In this document: positions 1 to 64,000 of the stretch, one piece after another
How the letters are laid out: each line of letters opens with the position of its first letter
How positions within the stretch are numbered: position 1 is the first letter of the stretch
NCBI RefSeq assembly: GCF_000219625.1
Contig: NC_018218.1
Coordinates: 2,108,001-2,172,000, forward strand
DNA: 64,000 nucleotides
Reading direction: 5' to 3'
From: Zymoseptoria tritici IPO323
Taxonomy: Eukaryota > Ascomycota > Dothideomycetes > Mycosphaerellales > Mycosphaerellaceae
Notes under the pieces: model-generated
What the model saw: only the letters and a program-made list of their open reading frames with translations
What the model was told of the DNA's origin: nothing
Databases searched by the model: none
Translations under genes and position numbers: made by a program

Positions 1-115
1 AGAAGGAGTACCTTAGATGATTGGTGAATCTCATTGATCGCCATGATCAGCTTTCAAGTTTCAGATCCCGACCTCACCTCAACATCACCACCATCAACCA
101 ACTTCGTCCACAAAT

Positions 116-1218
116 ATGCTACTTCCTGTGGAATCTGAAACAGCCACGGCCAACCCGAAGTTCGATGCGCTCTATCGCGATCTGTGCACAAACAAATTGA
201 ATCCTGATGGCTCGACAAAACTTGACGTGAAAGCGCAGAAAGAGCGCGATGCTCTGGCAGATGTAAACACGAAGACCTTAATGCATGATTTGTCGATGAC
301 TCTAGCTTATGGATGATAGGAGCTTAAAAAAGCGCGAGTATCAGTAGCAAGATCAGGGTTGATCAGGGCACATCTGGATACTTTGGCATATCGGGAAGAA
401 GAGCTTCCAAGCGAGGTGCGAAACTGCCCACGATCTCCGAGCACGCGAGGTTGCCTCTGACAGACATACTGCAGCTTCGAGAACTCACCGCGACTATTGC
501 GGCGGCTTTGCAGGCTCAGCTTTCACCAGACGATTTCGACCTTCTGCACGAGGACATAGATAAATTCAAGGCGAGTACTGCGTTCGCACAGCACGACTTT
601 ACTTCGGCTCTCTCTAACTCTTTACAGAACAATGCTCAACCAATCTCAAGACTCATCTCAAAAGCCGCAGCAAAAGACCTGTCAACACTTACCCACCTTG
701 CGACGACATCCGGTCACGATCCAGATATATCTCTAATCTCGTCGCTCAAAAAGTCCAAAGACACAATCTCCGACTCAAGCAACGCCCTGTCCCGACTGCG
801 CTTAGAAATGACCCAAGAAACGCTCACGACTCAGTCACTCTACCGCCAAGCTCTGGAAACCAGCATCCGCATCCTCGAGCAGACAGTCCACGGCTCGCTC
901 TCACGCGGTACGAAAGCGAAAGCTGACTATCTCGCCACCGTAGCCGAAGGAATGGCTCGCAAATTGCAGGTTCAGCAGGGACAATTGACAGCGCAGACGG
1001 CGTCGCCCGAGTTTCAAGCTGCGCTGGAGAGGAAAATGGATGATCTGGAGAAGGAGGGATTGGCACTGAGACGAAAGGGGCGGGAGGCACAGGAGCTGTT
1101 GGCGAGGTATCGCCGCACAGAAGGAATGGAGGAAGTGGCGAGGGAGTTTGCAGAACTTGTGAGGGAGAGGGAGAAGGTCAAAAAAGACATCGAGAGGTTG
1201 GAGGGGGGGAGGAAGTGA
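116..1218 (+). CDS. Coiled-coil protein of unknown function, 3 exons
   Basis: Proposed model is join(116..262,320..415,475..1218), 328 aa. The first intron (263-319, GTAAAC...ATAG) removes the TGA TAG stops. The second (416-474) joins the segment ending EELPSEV to LRELTATIAAAL in frame, so an unspliced reading starting near 451 is not the real start. The protein is hydrophilic and mostly helical. Heptad-rich coiled coil runs from about residue 175 to the end, including ETSIRILEQTVHGSLSR and EEVAREFAELVREREKV. There is no signal peptide, membrane segment or catalytic motif. I take it as a conserved ascomycete protein of unknown function; a structural or microtubule/kinetochore-type role is only a guess. 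The gene is complete in the window. Confidence 0.75.
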
Positions 1219-1869
1219 GCTGTCGTCGTGATGAACAAGGTCCGGTAAATGATCGTTTTCTCCGGCGCCCAACCCCACGGCCATGGACACAAGATTCTTG
1301 CCGATATGTTCTATCGTACAAGGCTGCCTGGAGTGCGATTTGTGGGCAGTTCGAGCAAGCACAGAACCCACAATCGTATCAGTGATCATCGAGAACACTC
1401 GCAGAATCCTTCGATTGAAGTTGGAAACACGTGAGCGACGATGACCATTATCTTCGAACTCTCGACAGAAAATCGACTTGACCTCGGCGGAAAGGATTGG
1501 ACCGCAGCAAATGAACCAAGCCCATCGAGATACTTGATATGCATCCGAAGGAAATTCCTTCAACCACGGCGATTCCCTTTACCCAGACCGAGCATACTCA
1601 TGCGACCCTGAGCACGCATAGTTAGAGGCACGACCAGCCAGCTTGCCGTCCGATCAGACATCAGCTAATTCACCCCTCAATTTCGCCCATCTCGTCTACT
1701 CATTCCCACATCAGACCCCTCCGTCCCACATGTCTCTTTGTGCCTTATTGCTGCCAGCTTTTCCATGCATGCCGTTCTCGCTGGTATCGTCTCATTCAGT
1801 ACCCAGAGGTTCCATATGCATCCACAGTTAAATTTCAAGCCGGCAGAGTTTTCGAGCGGGCGGAAGTTG
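1219..1869. other. Intergenic, no gene seen
   Basis: This stretch separates two convergent genes. Short open frames are present on both strands but none has family resemblance, plausible splicing or a codon pattern like its neighbours. I see no RNA gene or repeat. Confidence 0.6.
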
Positions 1870-3438
1870 CTAGTCTTGTTTGGAAGGTCCATCGCGTGAA
1901 ATGGCTGGCATGGACTGACAGCTCCACTGAGACCAAAACAGATTCGCCGCGGCTGGCTTGCCGCGCTGTGCATGCTCCAAGCGCCGGTAAGTGTCTTCTC
2001 CCGCTTTGTCATGCAGCAGCTCAATCCACACTATTCGTTGCAGATGACTCCTGACTTCCGTCCAAAGACTACCGCCGGTCGTTTCCTGCCACGCTTTCCT
2101 AATCCATGGTTCCGAAGTACCCGTCACAGTAAAGGATGCTACCATTAACGTCCACACGTGTAGAGCGTGGTATTGAGGGATTGATCCGATGCCAGACTCT
2201 TTGTATGCGGCTTCGACTTTTGCGGCAATCCAGCGATACGATATGATATGTCCCGGAGCTCTGAAGGTGGTCGTCATGAGAGCTAGCAGGGCAAATCGCA
2301 ATAATTCTTCGATGGGGTTCATGAGTTGACCCTCGAGACAGAACAGACGGGACTGAAGAGAATTGAGTTGCCATTGGAAGCCGGCCGGATTGTGGCGGCC
2401 AAACACCAGCCTGTTACGGTTTACCCTCAAAGCGACGTACTGAAAATCGCGGAACAGCGTCGCGAAGTGATCGTTCCAGTATAGAGGCGGCTCGTAGAGG
2501 TTGTCCGGAAGAGGCGTATACGGGACAGACACGACGCTTTCCCATTTCACATGCGGGTGGGGAAAGAATCGCTCTTTGCCTACACTCAGTGCCCAGATAA
2601 GGTCGATGCTGAGATGTACAGATCAGCACATGGTGCGATATTCGGCTTGCATCGGAGAGATCTCCTCTTACCGATCGAGTTTGAAGTGTAGACTTGGTCT
2701 AGCTTCCAGAAACTTCATGCCGCCTCTCATTCGAGTGATGCTTTGCAGACCCTTGAGATGCGCAGCGGCGGCGGACCAATCTTCGAATGTCATGGCCACC
2801 AATGCGAGGTTGATGACCACGTACATCATCGATTCATCTTCGTGGCTGTTTGGTCGAGGTATCCTTTCTTGCAGCTGGGACACAGCTTTGGACAGGTGGA
2901 AAGCTGTTTCGCAACTTGGGGTCTTGTCTCCATGAAATGTCCGACGGTCTCGCAGGGCGTACTCGGTGCAGAGCATGGACCGCAAAAAAGCGCTGTCGGC
3001 GAAGAGGTATTTCAAGGACTCGGATTCGATACAGTTGAGATCCAGGCAGCGGTCTAGTGGTGTCAAAGTCCGATCACAGACATTGTGTGCAAAGGCACGC
3101 AGAAGATGCGCTTTTGCCTCATTACCAATCTGGAGATCGGTAAAACAGACAAGTGCTAGATCGTTCGGCCGGATCAACAGTGGGTGCTGCGGCGCGGGTC
3201 CGGCGTGCTGGGCAAGCTGTGGTTCGTTCTCCCGTTCTGTGGCCTGCTCTCGTGACAGAGTCGGTATTGCACAGCCTCCTGTCGCTTTCTCTTGACCTGG
3301 CTTTCCCCGAAGTCTCACGGATCGGCGAGAATTGGGCTGCACATTCTTGCCTTGCATGCAACGACTGCGTATCTGCAGACTTTTGCCGGGCTTGAGGCAC
3401 GACACCGGATCAGAGGTCACGAATTCGAAATTGGTCAT
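1870..3438 (-). CDS. Fungal transcription-factor-like protein without Zn2Cys6 cluster
   Basis: Model is complement(join(1870..2608,2672..3438)), 501 aa. The 63-nt intron (2609-2671) has GTAAG donor and CTCAG acceptor and joins the LHFKLDR end to IDLIWALSVGKERFF in frame. The start at MTNFEFV (3438) is preferred over an ATG seven codons upstream (3459). The layout is a basic, Ser/Arg/Gln-rich N-terminus with no CX2CX6C cluster, then a long helical region (about residues 120-480) of the fungal-specific transcription factor type (Fungal_trans_2/DUF3468-like). The helical part includes EDESMMYVVINLALV and RGGMKFLEARPSLHF. Proteins of this class are common in Pezizomycotina and usually lack the DNA-binding cluster, so direct DNA binding should not be assumed. 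Confidence 0.7.
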
Positions 3439-4430
3439 GGTCAGGTGAGCATGAAGCAACCGCGTCCGTGAAACAATACTGTCCAGGCTGTTATCCCTTC
3501 ACGGATAAGTCCTCTTTTTGTTGCGACCTGCGGAAGTCGAGGGGAGACCGAACAAGCTGACATCTTCGCTTGGGAAGCCAAGTCGGAGCTGAGAAGAGGT
3601 AGGATGCCAAAACATGCAAGTAAGACCTACTTGGCATGCATTTCGAAACAGGCTGCCATCGACCAGAGCGCTGTCCTGTTCAGGACTGCCCTGCGCCACG
3701 GTCCAGTATGTTCTCCGTTGAGTGGGTCACCCTTCCTCTTTCGAACCTCGCGTGCTGGAGGCTGAATCGCCCCAACTGAGGACCACGAGCCCCATATTAC
3801 TGCTTCTGGGCGTTTGGACAGCTCCCCGACCGAGGGCATGGCCTGCTACGCAATTCATCGGTTATCTTTGTGAGGAAAGGAAGAAGGAACAAAAGCAACG
3901 CAGGGAGACAACACCAACCCACAAAGCCGGAGCCGAGCCCGATGCACATGACTAAGCATACTGCACTCCAGCTCCCTGCAGCTGCCGTCCATTCCGTCGA
4001 CGCCAACAAACAACAACTCTCCAATACGAGTCGCATCTCCGCTCTTCATGCTGACGTCTCGCACAACCAGATCGGCGCTGTGATGCCCTGAGTGCACGCT
4101 CCCGCGTTGGACAGGTTCTAATTGCGAAATGCGAACCCGAATGGAGTCGCAGGATCCATCTGACTTCAACGTGTGCATCTGCGGCTCATCGTCCTCACAA
4201 TGTGCGCAGCAGAGCAGCCAGACTGATGACTGCTTTGAGACTCTCTGCGTGCGATAAAGCATCCAGGTAGGAAGGCGACGTTTGTGAAGTTGGTACATAT
4301 AGGACCACTTTCCAGATCTCCGGGCGATGCCATCACCATCACATTTCACCTCCTCCCTGAACACGCCCACATGAAGATGTTCTCACCGAAGCTGCCAATG
4401 CATCCAAAATTTGCTTCCAGTCACCGAGCA
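3439..4430. other. Intergenic, divergent promoter region
   Basis: This lies between a minus-strand gene and a plus-strand GMC oxidoreductase that diverge from here, so it should hold both promoters. No convincing ORF or RNA is visible. An upstream in-frame ATG for the GMC gene lies at 4371. Confidence 0.5.
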
Positions 4431-6596
4431 ATGGCTCTCTCTACTCTCTGTGCGTCCCTAACCTTCCTTGCAAGTGTGCCGATCATCGCGGCTTCGCCTT
4501 CGCCATATGGGTCCACGAATGCGACCCAGGAGTTCGACTACATTGTCATCGGATCGGGTCCTGGAGGGGGTTCTCTCGCGTACGTATGCATATGGCATGG
4601 ATTGCTTTGTGCTTGTGCTGACTGCAATTTCAGTGCCAATCTAGCAATCAGTGGACAATCAGTTCTCCTCGTTGAAGCTGGCGGAGACTCCTCTGATGAC
4701 TTCCTCGAGCAAATTCCTAGCCTTTCTGCACGGGCTGCAGAAAATCCTCCGCATTCTTGGGCATTCTTCGTCGAACACTATCAGAACGAAACACAGGCTC
4801 GGAGGGATCCAAAGTATGCGTATACGATGGCCAACGGGTCGTACTACGTTGGCCTTGATCCGCCTGCCGATGCAGAGCCGTAAGTCTTCCTAGTTCCGTC
4901 CAGAGCATAGGCGATCAAGCACCTAACATCATTCTCTTTTCCAGCGCGGGAATGCTCTACCCGCGTGGTGCCACTCTTGGCGGTAGCTCTCAAGTCAATG
5001 CCATGAACTTCGCATGGGCACCGGACAACGAGTGGGATTACATCGCCAACCTCACTGGAGACGATACGTGGAACCACAAGAACATGAGACGACATCTTGC
5101 CAATCTCGAAAATTGTACCTATATTCCTTTGGGAACAGATGGTCATGGTTTCGACGGACCTCTTAAGGTCAGTGTTCCTTGCATAAGTAAAAACGGAACT
5201 CCTGCTGAACAAAGACAGTCAAGTTGGTCCGATGCCAGGTCTGCTCTGTTGTCACCAAACTCTGCTTCCTATGTGGCGGCGATGTTCCAGGAAGTCGAAG
5301 GCATCGACATTGACAGTACCGACCTTGAGGGCATGATTGAGCTCATGCATCGCGACTTCAATCGAGTGGACAACGATCGCTATCAAGCCCCATCAATCTT
5401 TGCTGTTCCTCTCGCGGTCGACACCACCACCGGAAGTCGAAGCAGTATTGCAAAGCACATCAACAGCGTCACTGAGACCGGCCATCCCCTGACGCTTAGT
5501 CTACACTCACTTGCGACGAAGGTGTTGTTCGAAGAAGACGACGACAAGCCAAAGGCAATTGGAGTCGAGTACATGACTGGTGACGCGCTCTATTCCGCCG
5601 ACCAGCGATACAACGGAGAGCACGTACCAGAGCTCAAGACAGCGGGAGCCAGAAAGGAGGTCATTGTTGCTGGCGGAACCTTCAACACACCGCAGATCCT
5701 GAAGCTCAGTGGGATTGGGCCACGCAAAGAGCTGGAGAATATGGACATCCCGGTGCTTGTCGATCTGCCTGCAGTGGTACGTTGCCCCATCGTGATGTCC
5801 AAAAATTATACGTCAAGGCACTCAGCTCACGTCTCGATCAGGGGAGCTTCATGCAAGACAATTATGAAGCACGGGTTCATATCACTGCCGATGAGCCCTG
5901 GACAACCTACAACCCCTTTGCCAACTGTACTTTAACGTTCACCGCCACGGATCCCTGCTTCAACGACTGGGAAACCAGCGGGTCCGGACCTTATGCGGGA
6001 GCCTACGGCACGCTCTTCATGACACAGAAAAGCAGCGTCAGCTGGGACCAAGACGCCGATCTATTCTGGCTCAGTGTCGCCGGCTATGGCGACTCCGGCT
6101 TCTATCCTGGCTTCTCCAGTCGCCAGCTAGGCCGAACGACTGGATTACCTCCATTGTCCGGATGCAGACCGCCAATCCGTCCGGTACAGTCACACTTCGC
6201 TCCGAAGACCCGAGGCAGGCGCCCGAGATTCAATTCAACTACTTTGCCGAGAACCGAGAGACAGATCTCCGAGCCATAGCTGATGGCATTGACCTCGCGC
6301 TGCGTGTCTACAATAACACCGGCATTCCATGGACTCAGCTCTCTCCCGATCCAGCCATCGATGTGGAACAAGCAATCATGGACGAGGCTTTCGGCCACCA
6401 TGCAACGTCCACCTGCCGAATGGGTCCTGCCGGCGATCCAAACTATTGTGTCGATTCGAAGTTCCGCGTCAACGGTGTCAGCGGCCTCCGCGTCGTGGAT
6501 GCCTCTGTGTTACCGAGAGTGCCCGGTGCGTTCCCGAATGGGCCGACGTTTGCCATTTCACGAAAGGCCTTCGAAGTCATTCTGGAAAGTGAGTAG
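4431..6596 (+). pseudogene. Secreted GMC oxidoreductase (aryl-alcohol oxidase/choline dehydrogenase type), one frameshift
   Basis: Exons are 4431-4579, 4634-4879, 4945-5167, 5219-5776 and 5842-6596. The N-terminus is signal-peptide-like (MALSTLCASLTFLASVPIIA). It is followed by the FAD-binding motif VIGSGPGGGSLA, the GMC signature around YPRGATLGGSSQVNAMN, and the second signature around GGTFNTPQILKLSGIGP. Near the C-terminus the active-site block HHATSTCRMGP and the FPNGPTFAI segment are present. All splice joins restore family sequence. Near 6121-6132 the frame must shift: the reading ending SSRQ continues one frame over at PNDWITSIVRMQTANPSG, with no intron large enough to explain it. One missing base would account for it. 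The protein would be about 610 aa if the frame were intact. Either the gene is freshly broken or the assembly has a single-base error. It would be a secreted flavoenzyme oxidising alcohols. Confidence 0.8.
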
Positions 6597-7423
6597 GTAC
6601 GCAGACACCGTGGGTGGTTTCGAAATTGGAGCACCGTGAGCAAAATGGGTCATTGTCCTTGTACACTAAGCGGAGTGAACGTTGTGACCACATGCAAATG
6701 ACTAAAGCCCCATGCAAAAATTGTTACGAAGAAACAAGGCCTCAGCAGCCGATATCTCGACTTCCAAGCACAGAAGGACGATGAAGATGGTAACGTCCCT
6801 CCGTACTGCCACGCATGGTCTGCCCCTGAAACGCTGCCATCAGCCTTCGTAAAAGTGTGGTGATAACGTCAGTGAAGTCTCGTCGTCGAATCTCGGGGAA
6901 GTTGCATTCCGCTTGTGTCACGCATGCTCGGTGCCTCATCAGCTGCCGTTATTGCCCGGCGAGCGTGATAATCATCTCATTGCTATCCAACATCGTGCCA
7001 ATTGGGAGGTCCGTGGTGTTGTAAATTTGCTTCTTGACCCAAAGTCATGTTCATCTAAATCGATGACAGCCGATGTTGTCGTGTGTTCTACATTCAGGCA
7101 TGAGTGTGACATTTGTTTGAAGTCCCAGGTGGAGGTTCCTTGCAATTATATTGCTTCCATCACCGTGTCTGCTCTCGAGGAATCGTCGTGCTGACAGATC
7201 CCGTCCAGATGAGACTGATGGCTTTCTCCGCTGCAGCGTGACGGTATGAATTGTCAAGGCTCATGGCAGTGTCTTGATCTTGAAGCGAGCATTCTTTGTT
7301 ATTTGCGAGGCTGGACCGATGTTGCCACAGGCGGTGAGCGAAGTCGCTGTTAAGGAAACCCGGAGGATTGAAATCCAGTGATGCAGCAATGATCATACGA
7401 TGGCCGATATCGACCTAATGTAT
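6597..7423. other. Intergenic, no gene seen
   Basis: This lies between two convergent genes. The short ORFs on both strands show no recognisable family features. Confidence 0.6.
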
Positions 7424-7888
7424 CTAGAAGTCCGTAACCCTTCCATTGTAACTCCAGTCTCCAGCAACGCCCCATCTCAGCGGCTCGTTCTTGGGTCCTC
7501 CAACCTCGCCCGTCTTGGGATTTGTATCGCCCTTGAACTCAGGCGCGGCTCCTCGCCTCACATTCGGGTGTAGTTCCTCTCCATCTCCTTGCGCCGCAAC
7601 TCGTGCTCTTTCCCGTACTTGCTCCAACATCTCGGCTGCGGTGGGAGCTTTCGCTGATGCTTCGTGAGTGGCCGAGTCCTTTACCTCGCTGGACTCGGCT
7701 TGCCGCGGTGTGCTGAATGCGCCGGTGGATTGTTGCTGGAGCTTCTCGAATAGCTCTTGCTCTTCCTTGGGGAGTCGTGGTGGGGCGGGTCCGGGGGACC
7801 ATGATGATCTTGTCGTAGCAGACGATGTGAAGGCGCGGATTGAGCAATCGAAGCGCATGGCGCGCAGAGAACGCACTGTGGTTTGCAT
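7424..7888 (-). CDS. SDH8: Succinate dehydrogenase assembly factor 4 (SDHAF4/Sdh8, DUF1674)
   Basis: Single exon, 154 aa. The N-terminus is Arg/Ser-rich with few acidic residues, as in mitochondrial presequences (MQTTVRSLRAMRFDCSIRAF). The C-terminus carries the DUF1674 hallmark GDTNPKTGEVGGPKNEPLRW followed by DWSYNGRVTDF. The family acts in the mitochondrial matrix, binding flavinylated Sdh1 before it joins Sdh2 and protecting it from autoxidation. In this copy the final motif has a few extra residues (GVAG) between LRW and DWSYNGR. The middle region is Ala/Glu-rich linker. Confidence 0.92.
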   Translation of the reverse strand: MQTTVRSLRAMRFDCSIRAFTSSATTRSSWSPGPAPPRLPKEEQELFEKLQQQSTGAFSTPRQAESSEVKDSATHEASAKAPTAAEMLEQVRERARVAAQGDGEELHPNVRRGAAPEFKGDTNPKTGEVGGPKNEPLRWGVAGDWSYNGRVTDF

Positions 7889-8912
7889 GACTGCTGCTGT
7901 GATTCTGGAAGCAAAGTGTGGTGATGGTGGTCGAGGATGTTACAAGAGAAATCGTTGACGCAATGCTGCTATTCATAATGGAAGTTGTTCTGGCCCCCAA
8001 GCGAGGCGAAAGGGACTGATCGGCGCCACTTCTTTGTTTCCGTGGGAGTTATTCCCGAAAATTCACTTCACCTCCTCCTGTTCAACGTTCGTTTCCTTGC
8101 ACGTCTTCTGCTCCGCGAGCTCTCTTCGTGCATTCATGTTGCTGCGTGGCGGCAATACGATATGCCAGGTTGGTGTGCTAGCTGTCGCGGACGATGGGAC
8201 GGAAGTATGTACAAGAGCTGAAAAAAGGCATCACTTCACTTGATGTGAGCCTCGACTGCGATACGCAATTCTCGTGCGATGCATAAGATGCAGCGGTCAG
8301 GTAAGCAAAGTCTCACTTTCTCGATATCACTTTCGATATCTTCATCACATCATGTGAAAGGCATGCGGTCTGTGTAGATATGTGAGTACACGGCTTTTCT
8401 TGCTCTGTTCCAGCTTCTTGCTCGCGACATCAACCTCGACTTGGAGACCTGGCACGAACTTCACTCCTCAGCCTGAACTTTCTCCCTTCCCTTCCCTTCC
8501 CTCCCACCATCTCTTGCATCCGGTCACGAACAAACCTCGCTGTGGAGTCAACACCAAATCCATATTTCTCGTCGCCCGTGATCTCGACCTCGACCACCAC
8601 TGAACGCCAGTCTCTACGCCGCTCCACTTTCAATCTTTCACTGGACTTGGCATCGCAAACGCTCTCCGCGAGAAGGCACCAAATTTGCCAGCGACACCGA
8701 CGACAACATCGATTGAGCCGATCCGCTGTTTGCGACCTTTCAATACGTCACAGCGTCGTCGGGAAGAAGCCTCAAGCGCGTCGCTGCAATTCCTCATCCG
8801 AATCTGATTATTGAAAGAGAACGTCTCTGTCTCTACACCCCCATCGCCATCTCAGCAAGATCCTGCCACTCCTGGCTCATACTTCACCACCTTGAGACCA
8901 CTGGCAGACATC
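7889..8912. other. Intergenic, divergent promoters
   Basis: This is a divergent region between SDH8 (minus) and the P450-like gene (plus). Pyrimidine-rich tracts near 8470-8515 look like a leader of the plus-strand gene. The open frame continues upstream of 8913 in the P450-like frame but has no ATG, so it is treated as 5' UTR. Confidence 0.45.
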
Positions 8913-10132
8913 ATGAGCACCGCCTGTTCGTTCTTTCGACGTCTCTTCAACTGGATTCCAGGCCCAGCCATTGCAAAATTCACCAGGTTTTGGGCGACCT
9001 CGCACCATCTCGACGGTTCTTACGACGAAACTGTCCAGGAGCTGCACCTCCGCCACGGTAAGATATTTGCTCCTCTTTCTGTGGAACGTTTGCTAACCTC
9101 CCTAGGATCCCTTGTTCAAGTCGGCCCTACACTTTACAGCTTGAGCGATCAAGAGTACTTTGACACCTTGTACGATCTCGAAGCCGGCTCGTATTCCGCA
9201 GCTCCGGCGGCCGTATCCTCCTTTCAACAGCTCCTGATGTCGAACATTTTTCGCAACGAACACCTCATCGATGCCTGCAATGAGAAGCTCTTTGCTTTCT
9301 TTACCCACTCTGCGCAGATCGGAGCACCGATCAACCTGTCCAACATTATCGCACGATACGCCTACGATGTCATGATCGCCACTACAACTGGTCAGCCTGC
9401 GGGTTTCCTCGATACCGAGCCTGACCCGGCCAAGGTTGACCGCGCACTGAAAGACTGGAGATTCTACGCCATACTTTACGGCTCATATTTGAGATACCAC
9501 CCGATCATTGCAGCCGTGCGAAAATTCTGCGGGATGGATAAGATAGCTCAAGACGAGCGGTTCAAAATGACGCCAGAAGCAGCACAGCCATCAGAGTCCA
9601 CGGACGAGCAGCCTACCCACGCCAAACATGGTACAAAGACTTCTGCAGCACCCATCGAAGCTCGCATTGCTTTGTCACTTGCAGGTGCAGATCCAACGAT
9701 GTCTCTTATACTCAAAGCCATTCAGCAAATGTTCACCGAGGAGGGCTTGTTGGACAGATTGCGTGACGAGATCACAGCGGCCGACCTGTCTTACCCAATA
9801 CCTTTCCAGCAACTCATTTCAAGAAAAGATCGCCTGCCACTCATGCTTGGCCTGCTATTGGACTGCTTGCACGCACAAAGCGGCAGAGCTGCAAAAGCAT
9901 ACACTGTACCAAAGGCCGGTATATCCATAGGCAATGCCGAAGTGCCCGAAGGTGTGAGTACTACCGCAACCCTGCCATCTGTCTCTTCAATCACTCACTG
10001 ACTGACCAAATTCAATAGGCCACCATACTCCTCGAGCCGACTCCCATCCCGCACGTCAATCCGCCAGAGCTTGGTGGTGACCGGTGGCTGAACAGCTCGC
10101 TAGCGCCAGACTTGAAACACCATCTATTCGCT
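8913..10132 (+). pseudogene. Cytochrome P450-like gene lacking ExxR and the haem-binding end
   Basis: Exons are 8913-9057, 9106-9953 and 10019-about 10132, followed by a GTAAGT donor-like site. The order resembles fungal P450s: membrane-proximal start, RFWATSHHLDGSYDETVQ, HLRHG/SLVQVGPTLYSL, the region ending NIIARYAYDVMIATTTGQ, an I-helix-like ARIALSLAGADPTM, and a beta-sheet segment NAEVPEG joined to ATILLEPTPIPHVNP. Where the K-helix ExxR is expected the sequence reads LPLMLGLLLDCLHAQ, so the Glu/Arg pair is absent. No FGxGxRxCxG haem-thiolate loop is found before the next gene at 10375. As drawn it cannot be a normal mono-oxygenase. It may be a decaying P450 or, less likely, a retained non-catalytic P450-like protein. 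Confidence 0.65.
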
Positions 10133-10374
10133 GTAAGTCTACCCCATTGGCCCAAAACGCCGTTTGCACTGCGAAAACATCGTATTGTCGAGGAAAGAAC
10201 TACCCTATTGTGGAGCGATTTCCCTTCCTATTGTGAGAAAAGAGCACACATACTATATCTTCCACCGTCTCGTCCTCTTCCCCATCCTCCTCTCTTTCCA
10301 TCTCATCCCAACCAAGCTAATCACTTCGAACACCAAAGCACAACATCACCAACAACGACGGAAACTCCATCACG

Positions 10375-11227
10375 ATGTTCCAAGTCCTCCTCGGCCTCAA
10401 GACGTGCATTCACCTGGCGTCGAATTTCTCTCTCCGCGAAGTGGCCACCATGCCGTGGTCTGTCTCCGTCACCATCAGCATGGTCGACAAGAGCGTCGAG
10501 AGAGACGAAGTATGTTCATCCTCTCCTCACCTTCAGGATGACATTGCTAACGTGTGAAAAGGGTCACGTGCTGCGCGCGGTGAACCAGTCTCTCCGCTCC
10601 TCTCTCTTCCGTCGCTCTCTACCCGCTCCGCGCATCTCCGTCTCTGCCCCGGCCGACGACCCCCTGCCCATCACTCCGGAGTCCGCCGCAGAGTTCGTCT
10701 CGGCCCTCCCCTCCAAAATCGTCGTCAAGCTCCCGCCGGCCTCTCCCTCCGTCTCTGCCCCTGTCGTCGCCGCCATGCCATCAAAGGCGGCGACAGCGGC
10801 GGAGACGGTTCCTGCCTCCCGTGGCCGCTCCGCCCGTGGTCCTCGCGCTCGCCGTCCCGGCCGCAAGGTCGACTCGCGCCTCGCCCACCTGCAAGCGACC
10901 CAGCCAAGCAGCTCCTGGGTATCATTCGGCGGCGCCGCCGCTCAGCAGGCCGGCAGCTTCGCAACTCCCGAAGCTCTCGAGGAGCGCCGCAAGAAGGTCG
11001 CCGATCGGGAGAACGCCTCACCACCACAGCAGCGAACTTTCACCGAGAGCTGGGCGCCGGGCAAGCCGACCAAGAAGATGATCGAGTTGAAGAAGACGAC
11101 CGACGAAGCTCAGGCAAAGGCGGCGGAGAGCAAGCCAATGGCTGCCACGTTCGTACCACCACATCTCCGAGCCGCGGCGAAGGCCAAGGCCGAGAAGGAA
11201 GCCTCAAACAACGAGCCGAGCACATGA
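10375..11227 (+). CDS. Conserved basic low-complexity protein of unknown function
   Basis: Model is join(10375..10509,10562..11227), 266 aa. The 52-nt intron has GTATGT donor and GAAAAG acceptor with a GCTAAC branch-like box. The N-terminus is short and hydrophobic. The middle is Pro/Ala/Ser-rich with Arg-Gly-rich stretches (SRGRSARGPRARRPGRK). The C-terminus is charged and contains SSSWVSFGG, TFTESWAPGKPTKKMIELK and ATFVPPHLRAAAKAKAEKE; the last resembles translation-factor and RNA-binding tails (VPPHLR). The RG-rich part would suit nucleic-acid binding, but no domain is recognisable. A longer plus-strand open frame running into this gene from 10112 is accidental. Confidence 0.55.
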
Positions 11228-11610
11228 TCATATCCGCTCTCACATCACACAACATCTCCACACCGGTCCCGACACATCACATCACCGACACGACCTCACC
11301 GCGACTACTTTGCTTCATACACTTTGTGACTGCTTGCGTCCTTGATCACGAACTTTCTGCGACGGAACGGAAATGTCACCACATGGAAGGATGACTTTTG
11401 GGAGTTCACGGATATCAGGATTACACGGGCTGGAATGGAAAAGCCACCAGGGCGGCCAAAGATTGCGGAAAATTCCCATAGCTTTGCCTCAGACCGCCAG
11501 ATATCACGACGCAGATCGAGAAATGAGACACACATGACACGCAACTGTTCACATCACCGTCGTTGATATCGTGATATTCTCCATGCAATTGACAAAATTG
11601 CCCTGCTACA
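11228..11610. other. Intergenic between convergent genes
   Basis: No gene or structured element recognised. It presumably holds the 3' UTRs of both convergent genes. Confidence 0.5.
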
Positions 11611-14082
11611 TCACTCCACCTCCATCAACCTCGGCGCCTCCTCATCATCCTCCTCCCCTTCGCCACCGTCCAACTTCATCCCCGCCCTCCAAGCGACCGC
11701 CTGCCTCGGCCAAACCCTCTTATAAAGACTAACAGCCACCGAGTCCAACGGATTGATCCTCCCATCAAACGTCGCCTTGAAATAGCCATGCGTTCCCAGC
11801 GGCTCCTTGATGTATCCGCTCCGGCCACGCTTCGTCCACAGTTGTAGCGCGGAGAAGTAGCGCACGTCCACGTCGTTGAAGAACATGTATCGTACCGTGA
11901 CGAGTTTCTTGTGGATTTTGTACGGGTGACCCGTGAGGATGATGCGTTTGGCGATGATGCGGTTGGTGGAGGGAGGGAGGGTGGTGCCTGTTGCGATGAG
12001 ATTGAAGGTTTGAGTGGGTTGGAGGGATTGGGTGAGCGACTCGACGGCGTCGGTGGAGGGTTTGGCGGGTTTGAAGAAGAGGCAGGGAACGCTGCCCCAG
12101 GTTATAGGAGCCATAAAGGTGGCCACCGCGGTGCGGCCGGGGTGTAGGTAGCGGTCGAACTTGTGGACGTTGTTGGGTGTGTTGCCTGCTTGGCTGAAGA
12201 GGGGGTTGATGAGCAGGCGGCGCGGACCGCATTGCATGATGAGTTGCTCCTTGCTGCGGAGAGGGCCGTCGTAGTCGGAGGAGAGGGAGATGGAGACGTT
12301 GACGGCGGAGCGCTTATGTTCGTGCTTGAGGAGGGAGAATGCGGCGAGGGGTGCCGGGAGAGCTTGAAGCTCTGGCAGACGGTTGGATGGGACGCGGAGA
12401 AAGACGTTCACGCGAGTGCCGGGCTTGACGCCGCCGAACATGGCTTCCTTGAGAACGCGAGCTTTGGCGGCTTTGTAGTCGGCAATCTCAAGTAGTCTGC
12501 TCCAGTCTTCGGGCTCGAATGGCTTGTCCTCGTCGGTCTCCCAGTGGCTGGTGCGCAAGCTCTTCAGACCTCTATAGCGAGCCAGTCGTTCACGAGCATC
12601 AACATTGGGAGCCAGTTCGATCTCATCGGGAAATTCGAGATCTTCTTCCGCCTCTTCACGCCTCTGCTTGCGGTATGCCTCCAGTTGGTCTGCTTCCTCT
12701 TCTGGCGCTGGGTCCAAGAACATTTCACTTTGAGGATATTCGGAAGGTCCACCGAACTCTGTCGGCTCTGGCTGAATGTCACCAAAGTGTCCGTCTGCTG
12801 GGCCGGCCGCGACCGAGCCACCAAAATCCATCTCCTCATCGTCATCCTCGACATCCTCGAGATCAGAGCCGGAATCGGAAACATCACCCAAGTACCATGC
12901 TGCTTGGTATTTGCTCGTTCCTCGTGGAAGTCGTTTCGGTACAGCGTACTGGTCGCCGCGGTCGTCATTGAAGTAGTGGTGATCGTCAAGCAATACTGCT
13001 TTGCGCTCAGAGGCTGCAACGGAGGCAGTAGGTAGATCGTCCATGACAGTCTCTTCCGGGGCCAGCTCAGCCAGGTCATCCTGCTCTTCAGTCGGCTGCT
13101 CCAGCACTTGCTCGCCCTCAGGAGTATCAACAGCCATCTCGTCCGTCTTGGTTCTCTGCGGCCTCGTTTCCAAAGGCGCTGCGGTGATCTTCTCAATTTG
13201 AAAGTCGCCCCACTCGCCCACTTGCATCAATCGATCAGCTTTCAAGCCCTTCCCTCTCACAACACCTGTCACTACTGCCGAGTCTCCCTCCCATTTGCAG
13301 TCCTCAAGCATCATCCAGCTACGGTCCTCGCGCCAGCGGATGCCCTTGGGCATAGTCGTGCACAGACTTCGCATGACATTGCTGCAGTCTTGTCGATTGC
13401 TGAAATCGTGTACCTTTTCTTGCGCTGCGAAGAAATGCGTGATGAAGCTCTTCAAGCTCTTGAGGACATCAGGCCGCTTTTTCGCAGGCTCTACCTTCTC
13501 CAAGCCGTACGCACCGGTGAGTACCGTGGAGACACCCTGCGACTCTATGCAGCGAAGGAGATGCTCTCCTAGCTCGTCCACCTCTTCATTCGCGCTAAGC
13601 ACAAAGAGCACAAAGTCTGCGACACGGCATGCATCCAGACATTGTAGCAGGTCTCGTTCGGGCGTCAAGTATGTCACCTTCTGCTTGAATCGAGGAATCC
13701 ACAACCCAGACCGAGCAGTGTTCCCATCCATGTCCTCCACCTCCACGCTGGCGTTCAGCATCTTCAACACCTCTCCGCACTGTATATCCGCGCATAGTGG
13801 TACCACTGCAATGATCCTTGGAGCAGCATTCCTCCCTGCGAAGACAGATCCCTTCTCTTCACGATCGGCATGGTGGTTCTGACGGAGCTGCTTCGCACGA
13901 TTGCGGCGATCGATTTTATTCATGACTTGCTGGTGTGGCGTCTTGCGAGACCCGCCGCCTTCAAGTGCTTCTACTTTGCCCTTTGCAGCGTTCTTCAACG
14001 CGGATTTGGAGGCGTGCTTGGTCTTGAATGGCTTGTTGATCGACTTGGTGGTGGAGCGGTGGGAGTGCGGGACTGGAGCCAT
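11611..14082 (-). CDS. TSR1: Ribosome biogenesis protein TSR1
   Basis: Single exon, 823 aa from the ATG at 14082 (MAPVPHSHRSTTKSINKPFK). The open frame extends upstream to 14277, but that extension is unlike the family. The N-terminus is basic (KTKHASKSALKNAAKGKVEA). An AARP2CN-type region follows at about residues 210-290 (DRLMQVGEWGDFQIEKI near its end), then a long acidic linker and the BMS1/TSR1 C-terminal domain (DUF663) from about 450 on. The C-terminal part includes YARYRGLKSLRTSHW-like sequence, PITWGSVPCLFFKPAKP and the end KRVWPRQAVAWRAGMKLDGG. TSR1 is a nucleolar/cytoplasmic 40S assembly factor related to the GTPase BMS1 but without GTPase motifs, and no P-loop is visible here. Confidence 0.93.
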   Translation of the reverse strand: MAPVPHSHRSTTKSINKPFKTKHASKSALKNAAKGKVEALEGGGSRKTPHQQVMNKIDRRNRAKQLRQNHHADREEKGSVFAGRNAAPRIIAVVPLCADIQCGEVLKMLNASVEVEDMDGNTARSGLWIPRFKQKVTYLTPERDLLQCLDACRVADFVLFVLSANEEVDELGEHLLRCIESQGVSTVLTGAYGLEKVEPAKKRPDVLKSLKSFITHFFAAQEKVHDFSNRQDCSNVMRSLCTTMPKGIRWREDRSWMMLEDCKWEGDSAVVTGVVRGKGLKADRLMQVGEWGDFQIEKITAAPLETRPQRTKTDEMAVDTPEGEQVLEQPTEEQDDLAELAPEETVMDDLPTASVAASERKAVLLDDHHYFNDDRGDQYAVPKRLPRGTSKYQAAWYLGDVSDSGSDLEDVEDDDEEMDFGGSVAAGPADGHFGDIQPEPTEFGGPSEYPQSEMFLDPAPEEEADQLEAYRKQRREEAEEDLEFPDEIELAPNVDARERLARYRGLKSLRTSHWETDEDKPFEPEDWSRLLEIADYKAAKARVLKEAMFGGVKPGTRVNVFLRVPSNRLPELQALPAPLAAFSLLKHEHKRSAVNVSISLSSDYDGPLRSKEQLIMQCGPRRLLINPLFSQAGNTPNNVHKFDRYLHPGRTAVATFMAPITWGSVPCLFFKPAKPSTDAVESLTQSLQPTQTFNLIATGTTLPPSTNRIIAKRIILTGHPYKIHKKLVTVRYMFFNDVDVRYFSALQLWTKRGRSGYIKEPLGTHGYFKATFDGRINPLDSVAVSLYKRVWPRQAVAWRAGMKLDGGEGEEDDEEAPRLMEVE

Positions 14083-14823
14083 TGATGCGGAACGAGAGCC
14101 GTCGCCGCCGGCTTTGAATCGGAAGGGTATTGAGCTCGCCAGTGTGGTTGAGTGAAGTATCAAAGGAAGAGTTGTGCGCTGGCCATGGACGAAGACCCGC
14201 CTCTCACTCTCCGCCTCTCGATAAATTTCGACCGCCGCTGCCTTATCGATAGTGAAGACTTTTGTCTGGATGGCCACAAGTCGGAGTCAATGGGACTGCT
14301 TCAACGCAATCCGAAGCTCATCCGACGGGACTCTTCTCGACCTTCCATTGACATCGAAGGTGCCTGAGGTATTGCGAGTATCGGACAGACCGGGTGGATA
14401 ACAAGAGACGCTCTACTTTATCTGCGAACTCCGTGACGGCGCAACGGGTGTCCAAGCAGACAGTCATTCCTCTCGTTCGTAGCCTCGACGGAAGACCTGG
14501 CAATGGCAGACATTATCATTTGCATCAGGAGGACTGCTGCGTTACAATCGCTGTCATGTCCGAGTGAGTGTCTAGCCTTCAGTCGCCAGTACCATAGTCG
14601 ATACAGTCGTCCGAGCTCCGTCCTCGAGTAGAGTAAGTATGCCGCGGAGCAGGAGGAGAGGGCGATTTGGACCAAGCATGACGTTGACCGTTGTCATCAA
14701 CTCGCAATCATCGTGGAGCCGTCTTGACAAGGCAAGTAAGGTAGTTCACAAGGCATTCGTAGTCTTTTTCTCTTCCATCTCATCTCTCGACACTACAACG
14801 ACCTCTTCTCACTACTAGTCAAG
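14083..14823. other. Intergenic, divergent promoters
   Basis: This is shared upstream DNA of TSR1 (minus) and the phosphomannose isomerase gene (plus). A CT-rich leader directly precedes the ATG at 14824, which sits in a favourable TCAAGATG context. No other gene seen. Confidence 0.5.
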
Positions 14824-16089
14824 ATGTCCACCCAACTCGAGTCAGTCTATCGGCTAAAGTGCTCATGCAATCAATACCCATGGGGTCGACAAGGAAAAGA
14901 ATCAATCGCCGCCAGACTATGCGAATCACAGCCAGGATGGGATGGCCATGGGCCCAAGACACAGTTCAAAATTGACGAGAGCAAGCCGTACGCCGAGATG
15001 TGGTTCGGGACGTATCCGACACTGCCATCGTATGTGGCGGACACTGGGGAAGACCTCCAGGACGTTCTCGACCGCCATCCGAAGGAGCTCATAGGCGACG
15101 AGGTCTTGCAGAAATTCGGTCACTCCAAGTTGCCGTATCTCCCGAAGGTTCTGTCCATCAGCAAAGCTCTGCCACTTCAACTTCATCCGAACAAGGACCT
15201 GGCGAGCAAGTTGCACAAAGAGGACCCGGAGAGCTTCACAGATCCAAATCACAAGCCCGAGATTGCAATCGCTCTAGGCAAGTTTGAGGCATTCTGTGGC
15301 TTCAAGCCTCTAGCAGACATCGCCAAATTACTCAAGCTGGAGCCGCTCCAGGAATTCGTCGACCAAGATCAGCTTTCGAATTTCTCCAACTCACAACTCA
15401 AGGAAGTCGTACGAAAAATGCTCAAAGCCGAGGAGTCCACCGTCAAGAAAGTCTACAAGGCTCTGACATCTCTTCCTGAATCACAATTTGGCAAGGAAAC
15501 ACACATCCCGCAGCTCGCTCCTCGACTTGCCGAGCAGTACGACGAGACTGACAATGGCATTCTGGTCGCCCTCATCACCATGAACTATCTCGTTCTCGAG
15601 GCCGGCGAGTCAATCTACATCCCAGCGGATGGTATTCACGCATATCTATCCGGCGATATCATTGAGTGTATGGCTCGCTCGAACAACGTGCTGAACACCG
15701 GCTTCTGTCCATCGGCGGATCGCAATAGCGTGGATCTCTTCTGCTCATGCCTGACTTTCCAACCTCATTCAAAGGACGACTGCATGCTGCGACCGCAAAA
15801 GTACAACCGAAGTAAGAATGGCAAGACGGTCGTGTATGCTCCACCGTTGAGTGAGTTCGATATGCTACAGACGGATCTCAAGAGTGGCGAGAAGGAAGTC
15901 CCGGGAGCTGTTGGAGGTCCGAGTGTGTTCATCGCGACGAAGGGCAATGCTACAATGAAAGCTGCGGGTAAAAGCTACGATGTGAATGAGGGCTCGATCT
16001 TCTTCGTGGCGCAAGGAACAGAGCTGGAGTTCGAAAGCAAGGATGACTTTACCATGCACACGGCGTTTGTAGAGGGCGAAACGAAGTAG
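14824..16089 (+). CDS. PMI40: Mannose-6-phosphate isomerase (type I)
   Basis: Single exon, 421 aa, normal for the fungal family. It interconverts fructose-6-phosphate and mannose-6-phosphate, supplying GDP-mannose for glycosylation and cell wall mannan. The N-terminal signature CNQYPWGRQGKESIA and YAEMWFGTYPTLPSYV are present. Zinc ligands are visible in LPLQLHPNKDLA (about residues 117-128), HKPEIAIAL (about 145) and PADGIHAYLSGDI (about 272), with the catalytic-region arginine downstream in MARSNNVLNTG. The C-terminal cupin portion ends MHTAFVEGETK. Intact. Confidence 0.96.
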   Translation: MSTQLESVYRLKCSCNQYPWGRQGKESIAARLCESQPGWDGHGPKTQFKIDESKPYAEMWFGTYPTLPSYVADTGEDLQDVLDRHPKELIGDEVLQKFGHSKLPYLPKVLSISKALPLQLHPNKDLASKLHKEDPESFTDPNHKPEIAIALGKFEAFCGFKPLADIAKLLKLEPLQEFVDQDQLSNFSNSQLKEVVRKMLKAEESTVKKVYKALTSLPESQFGKETHIPQLAPRLAEQYDETDNGILVALITMNYLVLEAGESIYIPADGIHAYLSGDIIECMARSNNVLNTGFCPSADRNSVDLFCSCLTFQPHSKDDCMLRPQKYNRSKNGKTVVYAPPLSEFDMLQTDLKSGEKEVPGAVGGPSVFIATKGNATMKAAGKSYDVNEGSIFFVAQGTELEFESKDDFTMHTAFVEGETK

Positions 16090-16212
16090 CGTCAAGCATA
16101 CAGGAATAGACCAAGCACGATACGAATGCATCGATCTTAGGTTCTTTCTTTACTACTATTACCATGACCATGCAACGTGCTCCCGTCACTTCCTCTCACG
16201 ATCACCTTGCCT

Positions 16213-16704
16213 TCATCCTTCCCACCCAATCGCAACCAACATAACCCCCACAATCAAACCCGTGTACAACAGCAACCCACCCAACACCGCCGGCCACCTC
16301 CACATCAACCTCCTCCGCCTCACCATCTGCCGCTCAAAACACTCCGCACAGACCGGATGCAGCACACTCTTCTCTCCCAGACACGACTCCAAATTGAAAA
16401 TACACGTCGCTTTCACTTCTTCTTCCTCCGACGTGGAAAACGACGAGGTGTTCGTTCGGCTGGAGTCTATCGGACTGCGATATCTCTGCTTCCCCAGATT
16501 GCGTGGCAGTGTCGGGTGGTGGTGTATGGATGGTGGTAAGGTCAAGGGTGAAGGAACGATGCATTCGGGGGAACCACCGAGCCAGGGGCGGATTGTGGCG
16601 AAGTCCCGGGTCCTGGTGGGGGAGAGGTGGAAGCGTTGGTCGGTGAAGGTTTCGGCGCGTTGGTAGGAGATAATCGTGGAGGTTGGGGAGTGATGGGGTG
16701 GCAT
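16213..16704 (-). CDS. Possible small single-pass membrane protein
   Basis: Single open frame of 163 aa. It has a Ser/Thr-rich N-terminus, a short Cys-containing stretch (ATCIFNLESCLGE, then HPVCAECFERQMVRRRR) and a strong C-terminal membrane segment preceded by arginines (AVLGGLLLYTGLIVGVMLVA). That architecture of basic flank plus tail-anchor-like helix is unlikely in a random frame, but I recognise no family and there is no intron to support it. An opposite-strand frame of similar length exists and looks less protein-like. Confidence 0.45.
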   Translation of the reverse strand: MPPHHSPTSTIISYQRAETFTDQRFHLSPTRTRDFATIRPWLGGSPECIVPSPLTLPPSIHHHPTLPRNLGKQRYRSPIDSSRTNTSSFSTSEEEEVKATCIFNLESCLGEKSVLHPVCAECFERQMVRRRRLMWRWPAVLGGLLLYTGLIVGVMLVAIGWEG

Positions 16705-17175
16705 TTTCTGGGTCTGGGGTGTTCTTTGGATTATGCTGTTTTGTCTGAAGGGTGGTGCGGATATTGGTGCTGCAAAATGTTTTTGTTGCGTTGTGCGACG
16801 GAAGGTCTGTGGTGTAGACTGAGGGAGGCGTTGGCGCGATAGTTATGGCGATGCTGGCTGCGGGCGAAAGAATGGGGTTGAATGATATCGTGTGATGTGG
16901 TCCGCTGCCCAGTGAGTGTCGATCAATTGATACAAGCGCTCGGTCGTTCTAAGTGAAGGTGTTGTGCACCTGCATCTTCTGCAAGGAAGGGAAGCTGCCG
17001 CCATCATTTCTTGCACACAGTTAGAAGTGGTGTATTCTGGAATAGCATTGTGGTTTATCACATACCAACAACCATGGTTCGTGGTTTCTCCTATTCGTGT
17101 CTCGTTCACTTATTGTACTGTAGCCCATGTATACATGCTTCGTTGCTTCGTTTAAACCCTCAAGCCTGTCGACCT
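16705..17175. other. Intergenic, no gene seen
   Basis: This lies between two minus-strand genes: downstream of the DUF726 gene and upstream of the small membrane-protein candidate. No structured features recognised. Confidence 0.5.
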
Positions 17176-19404
17176 TTATGCCAACTTCTCTGGCGACTTC
17201 TCTCCGAACGCACTCTGCGGTGCTGGCGTCTGTTGATCGCCTTGTTGTATTGGAGCTCCCCGCCCAAATCCTATCATGTTCCTGGCACTGTCAAATGCAG
17301 ACGATGCAGATGAACCTGCCGCTGCCATGGATTGCTTGGTCCACGCAAGGTAGGAGTTCTCGTTCTTCTTGGCGATCTCCTTCTCAAGACCTTGCACGTA
17401 CTTGTCATCATCCGGAGTAGTGCCCTCATCGTTCGTTGAGAGACTTTGAGCTGCCTCTGCGAGCTCATTGTCGGTGCGATCTTTCTCATCCCTGGCCTCC
17501 TGTTCTCGAAGTGCTTTTTCTTCTTCGGCCATGGCTTCCACGTCGACATCTTCGAACCCGATTTGATTCAGAATGCGGCCAGTGAGGAAACGATACTGGG
17601 TGTGTCCGCTGACGAAGTCGCTAACATCGACGTTCTCGATTCCCTTGACGTTCTGAATTGCTTGCAAGCCAGCGACACCGTACTGGATGCTGTGAGTGCG
17701 GTAGAGGAAGCCAAGAATGTAATCGTTCGTGCTGAAGACGTTAACCAGCCGTCCAGATACGACGCTTCTGGCGAGTCTCCACTCCGCGGCAGTGGTTGAC
17801 GCTGGCGTTCCGATCAGAACAACACTCTCAACGAGACCAAAAGCTTTGCGCTCCGCAAGGGTCTGCAGACATGAGAAGATGACCTTCGCACCCAGACTGT
17901 AGCCTACCAACGTGAGAGGTCGCTCTCCCTGAGCCTTGTTGATGATGGCATCGGCGAGCACCTGACCTGCTTTGTGCGCGCGAGAGTTGGCGACACCGAA
18001 AGGGTTGTCGAGCACTCTGGAGACCTTGAGAAGACCGAGTGGCCATAGTCCGGCCATCAACGCTCCGAAAACCGTGCGCTTGATAATCTCCTTCTTAGCA
18101 GCGCCCCAGGCCGCCGATTTGATCATCGTGGTCAATGAATTGCCCAGATTCAATAAAGCTTTAAGTTCCCATCGCAGTGCAAAAGCTTCTAGTTGTGGCC
18201 CGATCACTTTCCACGGCTGGACAACCTCGTCTGCATCGGTGAGCCAGCCGCTGATCCCGATCGCAACCCTCAGTCTTCGGAACTCCTTTTCGATTTTCCT
18301 TGGTTTGTGGTAAGTCCTCACTGGCTGGAAGGCAAAGTCTTCAACCTCGCGTGCGTATTCATCCATCATCTTCCCGGTCATCCTACCTCCATAAGCACCA
18401 AACAAGCCTCCAACAAGGACACCACTGCCCGCAAGAGTTCCCAAATAGCCGGCAGCGACTGTAGTACCTAGGCCGAGGCCGCCCATGACGGATCCTACGC
18501 CAGCTGCGAGCAAAGGAGCTGCAAGTCCTCCAGTGACACCGATTAGTGCCGCACCTGCCACTGTGGCTAGACCGACCTTCCACTTCCGGCTTCCCTGATT
18601 CTCCTCGGCCTTCTTCTTGGTCTCATCGTCGGCGTTCATGTTCTCAGCCGCAGTCAGCAGCACACGGGCTACCTTGCTCTCATTTTCGCCCAGGAAATCA
18701 GGCGAAAGGCCAAGACTTGTAGTAAGGCGGAGCAGAAGTACTCGAGATTCGGCCCGGTAGTGCTCCAGACTTAAGAGTAGGAGTAGGACTGAGTGCAAGA
18801 TCAGAGCTCGTTGTGCTTCTGGCAATTGGGACAGCAGGTTGGGCATGGGTGGATACAGAGTTTCCATTGCTTTTCGAACGCCCTCGTCATAGCTGAAGCC
18901 TTCGCGAAACTTGACGGGCGGAGACGCCGGAGGTTCAGATGGCTCCTTCTTGCTCGTTGCGTTCGCCTTCTGCTCTTGCGCCTCCTCCCGTGAGTTGACA
19001 ACTTCACCAACTCGTTGAATCACATTGCTGCGCCATTCGTCAAAGTGCTTCAAGGCAGCTTCTTTCAGTTCTTGCATATGTGAGGCACTCAATTCCTTCT
19101 CCCGTTGAGCAAGTTCCCGACTCAGCTTCTCCTTGTCAGCAGCCTCAGCCTTTGTTGGCTCCGTTGACACCAGCAGGTCGTCAGACTTTGAGGTCAGAGT
19201 CGTTGTAGCTCCCGTTTCGTTGGCATCGAAAATGTTCAGAATGTCCTGTCGCATAGCTTCTGTACAGTCGGCAATGAGAAGGGTCAAGTCACCCCGCTGT
19301 CCTGGTGTTTTGAGTACAGTGGTGAGCGACTCGCCCTCTTCCTCAGCAGGTCGCTCATGTTGTTCCTTCGAGAAGGCCGATAAGCCGGGGACTTTGGAGA
19401 ACAT
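17176..19404 (-). CDS. DUF726 (TMCO4-like) alpha/beta-hydrolase membrane protein
   Basis: Single exon, 742 aa. The N-terminal third is charged. From about residue 275 a glycine-rich membrane-inserting block (GLAAPLLAAGVGSVMGGLGL and following) is typical of DUF726. A hydrolase-like part follows with the nucleophile elbow VGYSLGAKVIFSCL (Ser near residue 501), VVLIGTPAST and a histidine in DFVSGHTQYRFL. The C-terminal tail is acidic and disordered. Yeast YFL034W (Mil1) and animal TMCO4 belong to the same family. The Golgi/membrane location and lipase-like activity come from the family, not from direct evidence here. Confidence 0.88.
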   Translation of the reverse strand: MFSKVPGLSAFSKEQHERPAEEEGESLTTVLKTPGQRGDLTLLIADCTEAMRQDILNIFDANETGATTTLTSKSDDLLVSTEPTKAEAADKEKLSRELAQREKELSASHMQELKEAALKHFDEWRSNVIQRVGEVVNSREEAQEQKANATSKKEPSEPPASPPVKFREGFSYDEGVRKAMETLYPPMPNLLSQLPEAQRALILHSVLLLLLSLEHYRAESRVLLLRLTTSLGLSPDFLGENESKVARVLLTAAENMNADDETKKKAEENQGSRKWKVGLATVAGAALIGVTGGLAAPLLAAGVGSVMGGLGLGTTVAAGYLGTLAGSGVLVGGLFGAYGGRMTGKMMDEYAREVEDFAFQPVRTYHKPRKIEKEFRRLRVAIGISGWLTDADEVVQPWKVIGPQLEAFALRWELKALLNLGNSLTTMIKSAAWGAAKKEIIKRTVFGALMAGLWPLGLLKVSRVLDNPFGVANSRAHKAGQVLADAIINKAQGERPLTLVGYSLGAKVIFSCLQTLAERKAFGLVESVVLIGTPASTTAAEWRLARSVVSGRLVNVFSTNDYILGFLYRTHSIQYGVAGLQAIQNVKGIENVDVSDFVSGHTQYRFLTGRILNQIGFEDVDVEAMAEEEKALREQEARDEKDRTDNELAEAAQSLSTNDEGTTPDDDKYVQGLEKEIAKKNENSYLAWTKQSMAAAGSSASSAFDSARNMIGFGRGAPIQQGDQQTPAPQSAFGEKSPEKLA

Positions 19405-19714
19405 CTGTATCTGCCGTACGCTTTTCAGAAAAGACTTGTGTGTGCATGGATTCTTCGATTGACTGCGGCAACATCGACGTCCGGAGCATGACGTCGCTGC
19501 ATGAAGATGGAACGGCCCGCCACATCTCGGGCTGGTCCGTAACGATGCCGATCTCCTGCTTCCAACCGGGGCATCGCCCTGGCAAGTCAGCTCCTGATCA
19601 CAGCTGGCAATATATCTAGTGTTCCGGACTGGCAGGACACTGAGAATCGCACTCGACGAGAGATCAGAACCAGACGATCACCAAACCCGCAGGCCAGATG
19701 TTTCCGCTCGAAAC
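19405..19714. other. Divergent promoter region
   Basis: A short stretch between two divergent genes, presumably holding both promoters. An open frame continues upstream of 19715 in frame but has no ATG. Confidence 0.45.
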
Positions 19715-21892
19715 ATGGACTCTCCCCTTACGCAGCAGACAAGACCGGAAACTTTTGAGCCCAAGGTCGTAGGGCTATACCGGGATCTCTTTCGGGTGCG
19801 AACCAGTTCGTATCCTCAGCAACATCATGACTTTCGACTCACAATGCCCAGGAAATCGATGAAGACGAGAAAGATGACGGGTTCTGGAGTACCTTGTTCA
19901 TCCTCAAGCCTGATCTCGTTGCCCTCCGAGAGATCCTAGACAACACCGATGCGGATTTCTTGCTTCATCTGCAGGTAGGGCTGAGCAGAGTCGCTTTTAA
20001 ACATCGAACAGGATGCTGATCAATTCGCCTCTAGCATACTCCACAGCAAATACTTGTCCAAGCACTCGCAGCGGTCAAGGCCGGAAAAGGTCCAGCCGAT
20101 GAAAATGCTCTTGTCGTACGTCCTTCGCTCAATAGCACTACCCGCACGTTAGCTCATAACTCAGACCTTGACAGTGTTTTTCCAACGAGTGATGAGCAAG
20201 AAGTTCAGCAACGCAAGTTCGGACATCATTGAAGTTCTTGCAGGCATCGACAATGTCGACGCTGTCTTCTACGATCTGGTCGACACGCTCGATCACGCGG
20301 TCAAGGATGGGAGATCAAGTCCGTCAAATCAAGTCAGATCCTCTCTGTGATGATGTGCTAAAATGGTAACAGCTGAGCTGCGTCAAAAAGCCGTTCAAAC
20401 AGCGACATCTGTTGTGTCCGGTGGCTACCAAACAGCCTTGGTGTCCTACTTTGTCAATCGAGACTTCTTTCCAGCGCTGATGAAGGTACGTCGATATCCT
20501 TTGACCTCAAACGGGACTGATCTGACATTTGAGCAGCTGGTTCACCAGCTCGAAAGCCCACTCCAAGCATCCGAACCTCTACTCCTCACGGGATTACTTG
20601 CCAACTACAACAAATTCGAGATACACAACCAGTACCGAGTACGATTCGCCGACTTTGTCAATGAGGAGACTATGACAAAGGTGGTACAAAGCCTGGCGTG
20701 GACGAGTACTCTCTTACTGGAGCGCTACGTTGCAATCCTAGACGACACGCCAAGCACATGGACCATCGGCGGCACACTGTCCTATGTTGGACTCGGCTCC
20801 CTAGCTGGTACCAAACCTGCTGCGCCAGTGTTGACAGAGGATCAACAGAGGGCATTGTTCTCGGAGCAGTAAGTCGTGCTGCGAATATTGGTCGCAACTT
20901 GCTGACATCGCAGACCCGGGCACGAGGCGGCCACCTTGCTTACGCTCTACGACTTTGCCCTTGCGAATAAGCTCTTCTGCCATCACCTCATCAGCTTGCC
21001 CTCAACCGAGACGGGACAGCCAGCACCTTTCAGCAGCCTTTTATCCTTCACGTCCTATCTCTATCAACATGCTCATAGAAGTTCCCGGGCATCACTCTAC
21101 GCTTACCTCACCTTGCTCATCCTCACAATCCTGGTCGAAGATGCCACGATAGCGAAATCGCTCAACGAGACGACTGCACCTGTACGATTGTGTCGACAGC
21201 GGTCTCCACTGCTACCTCTGCCGAAAGGCGAACGGCCATATACTGTGACCATCATTGATCTCATGGTAGACGGCCTGAACCATAACCTACGAAAGCGGCT
21301 CGATGTCAAGTTCTACCACCAGAGTTTGATCGTACTGTCGCGCGTTCTGTCGCACCTGGCAAGGTCTCGCACGAAGCTAGCATACCACTGGGCAGAGCTA
21401 TGGCGATCCCTACTATCGTTCGTCCGGTTCCTGACTACATACGCCCACGATCTCAAGAATATGTCAGGAGTGACGCAAATGGCAGAGCAACTCGTCGACA
21501 TTCTCACCATTGCTCTGACAAGTGGTGAGACATTCCTGCCCGACGCACCGTCGTACGACGACCTATTCTACAAGCTGGTAGAGTCTGGCGAAGCTCTGAT
21601 CAAGTTCCGAGATATCTATCAGCTTGGAAAGCCAGATGCTAAGCGGCCCATCAACACTCTCATTGGTATCTCCAAGCACTACGAAGAGTTGATTCAGGAG
21701 CAGAAGAGTAAAGTCACTCATCTGACGCCGGCAGAAGTCAACAAAGTCATCAAGCAAGGCTACGACACATTGTCCATCGAGACGAAGGAAGGTTTGGACA
21801 ACATGGAGAAGTTCCGCGAGATTGAGCACAAGGTCGAGTTGAAGAAGATAGCAAGAGTTGCAGTGGCAGACGCAGCGGCCTCGATATCCTAG
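19715..21892 (+). CDS. ARMH3/C10orf76-like protein (DUF1741), 7 exons
   Basis: Model is join(19715..19795,19852..19974,20035..20115,20165..20318,20373..20485,20537..20868,20914..21892), 620 aa. All six introns are 45-60 nt with GT-AG ends, and each join restores continuous sequence. Examples are VVGLYRDLFR joined to EIDEDEKDDGFWSTLF, and FFPALMK joined to LVHQLESPL. The protein is all-helical and armadillo-like. The C-terminal DUF1741 domain begins around the segment MVDGLNHNLRKRLDVKFYHQ. The animal homologue ARMH3 is a Golgi protein that recruits PI4KB; fission yeast has a related uncharacterised membrane protein. Intact, start well supported. Confidence 0.87.
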
Positions 21893-21957
21893 CGCAATAC
21901 CCTCTGGCGCTTGGCGGACGTTTGGTATCTAGGTGTCGAGATGTATGATCTTGTATC

Positions 21958-22704
21958 TCAATCCTTCGGCATAGTGAGTTCGTCCAGTGCGTGGTCTAGG
22001 ACATCAAAGGCCCACTGCACGCAAGCTGTCATGTTACCCTGCGCGTTTGCAGGCATGGCTTGGATGTTAAGCTTCTTGAGCTGCTCCTGATCCAGCTCTC
22101 CTTCGACGTTGCCATCCTTGAACAAGAAAGCGTGCTCCTTGGCATACTCCGGCCACACTACCCTGTCGACGTACCCGGGTGGGTCTTCCCAGAAGCCCTC
22201 TAGCGTTACATAGCCTTTCCTTGCCTCACGTCGGGCCTTTGCCGTGGCGTAGTCTGTCCGCAAGAACAGCTTGATGTCGAACTGATCTCTGATCACCTTC
22301 ATGTTCTCGGAGTACAATAAGAAGCCATCGATGATGCAGATGGGCGGCGTATCCGCGAACATCCACTTGCTTGCTTTCCACTTCAGGTCATCAATCAAGA
22401 CCTTGTCTACGTCGACTTTGCCAACAGAATTGTCGTCTTCCTTTGAGACAAAGCTTGGCGGCGACATGCCATGTTGTCGAATGTACGAGAGTGCCGCTTC
22501 CAAGGCCGGTAGATCAATGGCGTCCAGACAGTCCCAATTCGCGATCCCGTCTGTTATGGGAATATCTTGATCCGTCTTGTAAAAGTCATCTTCGTGAAGT
22601 ATCCAGGTTCGCGGGAAGATGTCTCGCAGTATCCGGGCTAAGGTCGTCTTGCCTGAGGACGAAATTCCCGACACTCCGATTATTATGGCTTTGTTCTCTG
22701 TCAT
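21958..22704 (-). CDS. NRK1: Nicotinamide riboside kinase
   Basis: Single exon, 248 aa from the ATG at 22704 (MTENKAIIIGVSGISSSGKT); an upstream in-frame ATG at 22743 would add 13 residues. The P-loop GISSSGKTT lies at the N-terminus, followed by WILHEDDFYKTDQ (the NRK Asp and Tyr region), NWDCLDAIDLPALEAAL, a Walker-B-like CIIDGFLLY and a lid with FLRTDYATAKARREARKGYV. The enzyme phosphorylates nicotinamide riboside to NMN in NAD+ salvage, in the cytosol. Its 3' end lies 66 bp from the convergent ARMH3-like gene. Confidence 0.94.
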   Translation of the reverse strand: MTENKAIIIGVSGISSSGKTTLARILRDIFPRTWILHEDDFYKTDQDIPITDGIANWDCLDAIDLPALEAALSYIRQHGMSPPSFVSKEDDNSVGKVDVDKVLIDDLKWKASKWMFADTPPICIIDGFLLYSENMKVIRDQFDIKLFLRTDYATAKARREARKGYVTLEGFWEDPPGYVDRVVWPEYAKEHAFLFKDGNVEGELDQEQLKKLNIQAMPANAQGNMTACVQWAFDVLDHALDELTMPKD

Positions 22705-22949
22705 GTTTGGTGTCTTGACATTTGTCTGACCAGAACGAATCACAAGGCTGTAAAACGCACGGACCAGAAGGCACGGTCTTCACGCTAGCTGACTTTGGAT
22801 TCTGCACAACGCTTTCATTGCTGCTTCCACAAGCTTGGTCACTTCGTTCTTTTCCTCTTCACTCTGTCAACACCACATCGAAACGGACACCGTCGAAGTC
22901 CTCCACTACGCGCCGCACTCGAACGCCTCCACCGCTACACGCGCCGATA
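22705..22949. promoter_or_regulatory. Compact divergent promoter (NRK1 / KH-domain gene)
   Basis: 245 bp separate the two divergent ATGs. CT-rich tracts precede the plus-strand start. Its role as a shared promoter is inferred from layout only. Confidence 0.4.
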
Positions 22950-24759
22950 ATGGCGCAACCAGACATCTCGCAGATTCTCGCTGCGCTCGGTAAGACACAA
23001 AGGCTTTTCGTCGACGCGCAATTTCTGCTTCTAACACCAAGCAGCGCAATCGCAACCCAATGGCACTCCTCAGGCCGGCGCACCGCAGCATCAACCACCA
23101 TCTCATCAGCCGCCGCCGGGATACCCTCCCGGCATGATGCCCGGTCAGCCTTCGAGCGCACCCCCAGCCTCATACCTCCCACAACCGTCGAGCACCGGCA
23201 GCGTTGATCTGAGCGCCATCAAGCCTGTCAACAGCGGATCTGTCAGCATTGCGGATGCCATCGCGAAGGCGCGACACATTGCAGAGAACCGCGGACTCTC
23301 TTCGTACGACGCGAGGCAAGCAGGTGAGATTGGCACGGTATTTCAAGACACTGAAGGACACACGACTGACAACAAATTCTCAGCCCAACGCGAAGATCCA
23401 CGCTTAGCTGGACGCGGAGGACGTCGCTCGCGATCACGATCCCGTTCCCCACCTCGACGCGACAACTACAACTCGAACCCATACCGCGACGAGCGCCGTG
23501 AAGATCCACGCCGCGGCAACTTCCGGCGGTCGCCCTCTAACGATCGCAATGTTCGTGGATCACGCGACCCACCCCAAGGATTCCGCTCAAACGACGGCGA
23601 GACGGAGACCATTCAGGTGAAGTCTGCACTGGTCGGTCTGATCATCGGCAGGAACGGAGAGAACCTGCGCAAGGTCGAGTCGGAGAGTGGAGCGCGTGTA
23701 CAATTCCTGCAAGCACAGGGCTCGCACGTTGTGGAGCGCGATTGTACAATTTCAGGGCCATTGCGCGCACGAGAAAGCGCCAAAGCCGCCATTTTCAGCA
23801 TCATCGAGGAGAATGGAGGCACACCATCGCAGCCCGAGAAGGGCGCATACACCGCAGGCATGCCAGGAAGAGCCAAGGTCAATCTCCCGGCATTGCGCGA
23901 GGGCGAGGCCAGCACTCAGATCATGGTGCCTGACAAGACTGTGGGCTTGATTATTGGCCGCGGTGGAGAGACCATCAAGGACTTGCAAGAGCGGAGTGGA
24001 TGCCATGTCAACATCGTTGGCGAGAATAAGAGTGTAAACGGCTTGCGACCTGTCAACCTGATAGGCAGCGAGCGGGCCACTGCCACAGCCAAGGAAATGA
24101 TTCTCGAAATCGTGGAGAGCGACAGCCGTGACAACCAGGCACGCGGAGGCGGAGGATCTTCCATGCCACCAGCCGGACGTGACCGCGGATATGACAACAA
24201 CAACTCTCAGCGCGGCGGTGGAGGTGGAGGTCGAGATCACATCGAGAAGACGATCAGTGTGCCGTCTCAGGCGGTCGGAATGATCATAGGCAAAGGTGGT
24301 GAGACCATCAAGGACATGCAGCGGACCACGGGCTGCAAGATCAACGTGAACCAGCCCAAGCCACCGGACATTTACCGTGAGATCGACCTCGCAGGTAGTG
24401 CGAGCGCGATGGCAGAGGCCGAGAAGGTGATCTGGGAGAAGGTCGAAACTGTTCGCGAACGTGACGCCGCCTCGGGCCGCGACCCAGGTCCAGGACGTGA
24501 CCAAGGACCATCGCAGTACAACGCATACTCACAACAGCAGGCTCCGCCAGCGATGCCAGGTTATGGACAGTACGGAGCTCAACCGCAGGCTCAGGCATTC
24601 CAGCTGCCGCAAGCCCTGCAACAGTTGACACAGCAACCCGGAGCGACGTCAAGTGACCAACAAGATCCGTATGCCGCCCAGCAGTGGTATGCTCAGTGGT
24701 TCGCTTCGCAAATGGCTCAGCAGCAGCAACAGCAGCAGCAGCCACCAGGCGGCCAGTAA
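22950..24759 (+). CDS. Three-KH-domain RNA-binding protein (FUBP-like)
   Basis: Model is join(22950..22989,23045..23323,23384..24759), 564 aa. Exon 1 encodes MAQPDISQILAAL; the first intron is 55 nt. The second intron (23324-23383, GTGAGA...TCAG) is a multiple of three and so is easily missed; splicing joins DARQA to AQREDPRLAG. The N-terminal part is Pro/Gln-rich, then Arg-Ser-rich. Three KH domains start near residues 183, 285 and 396, with GxxG loops GRNG (LIIGRNGENLRK), GRGG (LIIGRGGETIKDLQ) and GKGG (MIIGKGGETIKDMQ). The C-terminus is Gln-rich, ending in a polyQ run. Similar fungal proteins bind single-stranded nucleic acid in mRNA metabolism; the specific target is unknown. Confidence 0.9.
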
Positions 24760-25573
24760 GCCCTGTGCGAAGTGCCGAACATTGCGTGACAATCGATCTT
24801 GAGATGATGGTGTGACTGGAATGCTCCTGGCTCATGGCTCGAATGCACCGCATCGACGCGTCTTCTTCGATGATGTCCAAGTTGGTTACGCATGCACTTG
24901 ACTCGCCGTTCATGACACCAGCCTGCCGTCGAGGTGAGGGTTTCCTCGGGCCAGGGATTGACACGCGATTACGTTGACACACGCCTCGCTTTGTGATGCT
25001 CTCAGGACAAGAGCGATGAATCGATGACATGTCTTGCAACGTTGATGTTGTAGTCCGAACGCCAAGCTCGTGCTTCTTGGGCTACAGTTCTATGGCGACA
25101 AGGTCTGGATGGTCTTTCCTATCACAGTCACCAATGGGTTTCCATTTGGTGCGAGAAGCGCGGGCTCCATCGGTCGCTCAAATCCGGAGACCGTTCATTG
25201 GCATGGAATTGCTCTGATGTTGTCCCTTTGCGTGGAAATGGTGGAAAGCGGAAGGAGAAGCTTGTTGCATACGTCAAAGCAATGGTCTTGTCTTCAGCAG
25301 TAGTTAATTTTGTACTTCATACCCAAATGTTCCAAATTGTTAGTCAATCTCCGTAATGCTGCCATGATTGTCAGATGCCAGTGAGAGGGCAAGCTTCGCG
25401 TGACGTCCAAAACTTTGGCGCGTCTTCCGGCTCCGTATTGACAACTTCTAACTTCACTTCAGTACACATCCTCAAAGACAGCACAACCTTACACATATTA
25501 CGAACGAGACGCTCTGAAGCCTCGACCGGACTCTGGAACTTGAACATCATCAGCGACTGCGATACACAAGCCG
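24760..25573. other. Intergenic, promoter of dynactin subunit
   Basis: 814 bp without a supported gene. Short open frames near 25029-25303 show no family features. The last 100 bp are the likely leader of the downstream gene. Confidence 0.5.
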
Positions 25574-28500
25574 ATGGCGTTCGCCGCGGGACAGCGGATC
25601 GAACTGAACGATGGCAAAGCTGGCACGATCCGATTCGCAGGCCCGACTGCATTTCAAACAGGCGATTGGATAGGCGTGGAGCTCGAGGAGCCCACGGGCA
25701 AGAACGATGGATCAGTACAGGGACAACGCTACTTCGACTGCGCGCCGAAGTATGGCATCTTCTGTCGAGCGAGCGGAATCAGCCGTGTGATTGAGGAGCC
25801 AACACCGAAGCCCAAAGCAGCGAATAATGGCGCACCCGTGAGGGCGCGGCCGAGCAGCATTCAAGACCCCGCAAACGGTGCACGGCGACAGACACTACGG
25901 GAGGAGGCGGCGGCGAGGCGAAGCAGCACGGTAGCAGGCACCCCGACACCAGCCAGTAGAGTCGCAAGCGGCATGCGATCGCCGGCGAAGTCACCTACGA
26001 AGCAATTGGGTATAAGCCGGGTCTCCAGCGCATCCACCTCGAGGACCAGCACTCCTCCAACTGGCGTTAAGCGACCTCCAATCAAAGGCGTAGCTGCGAA
26101 GCCATCGTCGACTATTCCTCCCGGCAGTCGGAGAACCTCAACATTGCCACCGACATCTGCGAGTGCGTCCGCCCGAACATCCAGGCCCTCACTCGCAGCT
26201 GGCCCGACCTCTGCCGCGTCATACACTCGCGGGGGATTAGCTCGCGGCCCGCCTCCTGCTCGATCCCCCCTTCGCGACCGATTACAACCGACAGCAGAAA
26301 GGCCGATTCGTGATGTCTCCAGCGAGCGCACGTCTCAGCGCGAAAGTGCGAGCTCTTCTGCAGTCAGCCAAACTGCCACAACCGACGATGGAGAAGACGA
26401 GGCTCCGCCCAACTTTGCACCGCCATCAATGCCACCACCACCTCCGGAGCCGGTCTCGAGAGCACGAAGACCGTCGTCCCCAGCTGCCGCGTCTATCCAC
26501 TCTCAGCGAACAATTCGCAGTACGGCAGCGTCCACGCGGCAGATCGAAGAGCTGGAAGCCAAGCTGAAGGTTTTGGAGCGCAAACGTATGGAAGACCGCG
26601 AGGTTAAGCAACAGTTGGAGCTGGCAGTCGCAGAGCGGGACAAATACCAAGCCGTGATAGAGAAGCTGCAAACGAAGTACCGGCCACAGCAGCAGGAGCT
26701 GGAGCAGCTCAAGCGGGACCTGGCTGAGTACGAGGAGCGCATTGTGGCGATCGATGACCTCAAGGCACAGCATGAAGTCGACATGGAAAGTGCGATCATG
26801 GATCGTGAGCTCGCTCAAGAGGAATCGGCGAATCACAAAGACGAACTGGAAGCTTTGCGAGAGAAGAATGAAGAGCTGGTATTGGAGCTGGAAATTTTGA
26901 AGGAGGAGAACAGCGAATATACCAAGGAGATGACCTCAGAGGAACGTTCCAGCACGGGTTATCTACAGCTTGTGAGGACGAACGAGCGGCTCAAGGACGC
27001 TTTGATCCGTTTGCGTGATATCACGCAGGACAAGGAGGCAGAACTGAAGGATCAAATCGACGGGCTTCAGGAGCGCTTGAAGGAGGCGGACGAGGCAAAG
27101 ATTCAGTTCGAGGAGACGAAGGAGAAATTGCTGCGAAGCCAGTCTGATACAGAAGATCTTCGACAGCAACTTGAGGTAGCTCAAGGAGCCGAGGAAATGA
27201 TTGAGACAATGGCGGAAGACAACGAGACGCTCCGGAATAAGCTTAATGAGCTCCGTGCTGTGATTGAAGATCTAGAGAGTCTTCGGGAGATCAACGATGA
27301 GCTCGAGATCAACCATGTGGAGACAGAGAAACAACTTCAAGAAGAGCTTGACTTCAAAGACAGCTTGTTGATGGATCGTGAGCGCACGTCGAAGCAGCAA
27401 CAAGCGGCACTAGATCAAGCAGACTTCAACATCAATCGCTTCCGCGAGTTGGTCACGCAATTGACGGGCGACCTCCAGGATCTGCAGGCCAGCAAACAGA
27501 TCACGGAGGCGGAAGCTTCGCAGCTATCGAGCAAATCAAGAGCCATGATGGACCTGAATACCAAGCTTCAGTCTAGCGCTGCAAAAACACAAGTCAAGCA
27601 AATCGACCTGGAGCTTCGTAAGCTGGATGCCGAGCAGGCCTCGGAACACCTGGCAATTGTTCAGCTGTTCCTGCCGGAAAGTTTCAAGGCAGAGAGGGAC
27701 AGTGTACTGGCACTGCTGCGTTTCAAACGCATTGGATTCAAGGCAAATCTGGTTCAGACTTTCGTCAAAGAGCGCATTGCTTCTTTCGGAACGAGAGGTC
27801 AAGATGAGGAGGTGTTCGCTGCTTGCGATGCCTTGGCTAAGCTGACCTGGATCGGCGGCATGTCTGAGCGCTTGGTCAATTCTATCAGCAGTTGCAGCCC
27901 AGATGCCTTTGCGCAGTACGGCAGTGCGCTGTTCGAGTTGGAGGTCGTGGAGCGCACGCTCAACGACTATGTGGATGCCTTGCGACGCGACGAATTGAAA
28001 GAGAGCGATATGACAGTCCGCCTTGGTCGCTCAATTGAGGTCATGACGCATCTGTCTAGTCTGCACATCTCTGACGGCTTGCCAGATCATGCCGACAAGC
28101 TGATTATGAAAACCATGCTTGTCCAGAGTCACCTGGAGAGTGCTACCTCGGCTCTAACTGTGACCAGAACACTACTGGAAAGCAACTTGTCGGATGCAAC
28201 CGACGAGGACGCAGCGGTTGACGACGAAACCGCCTCGGAGAACGCTCTTCTCTTGACCAGACTCAAGTCGATCATTGAGCAAGTTCGAAATGCCAAGGTG
28301 ATCTCCTCCAAGACTCACCGCGCATTGGTCGAGTTGAAGCTTAGCTCTTTGGCTTTGGAGTCTTCCCTCTTCGACAGTTTCGAGGGCGCCGCGTCGATCG
28401 CTGCTGCCGTGGTAGCATATGCGTGCGAGTCGGGTACAGCTCTTCAAGAATTGTTCGGCGAGGAGGGGAGAGCTGAGCCATTCACGATGTCCGAAGTGGC

Positions 28501-29491
28501 ATCTATCCTGGCGCGAGTAGCAAACAAGGTCTTTTCCACATCTGACGCAGAAGCCGGCCCATACGCGACGTTGAACGGTCAACTTCGCGAGCTGAGCAGT
28601 CAACTCAGCGACCTTTCTACTCTGCCGACCGATCTCGACAACACCGTCGAATTCGAGCGAGCACCAGAGCCTTGGGTCGCGCGCGCCGACGACTTAAAAC
28701 GGACCAAGATCACATCGATCGACACCGAAGCCGAACTCACGCGAACCCTCGAAATCGTCCGCGAACGCGACATCATCATCAAACAAAAAGAACGGGAGCT
28801 CGATGAGCAGAGCATCAAGATCGAAACGCTTGAAGCTCGCTATAGGGACGCGGGCAAGCGGACCGCTAAGATCGCCGAACTCGAGCGCGCTCTTCGCGAA
28901 GCCAAAGAAAGTGAGAGCAAAGCCAAGAAAGACATCGCGCTCGCCCGACACGAAGCTCAGCAGGACATCGACCGCGCCCGCGAAGAGATGTCTCGCCTCG
29001 CCGACGAACGCTCCAAATCCGGCAAATCGGATGAAATCGACGACGATGCCATGGGTGCGGGAACGAGGTTCAAGATCAAGCGTGACGAATGGAAGGCTGC
29101 GGGAATGGAGAGCGCAATTCGATTCCTCCGTGAAGACAACATTCGTTTACGCCAACCGGCGCCTAATAGTCCTACCAGCATCGCGAAAGCACATAAATGG
29201 ATCTTCGAACCGCTTGTGCCGTCCGTCAAGGCTCAGGGTGGGCAGCAGCGCTCTGTGGTGGGTTCGAAGGTCGTCGAGCAGATGCTGACACTCGCGACGA
29301 TGCCGTCTCCCGTGGATCTCACGAAGATTCCGGACAACAAACTTGCGTGGAGGCCGGCGAAGGAGAGCAGCAGGTGGCAAGTTGAGAGAAGGAAGGAGGA
29401 ATGGTTAGATTGGAAGGCTTGGGCGGAGAGCGTTGCGCAGCCGCAGAGGGAGGTGGCGAGGGATGTGCCGGCGATGATGGTGGCGGTCTGA
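25574..29491 (+). CDS. nudM: Dynactin large subunit p150Glued
   Basis: Single exon, 1305 aa, close to the usual length. The N-terminal CAP-Gly domain (about residues 5-70) shows GQRIELNDGKAGTIRFAG, GDWIGVELEEPTGKNDGSV and YFDCAPKYGIFCR, the tubulin- and EB1-binding surface. A basic Ser/Pro-rich stretch follows (about 75-310), then long coiled coils (about 320-560), a central dynactin domain and a second coiled coil (about 1000-1140). The C-terminal segment contains WRPAKESSRWQVERRKEEW. It links dynein to cargo and microtubules in nuclear migration and hyphal transport. No disruption seen. Confidence 0.94.
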   Translation: MAFAAGQRIELNDGKAGTIRFAGPTAFQTGDWIGVELEEPTGKNDGSVQGQRYFDCAPKYGIFCRASGISRVIEEPTPKPKAANNGAPVRARPSSIQDPANGARRQTLREEAAARRSSTVAGTPTPASRVASGMRSPAKSPTKQLGISRVSSASTSRTSTPPTGVKRPPIKGVAAKPSSTIPPGSRRTSTLPPTSASASARTSRPSLAAGPTSAASYTRGGLARGPPPARSPLRDRLQPTAERPIRDVSSERTSQRESASSSAVSQTATTDDGEDEAPPNFAPPSMPPPPPEPVSRARRPSSPAAASIHSQRTIRSTAASTRQIEELEAKLKVLERKRMEDREVKQQLELAVAERDKYQAVIEKLQTKYRPQQQELEQLKRDLAEYEERIVAIDDLKAQHEVDMESAIMDRELAQEESANHKDELEALREKNEELVLELEILKEENSEYTKEMTSEERSSTGYLQLVRTNERLKDALIRLRDITQDKEAELKDQIDGLQERLKEADEAKIQFEETKEKLLRSQSDTEDLRQQLEVAQGAEEMIETMAEDNETLRNKLNELRAVIEDLESLREINDELEINHVETEKQLQEELDFKDSLLMDRERTSKQQQAALDQADFNINRFRELVTQLTGDLQDLQASKQITEAEASQLSSKSRAMMDLNTKLQSSAAKTQVKQIDLELRKLDAEQASEHLAIVQLFLPESFKAERDSVLALLRFKRIGFKANLVQTFVKERIASFGTRGQDEEVFAACDALAKLTWIGGMSERLVNSISSCSPDAFAQYGSALFELEVVERTLNDYVDALRRDELKESDMTVRLGRSIEVMTHLSSLHISDGLPDHADKLIMKTMLVQSHLESATSALTVTRTLLESNLSDATDEDAAVDDETASENALLLTRLKSIIEQVRNAKVISSKTHRALVELKLSSLALESSLFDSFEGAASIAAAVVAYACESGTALQELFGEEGRAEPFTMSEVASILARVANKVFSTSDAEAGPYATLNGQLRELSSQLSDLSTLPTDLDNTVEFERAPEPWVARADDLKRTKITSIDTEAELTRTLEIVRERDIIIKQKERELDEQSIKIETLEARYRDAGKRTAKIAELERALREAKESESKAKKDIALARHEAQQDIDRAREEMSRLADERSKSGKSDEIDDDAMGAGTRFKIKRDEWKAAGMESAIRFLREDNIRLRQPAPNSPTSIAKAHKWIFEPLVPSVKAQGGQQRSVVGSKVVEQMLTLATMPSPVDLTKIPDNKLAWRPAKESSRWQVERRKEEWLDWKAWAESVAQPQREVARDVPAMMVAV

Positions 29492-29497
29492 ATGAGA

Positions 29498-29515
29498 GGG
29501 GGGGGGGGGGGGGGG
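29498..29515 (+). repeat. Homopolymer run of 18 G
   Basis: An uninterrupted run of G starts 6 bp after the dynactin stop codon. Such tracts are slippage-prone, and their length in an assembly is unreliable. It lies in the presumed 3' UTR. Confidence 0.95.
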
Positions 29516-29701
29516 CTTGGAAATTAAGAGTGTTCTTTATGATACCCTACCGCCTCAAACCAGGCAGGTTCGATTTGAATTACTATACTCATTCACGTCC
29601 TTTTCTCATACATTATTAGGTATGCTTGTGGCTTGGAGTCACCAGCCTGGTACGGTCGCTGCTCGGTGTCAATGCTGACAAGACCACGCCTTATCAACCC
29701 A

Positions 29702-32700
29702 TCACCCACGTGTGTTCGCCGCGCGCTCATCAGCCAGTCTCCTCTTCTCCGTAAACAGCGCATGCAGCGCCCCCTCGTCCATCACCCACCTTGCCAACTC
29801 CAACGCGCCTTCCATCCACTTGGTCGCCTCTGTATGATTCTCCACTGCAATCAAGTCTACCGCATGATTGAATCCTGTAGTAGCGAGCCATTGCAACTCC
29901 GCATCTGGGTAGAGATCTTGCGAGGGTTGATCGGGAGAACGAGCCTTCTCCGCGATAGTCGCAGCTTGCAGTAGGAGCTTGTAGCTGAAGTCGTCTTGTA
30001 TGTGATCGAGACAGAGGGTGAAAGCGAAGCGCAGCCAGCGGGCGATCTTTACAATATCGTACTGAGCTTTCCAGCAATGGTCGACCGCGCGCTGGAGGAC
30101 ATCGCGGATCAGAGTGTCAGTCTCGGAGCCGAGGCTGTGAGTATCGAGCTGATCATGGATGATGATGACGATGTCTGCAAGGGTGTCCCAATGCTCGTCG
30201 ATGTTGGAGTTGAGACAGGCTTGCAAGGCGACCTCGAGGTTGTGCCATTGGCGGAGTCTGAGGATGCATTCAAGCTCAAATTTGAGCACGGAGAAGTGGC
30301 GTTGCTCGTGTTGCATTGCTGTGTCTCCGTGCATTGTGCGTCTAAGCTTCGCATGGAGCTGTTTGAAGGTCTTGATATGCTTCTGGGCATGCAGGTAGCC
30401 TTGGAGTGTGTATTCGTCGTCCTCACTACCTGAGCGTCCAAGGGCGACCAAAGCTGTCGTTGCCAGATAGGCACAGAGCATCCGGCGGTTTTCGATGTCA
30501 CTCTCAAGGTCTGCAGCATCTTCCATGGGACAGTTGTCCATGAAGGAGGTGCATGTCTCCAACAGGCGGACCGTCGACTCCGGTCTAATGTCTGTGCAGA
30601 GACGAACGCCGAGATTGTACGCATTCTTACTCCACCACTGGACTTCCGTTCTCCAGGAATCCTTGGAGAGCTTTCGTAGCTCGTCCACTGAGCGAAAAGC
30701 GTTCTCAAAGATTTCAATCACTTGTAGGGCCACTTCATCCAGGTTCTGGCCCGGTTCGTCAAGCTCTGTCATAAGCAATCTTGCCGTGCAGCGCAGCAAA
30801 GCAGTGAGATTCACGCCTTGAGGTCGCTTTCCAACGATTGCCTGCAGAGCGGCGACACCCATATGTCGCATCGAGGACTTCTGAGCTTCAATCACGCATG
30901 CGTACAGGTATGTGGGATCATTGCCTGCCTTTCTTGCCACGACTTTCAGGCTGTCCATCGCTAGTTCGTCGTCTTGTGACTGAAGTGCGAGTTTGAAGGC
31001 CAGATACCGAGTGATGCTTTCATCCTGCGTAGACTTGGGCATTTGAAAGAACGCTTCGCGAGCGGCGGAGAAATCTTCATGGTCCATTGCATGGCGCATC
31101 AATTTCCTGTCAAGAAGCAGTGAGTATAGCAACATTGTACAGGGTTCTGATCAGGTACGTACCTGCCGACTCGAGCCTTGTTCAAGTGACCAGCGTTGTC
31201 GAATACAGGATGTCTAAGCAAATGTAGCCATTCTCCGGTGTTAGGTCCTGTGGCAGCTTGCCAGATCAAAGTCTGCGCAGCGTGCGTGGCTTTTCCCGTG
31301 AAACAAAGTGCGGGAATCTCACTCTTAATGCGGTCGAGCAGTTCTCGTATCCCTACAACCGAAATCTCTTGTGGCGTCGAAGCTGGTGATTTTGCGCACA
31401 AAATGTATGCAACCGTTGCCTTTTCGAGCCAGCACTGTATCGTACTGTCCTTTTCGTGCGTATCTCGCAGCTCTGGGAGCAGTCTTGTGTGGATGAGTTC
31501 TGCCAGCGCGGTCAACGAGGATGACGAGGCCACCTTCGACGCCTGTCGCAACACCTTCATCGCTCTAGATCACTCAGACTCAGCAAGATTGCACTAAATG
31601 GTGGAGCGGGCTTGCTCACGTTTTGAAAGAACTCTCCGTTAGCACAGTCATTTTGACGATGCGAAGAAGACTTTGGAGTATCAGCTCTTCATCGATTTGC
31701 CGTTGTGCAGCTAGGATCCTGAAACGCGTGGCCTGGACTGCGACACGATTGTAGAGTCCGTGGGTGGCTTCCAGTTGCTCGAGGATTTCCCAGGCCCGTT
31801 GGTGGGAGACATCCCGCTCATCCGAGACTAGCAGTTCGACTGTATATCGTCAGCAAACCGTGACAGGAGCCAGTCGAGGCGGGCTTACCGAATGCAACTC
31901 CAGTACAGAGTCGCAACTCCTCAACGTCCTGAGTGACTGATTGAGCGTCACATCTGTCCAACGTGGCGATGGCACGTTCAAACCACTTCACGGCGATGTC
32001 CGACTGTCCGGTCTTCGCGAGAGACCGCGCAACCTCGTACATCAGATCAGCCTGTTTCACGGTCATATCTGCTTCGGCGCAGTCTGCTCGTTGTGAGATC
32101 TTGGAGTAGAAATGATCTGCCAGGTCTAGGCGATCAGACTTCCAAGAATGCAGCAATCGGAGGAGGTAGTACTCGTTGACAAGAGCACCGAAGTCATCGT
32201 GCGAGCACTCCTGATCTTTCGTGTGGTTGTTTGCAATTCGGATCAAAGGAACGTCTTCTGCAGACTCAACAGGTATAAAGTCAGAGCATCTTTGGAGAGA
32301 TATGGAAGCTAGCTCGAGCTCCTCTCGATCCAAGCACAATCGAGAAGCTCGTAAAGCCACTTTCATGATACGAATCTTCTGTCCTGGATCATCTGTGTTG
32401 TGGCGGCTTGAAACGGCATGGGCGGCTGCAAGAAGTAGAAGCGCAAACACTCGGGTGACGACACCAGAGTGCACCTCGTTGACCACCTTGATCCGCGGGT
32501 CGCGAGGGCCATCCTCGTGGAGAAGATGTGCAGAGTAGTTCCACAGATCGATGCCTACCAAGTCGAAATCTCTACACTTGTCTGCGATGGCTGCAGACTT
32601 CAGATGCGGTAGGGACTGCTTGACATATGATTCGATTTGCGCGAACAAGGCGGTCGGAAGGGTCGAACGGTCTTGCAGGATTGTACGTGCTGTATTCGCG

Positions 32701-32823
32701 CAGTCTGTGATGAACCATCGGGTGAGTCGGGTGCGTCCATGCGGGGGAAGCGCATTGCCAACCTAGGACGGCTTGGACGCGCGGGTCCGCAAGATCTTTC
32801 TTCATCAACTTTGACGTCGCCAT
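29702..32823 (-). CDS. SPO22: Meiosis protein SPO22/ZIP4 homologue, 5 exons
   Basis: Model is complement(join(29702..31106,31163..31564,31620..31839,31889..32704,32763..32823)), 967 aa. Four 49-58 nt introns each keep frame; for example HLNKARVGR joins KLMRHAMDHEDFSAAR. Exon 1 (MATSKLMKKDLADPRVQAVL) and its GTTGGC donor are the weakest part. The protein is made of TPR-like helical pairs, e.g. ADLMYEVARSLAKTGQSDIA and AVKWFERAIATLDRC, with the SPO22 core around FFQMPKSTQDESITRYLAFK. The family coordinates crossover formation with the synaptonemal complex/ZMM group in meiosis. It marks the left edge of the accessory island. Confidence 0.85.
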
Positions 32824-33893
32824 GTCTTCAGGCGAGAGCAATGTTCATGCCGAACGCATGTTGAATGGTTTCGGATTGGGTGCGCGCTTTAAGCGATCAT
32901 CGGACGTGTTGAGCGTGGTGATGTGCAAGTTGAAGTTGGTGTCGTCGAGGAAAAGGAAGACAAAACGTGAGGTCAAAGCTTCCGGAGCCAACCCCGCCGA
33001 GACATCTCGCTTGCCCGGTCGATGCAAAGGTCGTGTGTGTGTCGCTCCTTCGCGGGCGATCACCTTTCATACCTTACGCACCATTGTTGTGACTCGTCAA
33101 ACCTCTCGATCATTGCCGTGGCCTAGACCGCTATATGACTTTCTCCTGCTACAGAACACGCCAACGCGGCATGTTCATCCTGTCGTGCAGCATCGCGCCC
33201 GTACCCGCCCAGTACTTCCAATGCTCCTCAAGCAACCGAAATCGACGATCCGGCTGCGGTATGTCTATGCTGAGACGACATCTTGGGTGTAACATGACAA
33301 GTTTGACCGAGCAACACTGATGAGAGAGGGCCAACTCAATCTTCCAAGAGCGGCCTGATCTACGCCAAGTGGTGATGCACCGGGCGTCGGACGGATCCCC
33401 AGCACGCCGCTTCAGCCATTCACGTCGTGCCAATAGCGCAGTCTTCCACGTGCTCGCAGAGACGGCCAGCAAGAAGGAGATGGTTAGGAAGGATCATACC
33501 ACAACTAGCAATGCTGTTATGTATGCCATACTCGCGTACCCTTCCTACGCACGTGTGGGAAACATGAACTCAAGGCTGCCAAGGGCGGCCAAGCTGATGC
33601 CGAAGAGTAATGCAACATGCAGTGGTTCTACACCTTGTCATTCGAAGGTCTCGTTTGACTTGGCTGTCGCACACTGGGTGCGTCCCTTGACGACCTATCG
33701 GGACTTGGGGTGGAGTACGGTCACGTCGGTTTGCGGCAGGCGACGGAGAGAGAAAAGGGTGAGGAATGGTGATTCAAGATTGTACAGATCTGTGTTATCG
33801 ATTTTCATGGGCGAGACGGCATTCGATCGGCCACAATCGAGCGGCTTGCGCTATGGGACCCATCAGCCATGTCTTGGTAGAAGTCTCTGTGAA
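32824..33893. other. Gene-poor stretch at the start of the accessory island
   Basis: About 1.07 kb upstream of SPO22 without a supported gene. Short overlapping ORFs on both strands show no family features. The right end abuts the 9-bp duplication of the transposable element that follows. Confidence 0.5.
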
Positions 33894-34319
33894 GCGATTG
33901 TCGGGAAATACTAATAGCAGGGCTCGCGAGTTATCGTGGCAGGGCTCGTATAATATTACTAGTAATCTTGCTTGGGCGCTAAGCTAGTCTCTATAGAATA
34001 TCTAGCAGCCGCAGCCTTGCTTCCTCGTCCCTCGGTCGCGGCTGCGCTATAACGACAACAACATAGTTATACTAACTGGACGAACGACGAGGTGTCCGCG
34101 ACCGACACCCCTCCGCTGTTAGGGGATAGTCGCAGGCTCCTAAACCCCTACTCTAGGCCGCGAGGGGGGCCCCTCGGATCGCTCCCTAGCGAGGACGAGC
34201 TTTATTAAACCCGGCTTACTACATTAGATATCATGCACAGACAGAATACTAACATCGAGGGGTGCGAGCACTGCCGGTATAAATCGCGAGCCCTGCCATT
34301 AGTATTTCCCGCGATTGTC
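33894..34319. mobile_element. Mutator-like MITE (408 bp) with 9-bp target-site duplication
   Basis: The element spans 33903-34310. It is flanked by identical 9-bp direct repeats GCGATTGTC at 33894-33902 and 34311-34319. Its ends are inverted repeats of about 32 bp with two mismatches: the left starts GGGAAATACTAATAGCAGGG and the right, read on the minus strand, GGGAAATACTAATGGCAGGG. Subterminal GGCAGGGCTCG-like copies follow inside. No transposase ORF is present. A 9-bp duplication with GG-starting inverted repeats fits a non-autonomous Mutator-like (MULE) element; the superfamily assignment is inferred from duplication length. Confidence 0.85.
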
Positions 34320-35015
34320 GATCGAGGTGGATATATGTGGATGCTGCAGTAGCTAGATGGACCTCATAGTATGCGGCTCTAGGGAATGTCCGCAGCGATA
34401 CCGACGTAGACAGTCAAGAAAGTGACGACGCGCATATGCTGTATCATGTGTACTCATGTGACTCTGGTCACCCAACGAGAACTCCGCCAAGGGGTTTGCC
34501 GTGTAACCCGGGATCAAATGTGAAGAAAGCGGTCGATGATGGAGGAATACAGTTTGGGAGCAATCCCGATGGTTCTACCCCTGCTTGTGCTTTCCGACTT
34601 GGCCTTACAGCTGATCTCCGCTCGCCTAGCATCCGCCTTGACAGCACCATCACCGCAGCCATGCCGCCGATGAGCGCGGCGGCGCGGCGGACGCAGTCGT
34701 ATCCCCAAAAGCTCGCACCAGCCAATAGACGCAGCCGCGCAGACTCTTGGGCCCTTGGAACCACTTGGATCGGCAAACATGGACCTCAGGCGCCAAGGAG
34801 CTCCAAGTACATGCTCAAGCCTTGGCTCGTCTTGGGTCAAGGATGCAAAGGCGCGGCGACGAGCGCTCGTGTCGTACTTATGAGATGCCTCCGCCCCAGG
34901 TGGCACTGGGTAATGACCTATTTGCGATCTCGACCCGTTCCCCCATTGGTGTCTGCTGCTCTCTCAACGACGTCCTCAAGATAGCGCTCCGCATTGCTTC
35001 GGCTGGACTGCAACC
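34320..35015. other. Intergenic upstream of membrane protein gene
   Basis: Open frames on both strands (about 34436-34984) overlap each other and have no recognisable features. No supported gene. Confidence 0.5.
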
Positions 35016-35945
35016 ATGAGCAGACCGACCTTGGCGTCCACATACCAGACTCATCCCAGTTGGAGCAGGGCCAGCCTGGACGACCCGTTTGCGACACCGA
35101 GCACTGAACCGACCGGCTTACCTGCAATCCCTCGTCCTGTCGCGCAACGATCATCGGTCTACAGCGAGAAACAGCAACACTACCACCACACCGATCGGCC
35201 GTTGAATGGTGGAGCGCACGATGATCAAGCGGCTGTCTCACAGAAAACAGCTTCCATGTCCTCGGAGGGCGGAAGCTCGGCCATGACACAAATATCATCA
35301 ATCGACTTGGAAAAGAGCAGGCACGCGAGACAATCGGCAGCGAAGAAGGCGCATGGTACTGGTGGTGATCCCGAGAAGGGGTATGCAAGTCCCGCACAAG
35401 GCACACCTCAGCAGAGTCGACGACAGAGTGCAGCAAGGATAGCGTATGTGGAGGAGGACGAAGAGTTCGACGAGTCCACAGAGCTGCAAGAGCAGAAGGC
35501 TTTGAAGATTCTCCTCTTCCTGTCAGGACCATGTGTGGTTCTTTCATTCCTCAACGCCATCTGGACGCTCATATCACTGGTCCTTACTACTCTCACCCAG
35601 CCTGTCCGCCTCTGCGCGCGGCGACCGTCTTTTGGACAGCAATTGAGTGGCCTCGCCGGGCCAGCGCTGAACCTCCAGCTCAAGTCGATTTACACACCAC
35701 TACCTCCGCACGCCGACGAAGACACAAGCTACCGCGCTGGAACTCTGGTCATGGTGCAACTGCTCACTCCATTTGCGAGTCTCGGAATGATGGTCGCCGC
35801 GTGGGTTGCAGCCGTCTTCTGGCTCGCATCGGCAGTGGTTGGCGATCCAGCAGGCATGGACAAGCGGGACGATGGCAAGGAGACGATCTTGACACTTCGA
35901 AACTGGTGGGAAAAGTGGCTCGCGAGGTGTATTCGGGAGGACTGA
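35016..35945 (+). CDS. Membrane protein of unknown function with acidic/disordered N-terminus
   Basis: Single exon, 309 aa. Residues 1-150 are Ser/Gln/His-rich and probably disordered and cytosolic, followed by an acidic patch (YVEEDEEFDESTELQEQK). Two strong membrane regions follow at about residues 168-195 (ILLFLSGPCVVLSFLNAIW and on) and 240-275 (LVMVQLLTPFASLGMMVAAW and on). A short charged tail ends WWEKWLARCIRED. No signal peptide or known domain. The consistent architecture makes it a credible gene; the family is not recognised. It is the only intact ordinary-looking gene in the left part of the island. Confidence 0.75.
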   Translation: MSRPTLASTYQTHPSWSRASLDDPFATPSTEPTGLPAIPRPVAQRSSVYSEKQQHYHHTDRPLNGGAHDDQAAVSQKTASMSSEGGSSAMTQISSIDLEKSRHARQSAAKKAHGTGGDPEKGYASPAQGTPQQSRRQSAARIAYVEEDEEFDESTELQEQKALKILLFLSGPCVVLSFLNAIWTLISLVLTTLTQPVRLCARRPSFGQQLSGLAGPALNLQLKSIYTPLPPHADEDTSYRAGTLVMVQLLTPFASLGMMVAAWVAAVFWLASAVVGDPAGMDKRDDGKETILTLRNWWEKWLARCIRED

Positions 35946-37604
35946 GGCGAGGGGACCGCCAGACCATCCTTGCGGGGATGTGTAATGACACAGCAGTTTG
36001 TGCTTGATGCTTGATGCTTGATGAAGATTTCCTGGTCGTATCAGCGAGCATACTGTTTTAGCGAGGAGCTGGAGGCGTTATAGCTGATTTTACAGCTCGA
36101 TACCAATGTTGATTTTGATAGCTTGAATCCCTCGGATATGTGTACTATATACCTGAATGGATGGACACCGAGTAATTGTTCCATGATCTCCCTTGTGCCT
36201 ACTCCCACTGCTTGCAGATCAAACACCAAAGCTTGCAATTCTGCAAACCTCATGACCTGGATTATCGCCCTACGATTCCTTAATATGATCGCTGTCCAGC
36301 TCAACTCTCTCTGCTAGCGCCTCCATCGAGCGGAGACCATCGAGACCCCTGTCGCGACTCGCGGAAGAAATGGACAATTTGCCAAGTGCCGGCGTGACGT
36401 TTACGACGGCCTGCGGCACTTGTTAGCGTCGTCCATTCCTCGTCCTTCTTGGTCTTGCTCTTGGACGATTACGACTCCGATCGAGTGATGTCCCGACACG
36501 CTCAGCATGATGTTCAAATCCCTTTCCGGCACCAACGATGGATGTCGCACGCCTCTGCGCGGCCTGGCTGAACGTGCCGTCAGACGCCGGCCGCTTCAGT
36601 GACCGAGCGGTCCGGCAACATGTTCCGGATCTGGAGTGCTTGAACACATCTGTGGGTCGAGTGATCCGTTTGGCTCCTGCAAAACCGGAGTGGGAAGGGA
36701 CGCGCCGGCATGACACCAAAATTTGCGCCGTGAACCCGACCGAGTCCCACTGCAGTGCTCCGCGAGGACGGTGACCCGCACGCGGATCAACTTCGCAGCA
36801 CCGGTAGCAACTGTGACCAGCTGTACACGCCGGCGCTTGACTGGAGAGATGATCCTCGTCATCAATGATGTGGTCTGCTGGATTATGTGTCAAGCTCCTC
36901 TCGATCATATCGAGCAAAACGCGGGTGATCTCCAAGAAAGAGATTCTGGAGCACCTGGAACGAAAAGAAACAAGGCGGTCATCAACGTGGAAATCGTCTG
37001 GAGCGCGCATGTCATGGCCTGGTTAATTAATGTCAAACCTTACTACTCCTCGCCAAAACACAACGTTGTTCGCAGCAGGTCTGATCACAAGAAGTGGCTT
37101 GGCCATGGCTTCTTACCATTACACTGTCAGTGTCAATAGCAGGAAACACCGCATGCTTATCAACCCGCAAGGACACGACATTATTGGCAAATCCGGTAGA
37201 GTCTCGACACTCGTCTTACTCATCGTATCTGCATCACACCGGGCAGACCCCACTCGCATGCAGCACAATTGCAAAAACAGCTTGATTCGAATGACTTCAA
37301 AATCGACCCATACATACTCGCTCTGCCGAGCCAAAGGCTATGGTGGCAGGATCAAAGGAAACCTCATTTACCATCCTCCAACTGCAAAGCATGCCGACTC
37401 ACGGCTCATCGCAGGACCAGAGAAAAGTGCCTACGAACGTGAGGAACCCCTTCTTCATTCCAGAGTAACAGGAGTGAAGTCCAGAGTAACAGGAGTGAAG
37501 TAGATGTCGTGTGCTGGCGATATTTGTGAGTCCGTGTTGGCCGACATCATTCATCGAGCTCCACTGTCTCACCTTTCCGAGTCGACCTCACCATGGTTTA
37601 TAGC
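35946..37604. other. Gene-poor stretch
   Basis: About 1.66 kb without a supported gene. A perfect 21-bp direct duplication lies at 37460-37480 and 37481-37501 (unit begins CCAGAGTAACAGG). A tandem TTGATGC triplet lies at 36004-36021. ORFs near 36423-37139 show no family features. Confidence 0.5.
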
Positions 37605-38331
37605 CTACTTGTCGGCTTTTTCGGCTTCAGCAAGAGCATCGGCGAAGGGGTCCTTCTCCTCCTTCTCGTCGTCCTCTTTGATCCACAGAGTGTTGCCATC
37701 TCCACCCCCTTGGCAAGGTCAGACGGGGTCACATTCTGGACCAGGTCTGCAGAGCAAAGACTTACGCTTGTGGACGCCTTCTCCTTCTGCTTCGGCAAGA
37801 GCATCGGCGAAGGGGTCCTCCTCCTCCTTCTCGTCATCCTCTTTGATCCACAGAGTGTTGCCATCTCCACCCCCTTGGCAAGGTCAGACGGAGTCACATT
37901 CTGGAGCAGGTCTGCAGAGCAAAGACTTACGCTTGCGGACGCCTTCTCCTTCTGCTTCGGCAAGAGCATCGGCGAAAGGGTCCTCCTCCTCCTTCTCATC
38001 ATCCTCTTTGATCCACAGAGTGTTGCCATCTCCGCCCCCTTGGCAAGGTCAGAACGGAGTTACATCCTGGACGAGGTCTGCAAAAGCAAGAACTTACGTT
38101 TGTAGACTCCGTCTCTTTTCGCGTCGGTAAGAGCAGCGGCAAAGTCGTTGTTCCAAATGATGGTTCCTGTCGAAGTAAGCACAAAGCCAAATCCTGGTTC
38201 GTGCAAACAAGGTACTGACGCTTCCCGACTTGAGCAGGTGCAGCAATGTCCTCGACGCTGCTGACCGGGACAGCACAAGTCAACGTGCCCATGGTAGCTG
38301 CGACGAGCCCAATCACATCTGTGAAATGCAT
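37605..38331 (-). CDS. Secreted Kex2-processed repeat precursor, probable fungal RiPP precursor
   Basis: Model is complement(join(37605..37708,37766..37873,37931..38038,38098..38166,38220..38331)), 166 aa. Exon 1 gives a signal peptide (MHFTDVIGLVAATMGTLTCA) and a pro-segment ending Lys-Arg. Every later exon is one repeat. The first is divergent (TIIWNNDFAAALTDAKRDGV then YKR). Two near-identical 36-residue repeats follow, starting GGDGNTLWIKEDD, running through EDPFADALAEAEGEGV and ending R/H-K-R. A last shortened copy ends EKADK. Each intron interrupts the Arg codon of the Lys-Arg site in the same phase (C|GG or C|GA). Introns 37709-37765 and 37874-37930 are both 57 nt and differ at only two positions, so exon plus intron duplicated together. 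Signal peptide, dibasic sites and acidic FADALAEA spacers match dikaritin/epichloecyclin-type RiPP precursors. The core peptide, perhaps the NTLWI part, is inferred. Confidence 0.85.
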
Positions 38332-39685
38332 GGCTTCAAGAAATGTTGGGGCGATCGGTCGATGTAGAAGTTTGGAGAATGTGTGTCCGGGAGTGAAGTA
38401 TGGTTTGCTTCCTCGTTGAAAGATGACGGACGACTGGAATGAGTTATACACGTATGTCCACCCAGGTTGGCGTCATCTCTGGAGCTATGAGCCTTGTTCT
38501 TCATGCAACGCCGAACGCAGCTGGAGCTCTGGCCCGTGGCCGGAGCTCGCTTTGCAGTCGCCCTTGAGCTTTTACCCCTGCCTGTGACGAGTACTATTCC
38601 AGCAGGGCGAGAATCCGGACCTTCGATATACTGCAAAACCCCCAGCGAAGTCTGACTGGCGATGAGCTCCCTCAGCATTTCGTCCTCCTTCTGCCTCCTC
38701 ATCGTCCGAAAAATTCCTTTGCACGAATCGTCGGTGACTGCGCAAAGTAGCCTGTTGGGATCTAGAACGGGCCCTGGATACTCTCCGAGCTCTTATCCTT
38801 ACCTGTATCCCTACAGCAGCTCTTGACAGCGAGCTTCCTCAACAACTCCGCTAACCTCTTCTCATCAACAGGTCGTCAAATTTCCCTGGCAAGGACTGTC
38901 GGTGGACATACAAGGTGAGAATTTAGAGCAGAGCGACCCTGGACAGGTTCACCGGTCGAGCTCTGGTTCCTCTCTAGATCCCTACAACAGCTCTCGATGA
39001 CGGAATTGGCAGTATGGCAATTCAGTGGCGTGGCGATGGCTGACTTACTTGCAGACTATTGCACGCTCAGGAAACTGCACTCAGGTGAATTGCGCATCAA
39101 CAGCGCACAGCTTCGAGTGAAGTCTTCGTTGGAGACAGAATTTTCAGCAGCTTCATGTCTGTCGGCATGACTTGTCGGACCGGGTAGCTGTATTCAAGCT
39201 TGCTGACAGTGATGCCAGATCAAAGCTCCCCAGTCAACAAGCTTCCTCTCTTCCGAAAGATCAAGTGACTTCTCTCAGGTTGCGTCAGAGGCAAGGGCAA
39301 AACAGCTACGTCCGGTATGCTTTAATAGCGCTTACGGTCGAAAACTGTGCAGGAATCGGCAGTTCCTTCGATGTTACATTGGCTCGTCAACGCTCCATGG
39401 GACGGTTGCTACTTCTCACATTCGTGACAACTCTCTGTGGCTACCGCACCATCGCACAATCTTTCTTCCCTCTCTTGTTGCGGAATCCATGAGCAAGTCT
39501 GCCTGCTGGGGTCTTGGTCCGTGAACGCAAGGCAAGAATTGAGATTCAACTCCGAACTCAACATCTTCACTTCACAGGACGTCATCGACACAGTTGCAAG
39601 TTAAATTTAGGTGGGAGCTTTTCGACACCATTCCTGTGTGTAGTCCGCAGTGTGCCGAAGTGTCGCGACTCATTGCAACTACACC
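38332..39685. other. Shared upstream region of RiPP precursor and UstYa gene, with degenerate repeats
   Basis: This lies between the two divergent cluster genes, so regulatory sites for both are expected here. Within about 38560-39010 at least two, possibly three, diverged copies of a segment of roughly 150 bp can be aligned by eye. One shared string is ATCCCTACA(G/A)CAGCTCT near 38807 and 38977. On the minus strand they give related peptides such as SCCRD followed by SSES and QG. No intact gene is found. Confidence 0.4.
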
Positions 39686-40851
39686 ATGGAGCAATACAAA
39701 GAAATCTCCTCGTCCGACTCTGGAGATGAACTTCTGGCATCTTTCCACGAGCGACGACGCCAGCGGAAATACAGCTTCTCTTCAATGTTTTTCATCGGGA
39801 CACTCGCTGGGAGCTTCTGTTTCAACATGATCCTGTTGTTTCTGCTCTGGCGAGCAACAGAGCACAGCTACTCCGGACCGTCAGCGCGCCGTCTGGCAGA
39901 AGAATTCAACGGCCTGGTTCCCAAAGGTGCGTGTCTGCTCGAGCATGTCAGTGATCCCAAGGATTGACGCTTCCAACTGCAGTACCTCTGAAGACCGTGG
40001 TGTTCAACCAAGACCCGAACTTTGTCCCATATGACCGAAACATGACCTACTTGGAAAAGGATCGCTTGGTTTCTACAAATTGGAAGCAGGCGTTCATGCC
40101 TCGTACGTTTGTCCTTCCGAAATGGCAAAAAACTTGAGCGTTGACATGATTCGTAGATGGCAGAGGCTTCATCACGGTCGACCATCCTGAAAATTACATC
40201 TTGACGACTCCCCTCACCACACCCAACGGCAGCACTGTCAACATGGTAAGGGAATGGAGGGTGGAGTATTGACGTGGTCCGAAATTGTCTCGCCGTCCTG
40301 ACCTTTGTCCATTCCAAATTGTCCGCGACATCCGCTGATCTTGAATCCTTTGCTTTCCAGTTCGGAATTGCAGCGTTCCATCAAGTACACTGCTTGGTGG
40401 GTCAGGCCCATGCTCCATTTCCGGCACTGTGATCGATGACAAGCTTACCCTTTCATGTCCGCTCCAGAAACTCATCTTCCGCGCTTATCTGGCGTATAGC
40501 CATGGTCATGGACATGTTCTTCCTGAAGGACTGACGGGTGAGCACGTGTACCACTGCTTTGACTATCTTCGACAATCTCTCATGTAAGTAAGCAAGCAAG
40601 AAGGGCATAGAGCATGTCTCGAAGCCTTCCGTCCTCATCAAAGCAAGATGCCTGCTGATTTCTATACTTTGCTTTGAAGGTGCGCTGGAGACACGGCGCT
40701 TGAAGGCGCTGACCCGGCAAGCAATGGTACGACCGGGACGCATGGATTGGGCGTCACTCATGTCTGTAAGGATTGGGACGCACTGATGGAGATGGCGGTG
40801 GATATGGCCGAACCGCTGGATGAGCTTATCAATAAGCTGGAGCCGGTGTGA
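39686..40851 (+). CDS. UstYa-family (DUF3328) oxidase, 6 exons
   Basis: Model is join(39686..39926,39983..40102,40157..40245,40361..40396,40468..40583,40680..40851), 257 aa, the usual size for the family. All joins are in frame and rebuild DUF3328 sequence. There is a short cytosolic N-terminus, one membrane segment (about residues 35-57, FFIGTLAGSFCFNMILLFLL), a mid-region VPLKTVVFNQDPNFVPYD, and the two hallmark motifs: FHQVHCL (HxxHC) and EHVYHCFDYLRQSLMCAGDT (HxxHC with CxD). UstYa/UstYb-type proteins carry out oxidative cyclisation of RiPP cores in ustiloxin, phomopsin and asperipin pathways. It is divergently placed 1.35 kb from the repeat precursor, which supports a joint role. Donors GTGGGT (40397) and GTGCGT (39927) are the least canonical sites. 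Confidence 0.88.
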
Positions 40852-41711
40852 TGTGAGCGCTGCCGAGGATCGAATTCCAGCGATTATGCCCCTGTGGTAA
40901 GTGACCACGAACAGTGAGGGCTTTGGGCCGGGAATGTCGTCGGGAAGGAGGAGGAGTCGCTGCCGTGAGGTCAGAGCCTGGAGTCTGCTTGGTCGGCTAT
41001 GTTGTCATAACTCTCGGAAGCAGTCGAGAATCTGTATTCTAGCTCGGTCCAGCGAGATGCAAAGGAGACATATCAAGCGCCGCGATGGCCCGCTCATCAT
41101 CAGATAAGAGGACTTCTCAAATGTTCCAGTCGCATCGAATCTCCATGACCCAGATATTGTCCCACAAGCACATTGCCCCTTGGTTATCATCATTGGGACA
41201 GGCCACTTGGGAGGCATCAGCTGATGGGCTAGCTCCTCGCTGCTGTAGAAAGATGGGAACTCTGAGGAGTCGGATGGAAGATGCTGTTCCGACATCAGCC
41301 GACGTCTGCGGCTACTCGCAATACTCGTGGGGATTTCTGTCGCTAGGATGATTGCTGTTAGGGTTCGTCTGCCGTCCAAGAGCTCTTTGAGAAGACGAGG
41401 GAGGCGTTTGTGCGCGGGATGGAATGTCTTGGCATGAATTTCGCTCCTTCCTATTTCGTTTTGAAACATTCACTCACATCCGCCACGCAGATATTTTTGC
41501 AGGACATTTCCCGATCGCTTCGAGAGCTATTCCTATGACATGTTCTGAATACTGTGACGTCGCAGAGGGTACGAGAAGTCTCTCCATCGCTCTGGGTCCG
41601 AACAAGGGACCAAAAATCGGTAAGGAGGGCCAAAAAATCGGCTTCTTAGCCAGCACGTTCCGCTGCACTCTTCTACGTCGTCAACATGCTGTCCCCGGGC
41701 AAAAAGGATGA
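40852..41711. other. Gene-poor stretch
   Basis: A minus-strand ORF at 41005-41469 (154 aa, ATG start) is open but has no recognisable features and no sign of being expressed. The last ten bases hold the Pol III terminator of the tRNA gene. Confidence 0.4.
41701..41705 (-). terminator. Pol III T5 terminator
   Basis: TTTTT on the minus strand, seven bases past the tRNA-Asp 3' end. Confidence 0.6.
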
Positions 41712-41858
41712 CTCTCTGACGGGGAATCGAACCCCGGTCTCCCGCGCTTGAGATCTTAGCGAATGACAAGCTGTATAGACGTTAATATGGTTGTTGGTAC
41801 TGGTCTATTGGGACATATTACTACGTACCGGAAATCATGACCACTAGACCATCAAAGA
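41712..41858 (-). tRNA. tRNA-Asp(GTC) with a 17-nt intron and an extra 58-nt insertion
   Basis: Read on the minus strand. The 5' part (41858-41829) has acceptor strand TCTTTGA and an A box TGGTCTAGTGG. The 3' part (41746-41712) has anticodon-stem GCGGG, a B box GGTTCGATTCC and acceptor strand TCAGAGA, which pairs fully with the 5' strand (one G-U). Removing 17 nt at 41747-41763, the standard 37/38 intron position, and 58 nt at 41771-41828 leaves an exact 72-nt cloverleaf with U33, anticodon GTC and A37. The 58-nt insertion lies inside the anticodon stem after TCCG. It begins GTACGT and ends ACAG, like a spliceosomal intron. Five T residues follow the 3' end (41701-41705 on the complement), a Pol III terminator. 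Function is uncertain. Confidence 0.7.
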
Positions 41859-43134
41859 TACGTGTGTTATGCTGTTCGTGGCCCCTTGAAACGTTTATAA
41901 TCGTAGACACTGCAGAGTTTTCCAGCGCGCCCTTGCTCCGGACCAAGCTCCCTCCACCATCCGTGGTTTCGGTCGTCCCTAAGTTTGAGCTGACAAAGCC
42001 GCGGCCACGGATCCGACATCGATTCTAGGAACTATGCGCCATCGCGACCACAACTATGCCCTGCTGCTCCTTTCACGTCGCATCGTTGTTGCGATCGTTC
42101 CTTCTCGACCAAGCGGCAACTTCTTATTTGAGCCCAGCGTCGGCCCGTGCTCAAACTCAATTTCTTCCGAGAATCCGGCACTCCGGGTCGGTCCCATGCG
42201 ACAGCCTGCGACCGCACTCAAACATATGCACAAGTGAAACGACGTCGACGCTACAGTCTATCAGATATTGCCGCATAGCCTGGCTCGAAATATCGGCAGC
42301 TTTTCCACAACGAACTGGGCGCTACCTTATGTGTCGTGTACGGATGATGGCAGGGAGCCGTGATCGCAGGCAGAGCTCAGCCTGCGGCATCAACGAATGC
42401 CCTCGTAAATCACATTCCCATCTTCTCGAGGCACGGAAGCAGTGAGCGGCGGTGCTGCAGGCCTCCGTGAACATGCTCTCATGGATTGCGAACATGACTT
42501 CGTCTCGGAGAAACGCTCAGGTCCGTTCGCAAGCACCTACAAGTTGGTCGGACGGGAAGCTGGACCCGACTTGAGAGATGATGGTGACATACTACTGGCT
42601 CAAAGTGCCCGACAAAGATATCGATAGCCATGGTGCATGGTGAGACTTTCGGCCGTGAACGAGTTTCGCAACCTATCTGGGACTCCGTGCGTCTCTTCGC
42701 TCAGACGGTGGAGTGCAAAGAGGTGGCTGATCTGTCAATTGATGTTCGTTCAAGAAGATTCACGCTCGATGGTAGCATCTCTGTTTGTTGCACGGCTCTG
42801 GCGCAGTCCCTGTATGCAGAACATTCAGTGCACATCCGTCACTCGCTTCATCACCACGAGTCGACAGCGGACGAGGACGACACTCATATATGAGCCCTTG
42901 TCACGGATCGCTCAAGTCTTCAGGTCATCCTTCCTCCTACCGCACGCTTTCCGTCTTTGCCTCCAGCGGAGCAACATACTCCCTCCGAGGTATTCTCCAC
43001 AACTACGACGTTTAAGCACCAAGGGGCAGACGATGGGGTTGGTTGAGGCAGGCATGATATTATCAAGAAAGCTCGGTAAGAATACCCAATGATCATCATC
43101 TTCTCATTGTGATCTAGAGTACATCCACAGCTAA
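41859..43134. other. Gene-poor stretch
   Basis: About 1.28 kb with short ORFs on the plus strand (42056-42445, 42637-43092) that show no family features. Probably decayed sequence. Confidence 0.45.
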
Positions 43135-45061
43135 CTAGATCGCCACATTGAACGGGATAACATCCGGACCCAGAATCTGCCAAAGAGGACGGCATACCTT
43201 GACTGAGCCCATCAGAATCAAAAGCTCGCCTACTGACAAGGGCACTCATCGACTTCAGAAACGCCTCATTGGCCGCTCGAACAGCCGTATTGCTCCTCCG
43301 CAACAGCTCTTCGCCTTCGAACATGTGCAGCAATGTCCGGTTTGTGCCGACGAACTTGGGGCGTAAACATCGAGCGTATAGGTCGATCGTAGCCAGCGCT
43401 GCGTCGACTTTTGGTAGGTAAGGGACTACGTCGTAAACTCCCTTTTGCTCGGGAACGGGCTGCCAAAGGGCGCTAGTGTGGAATTGAAACACGCCCGAGC
43501 CGGTTAGGAGATCATTGGTGTTGAGCGTGTGGTGGGCGACGGAGACGATGAACCCGATGTGTGCCATCAGATCAGCGAGGTCCGAGACGTTTCGTAGGGT
43601 AGACGGGGTTGGAAAGTCGATGACTTGAGCCGCGATTGCTTCGGTCATCCATGCCTGGAGCTCGGGGTCGTCGTCGAGAGCGTCAGAATCAGCCGGATCG
43701 TAGTACGATTCGCAGTATGTGCCTGTAAACGCTCGGATAGCGTCGTAGACTAGTGCGGCGTCTTCGAAGAAGGGATATTGCTTCAGCGACGGACCTGGAC
43801 TGTCGATCAGGCCTCGACGCCTGAGGTTGGCATAAAAGTAGTTGGCCTGCACGGCCCCGGAGAAACCATTGAAGTACGTCGTGTTTGCGTAGATCTCAGC
43901 GGCCTTGGCGGACAGGCCAAACCAGCTGTCGATAGCCTCACCCGGAGCGAGCAAGGCATCGTAGCCGAGAGGGCGGGGACCATAGGTTGCGTACAACACT
44001 GTTGGGGATTGATTAGCTAATGGAGGAACATGCCCTGAAGATGATAGACGTACCTCTGTTCGAAAGTCCGGACAAGGGGTGTTGTTCACTAAGCTTCCGC
44101 CGTGCAGCGAGACCGATGGCTTCGGCCACGTAGTGAGTCCGGGCGAAATGATCAAACTGACTCATAAAGAGGTCGTTGACATTGAACATCATTTTCGCCA
44201 GAAGTCAGTCGTTTAGAGTGTCGGCCGGCGTATGAATCAGATTGCTTCCAATATTGGTCCGGATGGCGAGGGGCAGGATGTCGCCTGTAGCGGAGCAGAT
44301 GTAGAAGAGGGCGTCACAGTTTGCAGAATAATGGTCCCTCCTGGGCAGATCAGTCTGGTCCCGGTAAGTGACGTAGAAGAGGCGTCCAGATTGCAGTACT
44401 TAACCTGTCGTCTGGTTTGTAAAACCGATCGCAATGGTGTCTGAGACTTCGAAAGGGACTGCATCGCCATCGGCTGCGCTGAGTCTTCGAAGTGCCCATG
44501 GGTTGAGTGACAGTCGTTCCATTGAAAAGAGGAGATCTTGCGTGTAGTTGGTGAGAATCCTGCATGGGGCCTATACCATGCGAGCTCAACATCCACTGGT
44601 GGTCGTATAACTTGGCGTAGTCATCGAGAGTCCTGAGGTCGTTGTACTTTATCCGAACGGCGTCAGCCATTCGTCTAGGGGAAAGGCTCTAGTGCGGTGG
44701 TGAGACGATTCTTACCTGAGCCAAGGAGGCGATGGCTTCCTTCCTATCCACTTCCTCGTATTGCCTTCGGCTGTCGACTACCGCAACAATGAGCGCCATT
44801 TCGGCATCGTTTTTCGCCTCGCCCAGTGGTCCAGCCGGGCTATATAGCCCGACAACACCACTCAATGCTGGAAACCATCCGCCGAACTTGAAGCCCCACC
44901 GCTCTTAGCGTTGAGTCACCATCATGAGTGTTTGGAGGGGAGTACGGCAGTGCCGCTGAAGATGTGTCCACATTGCGTTGAGCCATGTGAGTCGTGGGAA
45001 AGGCATTGACTGTCCGGAGAAGTAGAGCGACCATCGAAAGCAATCGGAGACATGTCTGCAT
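43135..45061 (-). pseudogene. Secreted lipoxygenase, degraded by nonsense and frameshift mutations
   Basis: The pieces read in lipoxygenase order on the minus strand. A signal-peptide start at 45061 (MQTCLRLLSMVALLLRTVNA) is followed by LRTLDDYAKLYDHQW (about 44620), [20 protein letters not shown] in another frame, and SGRLFYVTYRD with DHYSANCDALFYI. Next come LAKMMFNVNDLFMSQFDHF and, after an intron (43999-44053), YGPRPLGY, DSWFGLSAKAAEIY, FIVSVAHHTLNTND (a metal-ligand region) and DGLSQGMP. The C-terminus PLWQILGPDVIPFNVAI, ending in the expected Ile, is reached only by shifting frame near 43189. In-frame stops lie at 44400-44402 (TAA where CAA is expected) and 44205-44207 (TGA where TGG is expected). 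At least two further frame breaks lie upstream. Fungal secreted lipoxygenases oxygenate polyunsaturated fatty acids. Confidence 0.8.
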
Positions 45062-45840
45062 TAAGGAGTTCTACTTGAGAATGAACTGAACAATGAAGAA
45101 CAATGAACAAAGGAAAAGGGGTCAAGCTCGAGTATATATGAAAAGGAGAACACCAAACGAAGTGGCACTGCTGGTGGGCCGGATACTACTCACATTCCTC
45201 GACGGGCCATAATTCTACCTTTCCCATCGTCAGCACACATCCAGCTCCGGCCGCAGCTACAGCTTTCCGTTGCTGGATCACGAAATGGATGTCGTTGTGA
45301 GGAGGCAGATACGTTGGCAGCCAGGTCCGAAATCTCGGTTGTGTAAAAGACTGCGTGAGGACTCGGGGTCGTCTTGGTCGCCGACGTACGTTGCCGATGG
45401 CGCGTAGGTCCACTGCGTGTAATATTGCCACGATGCCATAACAGATTGGGGGAGACTGAGGACTCGCCGTCGGGTCGTGATGGCAGTGACCGCAAACACC
45501 CGCCTTACGGCCGAAGCGTCAAGTCACGAGTTGCAAACAACGTAGTCTTGCATGCCTGTCTATCACGGCAGATTGTACAGCACGGTCCAGGGTTCGATGC
45601 ACCGCCCACAAGAGGAGTGGTGTGGCGTAGTGAATTGCCAGATACAGCGTGCGGACGCAGGGGATCTGGGAAGCTCCAAAGAACGGTCCTGGAATTGTTC
45701 TTCGCTTATAAACAACGCCGCCAAGCCCCTTATATACGAGGATTTATTATGAGATATGAGGAGGTTAATGAATTATGAGAAGAGATATGAGAACCTCTTC
45801 TATGAAGAATCCTCATAATGACCGCTCTGCCTTGGATCAA
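45062..45840. other. Upstream of lipoxygenase relic; AT-rich part
   Basis: A minus-strand frame at 45186-45431 (ending VELWPVEECE) could be a small gene or remnant but is not recognisable. Around 45720-45815 the sequence is rich in imperfect inverted ATTATGAGA/TCCTCATAAT strings. Confidence 0.35.
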
Positions 45841-45959
45841 ATTATGGCTAAAGGAGCTGGCTCGGATGAGAAATCGTCATATCCCAGGGATGATCAACGG
45901 AAAGGTCTTCTCTGGGTCTAGACCTCAGCAGGTTGATGCGTACTTGCTGGCTAAGGCCT

Positions 45960-46390
45960 AAGAGTACTTGCGACAAAGCCCTCAATGGAGGATTTCGTTC
46001 AAGGTCCTTGGTGCTCGGTCTCGGACCACAATCGACAGACGGTGCAATCAAACTTACCCACTTGCATAAGAATGCGCACGTGCTGGCCGGGAGTTCTTTG
46101 CGACAAGGCCGGCCGTCGATGGAACATTCCGAGGAGAGGTCCCGGCGAAGCAAGGAGCAATTTCTCTTTCAGAGCCCAGTATCGAACCACAATCGACAGA
46201 CGACGATGAATCTTGTCCACTCACTCGCTAAGCGATGCGAGCTTACTCGCTAAGGGTACTCGCGAACAGGCCGTCAACAGAAGACTCCGTAGAGCAATCT
46301 GGATCAAGCAGGGAAAGTTCCCATTCAGGACTCAGCATCGAACCACAATCGACAGACTACAATCAGTAAACCAGTGCGATGGTGACCCAC
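45960..46390. repeat. Three degenerate tandem repeats, about 158 bp each
   Basis: The 18-bp block (G/A)ACCACAATCGACAGAC recurs at 46023-46040, 46184-46201 and 46340-46357, spacings of 161 and 156 bp. Around each copy lie related strings: a GACAAGGCC-like start, AAAGTTCCCATTCAGG versus AATTTCTCTTTCAGAG, and a CTTACCCAC or CCACTCACTCGC follow-on. No coding frame is kept across units, so this is a decayed tandem array or element interior. Confidence 0.7.
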
Positions 46391-46829
46391 TTAAACCATG
46401 TCACATCTAAGGTGCCCTTGATGTGCGGGTTCAGAGCCTGCTAAAAGCCTTGCAAGCGCTGAAAGGCCGTCCGGACGGCCACTCCGAACCTGGTACCTCC
46501 CTTGTTTTTCCTATGCACGGGCAACGCCTAACCCATGCGAATGCCCTTGCAATAGCGACCAAGAGCGGTTAATCGCCACCGGCGCTGTGAGGTGATTGTA
46601 CCTGCTTCACCGCTTGAGTTACGGAGTACTCCGAGAGTTTCATTCGAGTGTGTGGATTTGAGACATCATCGACAGGTTGGCGGTGCTCGAGCACTTCGGT
46701 GTCCTGCTCTACAGGCAAATCGGAGTGCTCACCGGCCAAATCTTGTCCGCGAGTAGGGTCCCAGTACAGTGGCGGGAACAGTCCGTCGATTGCAGTTAAT
46801 GGCCTTGATAGTCGTCGAATAATGTTTTC
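46391..46829. other. Gene-poor stretch
   Basis: No supported gene. Short palindromic strings only. Confidence 0.4.
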
Positions 46830-47351
46830 TCACGTTCTCACGTTATTCCCTGAGCACCGCTGAGCATTATTACCGTGCTGTTGTCCCTTCACGTTTCGTC
46901 TTTGGGGCCGCCCGTCTCGGCCTCGTTCGCCTTCGAATGTCTTGGCAAAGGTCGCGCTGTGTACCGTCGGATGCCACCGCCGTTCGTTACCCACTTCTAC
47001 CCGCCGAATCCTAGCATACAGCATTTCGATTCGGCCTTCCTCGATAGTGGATTCTTTCGTCGAATAGAATCGAATACCGACGACACTCATCCCAGTACAG
47101 ATCAGGCTATCGACGAGTTTCATGCCTTGTTGGAGTATATGCAGCCTGCTCAGAAAGGCTAGTAACGAGCGGATGTGCCAACTGACTGTATATCGAGCAA
47201 TCCCCGACCGAGACGGGCTCGCCTCGGCGCCCCATGTCCACACCAAATTGACAGAATCGGCGCATAATGCTTGTACGGAGTATGGTTCTCCGGCCGAATC
47301 CTGACTTGGCGGAGCTTCCGCTTCGAATAGCTCTGTGTGGACCCCGACCAC
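46830..47351 (-). pseudogene. Possible remnant of a FAD-dependent mono-oxygenase
   Basis: An open frame whose middle (LHILQQGMKLVDSLICTGMS, then VVGIRFYSTKES) loosely resembles the aromatic-ring hydroxylase stretch where the substrate pocket name-plate 'leader of a second FAD motif' normally lies. The flanks do not match and no GxGxxG or GD motif is present. Weak call; it may be chance. Confidence 0.2.
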
Positions 47352-47891
47352 ACTGCATCGTGGTCCTCCAATACCTGACGACAGCTTCTTCGGCTGCTGT
47401 CACAGAGCGCTCCCTTTTGCGCCCGGATACGTGGCTTGTAGCCTCTTCAAAAATGACTGTCCGCCTTCTGTGACGAATTCCCAAGCTGGGCATGCAAGAC
47501 TCAGCAGAGGTGCGTCAAGGCTAATGGCCGGATCACCACAAGGCAGTCAGCCAATTCGACCCTGGACGCGCCCCTGACGCTCACGACTGCTGAGCACTCC
47601 GATGTGCCAACATGCTGTACGATTAGACTTCAGGCCTTGTTCACTTCGTGTGAAAGTTCGAAGGGACTTTTGAGTGTGCTGGGGACCATAGGAACGGTGG
47701 TGTGAGGGCTCGCAAATTGGCATCAACTCTGGCCCGTAGTCCAAGCACGGTCGCGTCTCCAGGAGTCACTTCAGAAGTCAACCGGGCCTACAGTAGCGGC
47801 TCGAATGGTATATAGCGTCCGTCGCCACGTCTCTTCCAGCGATTGCGTTTCATTTTCCGACGACACGGCACCAACGACAAAAACGACATCC
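47352..47891. other. Intergenic, promoter of small secreted protein
   Basis: No gene recognised. A TATA-like string (GGTATATAGCG) at about 47807-47817 lies 75-85 bp upstream of the next ATG and could act in its promoter. Confidence 0.4.
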
Positions 47892-48286
47892 ATGACACAA
47901 ATCATGCAGCTCTTCTACCTCTCCATCATGCTCCCCATGATTTGCGCCGAGGTGACTGAGTTCAACGGCGTAAGTCCACATCAACTTTCCTGACTGATAC
48001 TTTTGTTCTCACTGAACGCTGACGACACACAGCATTGCAGAAAAGGCGCCGGAAAACTTGGCACTGGCTTGTGCGACATATATATGAACGGGCAACTCAC
48101 TAGTTGGGAGTGCGATCCTGTGCGTAACGTCGTGCTTGTTCCGCCACGACTGCAGTATGTGTCGCTGACTTGTCTGAAAAGGGTTTGGCATGCGACGTCC
48201 ACCCTTACGAATGCGAATTGGACCAAGGCATCTACCCCTACGCGGAGTGCGACAACGGCGACAGCCGCAAAAAGGTCACAACTTGA
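47892..48286 (+). CDS. Small secreted cysteine-rich protein (effector-like)
   Basis: Model is join(47892..47969,48033..48119,48182..48286), 89 aa. Introns of 63 and 62 nt have GTAAGT...ACACAG and GTGCGT...AAAAG ends and phase 0 joins. The N-terminus is a signal peptide (MTQIMQLFYLSIMLPMICA) with likely cleavage before EVTEFNG. The mature part of about 70 residues has six cysteines (HCRKG, GLCDIYM, WECDP, LACDV, YECEL, AECDN), an even number that suits three disulphides, and is acidic apart from the C-terminal SRKKVTT. Size, export and Cys content fit fungal apoplastic effectors or antimicrobial proteins. I recognise no family. The island setting agrees with an accessory role. Confidence 0.65.
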
Positions 48287-49720
48287 AGTATCGCGAGGAA
48301 GGCGGCGGATGGGCGTCGGTGCGGGCGACGGACTGCGAGAGGTGGGAAAGTCGGGAGAGGTGGCAGATTCAGCGGAGGTGGTTCGTCGGCGGTGGAAGTC
48401 TCTGGTCTAGAAGAATTGTATGGCAAAGTATGTAATCGATTGATTCTGTCGAAGGGAAGATCATTCCAACACTCTGCACTTCTCTCCATCTTCGGCCAAG
48501 ACACTTGTTGCCAGTCTGGGTCCGACGACCGAACATCTGGACAGACATTGACTTTTTCTTCACCGCTGTATGTCTCTTCATTTCCATTCCGCTGCTGCTT
48601 CTTCGTCCGCCGCAGCGAACAGACCCAGGTCTCGTACTTCTGGGACAAACAGTTTCGAGGATACCATGTTTTCCCATCCTTCACGCCGCAGATCGATATC
48701 CGCATAGAAGCGTTCGGTTTAGGATGCGATTCCATGACCATCTCAATGCATAAACATGGTAAGTTTATTCGTGCACAGGCACTACACTGTGACATGATGC
48801 GCGCTGCACATCTTTCACTCGGTTCGTTTCGCAATTTTGTGCACCTCCAGATCCAGGGTGCCCGGCCGGTCATCAGGCAAAAGCTGCGAAAATGCTCTCC
48901 GGTAGTTTGGAATACCACGAGGCCTCGACCAGCAGCAATGGGTCGTCAGCTCGTTCACGTTGCAGACATGCCCGTAAGCCGTGGGCAGCGTGCGAACGGT
49001 GTTGGTGAGCACGCGGTACTAAAGGCTGTCCGGCCTCCGATCGCGGAGAGGTAGTCGTGTGAGATTTTGACACAGCAGAGTCCTGTTGGCTTCGGCGGTC
49101 CTTCGCGGAGCAGCATCCTCGCCGACAGCCTTTTTGTTGATCAGACTGAGCACGAAGAAGAAGTGCGTGTAATACGTACGCTGCGCTGGGAGAAGTGATG
49201 TTTACACGCCGCGGCAGGCTGACGTATTCTGAGGATCTGACGGGCCAATAAAAGCATGTGCTCTTCTTCCATACCTTACACGCTTCGATCCATTATTTCT
49301 GTGGGGTCCAGAAAGACTCGTGGCGGCTCGTCGTCGACGTCGAACCGTCGGGAGAGTCAAGGACACCGACGCCTGTCCGCTCCGCTCAGCTGTTTGGGTG
49401 TGTTGCACTTTCCATTTTGGACAAGAAGAATGAGGAGATGCGGGCGTGGCCATCAATCAAGAATTGATCTTGGCGTGTCGTGTCAGCACATCGGAGCTGA
49501 GGTGCCGGGTCTTCATCCACGTGAACAGGCGTTCACAGACCATGCTCGATTCGACAGTTCCTTCAACGTCCTGTCTTCAGGTTGCCCTCACAGAACTCAA
49601 CAAAGGTTGTATCAGTCCAGGGCAGGGATTCACTCCCATGAATGTCGAACAACACATCATTCTGCTGTGGCCTTGCTCATCCATGCGACTAGGGACCCTC
49701 GGTCGGGCGCTACAATCATG
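48287..49720. other. Gene-poor stretch
   Basis: About 1.4 kb with several overlapping open frames on both strands, none with family features. It may contain decayed upstream parts of the transporter remnant that follows, but I could not align any. Confidence 0.45.
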
Positions 49721-50036
49721 CGATTCGAGCCATGATGGTAGCAAGCCAAACAAGGCAAGCGTGATGCTGCAAATCCCCATACACTTTACCGGTGCGCTCG
49801 GAGAGATGTTGTGGTCGGTCGCTGGTTCCGAATACGCATACAATAAGGCCGCGTCGCACATGAAGTCGACTTTACAGGCTGTCACGATGCTGACCGTAGC
49901 TATCAACGCGCTTTTGGGACTCGCGGTGTCTCCAGCTGCCCGGAATCCATATCTCACCATACTATTTGCTTGCTTTGCCAGTACTATGGCAATGACCTCG
50001 GCCGGATTCGCTTGGATCTTTTGGAATGTGGAATGA
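49721..50036 (+). pseudogene. C-terminal remnant of a POT/PTR2-family peptide transporter
   Basis: The frame reads NKASVMLQIPIHFTGALGEM, LWSVAGSEYAYNKAASHMKS and TLQAVTMLTVAINALLGLAV, ending in a last membrane helix (LTILFACFASTMAMTSAGFA) and stop. The E-x-(L)WS-x-x-G-x-E-YAY-x-KA block before the last two or three helices is characteristic of the proton-coupled oligopeptide transporter family. The other nine or more helices are missing upstream, so this is a truncated relic. Its end lies 3 bp from the duplication flanking the next mobile element. Confidence 0.65.
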
Positions 50037-50038
50037 TA

Positions 50039-50560
50039 TTTCAGCTAGGCTGCTTGTTGGATTGGATTGTCTTAGATCTAAGGGTAGATCCACGACACAA
50101 CGAGAGGCTGGGTAGCTAAATACAGTGGATATCCATGGATATACAACAGGTCTCGGCACGAAAATGAAGCATTAGCTAGAACAATTCATCTTCCCAGTCC
50201 GGGACAGCCGTAAACGGTACAGATTGATGTCGAATCCCTAGTAGTGATACTTACGAAAGGATTGCCTACCGGGGAAATCCTAGAAACCACCCATGACGAC
50301 CTCACCGTTGCTGTGTAGTAGCTACACCATATCAGTAATTAGGCGGTAAAGAGGAGGGGTTACCCTAACAAGATTCCTTTGTACGTACGAGTTAGCGTGG
50401 GAACTCAAAATCGGCCTCCTTATTCGCGAATACAGTTGTAATTAGATTGCTATATCGGCTATCCACGACACGACAATAGCGGTCAAAGGGCGATCTACGA
50501 CATACAATTACACGACACGACATGTAACATCCAATCCAACAAGCAGCCTGCTTTCAGCTA
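50039..50560. mobile_element. Second non-autonomous element (504 bp) with 9-bp duplication
   Basis: The element spans 50048-50551, between identical 9-bp repeats TTTCAGCTA at 50039-50047 and 50552-50560. The 20-bp terminal inverted repeat GGCTGCTTGTTGGATTGGAT (50048-50067) is matched perfectly at 50529-50548 on the other strand; three extra bases (TGC) lie between it and the right duplication. ACGACAC-containing subterminal strings occur at both ends. There is no coding capacity. The 9-bp duplication points to the Mutator group, as for the element at 33.9 kb, but the inverted repeat is different. Confidence 0.75.
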
Positions 50561-50569
50561 TTATAGGCT

Positions 50570-51874
50570 CTACTTATCAATGCTTTCGCATAGTTCTCGC
50601 AAATGTCGTCCAGCAACCTCAAAATCCTCTAACGTGGCATACACTGGAGCGCTGAGCCGGGCCCACCATGCATCTGCGTAAAGGAAAACGTTAACGGCAG
50701 TGCGACGTTCAAGTATCATGGTCCGCATAATCCATTCTCCAATATCCTCGGGGACTTTGGAGCCTTCAGTCTCATGAAATAAAGCTCCAATAGGCAGGCG
50801 AACATTAGTAAGAGCGCAGTCGCCCAGAGTTCCATCTTCGTTTTCCAGAACCTCAGTCCCCAAGATTCTCGCCACAGCTTCGCCGCCACTTCTCGCAAGG
50901 TGAAACATGTATGAAGTGATAGCAACCTCTCCTGTCTGCCCTTGCCAGGTCAGTGAGGCCCGCCAGCCAAGCGCATCCGGCACACAAAGATATGGCGTGT
51001 CGTCCAGAGTGCCGCAGCTGGCGAAGTTGGCTACGAAATTGTCCCCAAACCCGAAGCTTGTTGGCAATGTAGATCGTAGAAGATGTTGGTTGCGGACAGG
51101 TACGTATAGGATACCGCTCCCTCGTGGCGTGTAAAGCCACTTGTGGCAATTTGTGACGAAGAAGTCAGGGTCCAGATCTTGGAGGTCCAGCGGTATATGA
51201 CCGATTCCGTGCGCCCCATCGATACAGGACCAAATGTCGTACATTTTGCAGAGCTTGGTAAGCCGCTCAAATGGCATACGAACTCCTGGGAGCGTATTGA
51301 TGGTGTCGAACAGGAGCAGCCTTGGCCTCAAGCCTCCCGCTCTGATGGTTTTTATGGCCATTTCCAGCGCATCACAAAGAAACGCATTAGAGACGGGCAA
51401 TGTATACTCGATCATGTGCACTCTGAGCGGGGTCGTCTGAGTGAGATATCTGAGCGTGTTGGCAAACGCCTCATACAACGTGGCGAAGCCGATAACCACG
51501 TCGCCTTCATCGTACTGTATGTTCCGCAAAACAGTCTCAACGCCGGTGGTTGCGTTCGGCACAAAGACACAAGTATCCTTGGGCGCGTGAAGGTAGTCCT
51601 CGACTGCCCCGCGACACTCATTTAACAGGTGTGTACGATACTCATATCGCACGAACGCGTCCGGCCGAGCTTCGGTAAGTTCTTGGAAGTTGCGAAATGT
51701 TGTGCGGACGGGAATAGGGTAAGTCCCGTATGAGCCTGTCAGTGTCAAAGTCAGAGGGCCTATAGGTCACAAGTGCTCGCTGGTAGTATTCTTACCATGG
51801 TTCAAGTTTCTGTAACCAGGTGCCAGTGCGAAGTCCGTTCTGACTTCCTGGCCGCATTCGAGAGTTTTTTTCAT
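50570..51874 (-). CDS. Class V aminotransferase-fold PLP enzyme
   Basis: Model is complement(join(50570..51735,51796..51874)), 414 aa. Exon 1 starts MKKTLECGQEVRTDFALAPG. The 60-nt intron (51736-51795) has GTAAG donor and GACAG acceptor and rebuilds YRNLNHGSYGTYPIPV, a family hallmark. The PLP fold is visible through FVPNATTGVETVLRNI (cofactor-phosphate region), FDTINTLPG, CIDGAHGIGHIPLDL (the Asp and His that contact the ring) and TNCHKWLYTPRGSGILYV (Schiff-base Lys). Isopenicillin-N epimerase-like, cysteine-desulfurase-like and ergothioneine C-S lyase enzymes share this fold, as does the ustiloxin-pathway enzyme UstD. The actual reaction cannot be told from sequence alone. The gene is intact, and its stop is 10 bp from the neighbouring mobile element's duplication. 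Confidence 0.88.
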
Positions 51875-53303
51875 CTTCGGACTTCTAGCCGACAGCATAA
51901 CAAAATAAGAATCGAATATACTATCAACTTCTTTCAGATTGATTGATTGATTTTCTCCACACGGATTCAGCCGCAGTCTACTGCGGCTTTGCCCGGAAGC
52001 AAGGGTTACGGCCGAGGCGTTTTCGACCTTACCAAATCGAGATAGCTCCACTTCGCCTAATGTCAACCTTAGTAAACAAAATGCCAGCCGTCCCCTTCGC
52101 CCTTACTCTGCTCCATTAACCACCGCCTGATCCTGCCGCCAAGCTTGTCCAGACGGTGGTCGGCCTCTACTGAATACTTTATAATGGGCTACAATCCCAG
52201 TTCAGGATCGAGTTGATGGCACTCCGAAGAAGTTCCCGATGCGTTGCCCTCGCTGTGATGACCAATGGGCAAGGGTGACGTCCTGGCCTTCGCATGCCCC
52301 GCGCTTAGCGATCAGGTTAACCGGTAAACATTGCATCGGCCTCGGGTCGTCTCGCTTTTCTTGTTACTACCGGATGCCCAGCCTCTACTATGTCCGCAGA
52401 TGCGTCTAACAATCCGCCCTCAACTCTGACTAAGCAGGATGTTATTCTCTTCGAGGTCTTCGCAGCAGATACCGGTGCATTTCGCCGCACGCTCTTCCCC
52501 TACGTCGACGTTAATGAACAAGCATGGGCAGGCGAGGCCCATGACCTGCGGCGTAGTACAACTAGTCGAGCGTGCGAGTGTGTGAATGTGCGACTATGGC
52601 ACATTAGCCTTAGAGGTCGGCCGTATATAAGGGTTACCTTAGAACACCGGATGGAGAGAAAGTCGTTAAGGGAAAGAAAAGGGAGCTGTCGGGGAGGGAT
52701 TATGAGATATTCGACATACGGAATAAGGTTTCCTAAAAGCTGTTAGCGCTTTATCTTGGAATCCGGACTTAAGAGTGGCGATCGCTGCTCGAATAAGAAG
52801 GTGCAGACCTAATGCGGGCCGTAGGATGGTGTACCATACGTAAGTTACTGCCACTACCTATTTTTCCAATTACAGATATACAAAGTGTGCTTGCTAATAG
52901 GCAACGATATGCCTATCGAGCGGAAGAAGTAGTACATCGAGTTTAAACGGAGCTAATCGCTCGATCTATCTCTATAGAAATAGGAAAATCGTCGTTGTCG
53001 CCGTTACTCTATACGCGAATTATAGGGTACGGACTTAGTATATTCTGTACTACAATATACGCGCGCTATGCTTAAATATTTCGAAGAGCAAGTTTACGGC
53101 GACGGCGATAGCGACGGCGACGGGAATGCGAGACTACGTCTTTATCGCTCGTATAACTCTCTATGCCTTAAGGAATATTTTCGTAGGCGACAAAGCGTAA
53201 AAATGTCCCTACGGAGAGCCGGTAGACATATCTGCTCCTAATCGTAGAATGCCCAAATCGCGTAGTGGCAGTAACTTCGGAATGGAGGCAGCAACCTCCC
53301 CTA
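51875..53303. other. Gene-poor, partly TpA-rich stretch
   Basis: About 1.4 kb. A plus-strand open frame at 52390-52746 (MSADASNNPPSTLTKQDVIL and on) may be a broken gene start and is not recognisable. From about 52620 to 53230 the base composition changes to TA-rich with many TAT, ATAG and TAC strings, as in RIP-mutated repeats. A short GACGGC(G)A microsatellite lies at 53098-53123. Confidence 0.45.
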
Positions 53304-53463
53304 CGCTTTTCGAGCTGTTCCGCTTTTCGAGCTGCGCCATCGCTTTTCGAGCCCATGCGTCGCTTTGCGAGCCCGCCAATAATTCATCCCTTGCTTTTCG
53401 AGCCGATCCATCGCTTCCCGAGTCTACCTCTCGCTTGGCAAGCCCGCCCTTTGTTTTCTAACC
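53304..53463 (+). repeat. Array of CGCTTTTCGAGCC motifs at 20-bp period (left)
   Basis: Copies of CGCTTTTCGAGC(C/T) start at 53304, 53321, 53341, 53361, 53392, 53412 and 53432, with a decayed one at 53452. Most starts are exactly 20 bp apart. The motif decays rightwards (GCTTTGCGAGCC, GCTTCCCGAGTC, GCTTGGCAAGCC). Spacers differ, so this is not a simple minisatellite. It lies just upstream of the JmjC gene and has an inverted counterpart at about 56.1 kb. Confidence 0.85.
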
Positions 53464-53577
53464 TTCGTCGCTCTGACTTTCAAATACTCACCCTTTGATA
53501 CCGACTTTCCATTACCGATCTATCCACACTCGCAACTGCACCTCACACATTCGCAAGTAAGCCCGCGCGCTACTGGG

Positions 53578-55035
53578 ATGCCGTCCGCCAGAAAAGCGCA
53601 GTTGGATCGAGACCGTCAGCAGTTCAAGAGGGAAAGGGAGAAGTTCATAAAGCGGAAACGACTTCAAAAGCCTGAGCTGACAGCCTTACCGCATGCACAA
53701 GGAGGCGATATCATGGATGCCAATTGGCGCCTCATTAAGTCTTTACACGATGTCGCGCAGGTTCCTGTACCATCAGATATCGCTCAGGAGACCGCGTACG
53801 GTTTGACTGATCTGACAAAACCCGAAATCTTCGCTACGGCGTGTTCTCTTCTGGGCTCGCGGATTCCGTTCAACGTTGCAATAGTCCGCCATTCCCACGA
53901 GCTCCTTCGCACCTTGCAGAAGGCTTTCCAGCCAACTTTCGTCCCTCGGGAAGCTTTACTCGCGCCGACACATTCGTGGGACATCGCCAAACAGGTCGCT
54001 TCCATGGGATCAGCTAAGGGCTGGGCTTACCAGCCGGCTAGGAAACCTGGCAAGGATGGAAAGACTACGCGTGCGATCAGCATGGACGAGGTCCGCCAGA
54101 CTATGCTGCATGACATCAAACCTGTGCCTATCAACCTGCTCGACGTGTGCAATCAATCCTCTCACACGTTCAGACCTGCTGCCATCGCAGAGGTCGATTT
54201 GGTCGTGCTTATAAAGTCAAGGTACGAGGCTGGAACTTGGACACGAAGCGATTATCCGCAAATCACATCGTACGATTGGATGCTACTTACCGCGGGCCCA
54301 GTTGCGTCGCCCTTCCACGCCGATCAAGCGGGTTACTGTACAGCTGTTGTCGGACTTCAGGGCGAGAAGTGTTGGTATTTTCCAAATGGGGACTGGGAGT
54401 TTTGTCGAAAGATGTTCTATCTCCATGGGACGGCATTTGTGAATTATCCCGACGGCATATCTGTCGTAGCTATCGGCGAGGGTGACTGCCTGTATGTTCT
54501 TTTATGGCATGTAGTGGTCTTGTACATACCGCTAACGAGTATCTTCAGCATACAGGGACCCGGTACTCCACACGCAGTCGTCACGCAAGGAAAGTGTCTC
54601 GCCACCGGCTGTTTCTTCTACACTGCCGCCTTTTTCGCCCGCAGCATCAAGTGCGTCAGGCTGTACTTCGAAGGTCGGCTTGACGACAATGAAGTCATCT
54701 CGAAGCGGGACTACGCCAACCTTGGCCTGGTAGTTGACCATCTCGATCGCGACATCTTCACGCCCGCTCAACGAGCCGAGGTGTATGTAGAAGTCGGCTC
54801 TCTGTTACTGTCACAACAGAAAATTGCGAGAGATGTGTACGGCCAGATGGGCCGCGTTAACCCAGATGGGACAAGTGCAAACGCCACAGCTCCGAAGCGT
54901 GGTAAGAGAGCGAAAGGAACAGCTCCTCAAGCGACATCCTCGACCTGCGGGAACAGCACAATGACCCCTCGAGACCGATTTGTTGAGAGGTGTCTGGCAT
55001 GGTGGCTTCAAGAGCATAGTCGTCATCTGGGTTGA
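53578..55035 (+). CDS. JmjC-like dioxygenase domain protein
   Basis: Model is join(53578..54491,54549..55035), 466 aa. The 57-nt intron (54492-54548, GTATGT...TTCAG) restores GEGDCL then IQGPGTPHAVV. The N-terminus is a basic coiled-coil (RDRQQFKREREKFIKRKRLQ). A double-stranded beta-helix of JmjC type follows: TAGPVASPFHADQAGYCTAV (about residues 240-260) supplies the HxD pair and GPGTPHAVVTQGKC (about 310-325) the distal His. GEKCWYFPNG is the usual strand between them. These three residues bind Fe(II) in 2-oxoglutarate oxygenases, so the catalytic set looks intact. The C-terminal 100 residues are basic and disordered (APKRGKRAKGTAP). No PHD, ARID or zinc finger is present, so a histone demethylase role is not assured. 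It sits between inverted motif arrays. Confidence 0.75.
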   Translation: MPSARKAQLDRDRQQFKREREKFIKRKRLQKPELTALPHAQGGDIMDANWRLIKSLHDVAQVPVPSDIAQETAYGLTDLTKPEIFATACSLLGSRIPFNVAIVRHSHELLRTLQKAFQPTFVPREALLAPTHSWDIAKQVASMGSAKGWAYQPARKPGKDGKTTRAISMDEVRQTMLHDIKPVPINLLDVCNQSSHTFRPAAIAEVDLVVLIKSRYEAGTWTRSDYPQITSYDWMLLTAGPVASPFHADQAGYCTAVVGLQGEKCWYFPNGDWEFCRKMFYLHGTAFVNYPDGISVVAIGEGDCLYVLLWHVVVLYIPLTSIFSIQGPGTPHAVVTQGKCLATGCFFYTAAFFARSIKCVRLYFEGRLDDNEVISKRDYANLGLVVDHLDRDIFTPAQRAEVYVEVGSLLLSQQKIARDVYGQMGRVNPDGTSANATAPKRGKRAKGTAPQATSSTCGNSTMTPRDRFVERCLAWWLQEHSRHLG

Positions 55036-56056
55036 ATAGTGCGAGTGCAAAAATACAGCTAGGTCTTGACCATGTGAGAGCGGGATGGCGGTGCTTCGGT
55101 GTATCTTTTCGAATTTTTGGCGAGGGCTCCCTTTCAGCTTCTCACGAGTCATCAACGAGTAATGTAACAGTACAAAGCGCGTGTGCCTCTGCAGTCTCGA
55201 TTCTTGATTCGCCAGAGGTTTCAGCTCCATGCTGACTCCCGTGCTCTTCACACACATCTCCCTACACCCGCTCACCCTCCTCCCCTTGCTCCTCCCCTTC
55301 GTCCCCCCTTCTTCCTCTCCATCCGAAGACTCGTCTGCCTCCACCACCTCCACCGCCTGCGGCAAGACGCTCGTAGCTGTCGTCGTGCAGCGTGGCGAGT
55401 TCCCCGAGCGAGACGTATTTCGTTCCGTCAGTATTCCAGCTGTGTCTGATAATGCCGTCGCGGGTCCTCCTCATGGGTGGCCGGTCGGGTGGGCCGAGGA
55501 TCATCGCTCCGCTCCATGTCGCACGTTTCGGTGTGCGGTGGTAGGTAGTTAGAGATTTGGGGTTCAAGTCTCAGAGGGAGAGAGGTGGAGGTGCGGCGAG
55601 AGGTGGGAAGGCCATCTTATAAGGTAATTAGCCAGCTGCTACATCGTTCCCCAACCGGGCCAGGGGACGACATCAGAGTGGAAAGTCAGCAATGGAACTT
55701 CAGGCACTTCCTGCTCTCCGAGACCCGTTTCCACGCACTCCCCCGCTCATGTCGTTTCCGCAGCCGTAGACTGCGCATGCTATTCGCCCATGCTCACTCT
55801 CGCTCTCGCGTACGCTCTATAGCGTTGTCTCATGGGGTAGGATCCTGTGTGACGGTGCAAAAACTTGCCAAAGCCGACTAATTATCGGTGTACAATGTCA
55901 GCTCAAGCTCTTGAACTCGATCCTCGCTATGCTTTCCTGGCACTGGACATCTTAATTGCCTGCTGCAACACTTGCATTTCGATTGTCGTTTAGAAGGGTA
56001 GGCACGGTTGCAGGTAGATCGGGGAGGGACAACGAGCATACGTCGGCATTGGAGCG
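55036..56056. other. Stretch between the JmjC gene and the right array
   Basis: Low-complexity CCTCC/GAGGAG-rich sequence at 55260-55340 gives long but compositionally simple ORFs. A minus-strand frame at 55262-55567 contains SWNTDGTKYVSLGELATLHD, which looks protein-like, but no family or complete gene is evident. Confidence 0.4.
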
Positions 56057-56178
56057 GAACACGAAAGGCGACGGTCAGGCTCGAAAAACGGTGAGCGGGC
56101 TCGAAAAGCGACGAGCACCCCAGGCTCGAAAAGGGGTTTGCCAATCAAAGCAGCCGACGACACCAGGCTCGAACGCTG
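56057..56178 (-). repeat. Array of the same motif in inverted orientation (right)
   Basis: GGCTCGAAAAGCG, the reverse complement of the left-array motif, occurs at 56078-56090 (one mismatch), 56098-56110 (perfect), 56123-56135 and 56166-56178 (both diverged). A weaker copy lies near 56057-56070. The first two are 20 bp apart, as in the left array. Confidence 0.8.
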
Positions 56179-56568
56179 GACTGGTAGCGCGCCCATTATT
56201 CGAACATCTGAGTCCCGCAAGAAGCCTGGGATTGGGGAAACCACAATTTGCGTTGGGGTGTCGTCTTTGCAGTTATCATCGTCAAACGCGCGTTCCGGTG
56301 CCTCTGCACCCCTCGCGCAGCAGACGGGACACTCGAAAGTAAGGTAACTCATTCCATTCCCTGTCCGGTGTCGGAAGACACATACAATGGAGGTCAAAGG
56401 TGTGTTGTAACTTAGAGTGGAACTGTATCTGAAGACGCAGAGAGAGACTACTGGTTGGCACGGGACGAGCCTCTCATCATGTCAGCAATCTCCCTTTCAG
56501 GCGGGTCATGAGGATTCGCAAACAACGGCGCTGCTCCAATTCTCCAATTCTCGTCTATTCCAGGTCTC
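56179..56568. other. Between right array and kinase relic
   Basis: No gene recognised. If the arrays mark a mobile element, its right end should lie in or near this stretch; I could not find a terminal repeat or target duplication. Confidence 0.35.
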
Positions 56569-57148
56569 ATGGCCTGCATCATCCTCGCCGACGGCAGCCG
56601 TGTCGACTCTGCCAAAGTGATTGGCAACGATGCCGACGGCTTCGTGGTTCGTTATGAAGATCACGTTTTGAAGATCCCAAGCCTTCTCGGAGAAATACAG
56701 CCGAGTGGTGAGATCGAGGCTCATGGCGAATCCCTGGAGGCCGAGAAGGAGGTCTACAGGCGATTGCAAAATGTTTCCGGCGTTGCTGAGTGCCTCGGAT
56801 GTATGAACAACGGCATCAGGTTGAGAATACTACCCGAATGGATCTCTACACGAACTCATCTCTCGCCACGGGCCGCCATCAATGTCTTGGAGATGGCAAT
56901 GGGCTCTTCAAGCCACAGATGTTATTGCTCGTTGCCATGAGAGTGGAGTTCTGGTCTTAGACATCGCTCTGCGCAACTTTCTGCTTACGGACGAGTTTGA
57001 TCTTCGCATCGTCGACTTTGCAAACAGCTCGCTGGTCTCGCGAGAAGCGGACATCACAAAGACCAACATAAACGGAAATTCTCCTGCTGTAATGTGGGCG
57101 GACGCTTCGCCGGCACTTACTGTGGCACTTGCCCAGGTGGCTACGTGA
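56569..57148 (+). pseudogene. Protein-kinase-like gene, frameshifted and truncated
   Basis: The first frame has GFVVRYEDHVLKIPSLLGEI (VLK lysine) and EAEKEVYRRLQNVSGVAECL (alphaC-like), as in small fungal kinase-like proteins. The catalytic part continues in another frame: WALQATDVIARCHESG, VLVLDIALRNFLLTDEFDLR and IVDFANSSLVSREADI, giving the catalytic-loop Asp and Asn and a DFA in place of DFG. The frame change falls near 56880-56905, where no intron fits, and the C-lobe is missing after 57148. It is read as a degraded member of a family often found in repeat-rich fungal regions. Confidence 0.65.
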
Positions 57149-57824
57149 GTATGACCCCTTTCTCACCGCACGCTGGAGACCAATTTACGCTGACCAATGG
57201 ACGGTTTAGTGCCATTGTCCGGGTGCTCCGTACAACAACAGATGCGTCCCACATTAGCGCTACGGAATGATCATCCATAACCAGTAAATCCGGCTCGTAC
57301 ACCCACCTGGAGCCGACAATTCTCTTGCCTCCTACATATGCCAGGGAGCATGCCATTACGAACAGGACCATACGCGCTAAATTGCTTCGGACGGGAATTG
57401 GATCGGTATCTTGGGTCGGCGATGTGGTCGGTCCGCAAGAAACAGTGGAAGAGCTAGTACGCTGATGTCGGTCGCGGTGGATACGTCCTGATACAAGTCA
57501 GCAATGGTCGAGCAAAAGGACACTTCATAGACATATTGTACATTCATCTCGTCTACAGTATCGACCATTCGTGCATCCTTCAACGCCCATTTCCTGATCA
57601 TGACCGCTGAGCTCCAATCCGGCCAAATCAGCGCTATACGAAATGCCGAGCCGTTATGATACTGCCGTAAACAACCCCCAGGTTGAACCCGGCCCTGATA
57701 CCAGCCTTTTCTTCCATAACGCCGTCATCGCATACAGAGTCATTCTGTCCCCGTATCGTACATCATTCATCCTGAGCCCTTTCAACTTCATTCTGACGAC
57801 AAACCAACCTCATTGTACCATCAA
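57149..57824. other. Intergenic at the right edge of the island
   Basis: No supported gene. The 3' region of the next, minus-strand gene begins here. Confidence 0.45.
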
Positions 57825-60320
57825 TCAACCCCTCTTCTTCGGCTGCGAAAGAGCGTTCAACCTCGCCTGGCTGATGGTCGTACTGACGCGCTTCTTAATC
57901 GCACCAGCTGCACCAGCCGCCGCAGCCGATACTGTCTTTGTGCCCTTTGGCTTCACTCCAAGCGTCGTGCGTCTCTCCACCACGGGCTTTGTCTGCACCG
58001 CCTTCTTCGCTGATGAATCCGGGCCACTAGGCTTCATGCGCTTGACTGGGCGTTGCTCATCTTCGTGGTCCTCGTCCGCCCCGCCAGCGTCAGTGTTCTC
58101 CTTGTTGGAAGCAGTCGCCATGTCTTCAACCACAGCACGGTCCTCGAATTCGTGCTTGCGCTTCTTGCTGCCCGCAATGGGAGCAGGGGGTGCGATCGCA
58201 TCGGCGGAGATGAAGCGAATAGTAGACGGACGTTGGGCCTTCTTCGAGGAAGCAGGAGCATGCGGTGACTCGAAGACGATTCTATCGTTGTCGGCGCGGA
58301 ACGTAAAGTCTCCTGGTCCTGATGTCTGGCGGCGCTTCTCGGGAGACGGGCTGAGAAGGCGGTCTTTCTCGACCAAGGATGGGTACGTGATGTTCTTCTC
58401 TGACGGAGCAGTGGGCACTGGCATTGTGTGGGCGGACTTGGGTGATGAAGTGGAATCCTTCGTGGGAGTGGAGGGAGTTGCGCTTTGTGCTTTGACCGCA
58501 CGAGCCAAAGTGGACGAGCTGAAGTCGACGTGCTTCCGGACGGGAGCTGTTGCCGGTGGCGCGGCAATCAGAGACTTGCTAGAATTCTTTGGCGGAGTCG
58601 CCATGTGTGTTCCCGCTGCGATCTTAGCTGGATCGTCAGAGTAGAGACGTTGTGGTGTGCGGAGAATGGACTTCATCGGAGATTTTCGAAGGAGATTGAA
58701 ACGACCGAGAAGCTTAGACCCCATGCTGTTACCAGGAGTCTCCGCGATCGTGGTCGTACTGAAGGGGTTGGTTGCCGGCAGTTTTGCAGGTGACCGTGAG
58801 AGAAGAGGTGTAGCTGTCGCGGCGGTTTCCTTCTCTCCAGTCTCGAGATGATGAGATTTGATGGTCCCTGACTTGACTGGAGACCGCGCCAGCAGCGGCG
58901 CAGGCTTCTCTCGGGGAACGTTGTCTTGTCCCTCATGTTCGGCAAGCCTCTTTGCCATTCCAGACTTTGCTGGAGTGCGCGCATGTTGCGGATCCATCAT
59001 AGCCTTGGGCTTCTCAATGTGTGACTCCTCCGAGATTGTCTCGCCTCCTACCGGCCGCGAGAGGAAGGATGGCTTGGACGGGGAGCGGTGCAAGAGCGGA
59101 GTCGCTGGCTTCTCCTCTGCAAATTGAGACGTCTTCTTCAGGATCGATGTAGGCACCTTGGCTGGGGTGAATTGTGGAGCAGGGATCTTGCTAGTCTTCG
59201 TCGACTTGATGCTGGCAGCGCGAGCAAGCGAAGACTGTGTGGGTGTCGTTAGTGCAGAGAGATCTGGGTAGCTGACGTTGCTCTGAGACGGCTTCGATTT
59301 TGACTGAGGTGTGGTCGGAGCCGACTTCTCCTCATCACTTGAAGCTAGCCGCGTGGCAGACACATCTTCATGTCCAGCCCGCTTGACACGCTTGGCCGGC
59401 GAGCTTGGTTCCGTTGAGTGTGTAGGTTTGAGGTCCTTTGTCGAAGCAGAGCGGGGGATAGCACTGCCCTTGAATGACGAAGTCGAAATCTTAAAGTTCT
59501 GCGGCGTCCCACGGGTAGGGGTATTGTGTGCCTCGTCAAGCTCAGCCTTTGATGGGCTGCGCTTGAGCGACTTCTTCGATGCCGATGGCGCATGCATCTT
59601 CTCGTCGATCGATGAAGTGACCGGCTTGAACTGCTTAGCTCGATATGCCGATGCGTGCCCTGCGATAGAGTCCATCTTTTCAAACATGCCATCATGGGCC
59701 GAGCTGAATCTGCCCTTGGGCGTCGCCTTTCTCCGTGAAAGAGTGTCCGCCATGGGTTGTGGTCCCTCGCCATCCGCAATCATCTGCTCTCGAATCTTTG
59801 CCGCTTCTTCACGCTTCTCGTACATCAGTGCTTTTGCCTCGGGACTCAGCTCGAGTGAGTGTTCGCGACGGAACGTGAAGTGGTAGCTGGGGGATCTGGC
59901 TTCTTGCTCGAGGTCGCGAGCTCGGGTAGGAGTGCCCTGCAGCATTGCGAGGCGGTTCGTCTGACGTGGTGGTTCGGTGTGAGCTCCCATGTTGGAGAAT
60001 CCCAGGTGACGTGCTTCATCCAATGGCTTCGCCGTGGACTGATGGTGAAGTTGGGGGTGCATTTCCTGCTCCGAGGGCTTGATGGGTGTGGCTTTCGAGG
60101 GTGTCGCGAGGTTCTTCGGAATCACTGGGTTCAGCACCAGCTTGTTCTCTGAGGGCGAGACGGAGCTCGGGAATGCGCCGGGCATCTCGTCGCTCTCCTG
60201 AAGAGAGCTGAGTTTGGCGGGCATTGTGCGTGGTGTGCGTGTAATGGCATCGTGGGACAGCGACACGCGCTTCGGGGTGGTGGAGCGCTCGCGCAGACGT
60301 GCTGAGCTTCTCCGTGCCAT
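57825..60320 (-). CDS. Large disordered nuclear-type protein with KEN box
   Basis: Single exon, 831 aa, from MARRSSARLRERSTTPKRVS. It is rich in Ser/Pro/Thr/Lys with many S/TP sites, consistent with CDK/MAPK phosphorylation. One ordered-looking conserved stretch lies at about residues 150-190 (EHSLELSPEAKALMYEKREE). Repeated LLxRSP(A/S)K-like motifs occur between about 400 and 530 (PLLHRSPSKPSF, PLLARSPVKSG, PLLSRSPAKLP). A KEN box (SNKENT) sits near residue 740, and basic clusters (KKRKHEFED, KKR at the end) suit nuclear import. KEN boxes are APC/C degradation signals, so a cell-cycle-regulated nuclear or spindle protein is plausible. I do not recognise the family with certainty. Confidence 0.7.
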   Translation of the reverse strand: MARRSSARLRERSTTPKRVSLSHDAITRTPRTMPAKLSSLQESDEMPGAFPSSVSPSENKLVLNPVIPKNLATPSKATPIKPSEQEMHPQLHHQSTAKPLDEARHLGFSNMGAHTEPPRQTNRLAMLQGTPTRARDLEQEARSPSYHFTFRREHSLELSPEAKALMYEKREEAAKIREQMIADGEGPQPMADTLSRRKATPKGRFSSAHDGMFEKMDSIAGHASAYRAKQFKPVTSSIDEKMHAPSASKKSLKRSPSKAELDEAHNTPTRGTPQNFKISTSSFKGSAIPRSASTKDLKPTHSTEPSSPAKRVKRAGHEDVSATRLASSDEEKSAPTTPQSKSKPSQSNVSYPDLSALTTPTQSSLARAASIKSTKTSKIPAPQFTPAKVPTSILKKTSQFAEEKPATPLLHRSPSKPSFLSRPVGGETISEESHIEKPKAMMDPQHARTPAKSGMAKRLAEHEGQDNVPREKPAPLLARSPVKSGTIKSHHLETGEKETAATATPLLSRSPAKLPATNPFSTTTIAETPGNSMGSKLLGRFNLLRKSPMKSILRTPQRLYSDDPAKIAAGTHMATPPKNSSKSLIAAPPATAPVRKHVDFSSSTLARAVKAQSATPSTPTKDSTSSPKSAHTMPVPTAPSEKNITYPSLVEKDRLLSPSPEKRRQTSGPGDFTFRADNDRIVFESPHAPASSKKAQRPSTIRFISADAIAPPAPIAGSKKRKHEFEDRAVVEDMATASNKENTDAGGADEDHEDEQRPVKRMKPSGPDSSAKKAVQTKPVVERRTTLGVKPKGTKTVSAAAAGAAGAIKKRVSTTISQARLNALSQPKKRG

Positions 60321-60600
60321 GACAGCGGCGAAGTGGAGAGTGTGAAGTATCGACAGTGGTGTGTGCGCAGGTGGGAGTAGTCAAGGATGTGTAGTCGAGA
60401 CCAAGGATGGTGATCAAGCTTGGTGAGTTGAAGGAAAACGTGACGTTTGTTGTGGACGATCAACAAACGTCTAAAGTGGGTCCTAGCAACACGAATATAT
60501 ATACTCCGAGGCCAGCACCACCACGTTCCACAGCATCTTCTGTACTTGCTTATATCTTGCGCTCATATTGTCGATTCACACTCTACGTATTGCCTCCCCA

Positions 60601-62151
60601 TCACCACAACTTGTCCAGCTTCTTCAGATACTTATTGACATTGCCCTCCACCCTGCCCGCCAACGCTGGTTTCCCCTCTCCCGCAAGTGCCTGGCTCTGT
60701 CTTTGCGGCTTGACGTACGGCTGCTCTTCCTGCTGCGTCGGACGATATACCTGATTGTGCAGATCGCCGACATACGCACCTGTGTTGTTCAAGTCACCGG
60801 GCTGATGTGCCTGTGCTGCACTGTACGAGTAATTGTTGTAACCTCCAACAGGGACTTGCTGCTGCGGCTGAAATGTTGTTGAAGGTGGAGGCGGCAGGCC
60901 AGGTGACTGCAGGCCACCTGGTCCGCTGTACGAAGGAGGAGCGGAAGGAGTTGGTGGAAGCTGCGAATTAAAACCGGGAGTACCTGGCTGGTTACCGTAG
61001 TGACCTTGCGGGTTGTAGTTGGCGTACTGAGTTGTACCTGGACCTCCGTACGATGACTGTCGCTGGCTCGATTGATGATGTGGCGATGGAGACTGTGGTA
61101 GTGTGCTCTGAGCCATCGGACCAAACGAAGGAGCACGTTGCTGGTGAGGCGGCGGCGATTGAGGCGGCGGTGGTACACTACCTTGCGACGCGACCTGTGG
61201 AGGGCCGGCGAAGCTAGTCTGAGAAAGCTGTGAGGGCTGCTGAGGTGGACCGCTGAACTGATACGCCTGCTGGGGTGTGGTTTGAGCCGAACTTTGATAC
61301 ATGATGCCTGGACCAGGGTGATGTGTATGCGGAACACTATCATACTTGGCAGCTGCAGCTAGTCCTGTGCCTGTGCCATCATCCGGGGGAGGCGTCCTCT
61401 CTCGATATTGAACGGGCTCCGGCGCTGGTGGTGCGGCAGGGTTGTATGCCATGGGTGTAGCACTTGGAGACGCTTCGAAGCCCTGTGATAATGGTGGACC
61501 AGGCATTGACTGAGCAGAGACAACACTATCTCCTCTGGGAGGCAACTGCGATCCGATGGCCGTTCTCTCCAATTGCTGCACCACTGGACTCATGGAATCT
61601 CGATGTTCAACATGAGGGGATCCTGCGCCTCCAACATTCGGCGCATTCTTGATTTCAAGCTGAGCAGCGTTGAGTACAGCCTTGAGATGTCCCAAGAATG
61701 CAGTGGCATCTTTCTCGGTCCACAAGTATACATCTAATGCGTGCAGCTTGTACATGGACTTCTGCTCATTTTTCGGGTCGAGTGTTGGCAGATGCCATGT
61801 CGATTGGTCGGGAACTGCTCCTGTGTTGATAAAGAGAGTACACAGTGTTGGCTGGAGGTAGGAGTACCGCACATAAGCAACGTTCAAGTAGCCAAAGAAG
61901 GCATCCTGGTGAGGACTGCCAGCATTGTTCGCAATCTCGATCTTGGCTTGACTTCGCGTGGCGTTGTGGAAGAGGTAAACGTAGCTACCTTTGTCGAAAC
62001 GATGATGAGGCGGTCTCGACGATGGATCGCTGAAGTAGTAGTGAACGTCCGCAAAGCTGATGGGAGCTTCAGTCAGTTCAAGAAGGTCTGGCCGAGATAT
62101 TGTCAACACATACAGCGTAGTGAGAAGTGCTTCACCTGGCCCTGCCGGCAT
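60601..62151 (-). CDS. Conserved fungal protein with globular N-terminus and Pro/Gln-rich tail
   Basis: Single exon, 516 aa, from MPAGPGEALLTTLYVLTISR. The first 180 residues look folded: ISFADVHYYFSDPSSRPPHH, YVYLFHNATRSQAKIEIANN, FFGYLNVAYVRYSYLQPTLC and LDVYLWTEKDATAFLGHLKA. The rest is Pro/Gln/Ser/Gly low complexity. A short conserved tail (GKPALAGRVEGNVNKYLKKL) ends the protein, which suggests a second interaction site. No known catalytic motif or membrane segment. The stop codon lies 281 bp upstream (on the + map) of the next gene's start at 60320. Function unknown. Confidence 0.75.
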   Translation of the reverse strand: MPAGPGEALLTTLYVLTISRPDLLELTEAPISFADVHYYFSDPSSRPPHHRFDKGSYVYLFHNATRSQAKIEIANNAGSPHQDAFFGYLNVAYVRYSYLQPTLCTLFINTGAVPDQSTWHLPTLDPKNEQKSMYKLHALDVYLWTEKDATAFLGHLKAVLNAAQLEIKNAPNVGGAGSPHVEHRDSMSPVVQQLERTAIGSQLPPRGDSVVSAQSMPGPPLSQGFEASPSATPMAYNPAAPPAPEPVQYRERTPPPDDGTGTGLAAAAKYDSVPHTHHPGPGIMYQSSAQTTPQQAYQFSGPPQQPSQLSQTSFAGPPQVASQGSVPPPPQSPPPHQQRAPSFGPMAQSTLPQSPSPHHQSSQRQSSYGGPGTTQYANYNPQGHYGNQPGTPGFNSQLPPTPSAPPSYSGPGGLQSPGLPPPPSTTFQPQQQVPVGGYNNYSYSAAQAHQPGDLNNTGAYVGDLHNQVYRPTQQEEQPYVKPQRQSQALAGEGKPALAGRVEGNVNKYLKKLDKLW

Positions 62152-62751
62152 TTTGGTGTTGTCCTCTCCAAGGAAGTAGACGTGTCAGACTCGCAGTGGT
62201 AGCCTCTCGTGCGTATACAGCAGGTCGATAATGGTGATATAGGCTCTCGCGATCTCAGTGAAGGCTTCAATGTATCTCGATGTCAAACGGGGGGCAGCCC
62301 AGACGTTTAGCAGCAACGCAATGGTCCGGAATGCCAATTCGACGAGGAGAGCAGTGAGCATGAGAAGAGAGCTTCCTTACCTGACATTTAATACTTCTAC
62401 ATGCCGGTCAGACCAAGCAACCAAGGCCGTGGCGGTCGCATGTGCGTCGACCTCCAGCGCTTAGGAGAACCAATGAGGAGGTGTGGTTGCTGGTGTGAGC
62501 TTTTGTAGAATACGGCGGCCGATACCTCCGCTGTAGACATCATCTAGGATTCGACAAATTGAAGTACCCTTGGACATCTTTTTTGGCGACATTGGATGGA
62601 CAACCATCGATGACCAGGAAACCGAGTCGAGCACGCATCTGGACGTAACCGATACGAAAAACGAACCGATTTCCCGATTTCGAATTGAGGCACGCGACAT
62701 CGATTGTTCGGCCATCGCGGCCAGCACGCCTCCCTCTGGACCATCGCCGAC
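62152..62751. other. Divergent promoter region with a possible small ORF
   Basis: This lies between two divergent conserved genes. A minus-strand ORF of 58 codons at 62185-62361 (MLTALLVELAFRTIALLLNV then WAAPRLTSRYIEAFTEIARA) has membrane-helix character. It could be a small protein, an upstream ORF or a misread first exon of the gene starting at 62151; I could not find an in-frame splice joining the two. Confidence 0.35.
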
Positions 62752-63879
62752 ATGTCCTTGGTCAACCTCGCCAACGTATGCTCGCATCTCCAAAACGCAT
62801 CTCTCGCTCGCCTCGGACTTACATCGATTCCTTACACAAAATGGCACCTGTCATTGGCACTGCTGCTGCAAAAGCAAGGCTTTCTATCCCAGGTCAAACT
62901 CGGAGGCGCATCACCTCCGGCGTCCTGCTTTGCTCCAGGACCGAGAGATAATCACCACGTCTCTAATCATCCACAAGGCGCGGCAGGTCGGAATCCCCGC
63001 AGTCCCGAGGCTGCACTCGCATTGACAGTCAGACATGGCATGACGCGGACACAATTACGAGGGATGGGATTCACCCACGAGGCTCTTGAATTCGCTCAAC
63101 AGCACAGCCGGAGGAGTCTGGAAGATTTGGAAGCTCAGGGCTGGCCGCAGCAGGTCGTGCGATTCATCGCGGATATCCGTGCTCAGATTGAGGCACTCGA
63201 GGAAGAGCGGAGATCGGATATCGAAAGAGAGCGATATGAACAGCAGACAAGAGTACGGTGGGAGGCGGGAGAGTCAACATCAAGATTTGCTGGAGACAGA
63301 GAAGCTGAGCTCACACCAGAAGCACTCCAAGAAGATGTCCTGAAGCACCTCTCTCCCGAGCAGCGAGAGGTTTACATTCGCTACAGCAACGTGTCGCAAG
63401 AGGAGCTTTCGCAGGTACGATTCGACTTCGACACCTTGGCCGCCGTCGCCGGAAAGTATGCTCTCCGTACCGAGCTGGACATCAAAAGAGGAGGCATTAC
63501 CATCTCAGCCATGGGACTGGACATTCCTAATCAATCCGTCACACTACCCAAAGAAGCCTTCGAAGACCCGAAGATGCTCGACGCAGAAGGTGTCGTCACG
63601 CAAGAGAACCGCGCATCTCGTCGACTATGGCTGGGTCTAAAGTACTACGAAAGCAGTCCGGTGCTCAGCAAGGCGAGGATGATCAGCAAGCCCACAAAGA
63701 GGATATTGCTGAGCAGTCGAGACTTGGGACGGGTGGTGAGAGGGCATCAAGCGGGTGAAGTGAAGCCATTGACACAGATTGGCGAGATCATGGCGGTGAG
63801 CACCGACAAGGGCATCATGGAGGCGAGAGAATGCGCGGAAAGGAGGATAGGCGGGATGCCGTTGTGCCGAGTGTGGTAG
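62752..63879 (+). CDS. MRPS8: Mitochondrial ribosomal protein uS8m with a long internal insertion
   Basis: Single exon, 375 aa from the ATG at 62752 (MSLVNLANVCSHLQNASLAR). The N-terminal uS8 half continues LGLTSIPYTKWHLSLALLLQ then KQGFLSQVKLGG. The C-terminal half starts at RRLWLGLKYYESSPVLSKAR, continues MISKPTKRI and ends GIMEARECAERRIGGMPLCR. Between them lie about 220 residues (about 55-280) not expected in the family. They include a UBA-like RTQLRGMGFTHEALEFAQQH, a charged coiled-coil (IEALEEERRSDIERERYEQQ) and an acidic stretch. The whole is open without an in-frame intron. uS8m is part of the mitochondrial small subunit and binds 15S/12S-type rRNA helices. Fungal orthologues are usually below 200 aa. 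Confidence 0.85.
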   Translation: MSLVNLANVCSHLQNASLARLGLTSIPYTKWHLSLALLLQKQGFLSQVKLGGASPPASCFAPGPRDNHHVSNHPQGAAGRNPRSPEAALALTVRHGMTRTQLRGMGFTHEALEFAQQHSRRSLEDLEAQGWPQQVVRFIADIRAQIEALEEERRSDIERERYEQQTRVRWEAGESTSRFAGDREAELTPEALQEDVLKHLSPEQREVYIRYSNVSQEELSQVRFDFDTLAAVAGKYALRTELDIKRGGITISAMGLDIPNQSVTLPKEAFEDPKMLDAEGVVTQENRASRRLWLGLKYYESSPVLSKARMISKPTKRILLSSRDLGRVVRGHQAGEVKPLTQIGEIMAVSTDKGIMEARECAERRIGGMPLCRVW

Positions 63880-64000
63880 ATGATGTCGAAGAAGCCATGC
63901 GTGGTGTACAGTATACCTTCAAGCCCGATTGTACAGTAGTGTGAGGCTAACAACGAAGACGTGCAATACAGCATATGATATCAATCTGAGTGTCTCGACT

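What the first reader, a model, noticed from the sequence alone, without database searches (positions are those of the whole stretch)
37605..38331. RiPP-like precursor in which every Lys-Arg-bounded repeat is its own exon
Splicing by eye gives a 166-aa protein: signal peptide, pro-segment ending Lys-Arg, one divergent repeat, two near-identical 36-residue repeats and a shortened last copy. Introns split the Arg codon of each Lys-Arg in the same phase. The last two introns (57 nt) differ at only two positions, so a 165-bp exon-plus-intron unit duplicated. Because intron phase equals processing-site phase, gain or loss of whole units keeps both reading frame and protease sites, a neat way to evolve peptide copy number. 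The repeats have Trp (NTLWI) and no Tyr, unlike the usual Tyr-bearing dikaritin cores, so the product may be a new class.
Basis: partly seen in the sequence, partly recalled or inferred. Interest (0 to 1): 0.92.

Follow-up and report, generated by a model that had tools for sequence, protein, structure and literature searches.

The report
Wheat-pathogen peptide precursor, one exon per repeat
In what appears to be the wheat fungus Zymoseptoria tritici, a gene for a secreted precursor of several small peptides has each peptide repeat on its own exon and sits beside a gene for a peptide-modifying enzyme, so it probably makes a modified small peptide by a known type of route, built with an unusual gene layout.

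Summary
On the minus strand at 38331-37605 five exons encode a 166-aa precursor; all four introns (53/59/57/57 nt) are phase 1 and split the Arg codon of a Lys-Arg. A protein annotated in Z. tritici strain 3D7 uses the same four introns and is reproduced letter for letter from this DNA, but with a different 3' end.

A six-exon UstYa (DUF3328) gene with both HXXHC motifs starts 1,354 bp away, divergently transcribed (39686-40851; PF11807 E=3.5e-24 after splicing). In 2 of 9 other UstYa neighbourhoods examined in this genome a Lys-Arg repeat precursor also lies head-to-head with a UstYa match, but with repeats not split by introns. The locus is best read as a minimal dikaritin-type RiPP gene pair with an exon-per-repeat precursor.

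'New class because Trp and no Tyr' is weak: in a published survey about a third of repeat sequences with a DUF3328 gene nearby lack Tyr. Frame-keeping is not special either; the intronless arrays keep frame too. Two protein searches found no other relative. Expression, processing and product are untested. New variant of a known kind.

The parts
38220..38331 (-). exon 1: start codon, N-terminal hydrophobic signal-like segment (by eye), pro-segment ending Lys + first base of Arg
   Evidence: identical N-terminus in P0001
38167..38219 (-). intron 1 (53 nt, GTCAGT...CAG, phase 1)
38098..38166 (-). exon 2: divergent repeat TIIWNNDFAAALTDAKRDGVYKR
   Evidence: also in P0001
38039..38097 (-). intron 2 (59 nt, GTAAGT...CTGAC...AAG, phase 1)
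   Evidence: homologous to introns 3 and 4
37931..38038 (-). exon 3: 36-residue repeat GGDGNTLWIKEDDEKEEEDPFADALAEAEGEGVRKR
37874..37930 (-). intron 3 (57 nt, phase 1)
37766..37873 (-). exon 4: 36-residue repeat, one residue different from exon 3 (R to H)
37709..37765 (-). intron 4 (57 nt, 2 differences from intron 3, phase 1)
   Evidence: the only other copies found in the genome are introns 2 and 3
37605..37708 (-). exon 5: last repeat, shortened, with stop (the 3D7 model splices most of it out)
38332..39685 (.). 1,354-bp interval between the two divergent start codons, likely shared control region
   Evidence: length; function inferred
39686..40851 (+). UstYa/DUF3328 gene, six exons (39686-39926, 39983-40102, 40157-40245, 40361-40396, 40468-40583, 40680-40851), 257 aa, hydrophobic membrane-like segment (by eye), motifs HQVHC and HVYHC
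   Evidence: splicing by eye; PF11807 86.3 bits, E 3.5e-24

Best explanation
The locus is a minimal dikaritin-type (UstYa/DUF3328) RiPP gene pair of Z. tritici. The precursor is spliced from five exons, enters the secretory pathway, and is cut at Lys-Arg by the fungus's kexin into a pro-piece and about four peptides built round a T-[LI]-[LI]-W core. The divergently transcribed, membrane-anchored UstYa copper enzyme then oxidatively modifies the core, probably cross-linking or hydroxylating at or near the Trp-Ile. The array grew by tandem duplication of a whole exon-plus-intron unit, which is why the repeat boundaries are introns inside Arg codons. Shown: gene anatomy, the duplication, the UstYa gene model with its two HXXHC motifs, one PF01483 (kexin-type) match in the genome. 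Inferred: signal peptide function, cleavage, modification, the identity of the core, and that the two genes work together.
For: Five-exon structure and 165-bp unit; a model in another strain with the same four introns. UstYa gene 1,354 bp away with both HXXHC motifs; 0.32% of the genome lies that close to a UstYa match listed (a lower bound, since that search misses genes). Two further KR-repeat arrays in the same genome, with putative starts at C3:1704614 and C6:722592, each head-to-head with a UstYa match about 1.6 and 1.1 kb away. One PF01483 match. Between exons 3 and 5, 6 of 7 codon differences in the homologous 89 nt are synonymous in the spliced frame, as expected of conserved peptides. 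Intron copies were found nowhere else, so tandem duplication.
Against: I had no transcript or peptide data, and could not see how the 3D7 gene model was made: the passages read (PMC5765654) describe RNA-seq intron hints for isolates 1A5, 1E4 and 3D1. The synonymous pattern fits the antisense open frame as well. No tyrosinase, methyltransferase, P450, peptidase or second UstYa was found in six-frame Pfam scans of 32.7-50.9 kb, unlike ustiloxin; such scans see short exons poorly. No relative besides P0001, so conservation of the pair could not be tested. In 7 of 9 other UstYa neighbourhoods examined, no repeat precursor was recognised, so UstYa genes often lie without one. The 36-residue acidic repeat is long for a dikaritin core.
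Confidence: 0.72

Rival explanations
1. A Kex2-processed repeat protein that releases plain linear peptides (signal, effector-like or surface-active peptides such as those of Ustilago maydis Rep1), with the UstYa gene adjacent by coincidence or serving another substrate.
For: Most published KEPs (about 78%) have no DUF3328 gene nearby (PMC7329392 passages); Rep1 shows linear Kex2 peptides in another plant pathogen, Hum3 and Rsp1 have putative Kex2 sites (PMC4617103 passages); UstYa matches without a recognised precursor are common here (7 of 9 neighbourhoods); the long acidic repeat is unlike a compact core.
Against: Divergent UstYa gene 1,354 bp away, a roughly 0.3% chance position, and a similar head-to-head arrangement at two other arrays.
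Confidence: 0.19
2. The real gene is the uninterrupted 208-aa ORF on the plus strand (37504-38130), and the minus-strand introns are an illusion of a 165-bp coding repeat.
For: The plus ORF is open over all repeats, and the codon differences are as synonymous in it as in the minus frame.
Against: 264 candidates, none at E up to 1 among 5.8 billion proteins, whereas the minus-strand spliced protein is annotated in strain 3D7; by eye no signal-like start, while the minus strand has one, five KR sites, and in introns 2-4 GTAAGT donors and CTGAC branch-like sites in register.
Confidence: 0.04
3. The near-identical introns were inserted as mobile introner-like elements (recalled as described in Dothideomycetes) at each Lys-Arg, rather than copied with the exons.
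For: Near-identical short introns in a Dothideomycete.
Against: Introns 2 and 4 (with a few flanking bases) used as queries match only introns 2, 3 and 4 in the genome (3 of 3 places in each search); the neighbouring exons are equally similar; no special RNA structure (z from -1.9 to 0.8 for four introns).
Confidence: 0.03
4. An alpha-type mating pheromone precursor.
For: The general plan (signal, pro-segment, KR-bounded repeats) is shared (PMC9233826 passages).
Against: No pheromone family among the 7 Pfam rows listed at E up to 10; in the published survey, with three exceptions, pheromone-type precursors had no DUF3328 gene nearby (PMC7329392 passages).
Confidence: 0.02

Closest known systems
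Dikaritin RiPPs (ustiloxin, phomopsin, asperipin-2a, victorin)
   Same: signal-like N-terminus, multiple KR-bounded repeats, UstYa/DUF3328 gene with two HXXHC motifs beside the precursor
   Different: each repeat on its own exon; no Tyr in the long repeats; only one UstYa gene and no tyrosinase, methyltransferase or peptidase found; long acidic repeat
Kex2-processed repeat proteins (KEPs) of fungi
   Same: at least three repeats separated by Kex2 sites, the minimum used in one survey (PMC6339444 passages)
   Different: word searches of the two surveys' main texts (PMC6339444, PMC7329392) found no 'intron', 'exon' or 'splic'; their supplements were not seen
Xenopus laevis caerulein and magainin genes
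   Same: tandemly repeated peptide-encoding exons with near-zero divergence, peptides cut at basic sites (PMC3731216 passages)
   Different: animal genes, no UstYa modification known to me; analogy only, sequences not compared
The arrays at C3 (putative start 1704614) and C6 (putative start 722592) of the same genome
   Same: KR-bounded repeats head-to-head with a UstYa match, about 1.6 and 1.1 kb from the putative start
   Different: repeats uninterrupted (units of 78 and 45 bp), Tyr present

Membership tests
KEP (Kex2-processed repeat protein) | three or more similar repeats bounded by Kex2 sites | tested here: met
   exons 3, 4, 5 plus divergent exon 2; KR at each internal boundary
KEP (Kex2-processed repeat protein) | N-terminal ER signal peptide | tested here: inconclusive
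   hydrophobic N-terminus by inspection only; no signal predictor was run
Dikaritin RiPP | class-defining DUF3328/UstYa protein with two HXXHC motifs (definition from PMC12048977 passages) | tested here: met
   PF11807 E 3.5e-24; HQVHC in exon 4, HVYHC in exon 5
Dikaritin RiPP | repeat precursor close to the DUF3328 gene | tested here: met
   1,354 bp, divergent
Dikaritin RiPP | tyrosinase, methyltransferase, multiple DUF3328 proteins, transporter or peptidase (older five-gene definition) | tested here: not met
   none found in six-frame Pfam scans of 32.7-50.9 kb; not required by the later definition; short exons could hide one
Dikaritin RiPP | cyclised peptide product | not testable with these tools
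   needs mass spectrometry
Alpha-mating pheromone precursor | MF_alpha-type domain | tested here: not met
   not among the 7 Pfam rows at E up to 10
Introner-like elements | near-identical intron copies in unrelated genes | tested here: not met
   copies found only within this gene

The most novel reading that the evidence does not exclude
The exon-per-repeat layout is used, not just inherited: alternative splicing sets how many and which peptides are made (skipping exon 2, 3 or 4 keeps frame and KR sites; retaining intron 2, 3 or 4 ends the protein 11-14 residues after a Lys-Arg), and the UstYa enzyme cross-links through Trp to give a macrocycle of a new type.
Probability: 0.1. Interest if true: 0.75.

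Novelty: new variant of a known kind. Interest (0 to 1): 0.5.

Why it matters
It adds a likely RiPP gene pair to a major wheat pathogen and shows a repeat-peptide precursor whose unit of duplication is an exon with its intron. The same genome carries uninterrupted repeat arrays beside UstYa matches, so the effect of the layout on copy number, splicing and peptide output can be compared directly. It also shows that a six-frame UstYa search missed a gene with short exons, so such pairs may be undercounted.

Tried and rejected
The whole-genome six-frame search with PF11807 listed 61 places but not the UstYa gene next door; I first took this as evidence against a RiPP cluster. Reading the neighbouring ORFs by eye showed an HVYHCFDYLRQ exon, and splicing overturned that. 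The 61 places are thus a lower bound. A Pfam scan of six frames of a 4-kb stretch did pick up that exon.

Protein searches for relatives found only P0001; the first scored only the 8000 candidates sharing most words, the second had 12 candidates. The plus-strand ORF found nothing. The two weak own-genome matches at E about 0.34 (L014, L015) were looked at in a few frames and dropped: nothing like a KR repeat in what was printed. The pattern AARCGTAAGT (KR codons running into a GTAAGT donor) occurs 140 times in the genome, fewer than its reversed control (219), so it is not enriched; among the 100 places listed the only same-strand places within 500 bp of each other are this gene's three, and 40 places were not shown. 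AAGCGTRAGT: 143 places, 100 shown, control 190; again the only such group is this gene's (two places). Rfam (gathering threshold) and tRNA scans of the window were empty. No solved structure matched the UstYa protein at E up to 1 and no NCBIfam family did at E up to 0.001 (a library for bacteria and archaea). The KR scan also flagged pairs on C9 and on C12 (493-513 kb stretch); I dropped them because their frames hold stops or are DNA duplications off frame. L023 and L025, two 3-kb loci at other UstYa matches, gave no array. Searches for a precedent of introns at Kex2 sites in fungi (and 39 for Cin1) showed none in the listings and passages that I read. The original gigA paper is not among those I could find or read, so whether gigA has introns between repeats was not checked. 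Intron RNA folding gave no clear signal.

Full report
WHERE. The window is contig C1, 2,108,001-2,172,000, of a genome of 39,686,251 bases in 21 contigs. The only protein relative found is from Zymoseptoria tritici ST99CH_3D7, and its letters can be read from the window exactly.

THE OBSERVATION. On the minus strand, exons 38331-38220, 38166-38098, 38038-37931, 37873-37766 and 37708-37605 join to 501 nt coding for 166 residues and a stop. The four introns each leave one base of an Arg codon on the upstream exon; the donors of introns 2-4 are GTAAGT, directly after a Lys codon and C. Introns 3 and 4 differ at 2 of 57 positions, exons 3 and 4 at 4 of 108. The array is the strongest of 5 tandem-repeat rows of the window: period 165, 3.2 copies. 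Four of the five KR sites are intron-split; DAKR inside exon 2 is not.

A MODEL FROM ANOTHER STRAIN. P0001, annotated in strain 3D7, is reproduced letter for letter from this window with the same introns 1-4, then two further introns (37686-37587 and 37572-37514) that remove most of the last repeat and lead to a different tail. How the 3D7 model was made I could not see: the passages read of the pangenome paper (PMC5765654) describe BRAKER with RNA-seq intron hints for isolates 1A5, 1E4 and 3D1, and splicing evidence in general terms for the assembled genomes. The two ends of the first extra intron (GTGGAT, GAG) are weak, so I prefer the simple last exon, without proof. The 3D7 DNA itself was not available, so copy number in that strain is known only from this protein.

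HOW THE ARRAY AROSE. Introns 2, 3 and 4 are mutually homologous (50 of 59, 50 of 59 and 55 of 57 aligned positions identical; 0 of 1000 shuffles reach the scores); intron 1 is weakly similar to the others (3, 1 and 9 of 1000). Searches of the whole genome with intron 4 and with intron 2 each find three places, all in this gene, which speaks against mobile introns. The protein search of the genome gave five strong matches, all at this locus, and two weak ones at E about 0.34, so the gene appears single-copy. In the homologous 89 nt of exons 3 and 5, 6 of 7 codon differences are synonymous, but the antisense open frame shares the same wobble positions and scores the same, so this shows constraint without choosing the strand. 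The antisense ORF has no relative at E up to 1 in the protein collection.

THE MISSED NEIGHBOUR. The genome-wide UstYa search did not list a gene here, yet an ORF at 40345-40584 matches PF11807 at E 8.9e-4. Splicing six exons by eye from 39686 to 40851 gives a 257-aa protein with a hydrophobic membrane-like segment and the motifs HQVHC and HVYHC; it matches UstYa over 24-238 with 86.3 bits, E 3.5e-24, cut-off 25. [quoted passage not shown] passages of PMC12435403 show that this motif pair binds two coppers in a relative that hydroxylates a C-H bond. The start codons of the two divergent genes are 1,354 bp apart; 0.32% of the genome lies that close to a UstYa match (61 matches merged to 39 loci; a lower bound since the search misses genes).

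CONTROLS IN THE SAME GENOME. In 2 of 9 my scan found KR-bounded repeat arrays: C3, putative start 1704614, four 26-residue units such as GEWDYEPTPHYYPPAADSANIPVEKR; and C6, putative signal-like start 722592, seven 15-residue units such as DPEAQRGGIMDYIKR. In both, a UstYa match lies head-to-head (1702438-1702998 on minus; 723662-724189 on plus); whether other genes lie between was not checked. In both, the repeats run on without introns. The C6 start lies in another frame than its repeats, so an intron before the array is likely; I did not splice it. The other 7 of 9 gave no array that I accepted; rows flagged on C9 and C12 held stops or were off-frame DNA duplications. So among the three arrays seen, the intron at each repeat is peculiar to this one.

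MECHANISM. Most likely the precursor is secreted, cut by kexin (one PF01483 match, on C5), and the released repeats, which share T-[LI]-[LI]-W, are oxidised by the UstYa enzyme. Which residues are modified is unknown. The acidic stretch may be a spacer or recognition segment. Skipping exon 2, 3 or 4 (69, 108, 108 nt) would keep frame and leave 3 or 4 KR sites. Retention of intron 2, 3 or 4 keeps the KR, because CGT is still Arg, and meets a stop 11, 14 and 14 residues later; retention of intron 1 (53 nt) shifts the frame. Whether any of this happens is unknown.

NEIGHBOURHOOD. Six-frame Pfam scans of 32.7-50.9 kb at E up to 0.01 found besides UstYa only lipoxygenase exons and one short match below its cut-off (DUF7782, 25.8 of 27 bits, on the minus strand in the acidic last repeat, by position). 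A SPO22-like ORF lies beyond, at 31818-32762. No tyrosinase, methyltransferase, P450 or peptidase was seen; short exons could hide one, as they hid UstYa.

AGAINST THE NEW-CLASS CLAIM. In the survey of 7,878 KEPs, 22.3% have a DUF3328 gene within 15 genes, and of their repeat sequences 65.6% contain Tyr (PMC7329392 passages). Lack of Tyr is thus common. The review passages (PMC9233826) describe victorin as cross-linked through Phe and Leu.

PRIOR ART. Tandemly repeated peptide-coding exons are published for Xenopus laevis caerulein and magainin genes (PMC3731216 passages). Word searches of the main texts of two fungal KEP surveys found no intron, exon or splicing, and the paper searches showed no fungal precedent in the listings and passages that I read. 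Subscription papers are mostly not held, so I do not claim that none exists.

VERDICT. The most novel step, use of splicing or a new Trp chemistry, is open; its splicing half could be tested with existing RNA data.

Noticed in passing
39686-40851 (+): Six-exon UstYa gene not listed by the genome-wide PF11807 search, probably because its exons are short; UstYa counts from that search are lower bounds.
   Followed up: yes
L029 (C3, from 1704614 upward) and L045 (C6, from 722592 downward): Two further KR-bounded repeat arrays, each head-to-head with a UstYa match, with uninterrupted repeats.
   Followed up: partly
about 43400-44200 (-): Lipoxygenase exons (PF00305) near the pair; a signal-like start at about 45.0 kb (by eye) may belong to them. 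No evidence that the gene belongs to the pair.
   Followed up: no
37459-37500: Two perfect 21-bp copies; the 3D7 gene model reads through them at its end (FTPVTLDFTPVTLE).
   Followed up: partly
37504-38130 (+): 208-aa antisense ORF open across the whole repeat array, with no relative found.
   Followed up: yes
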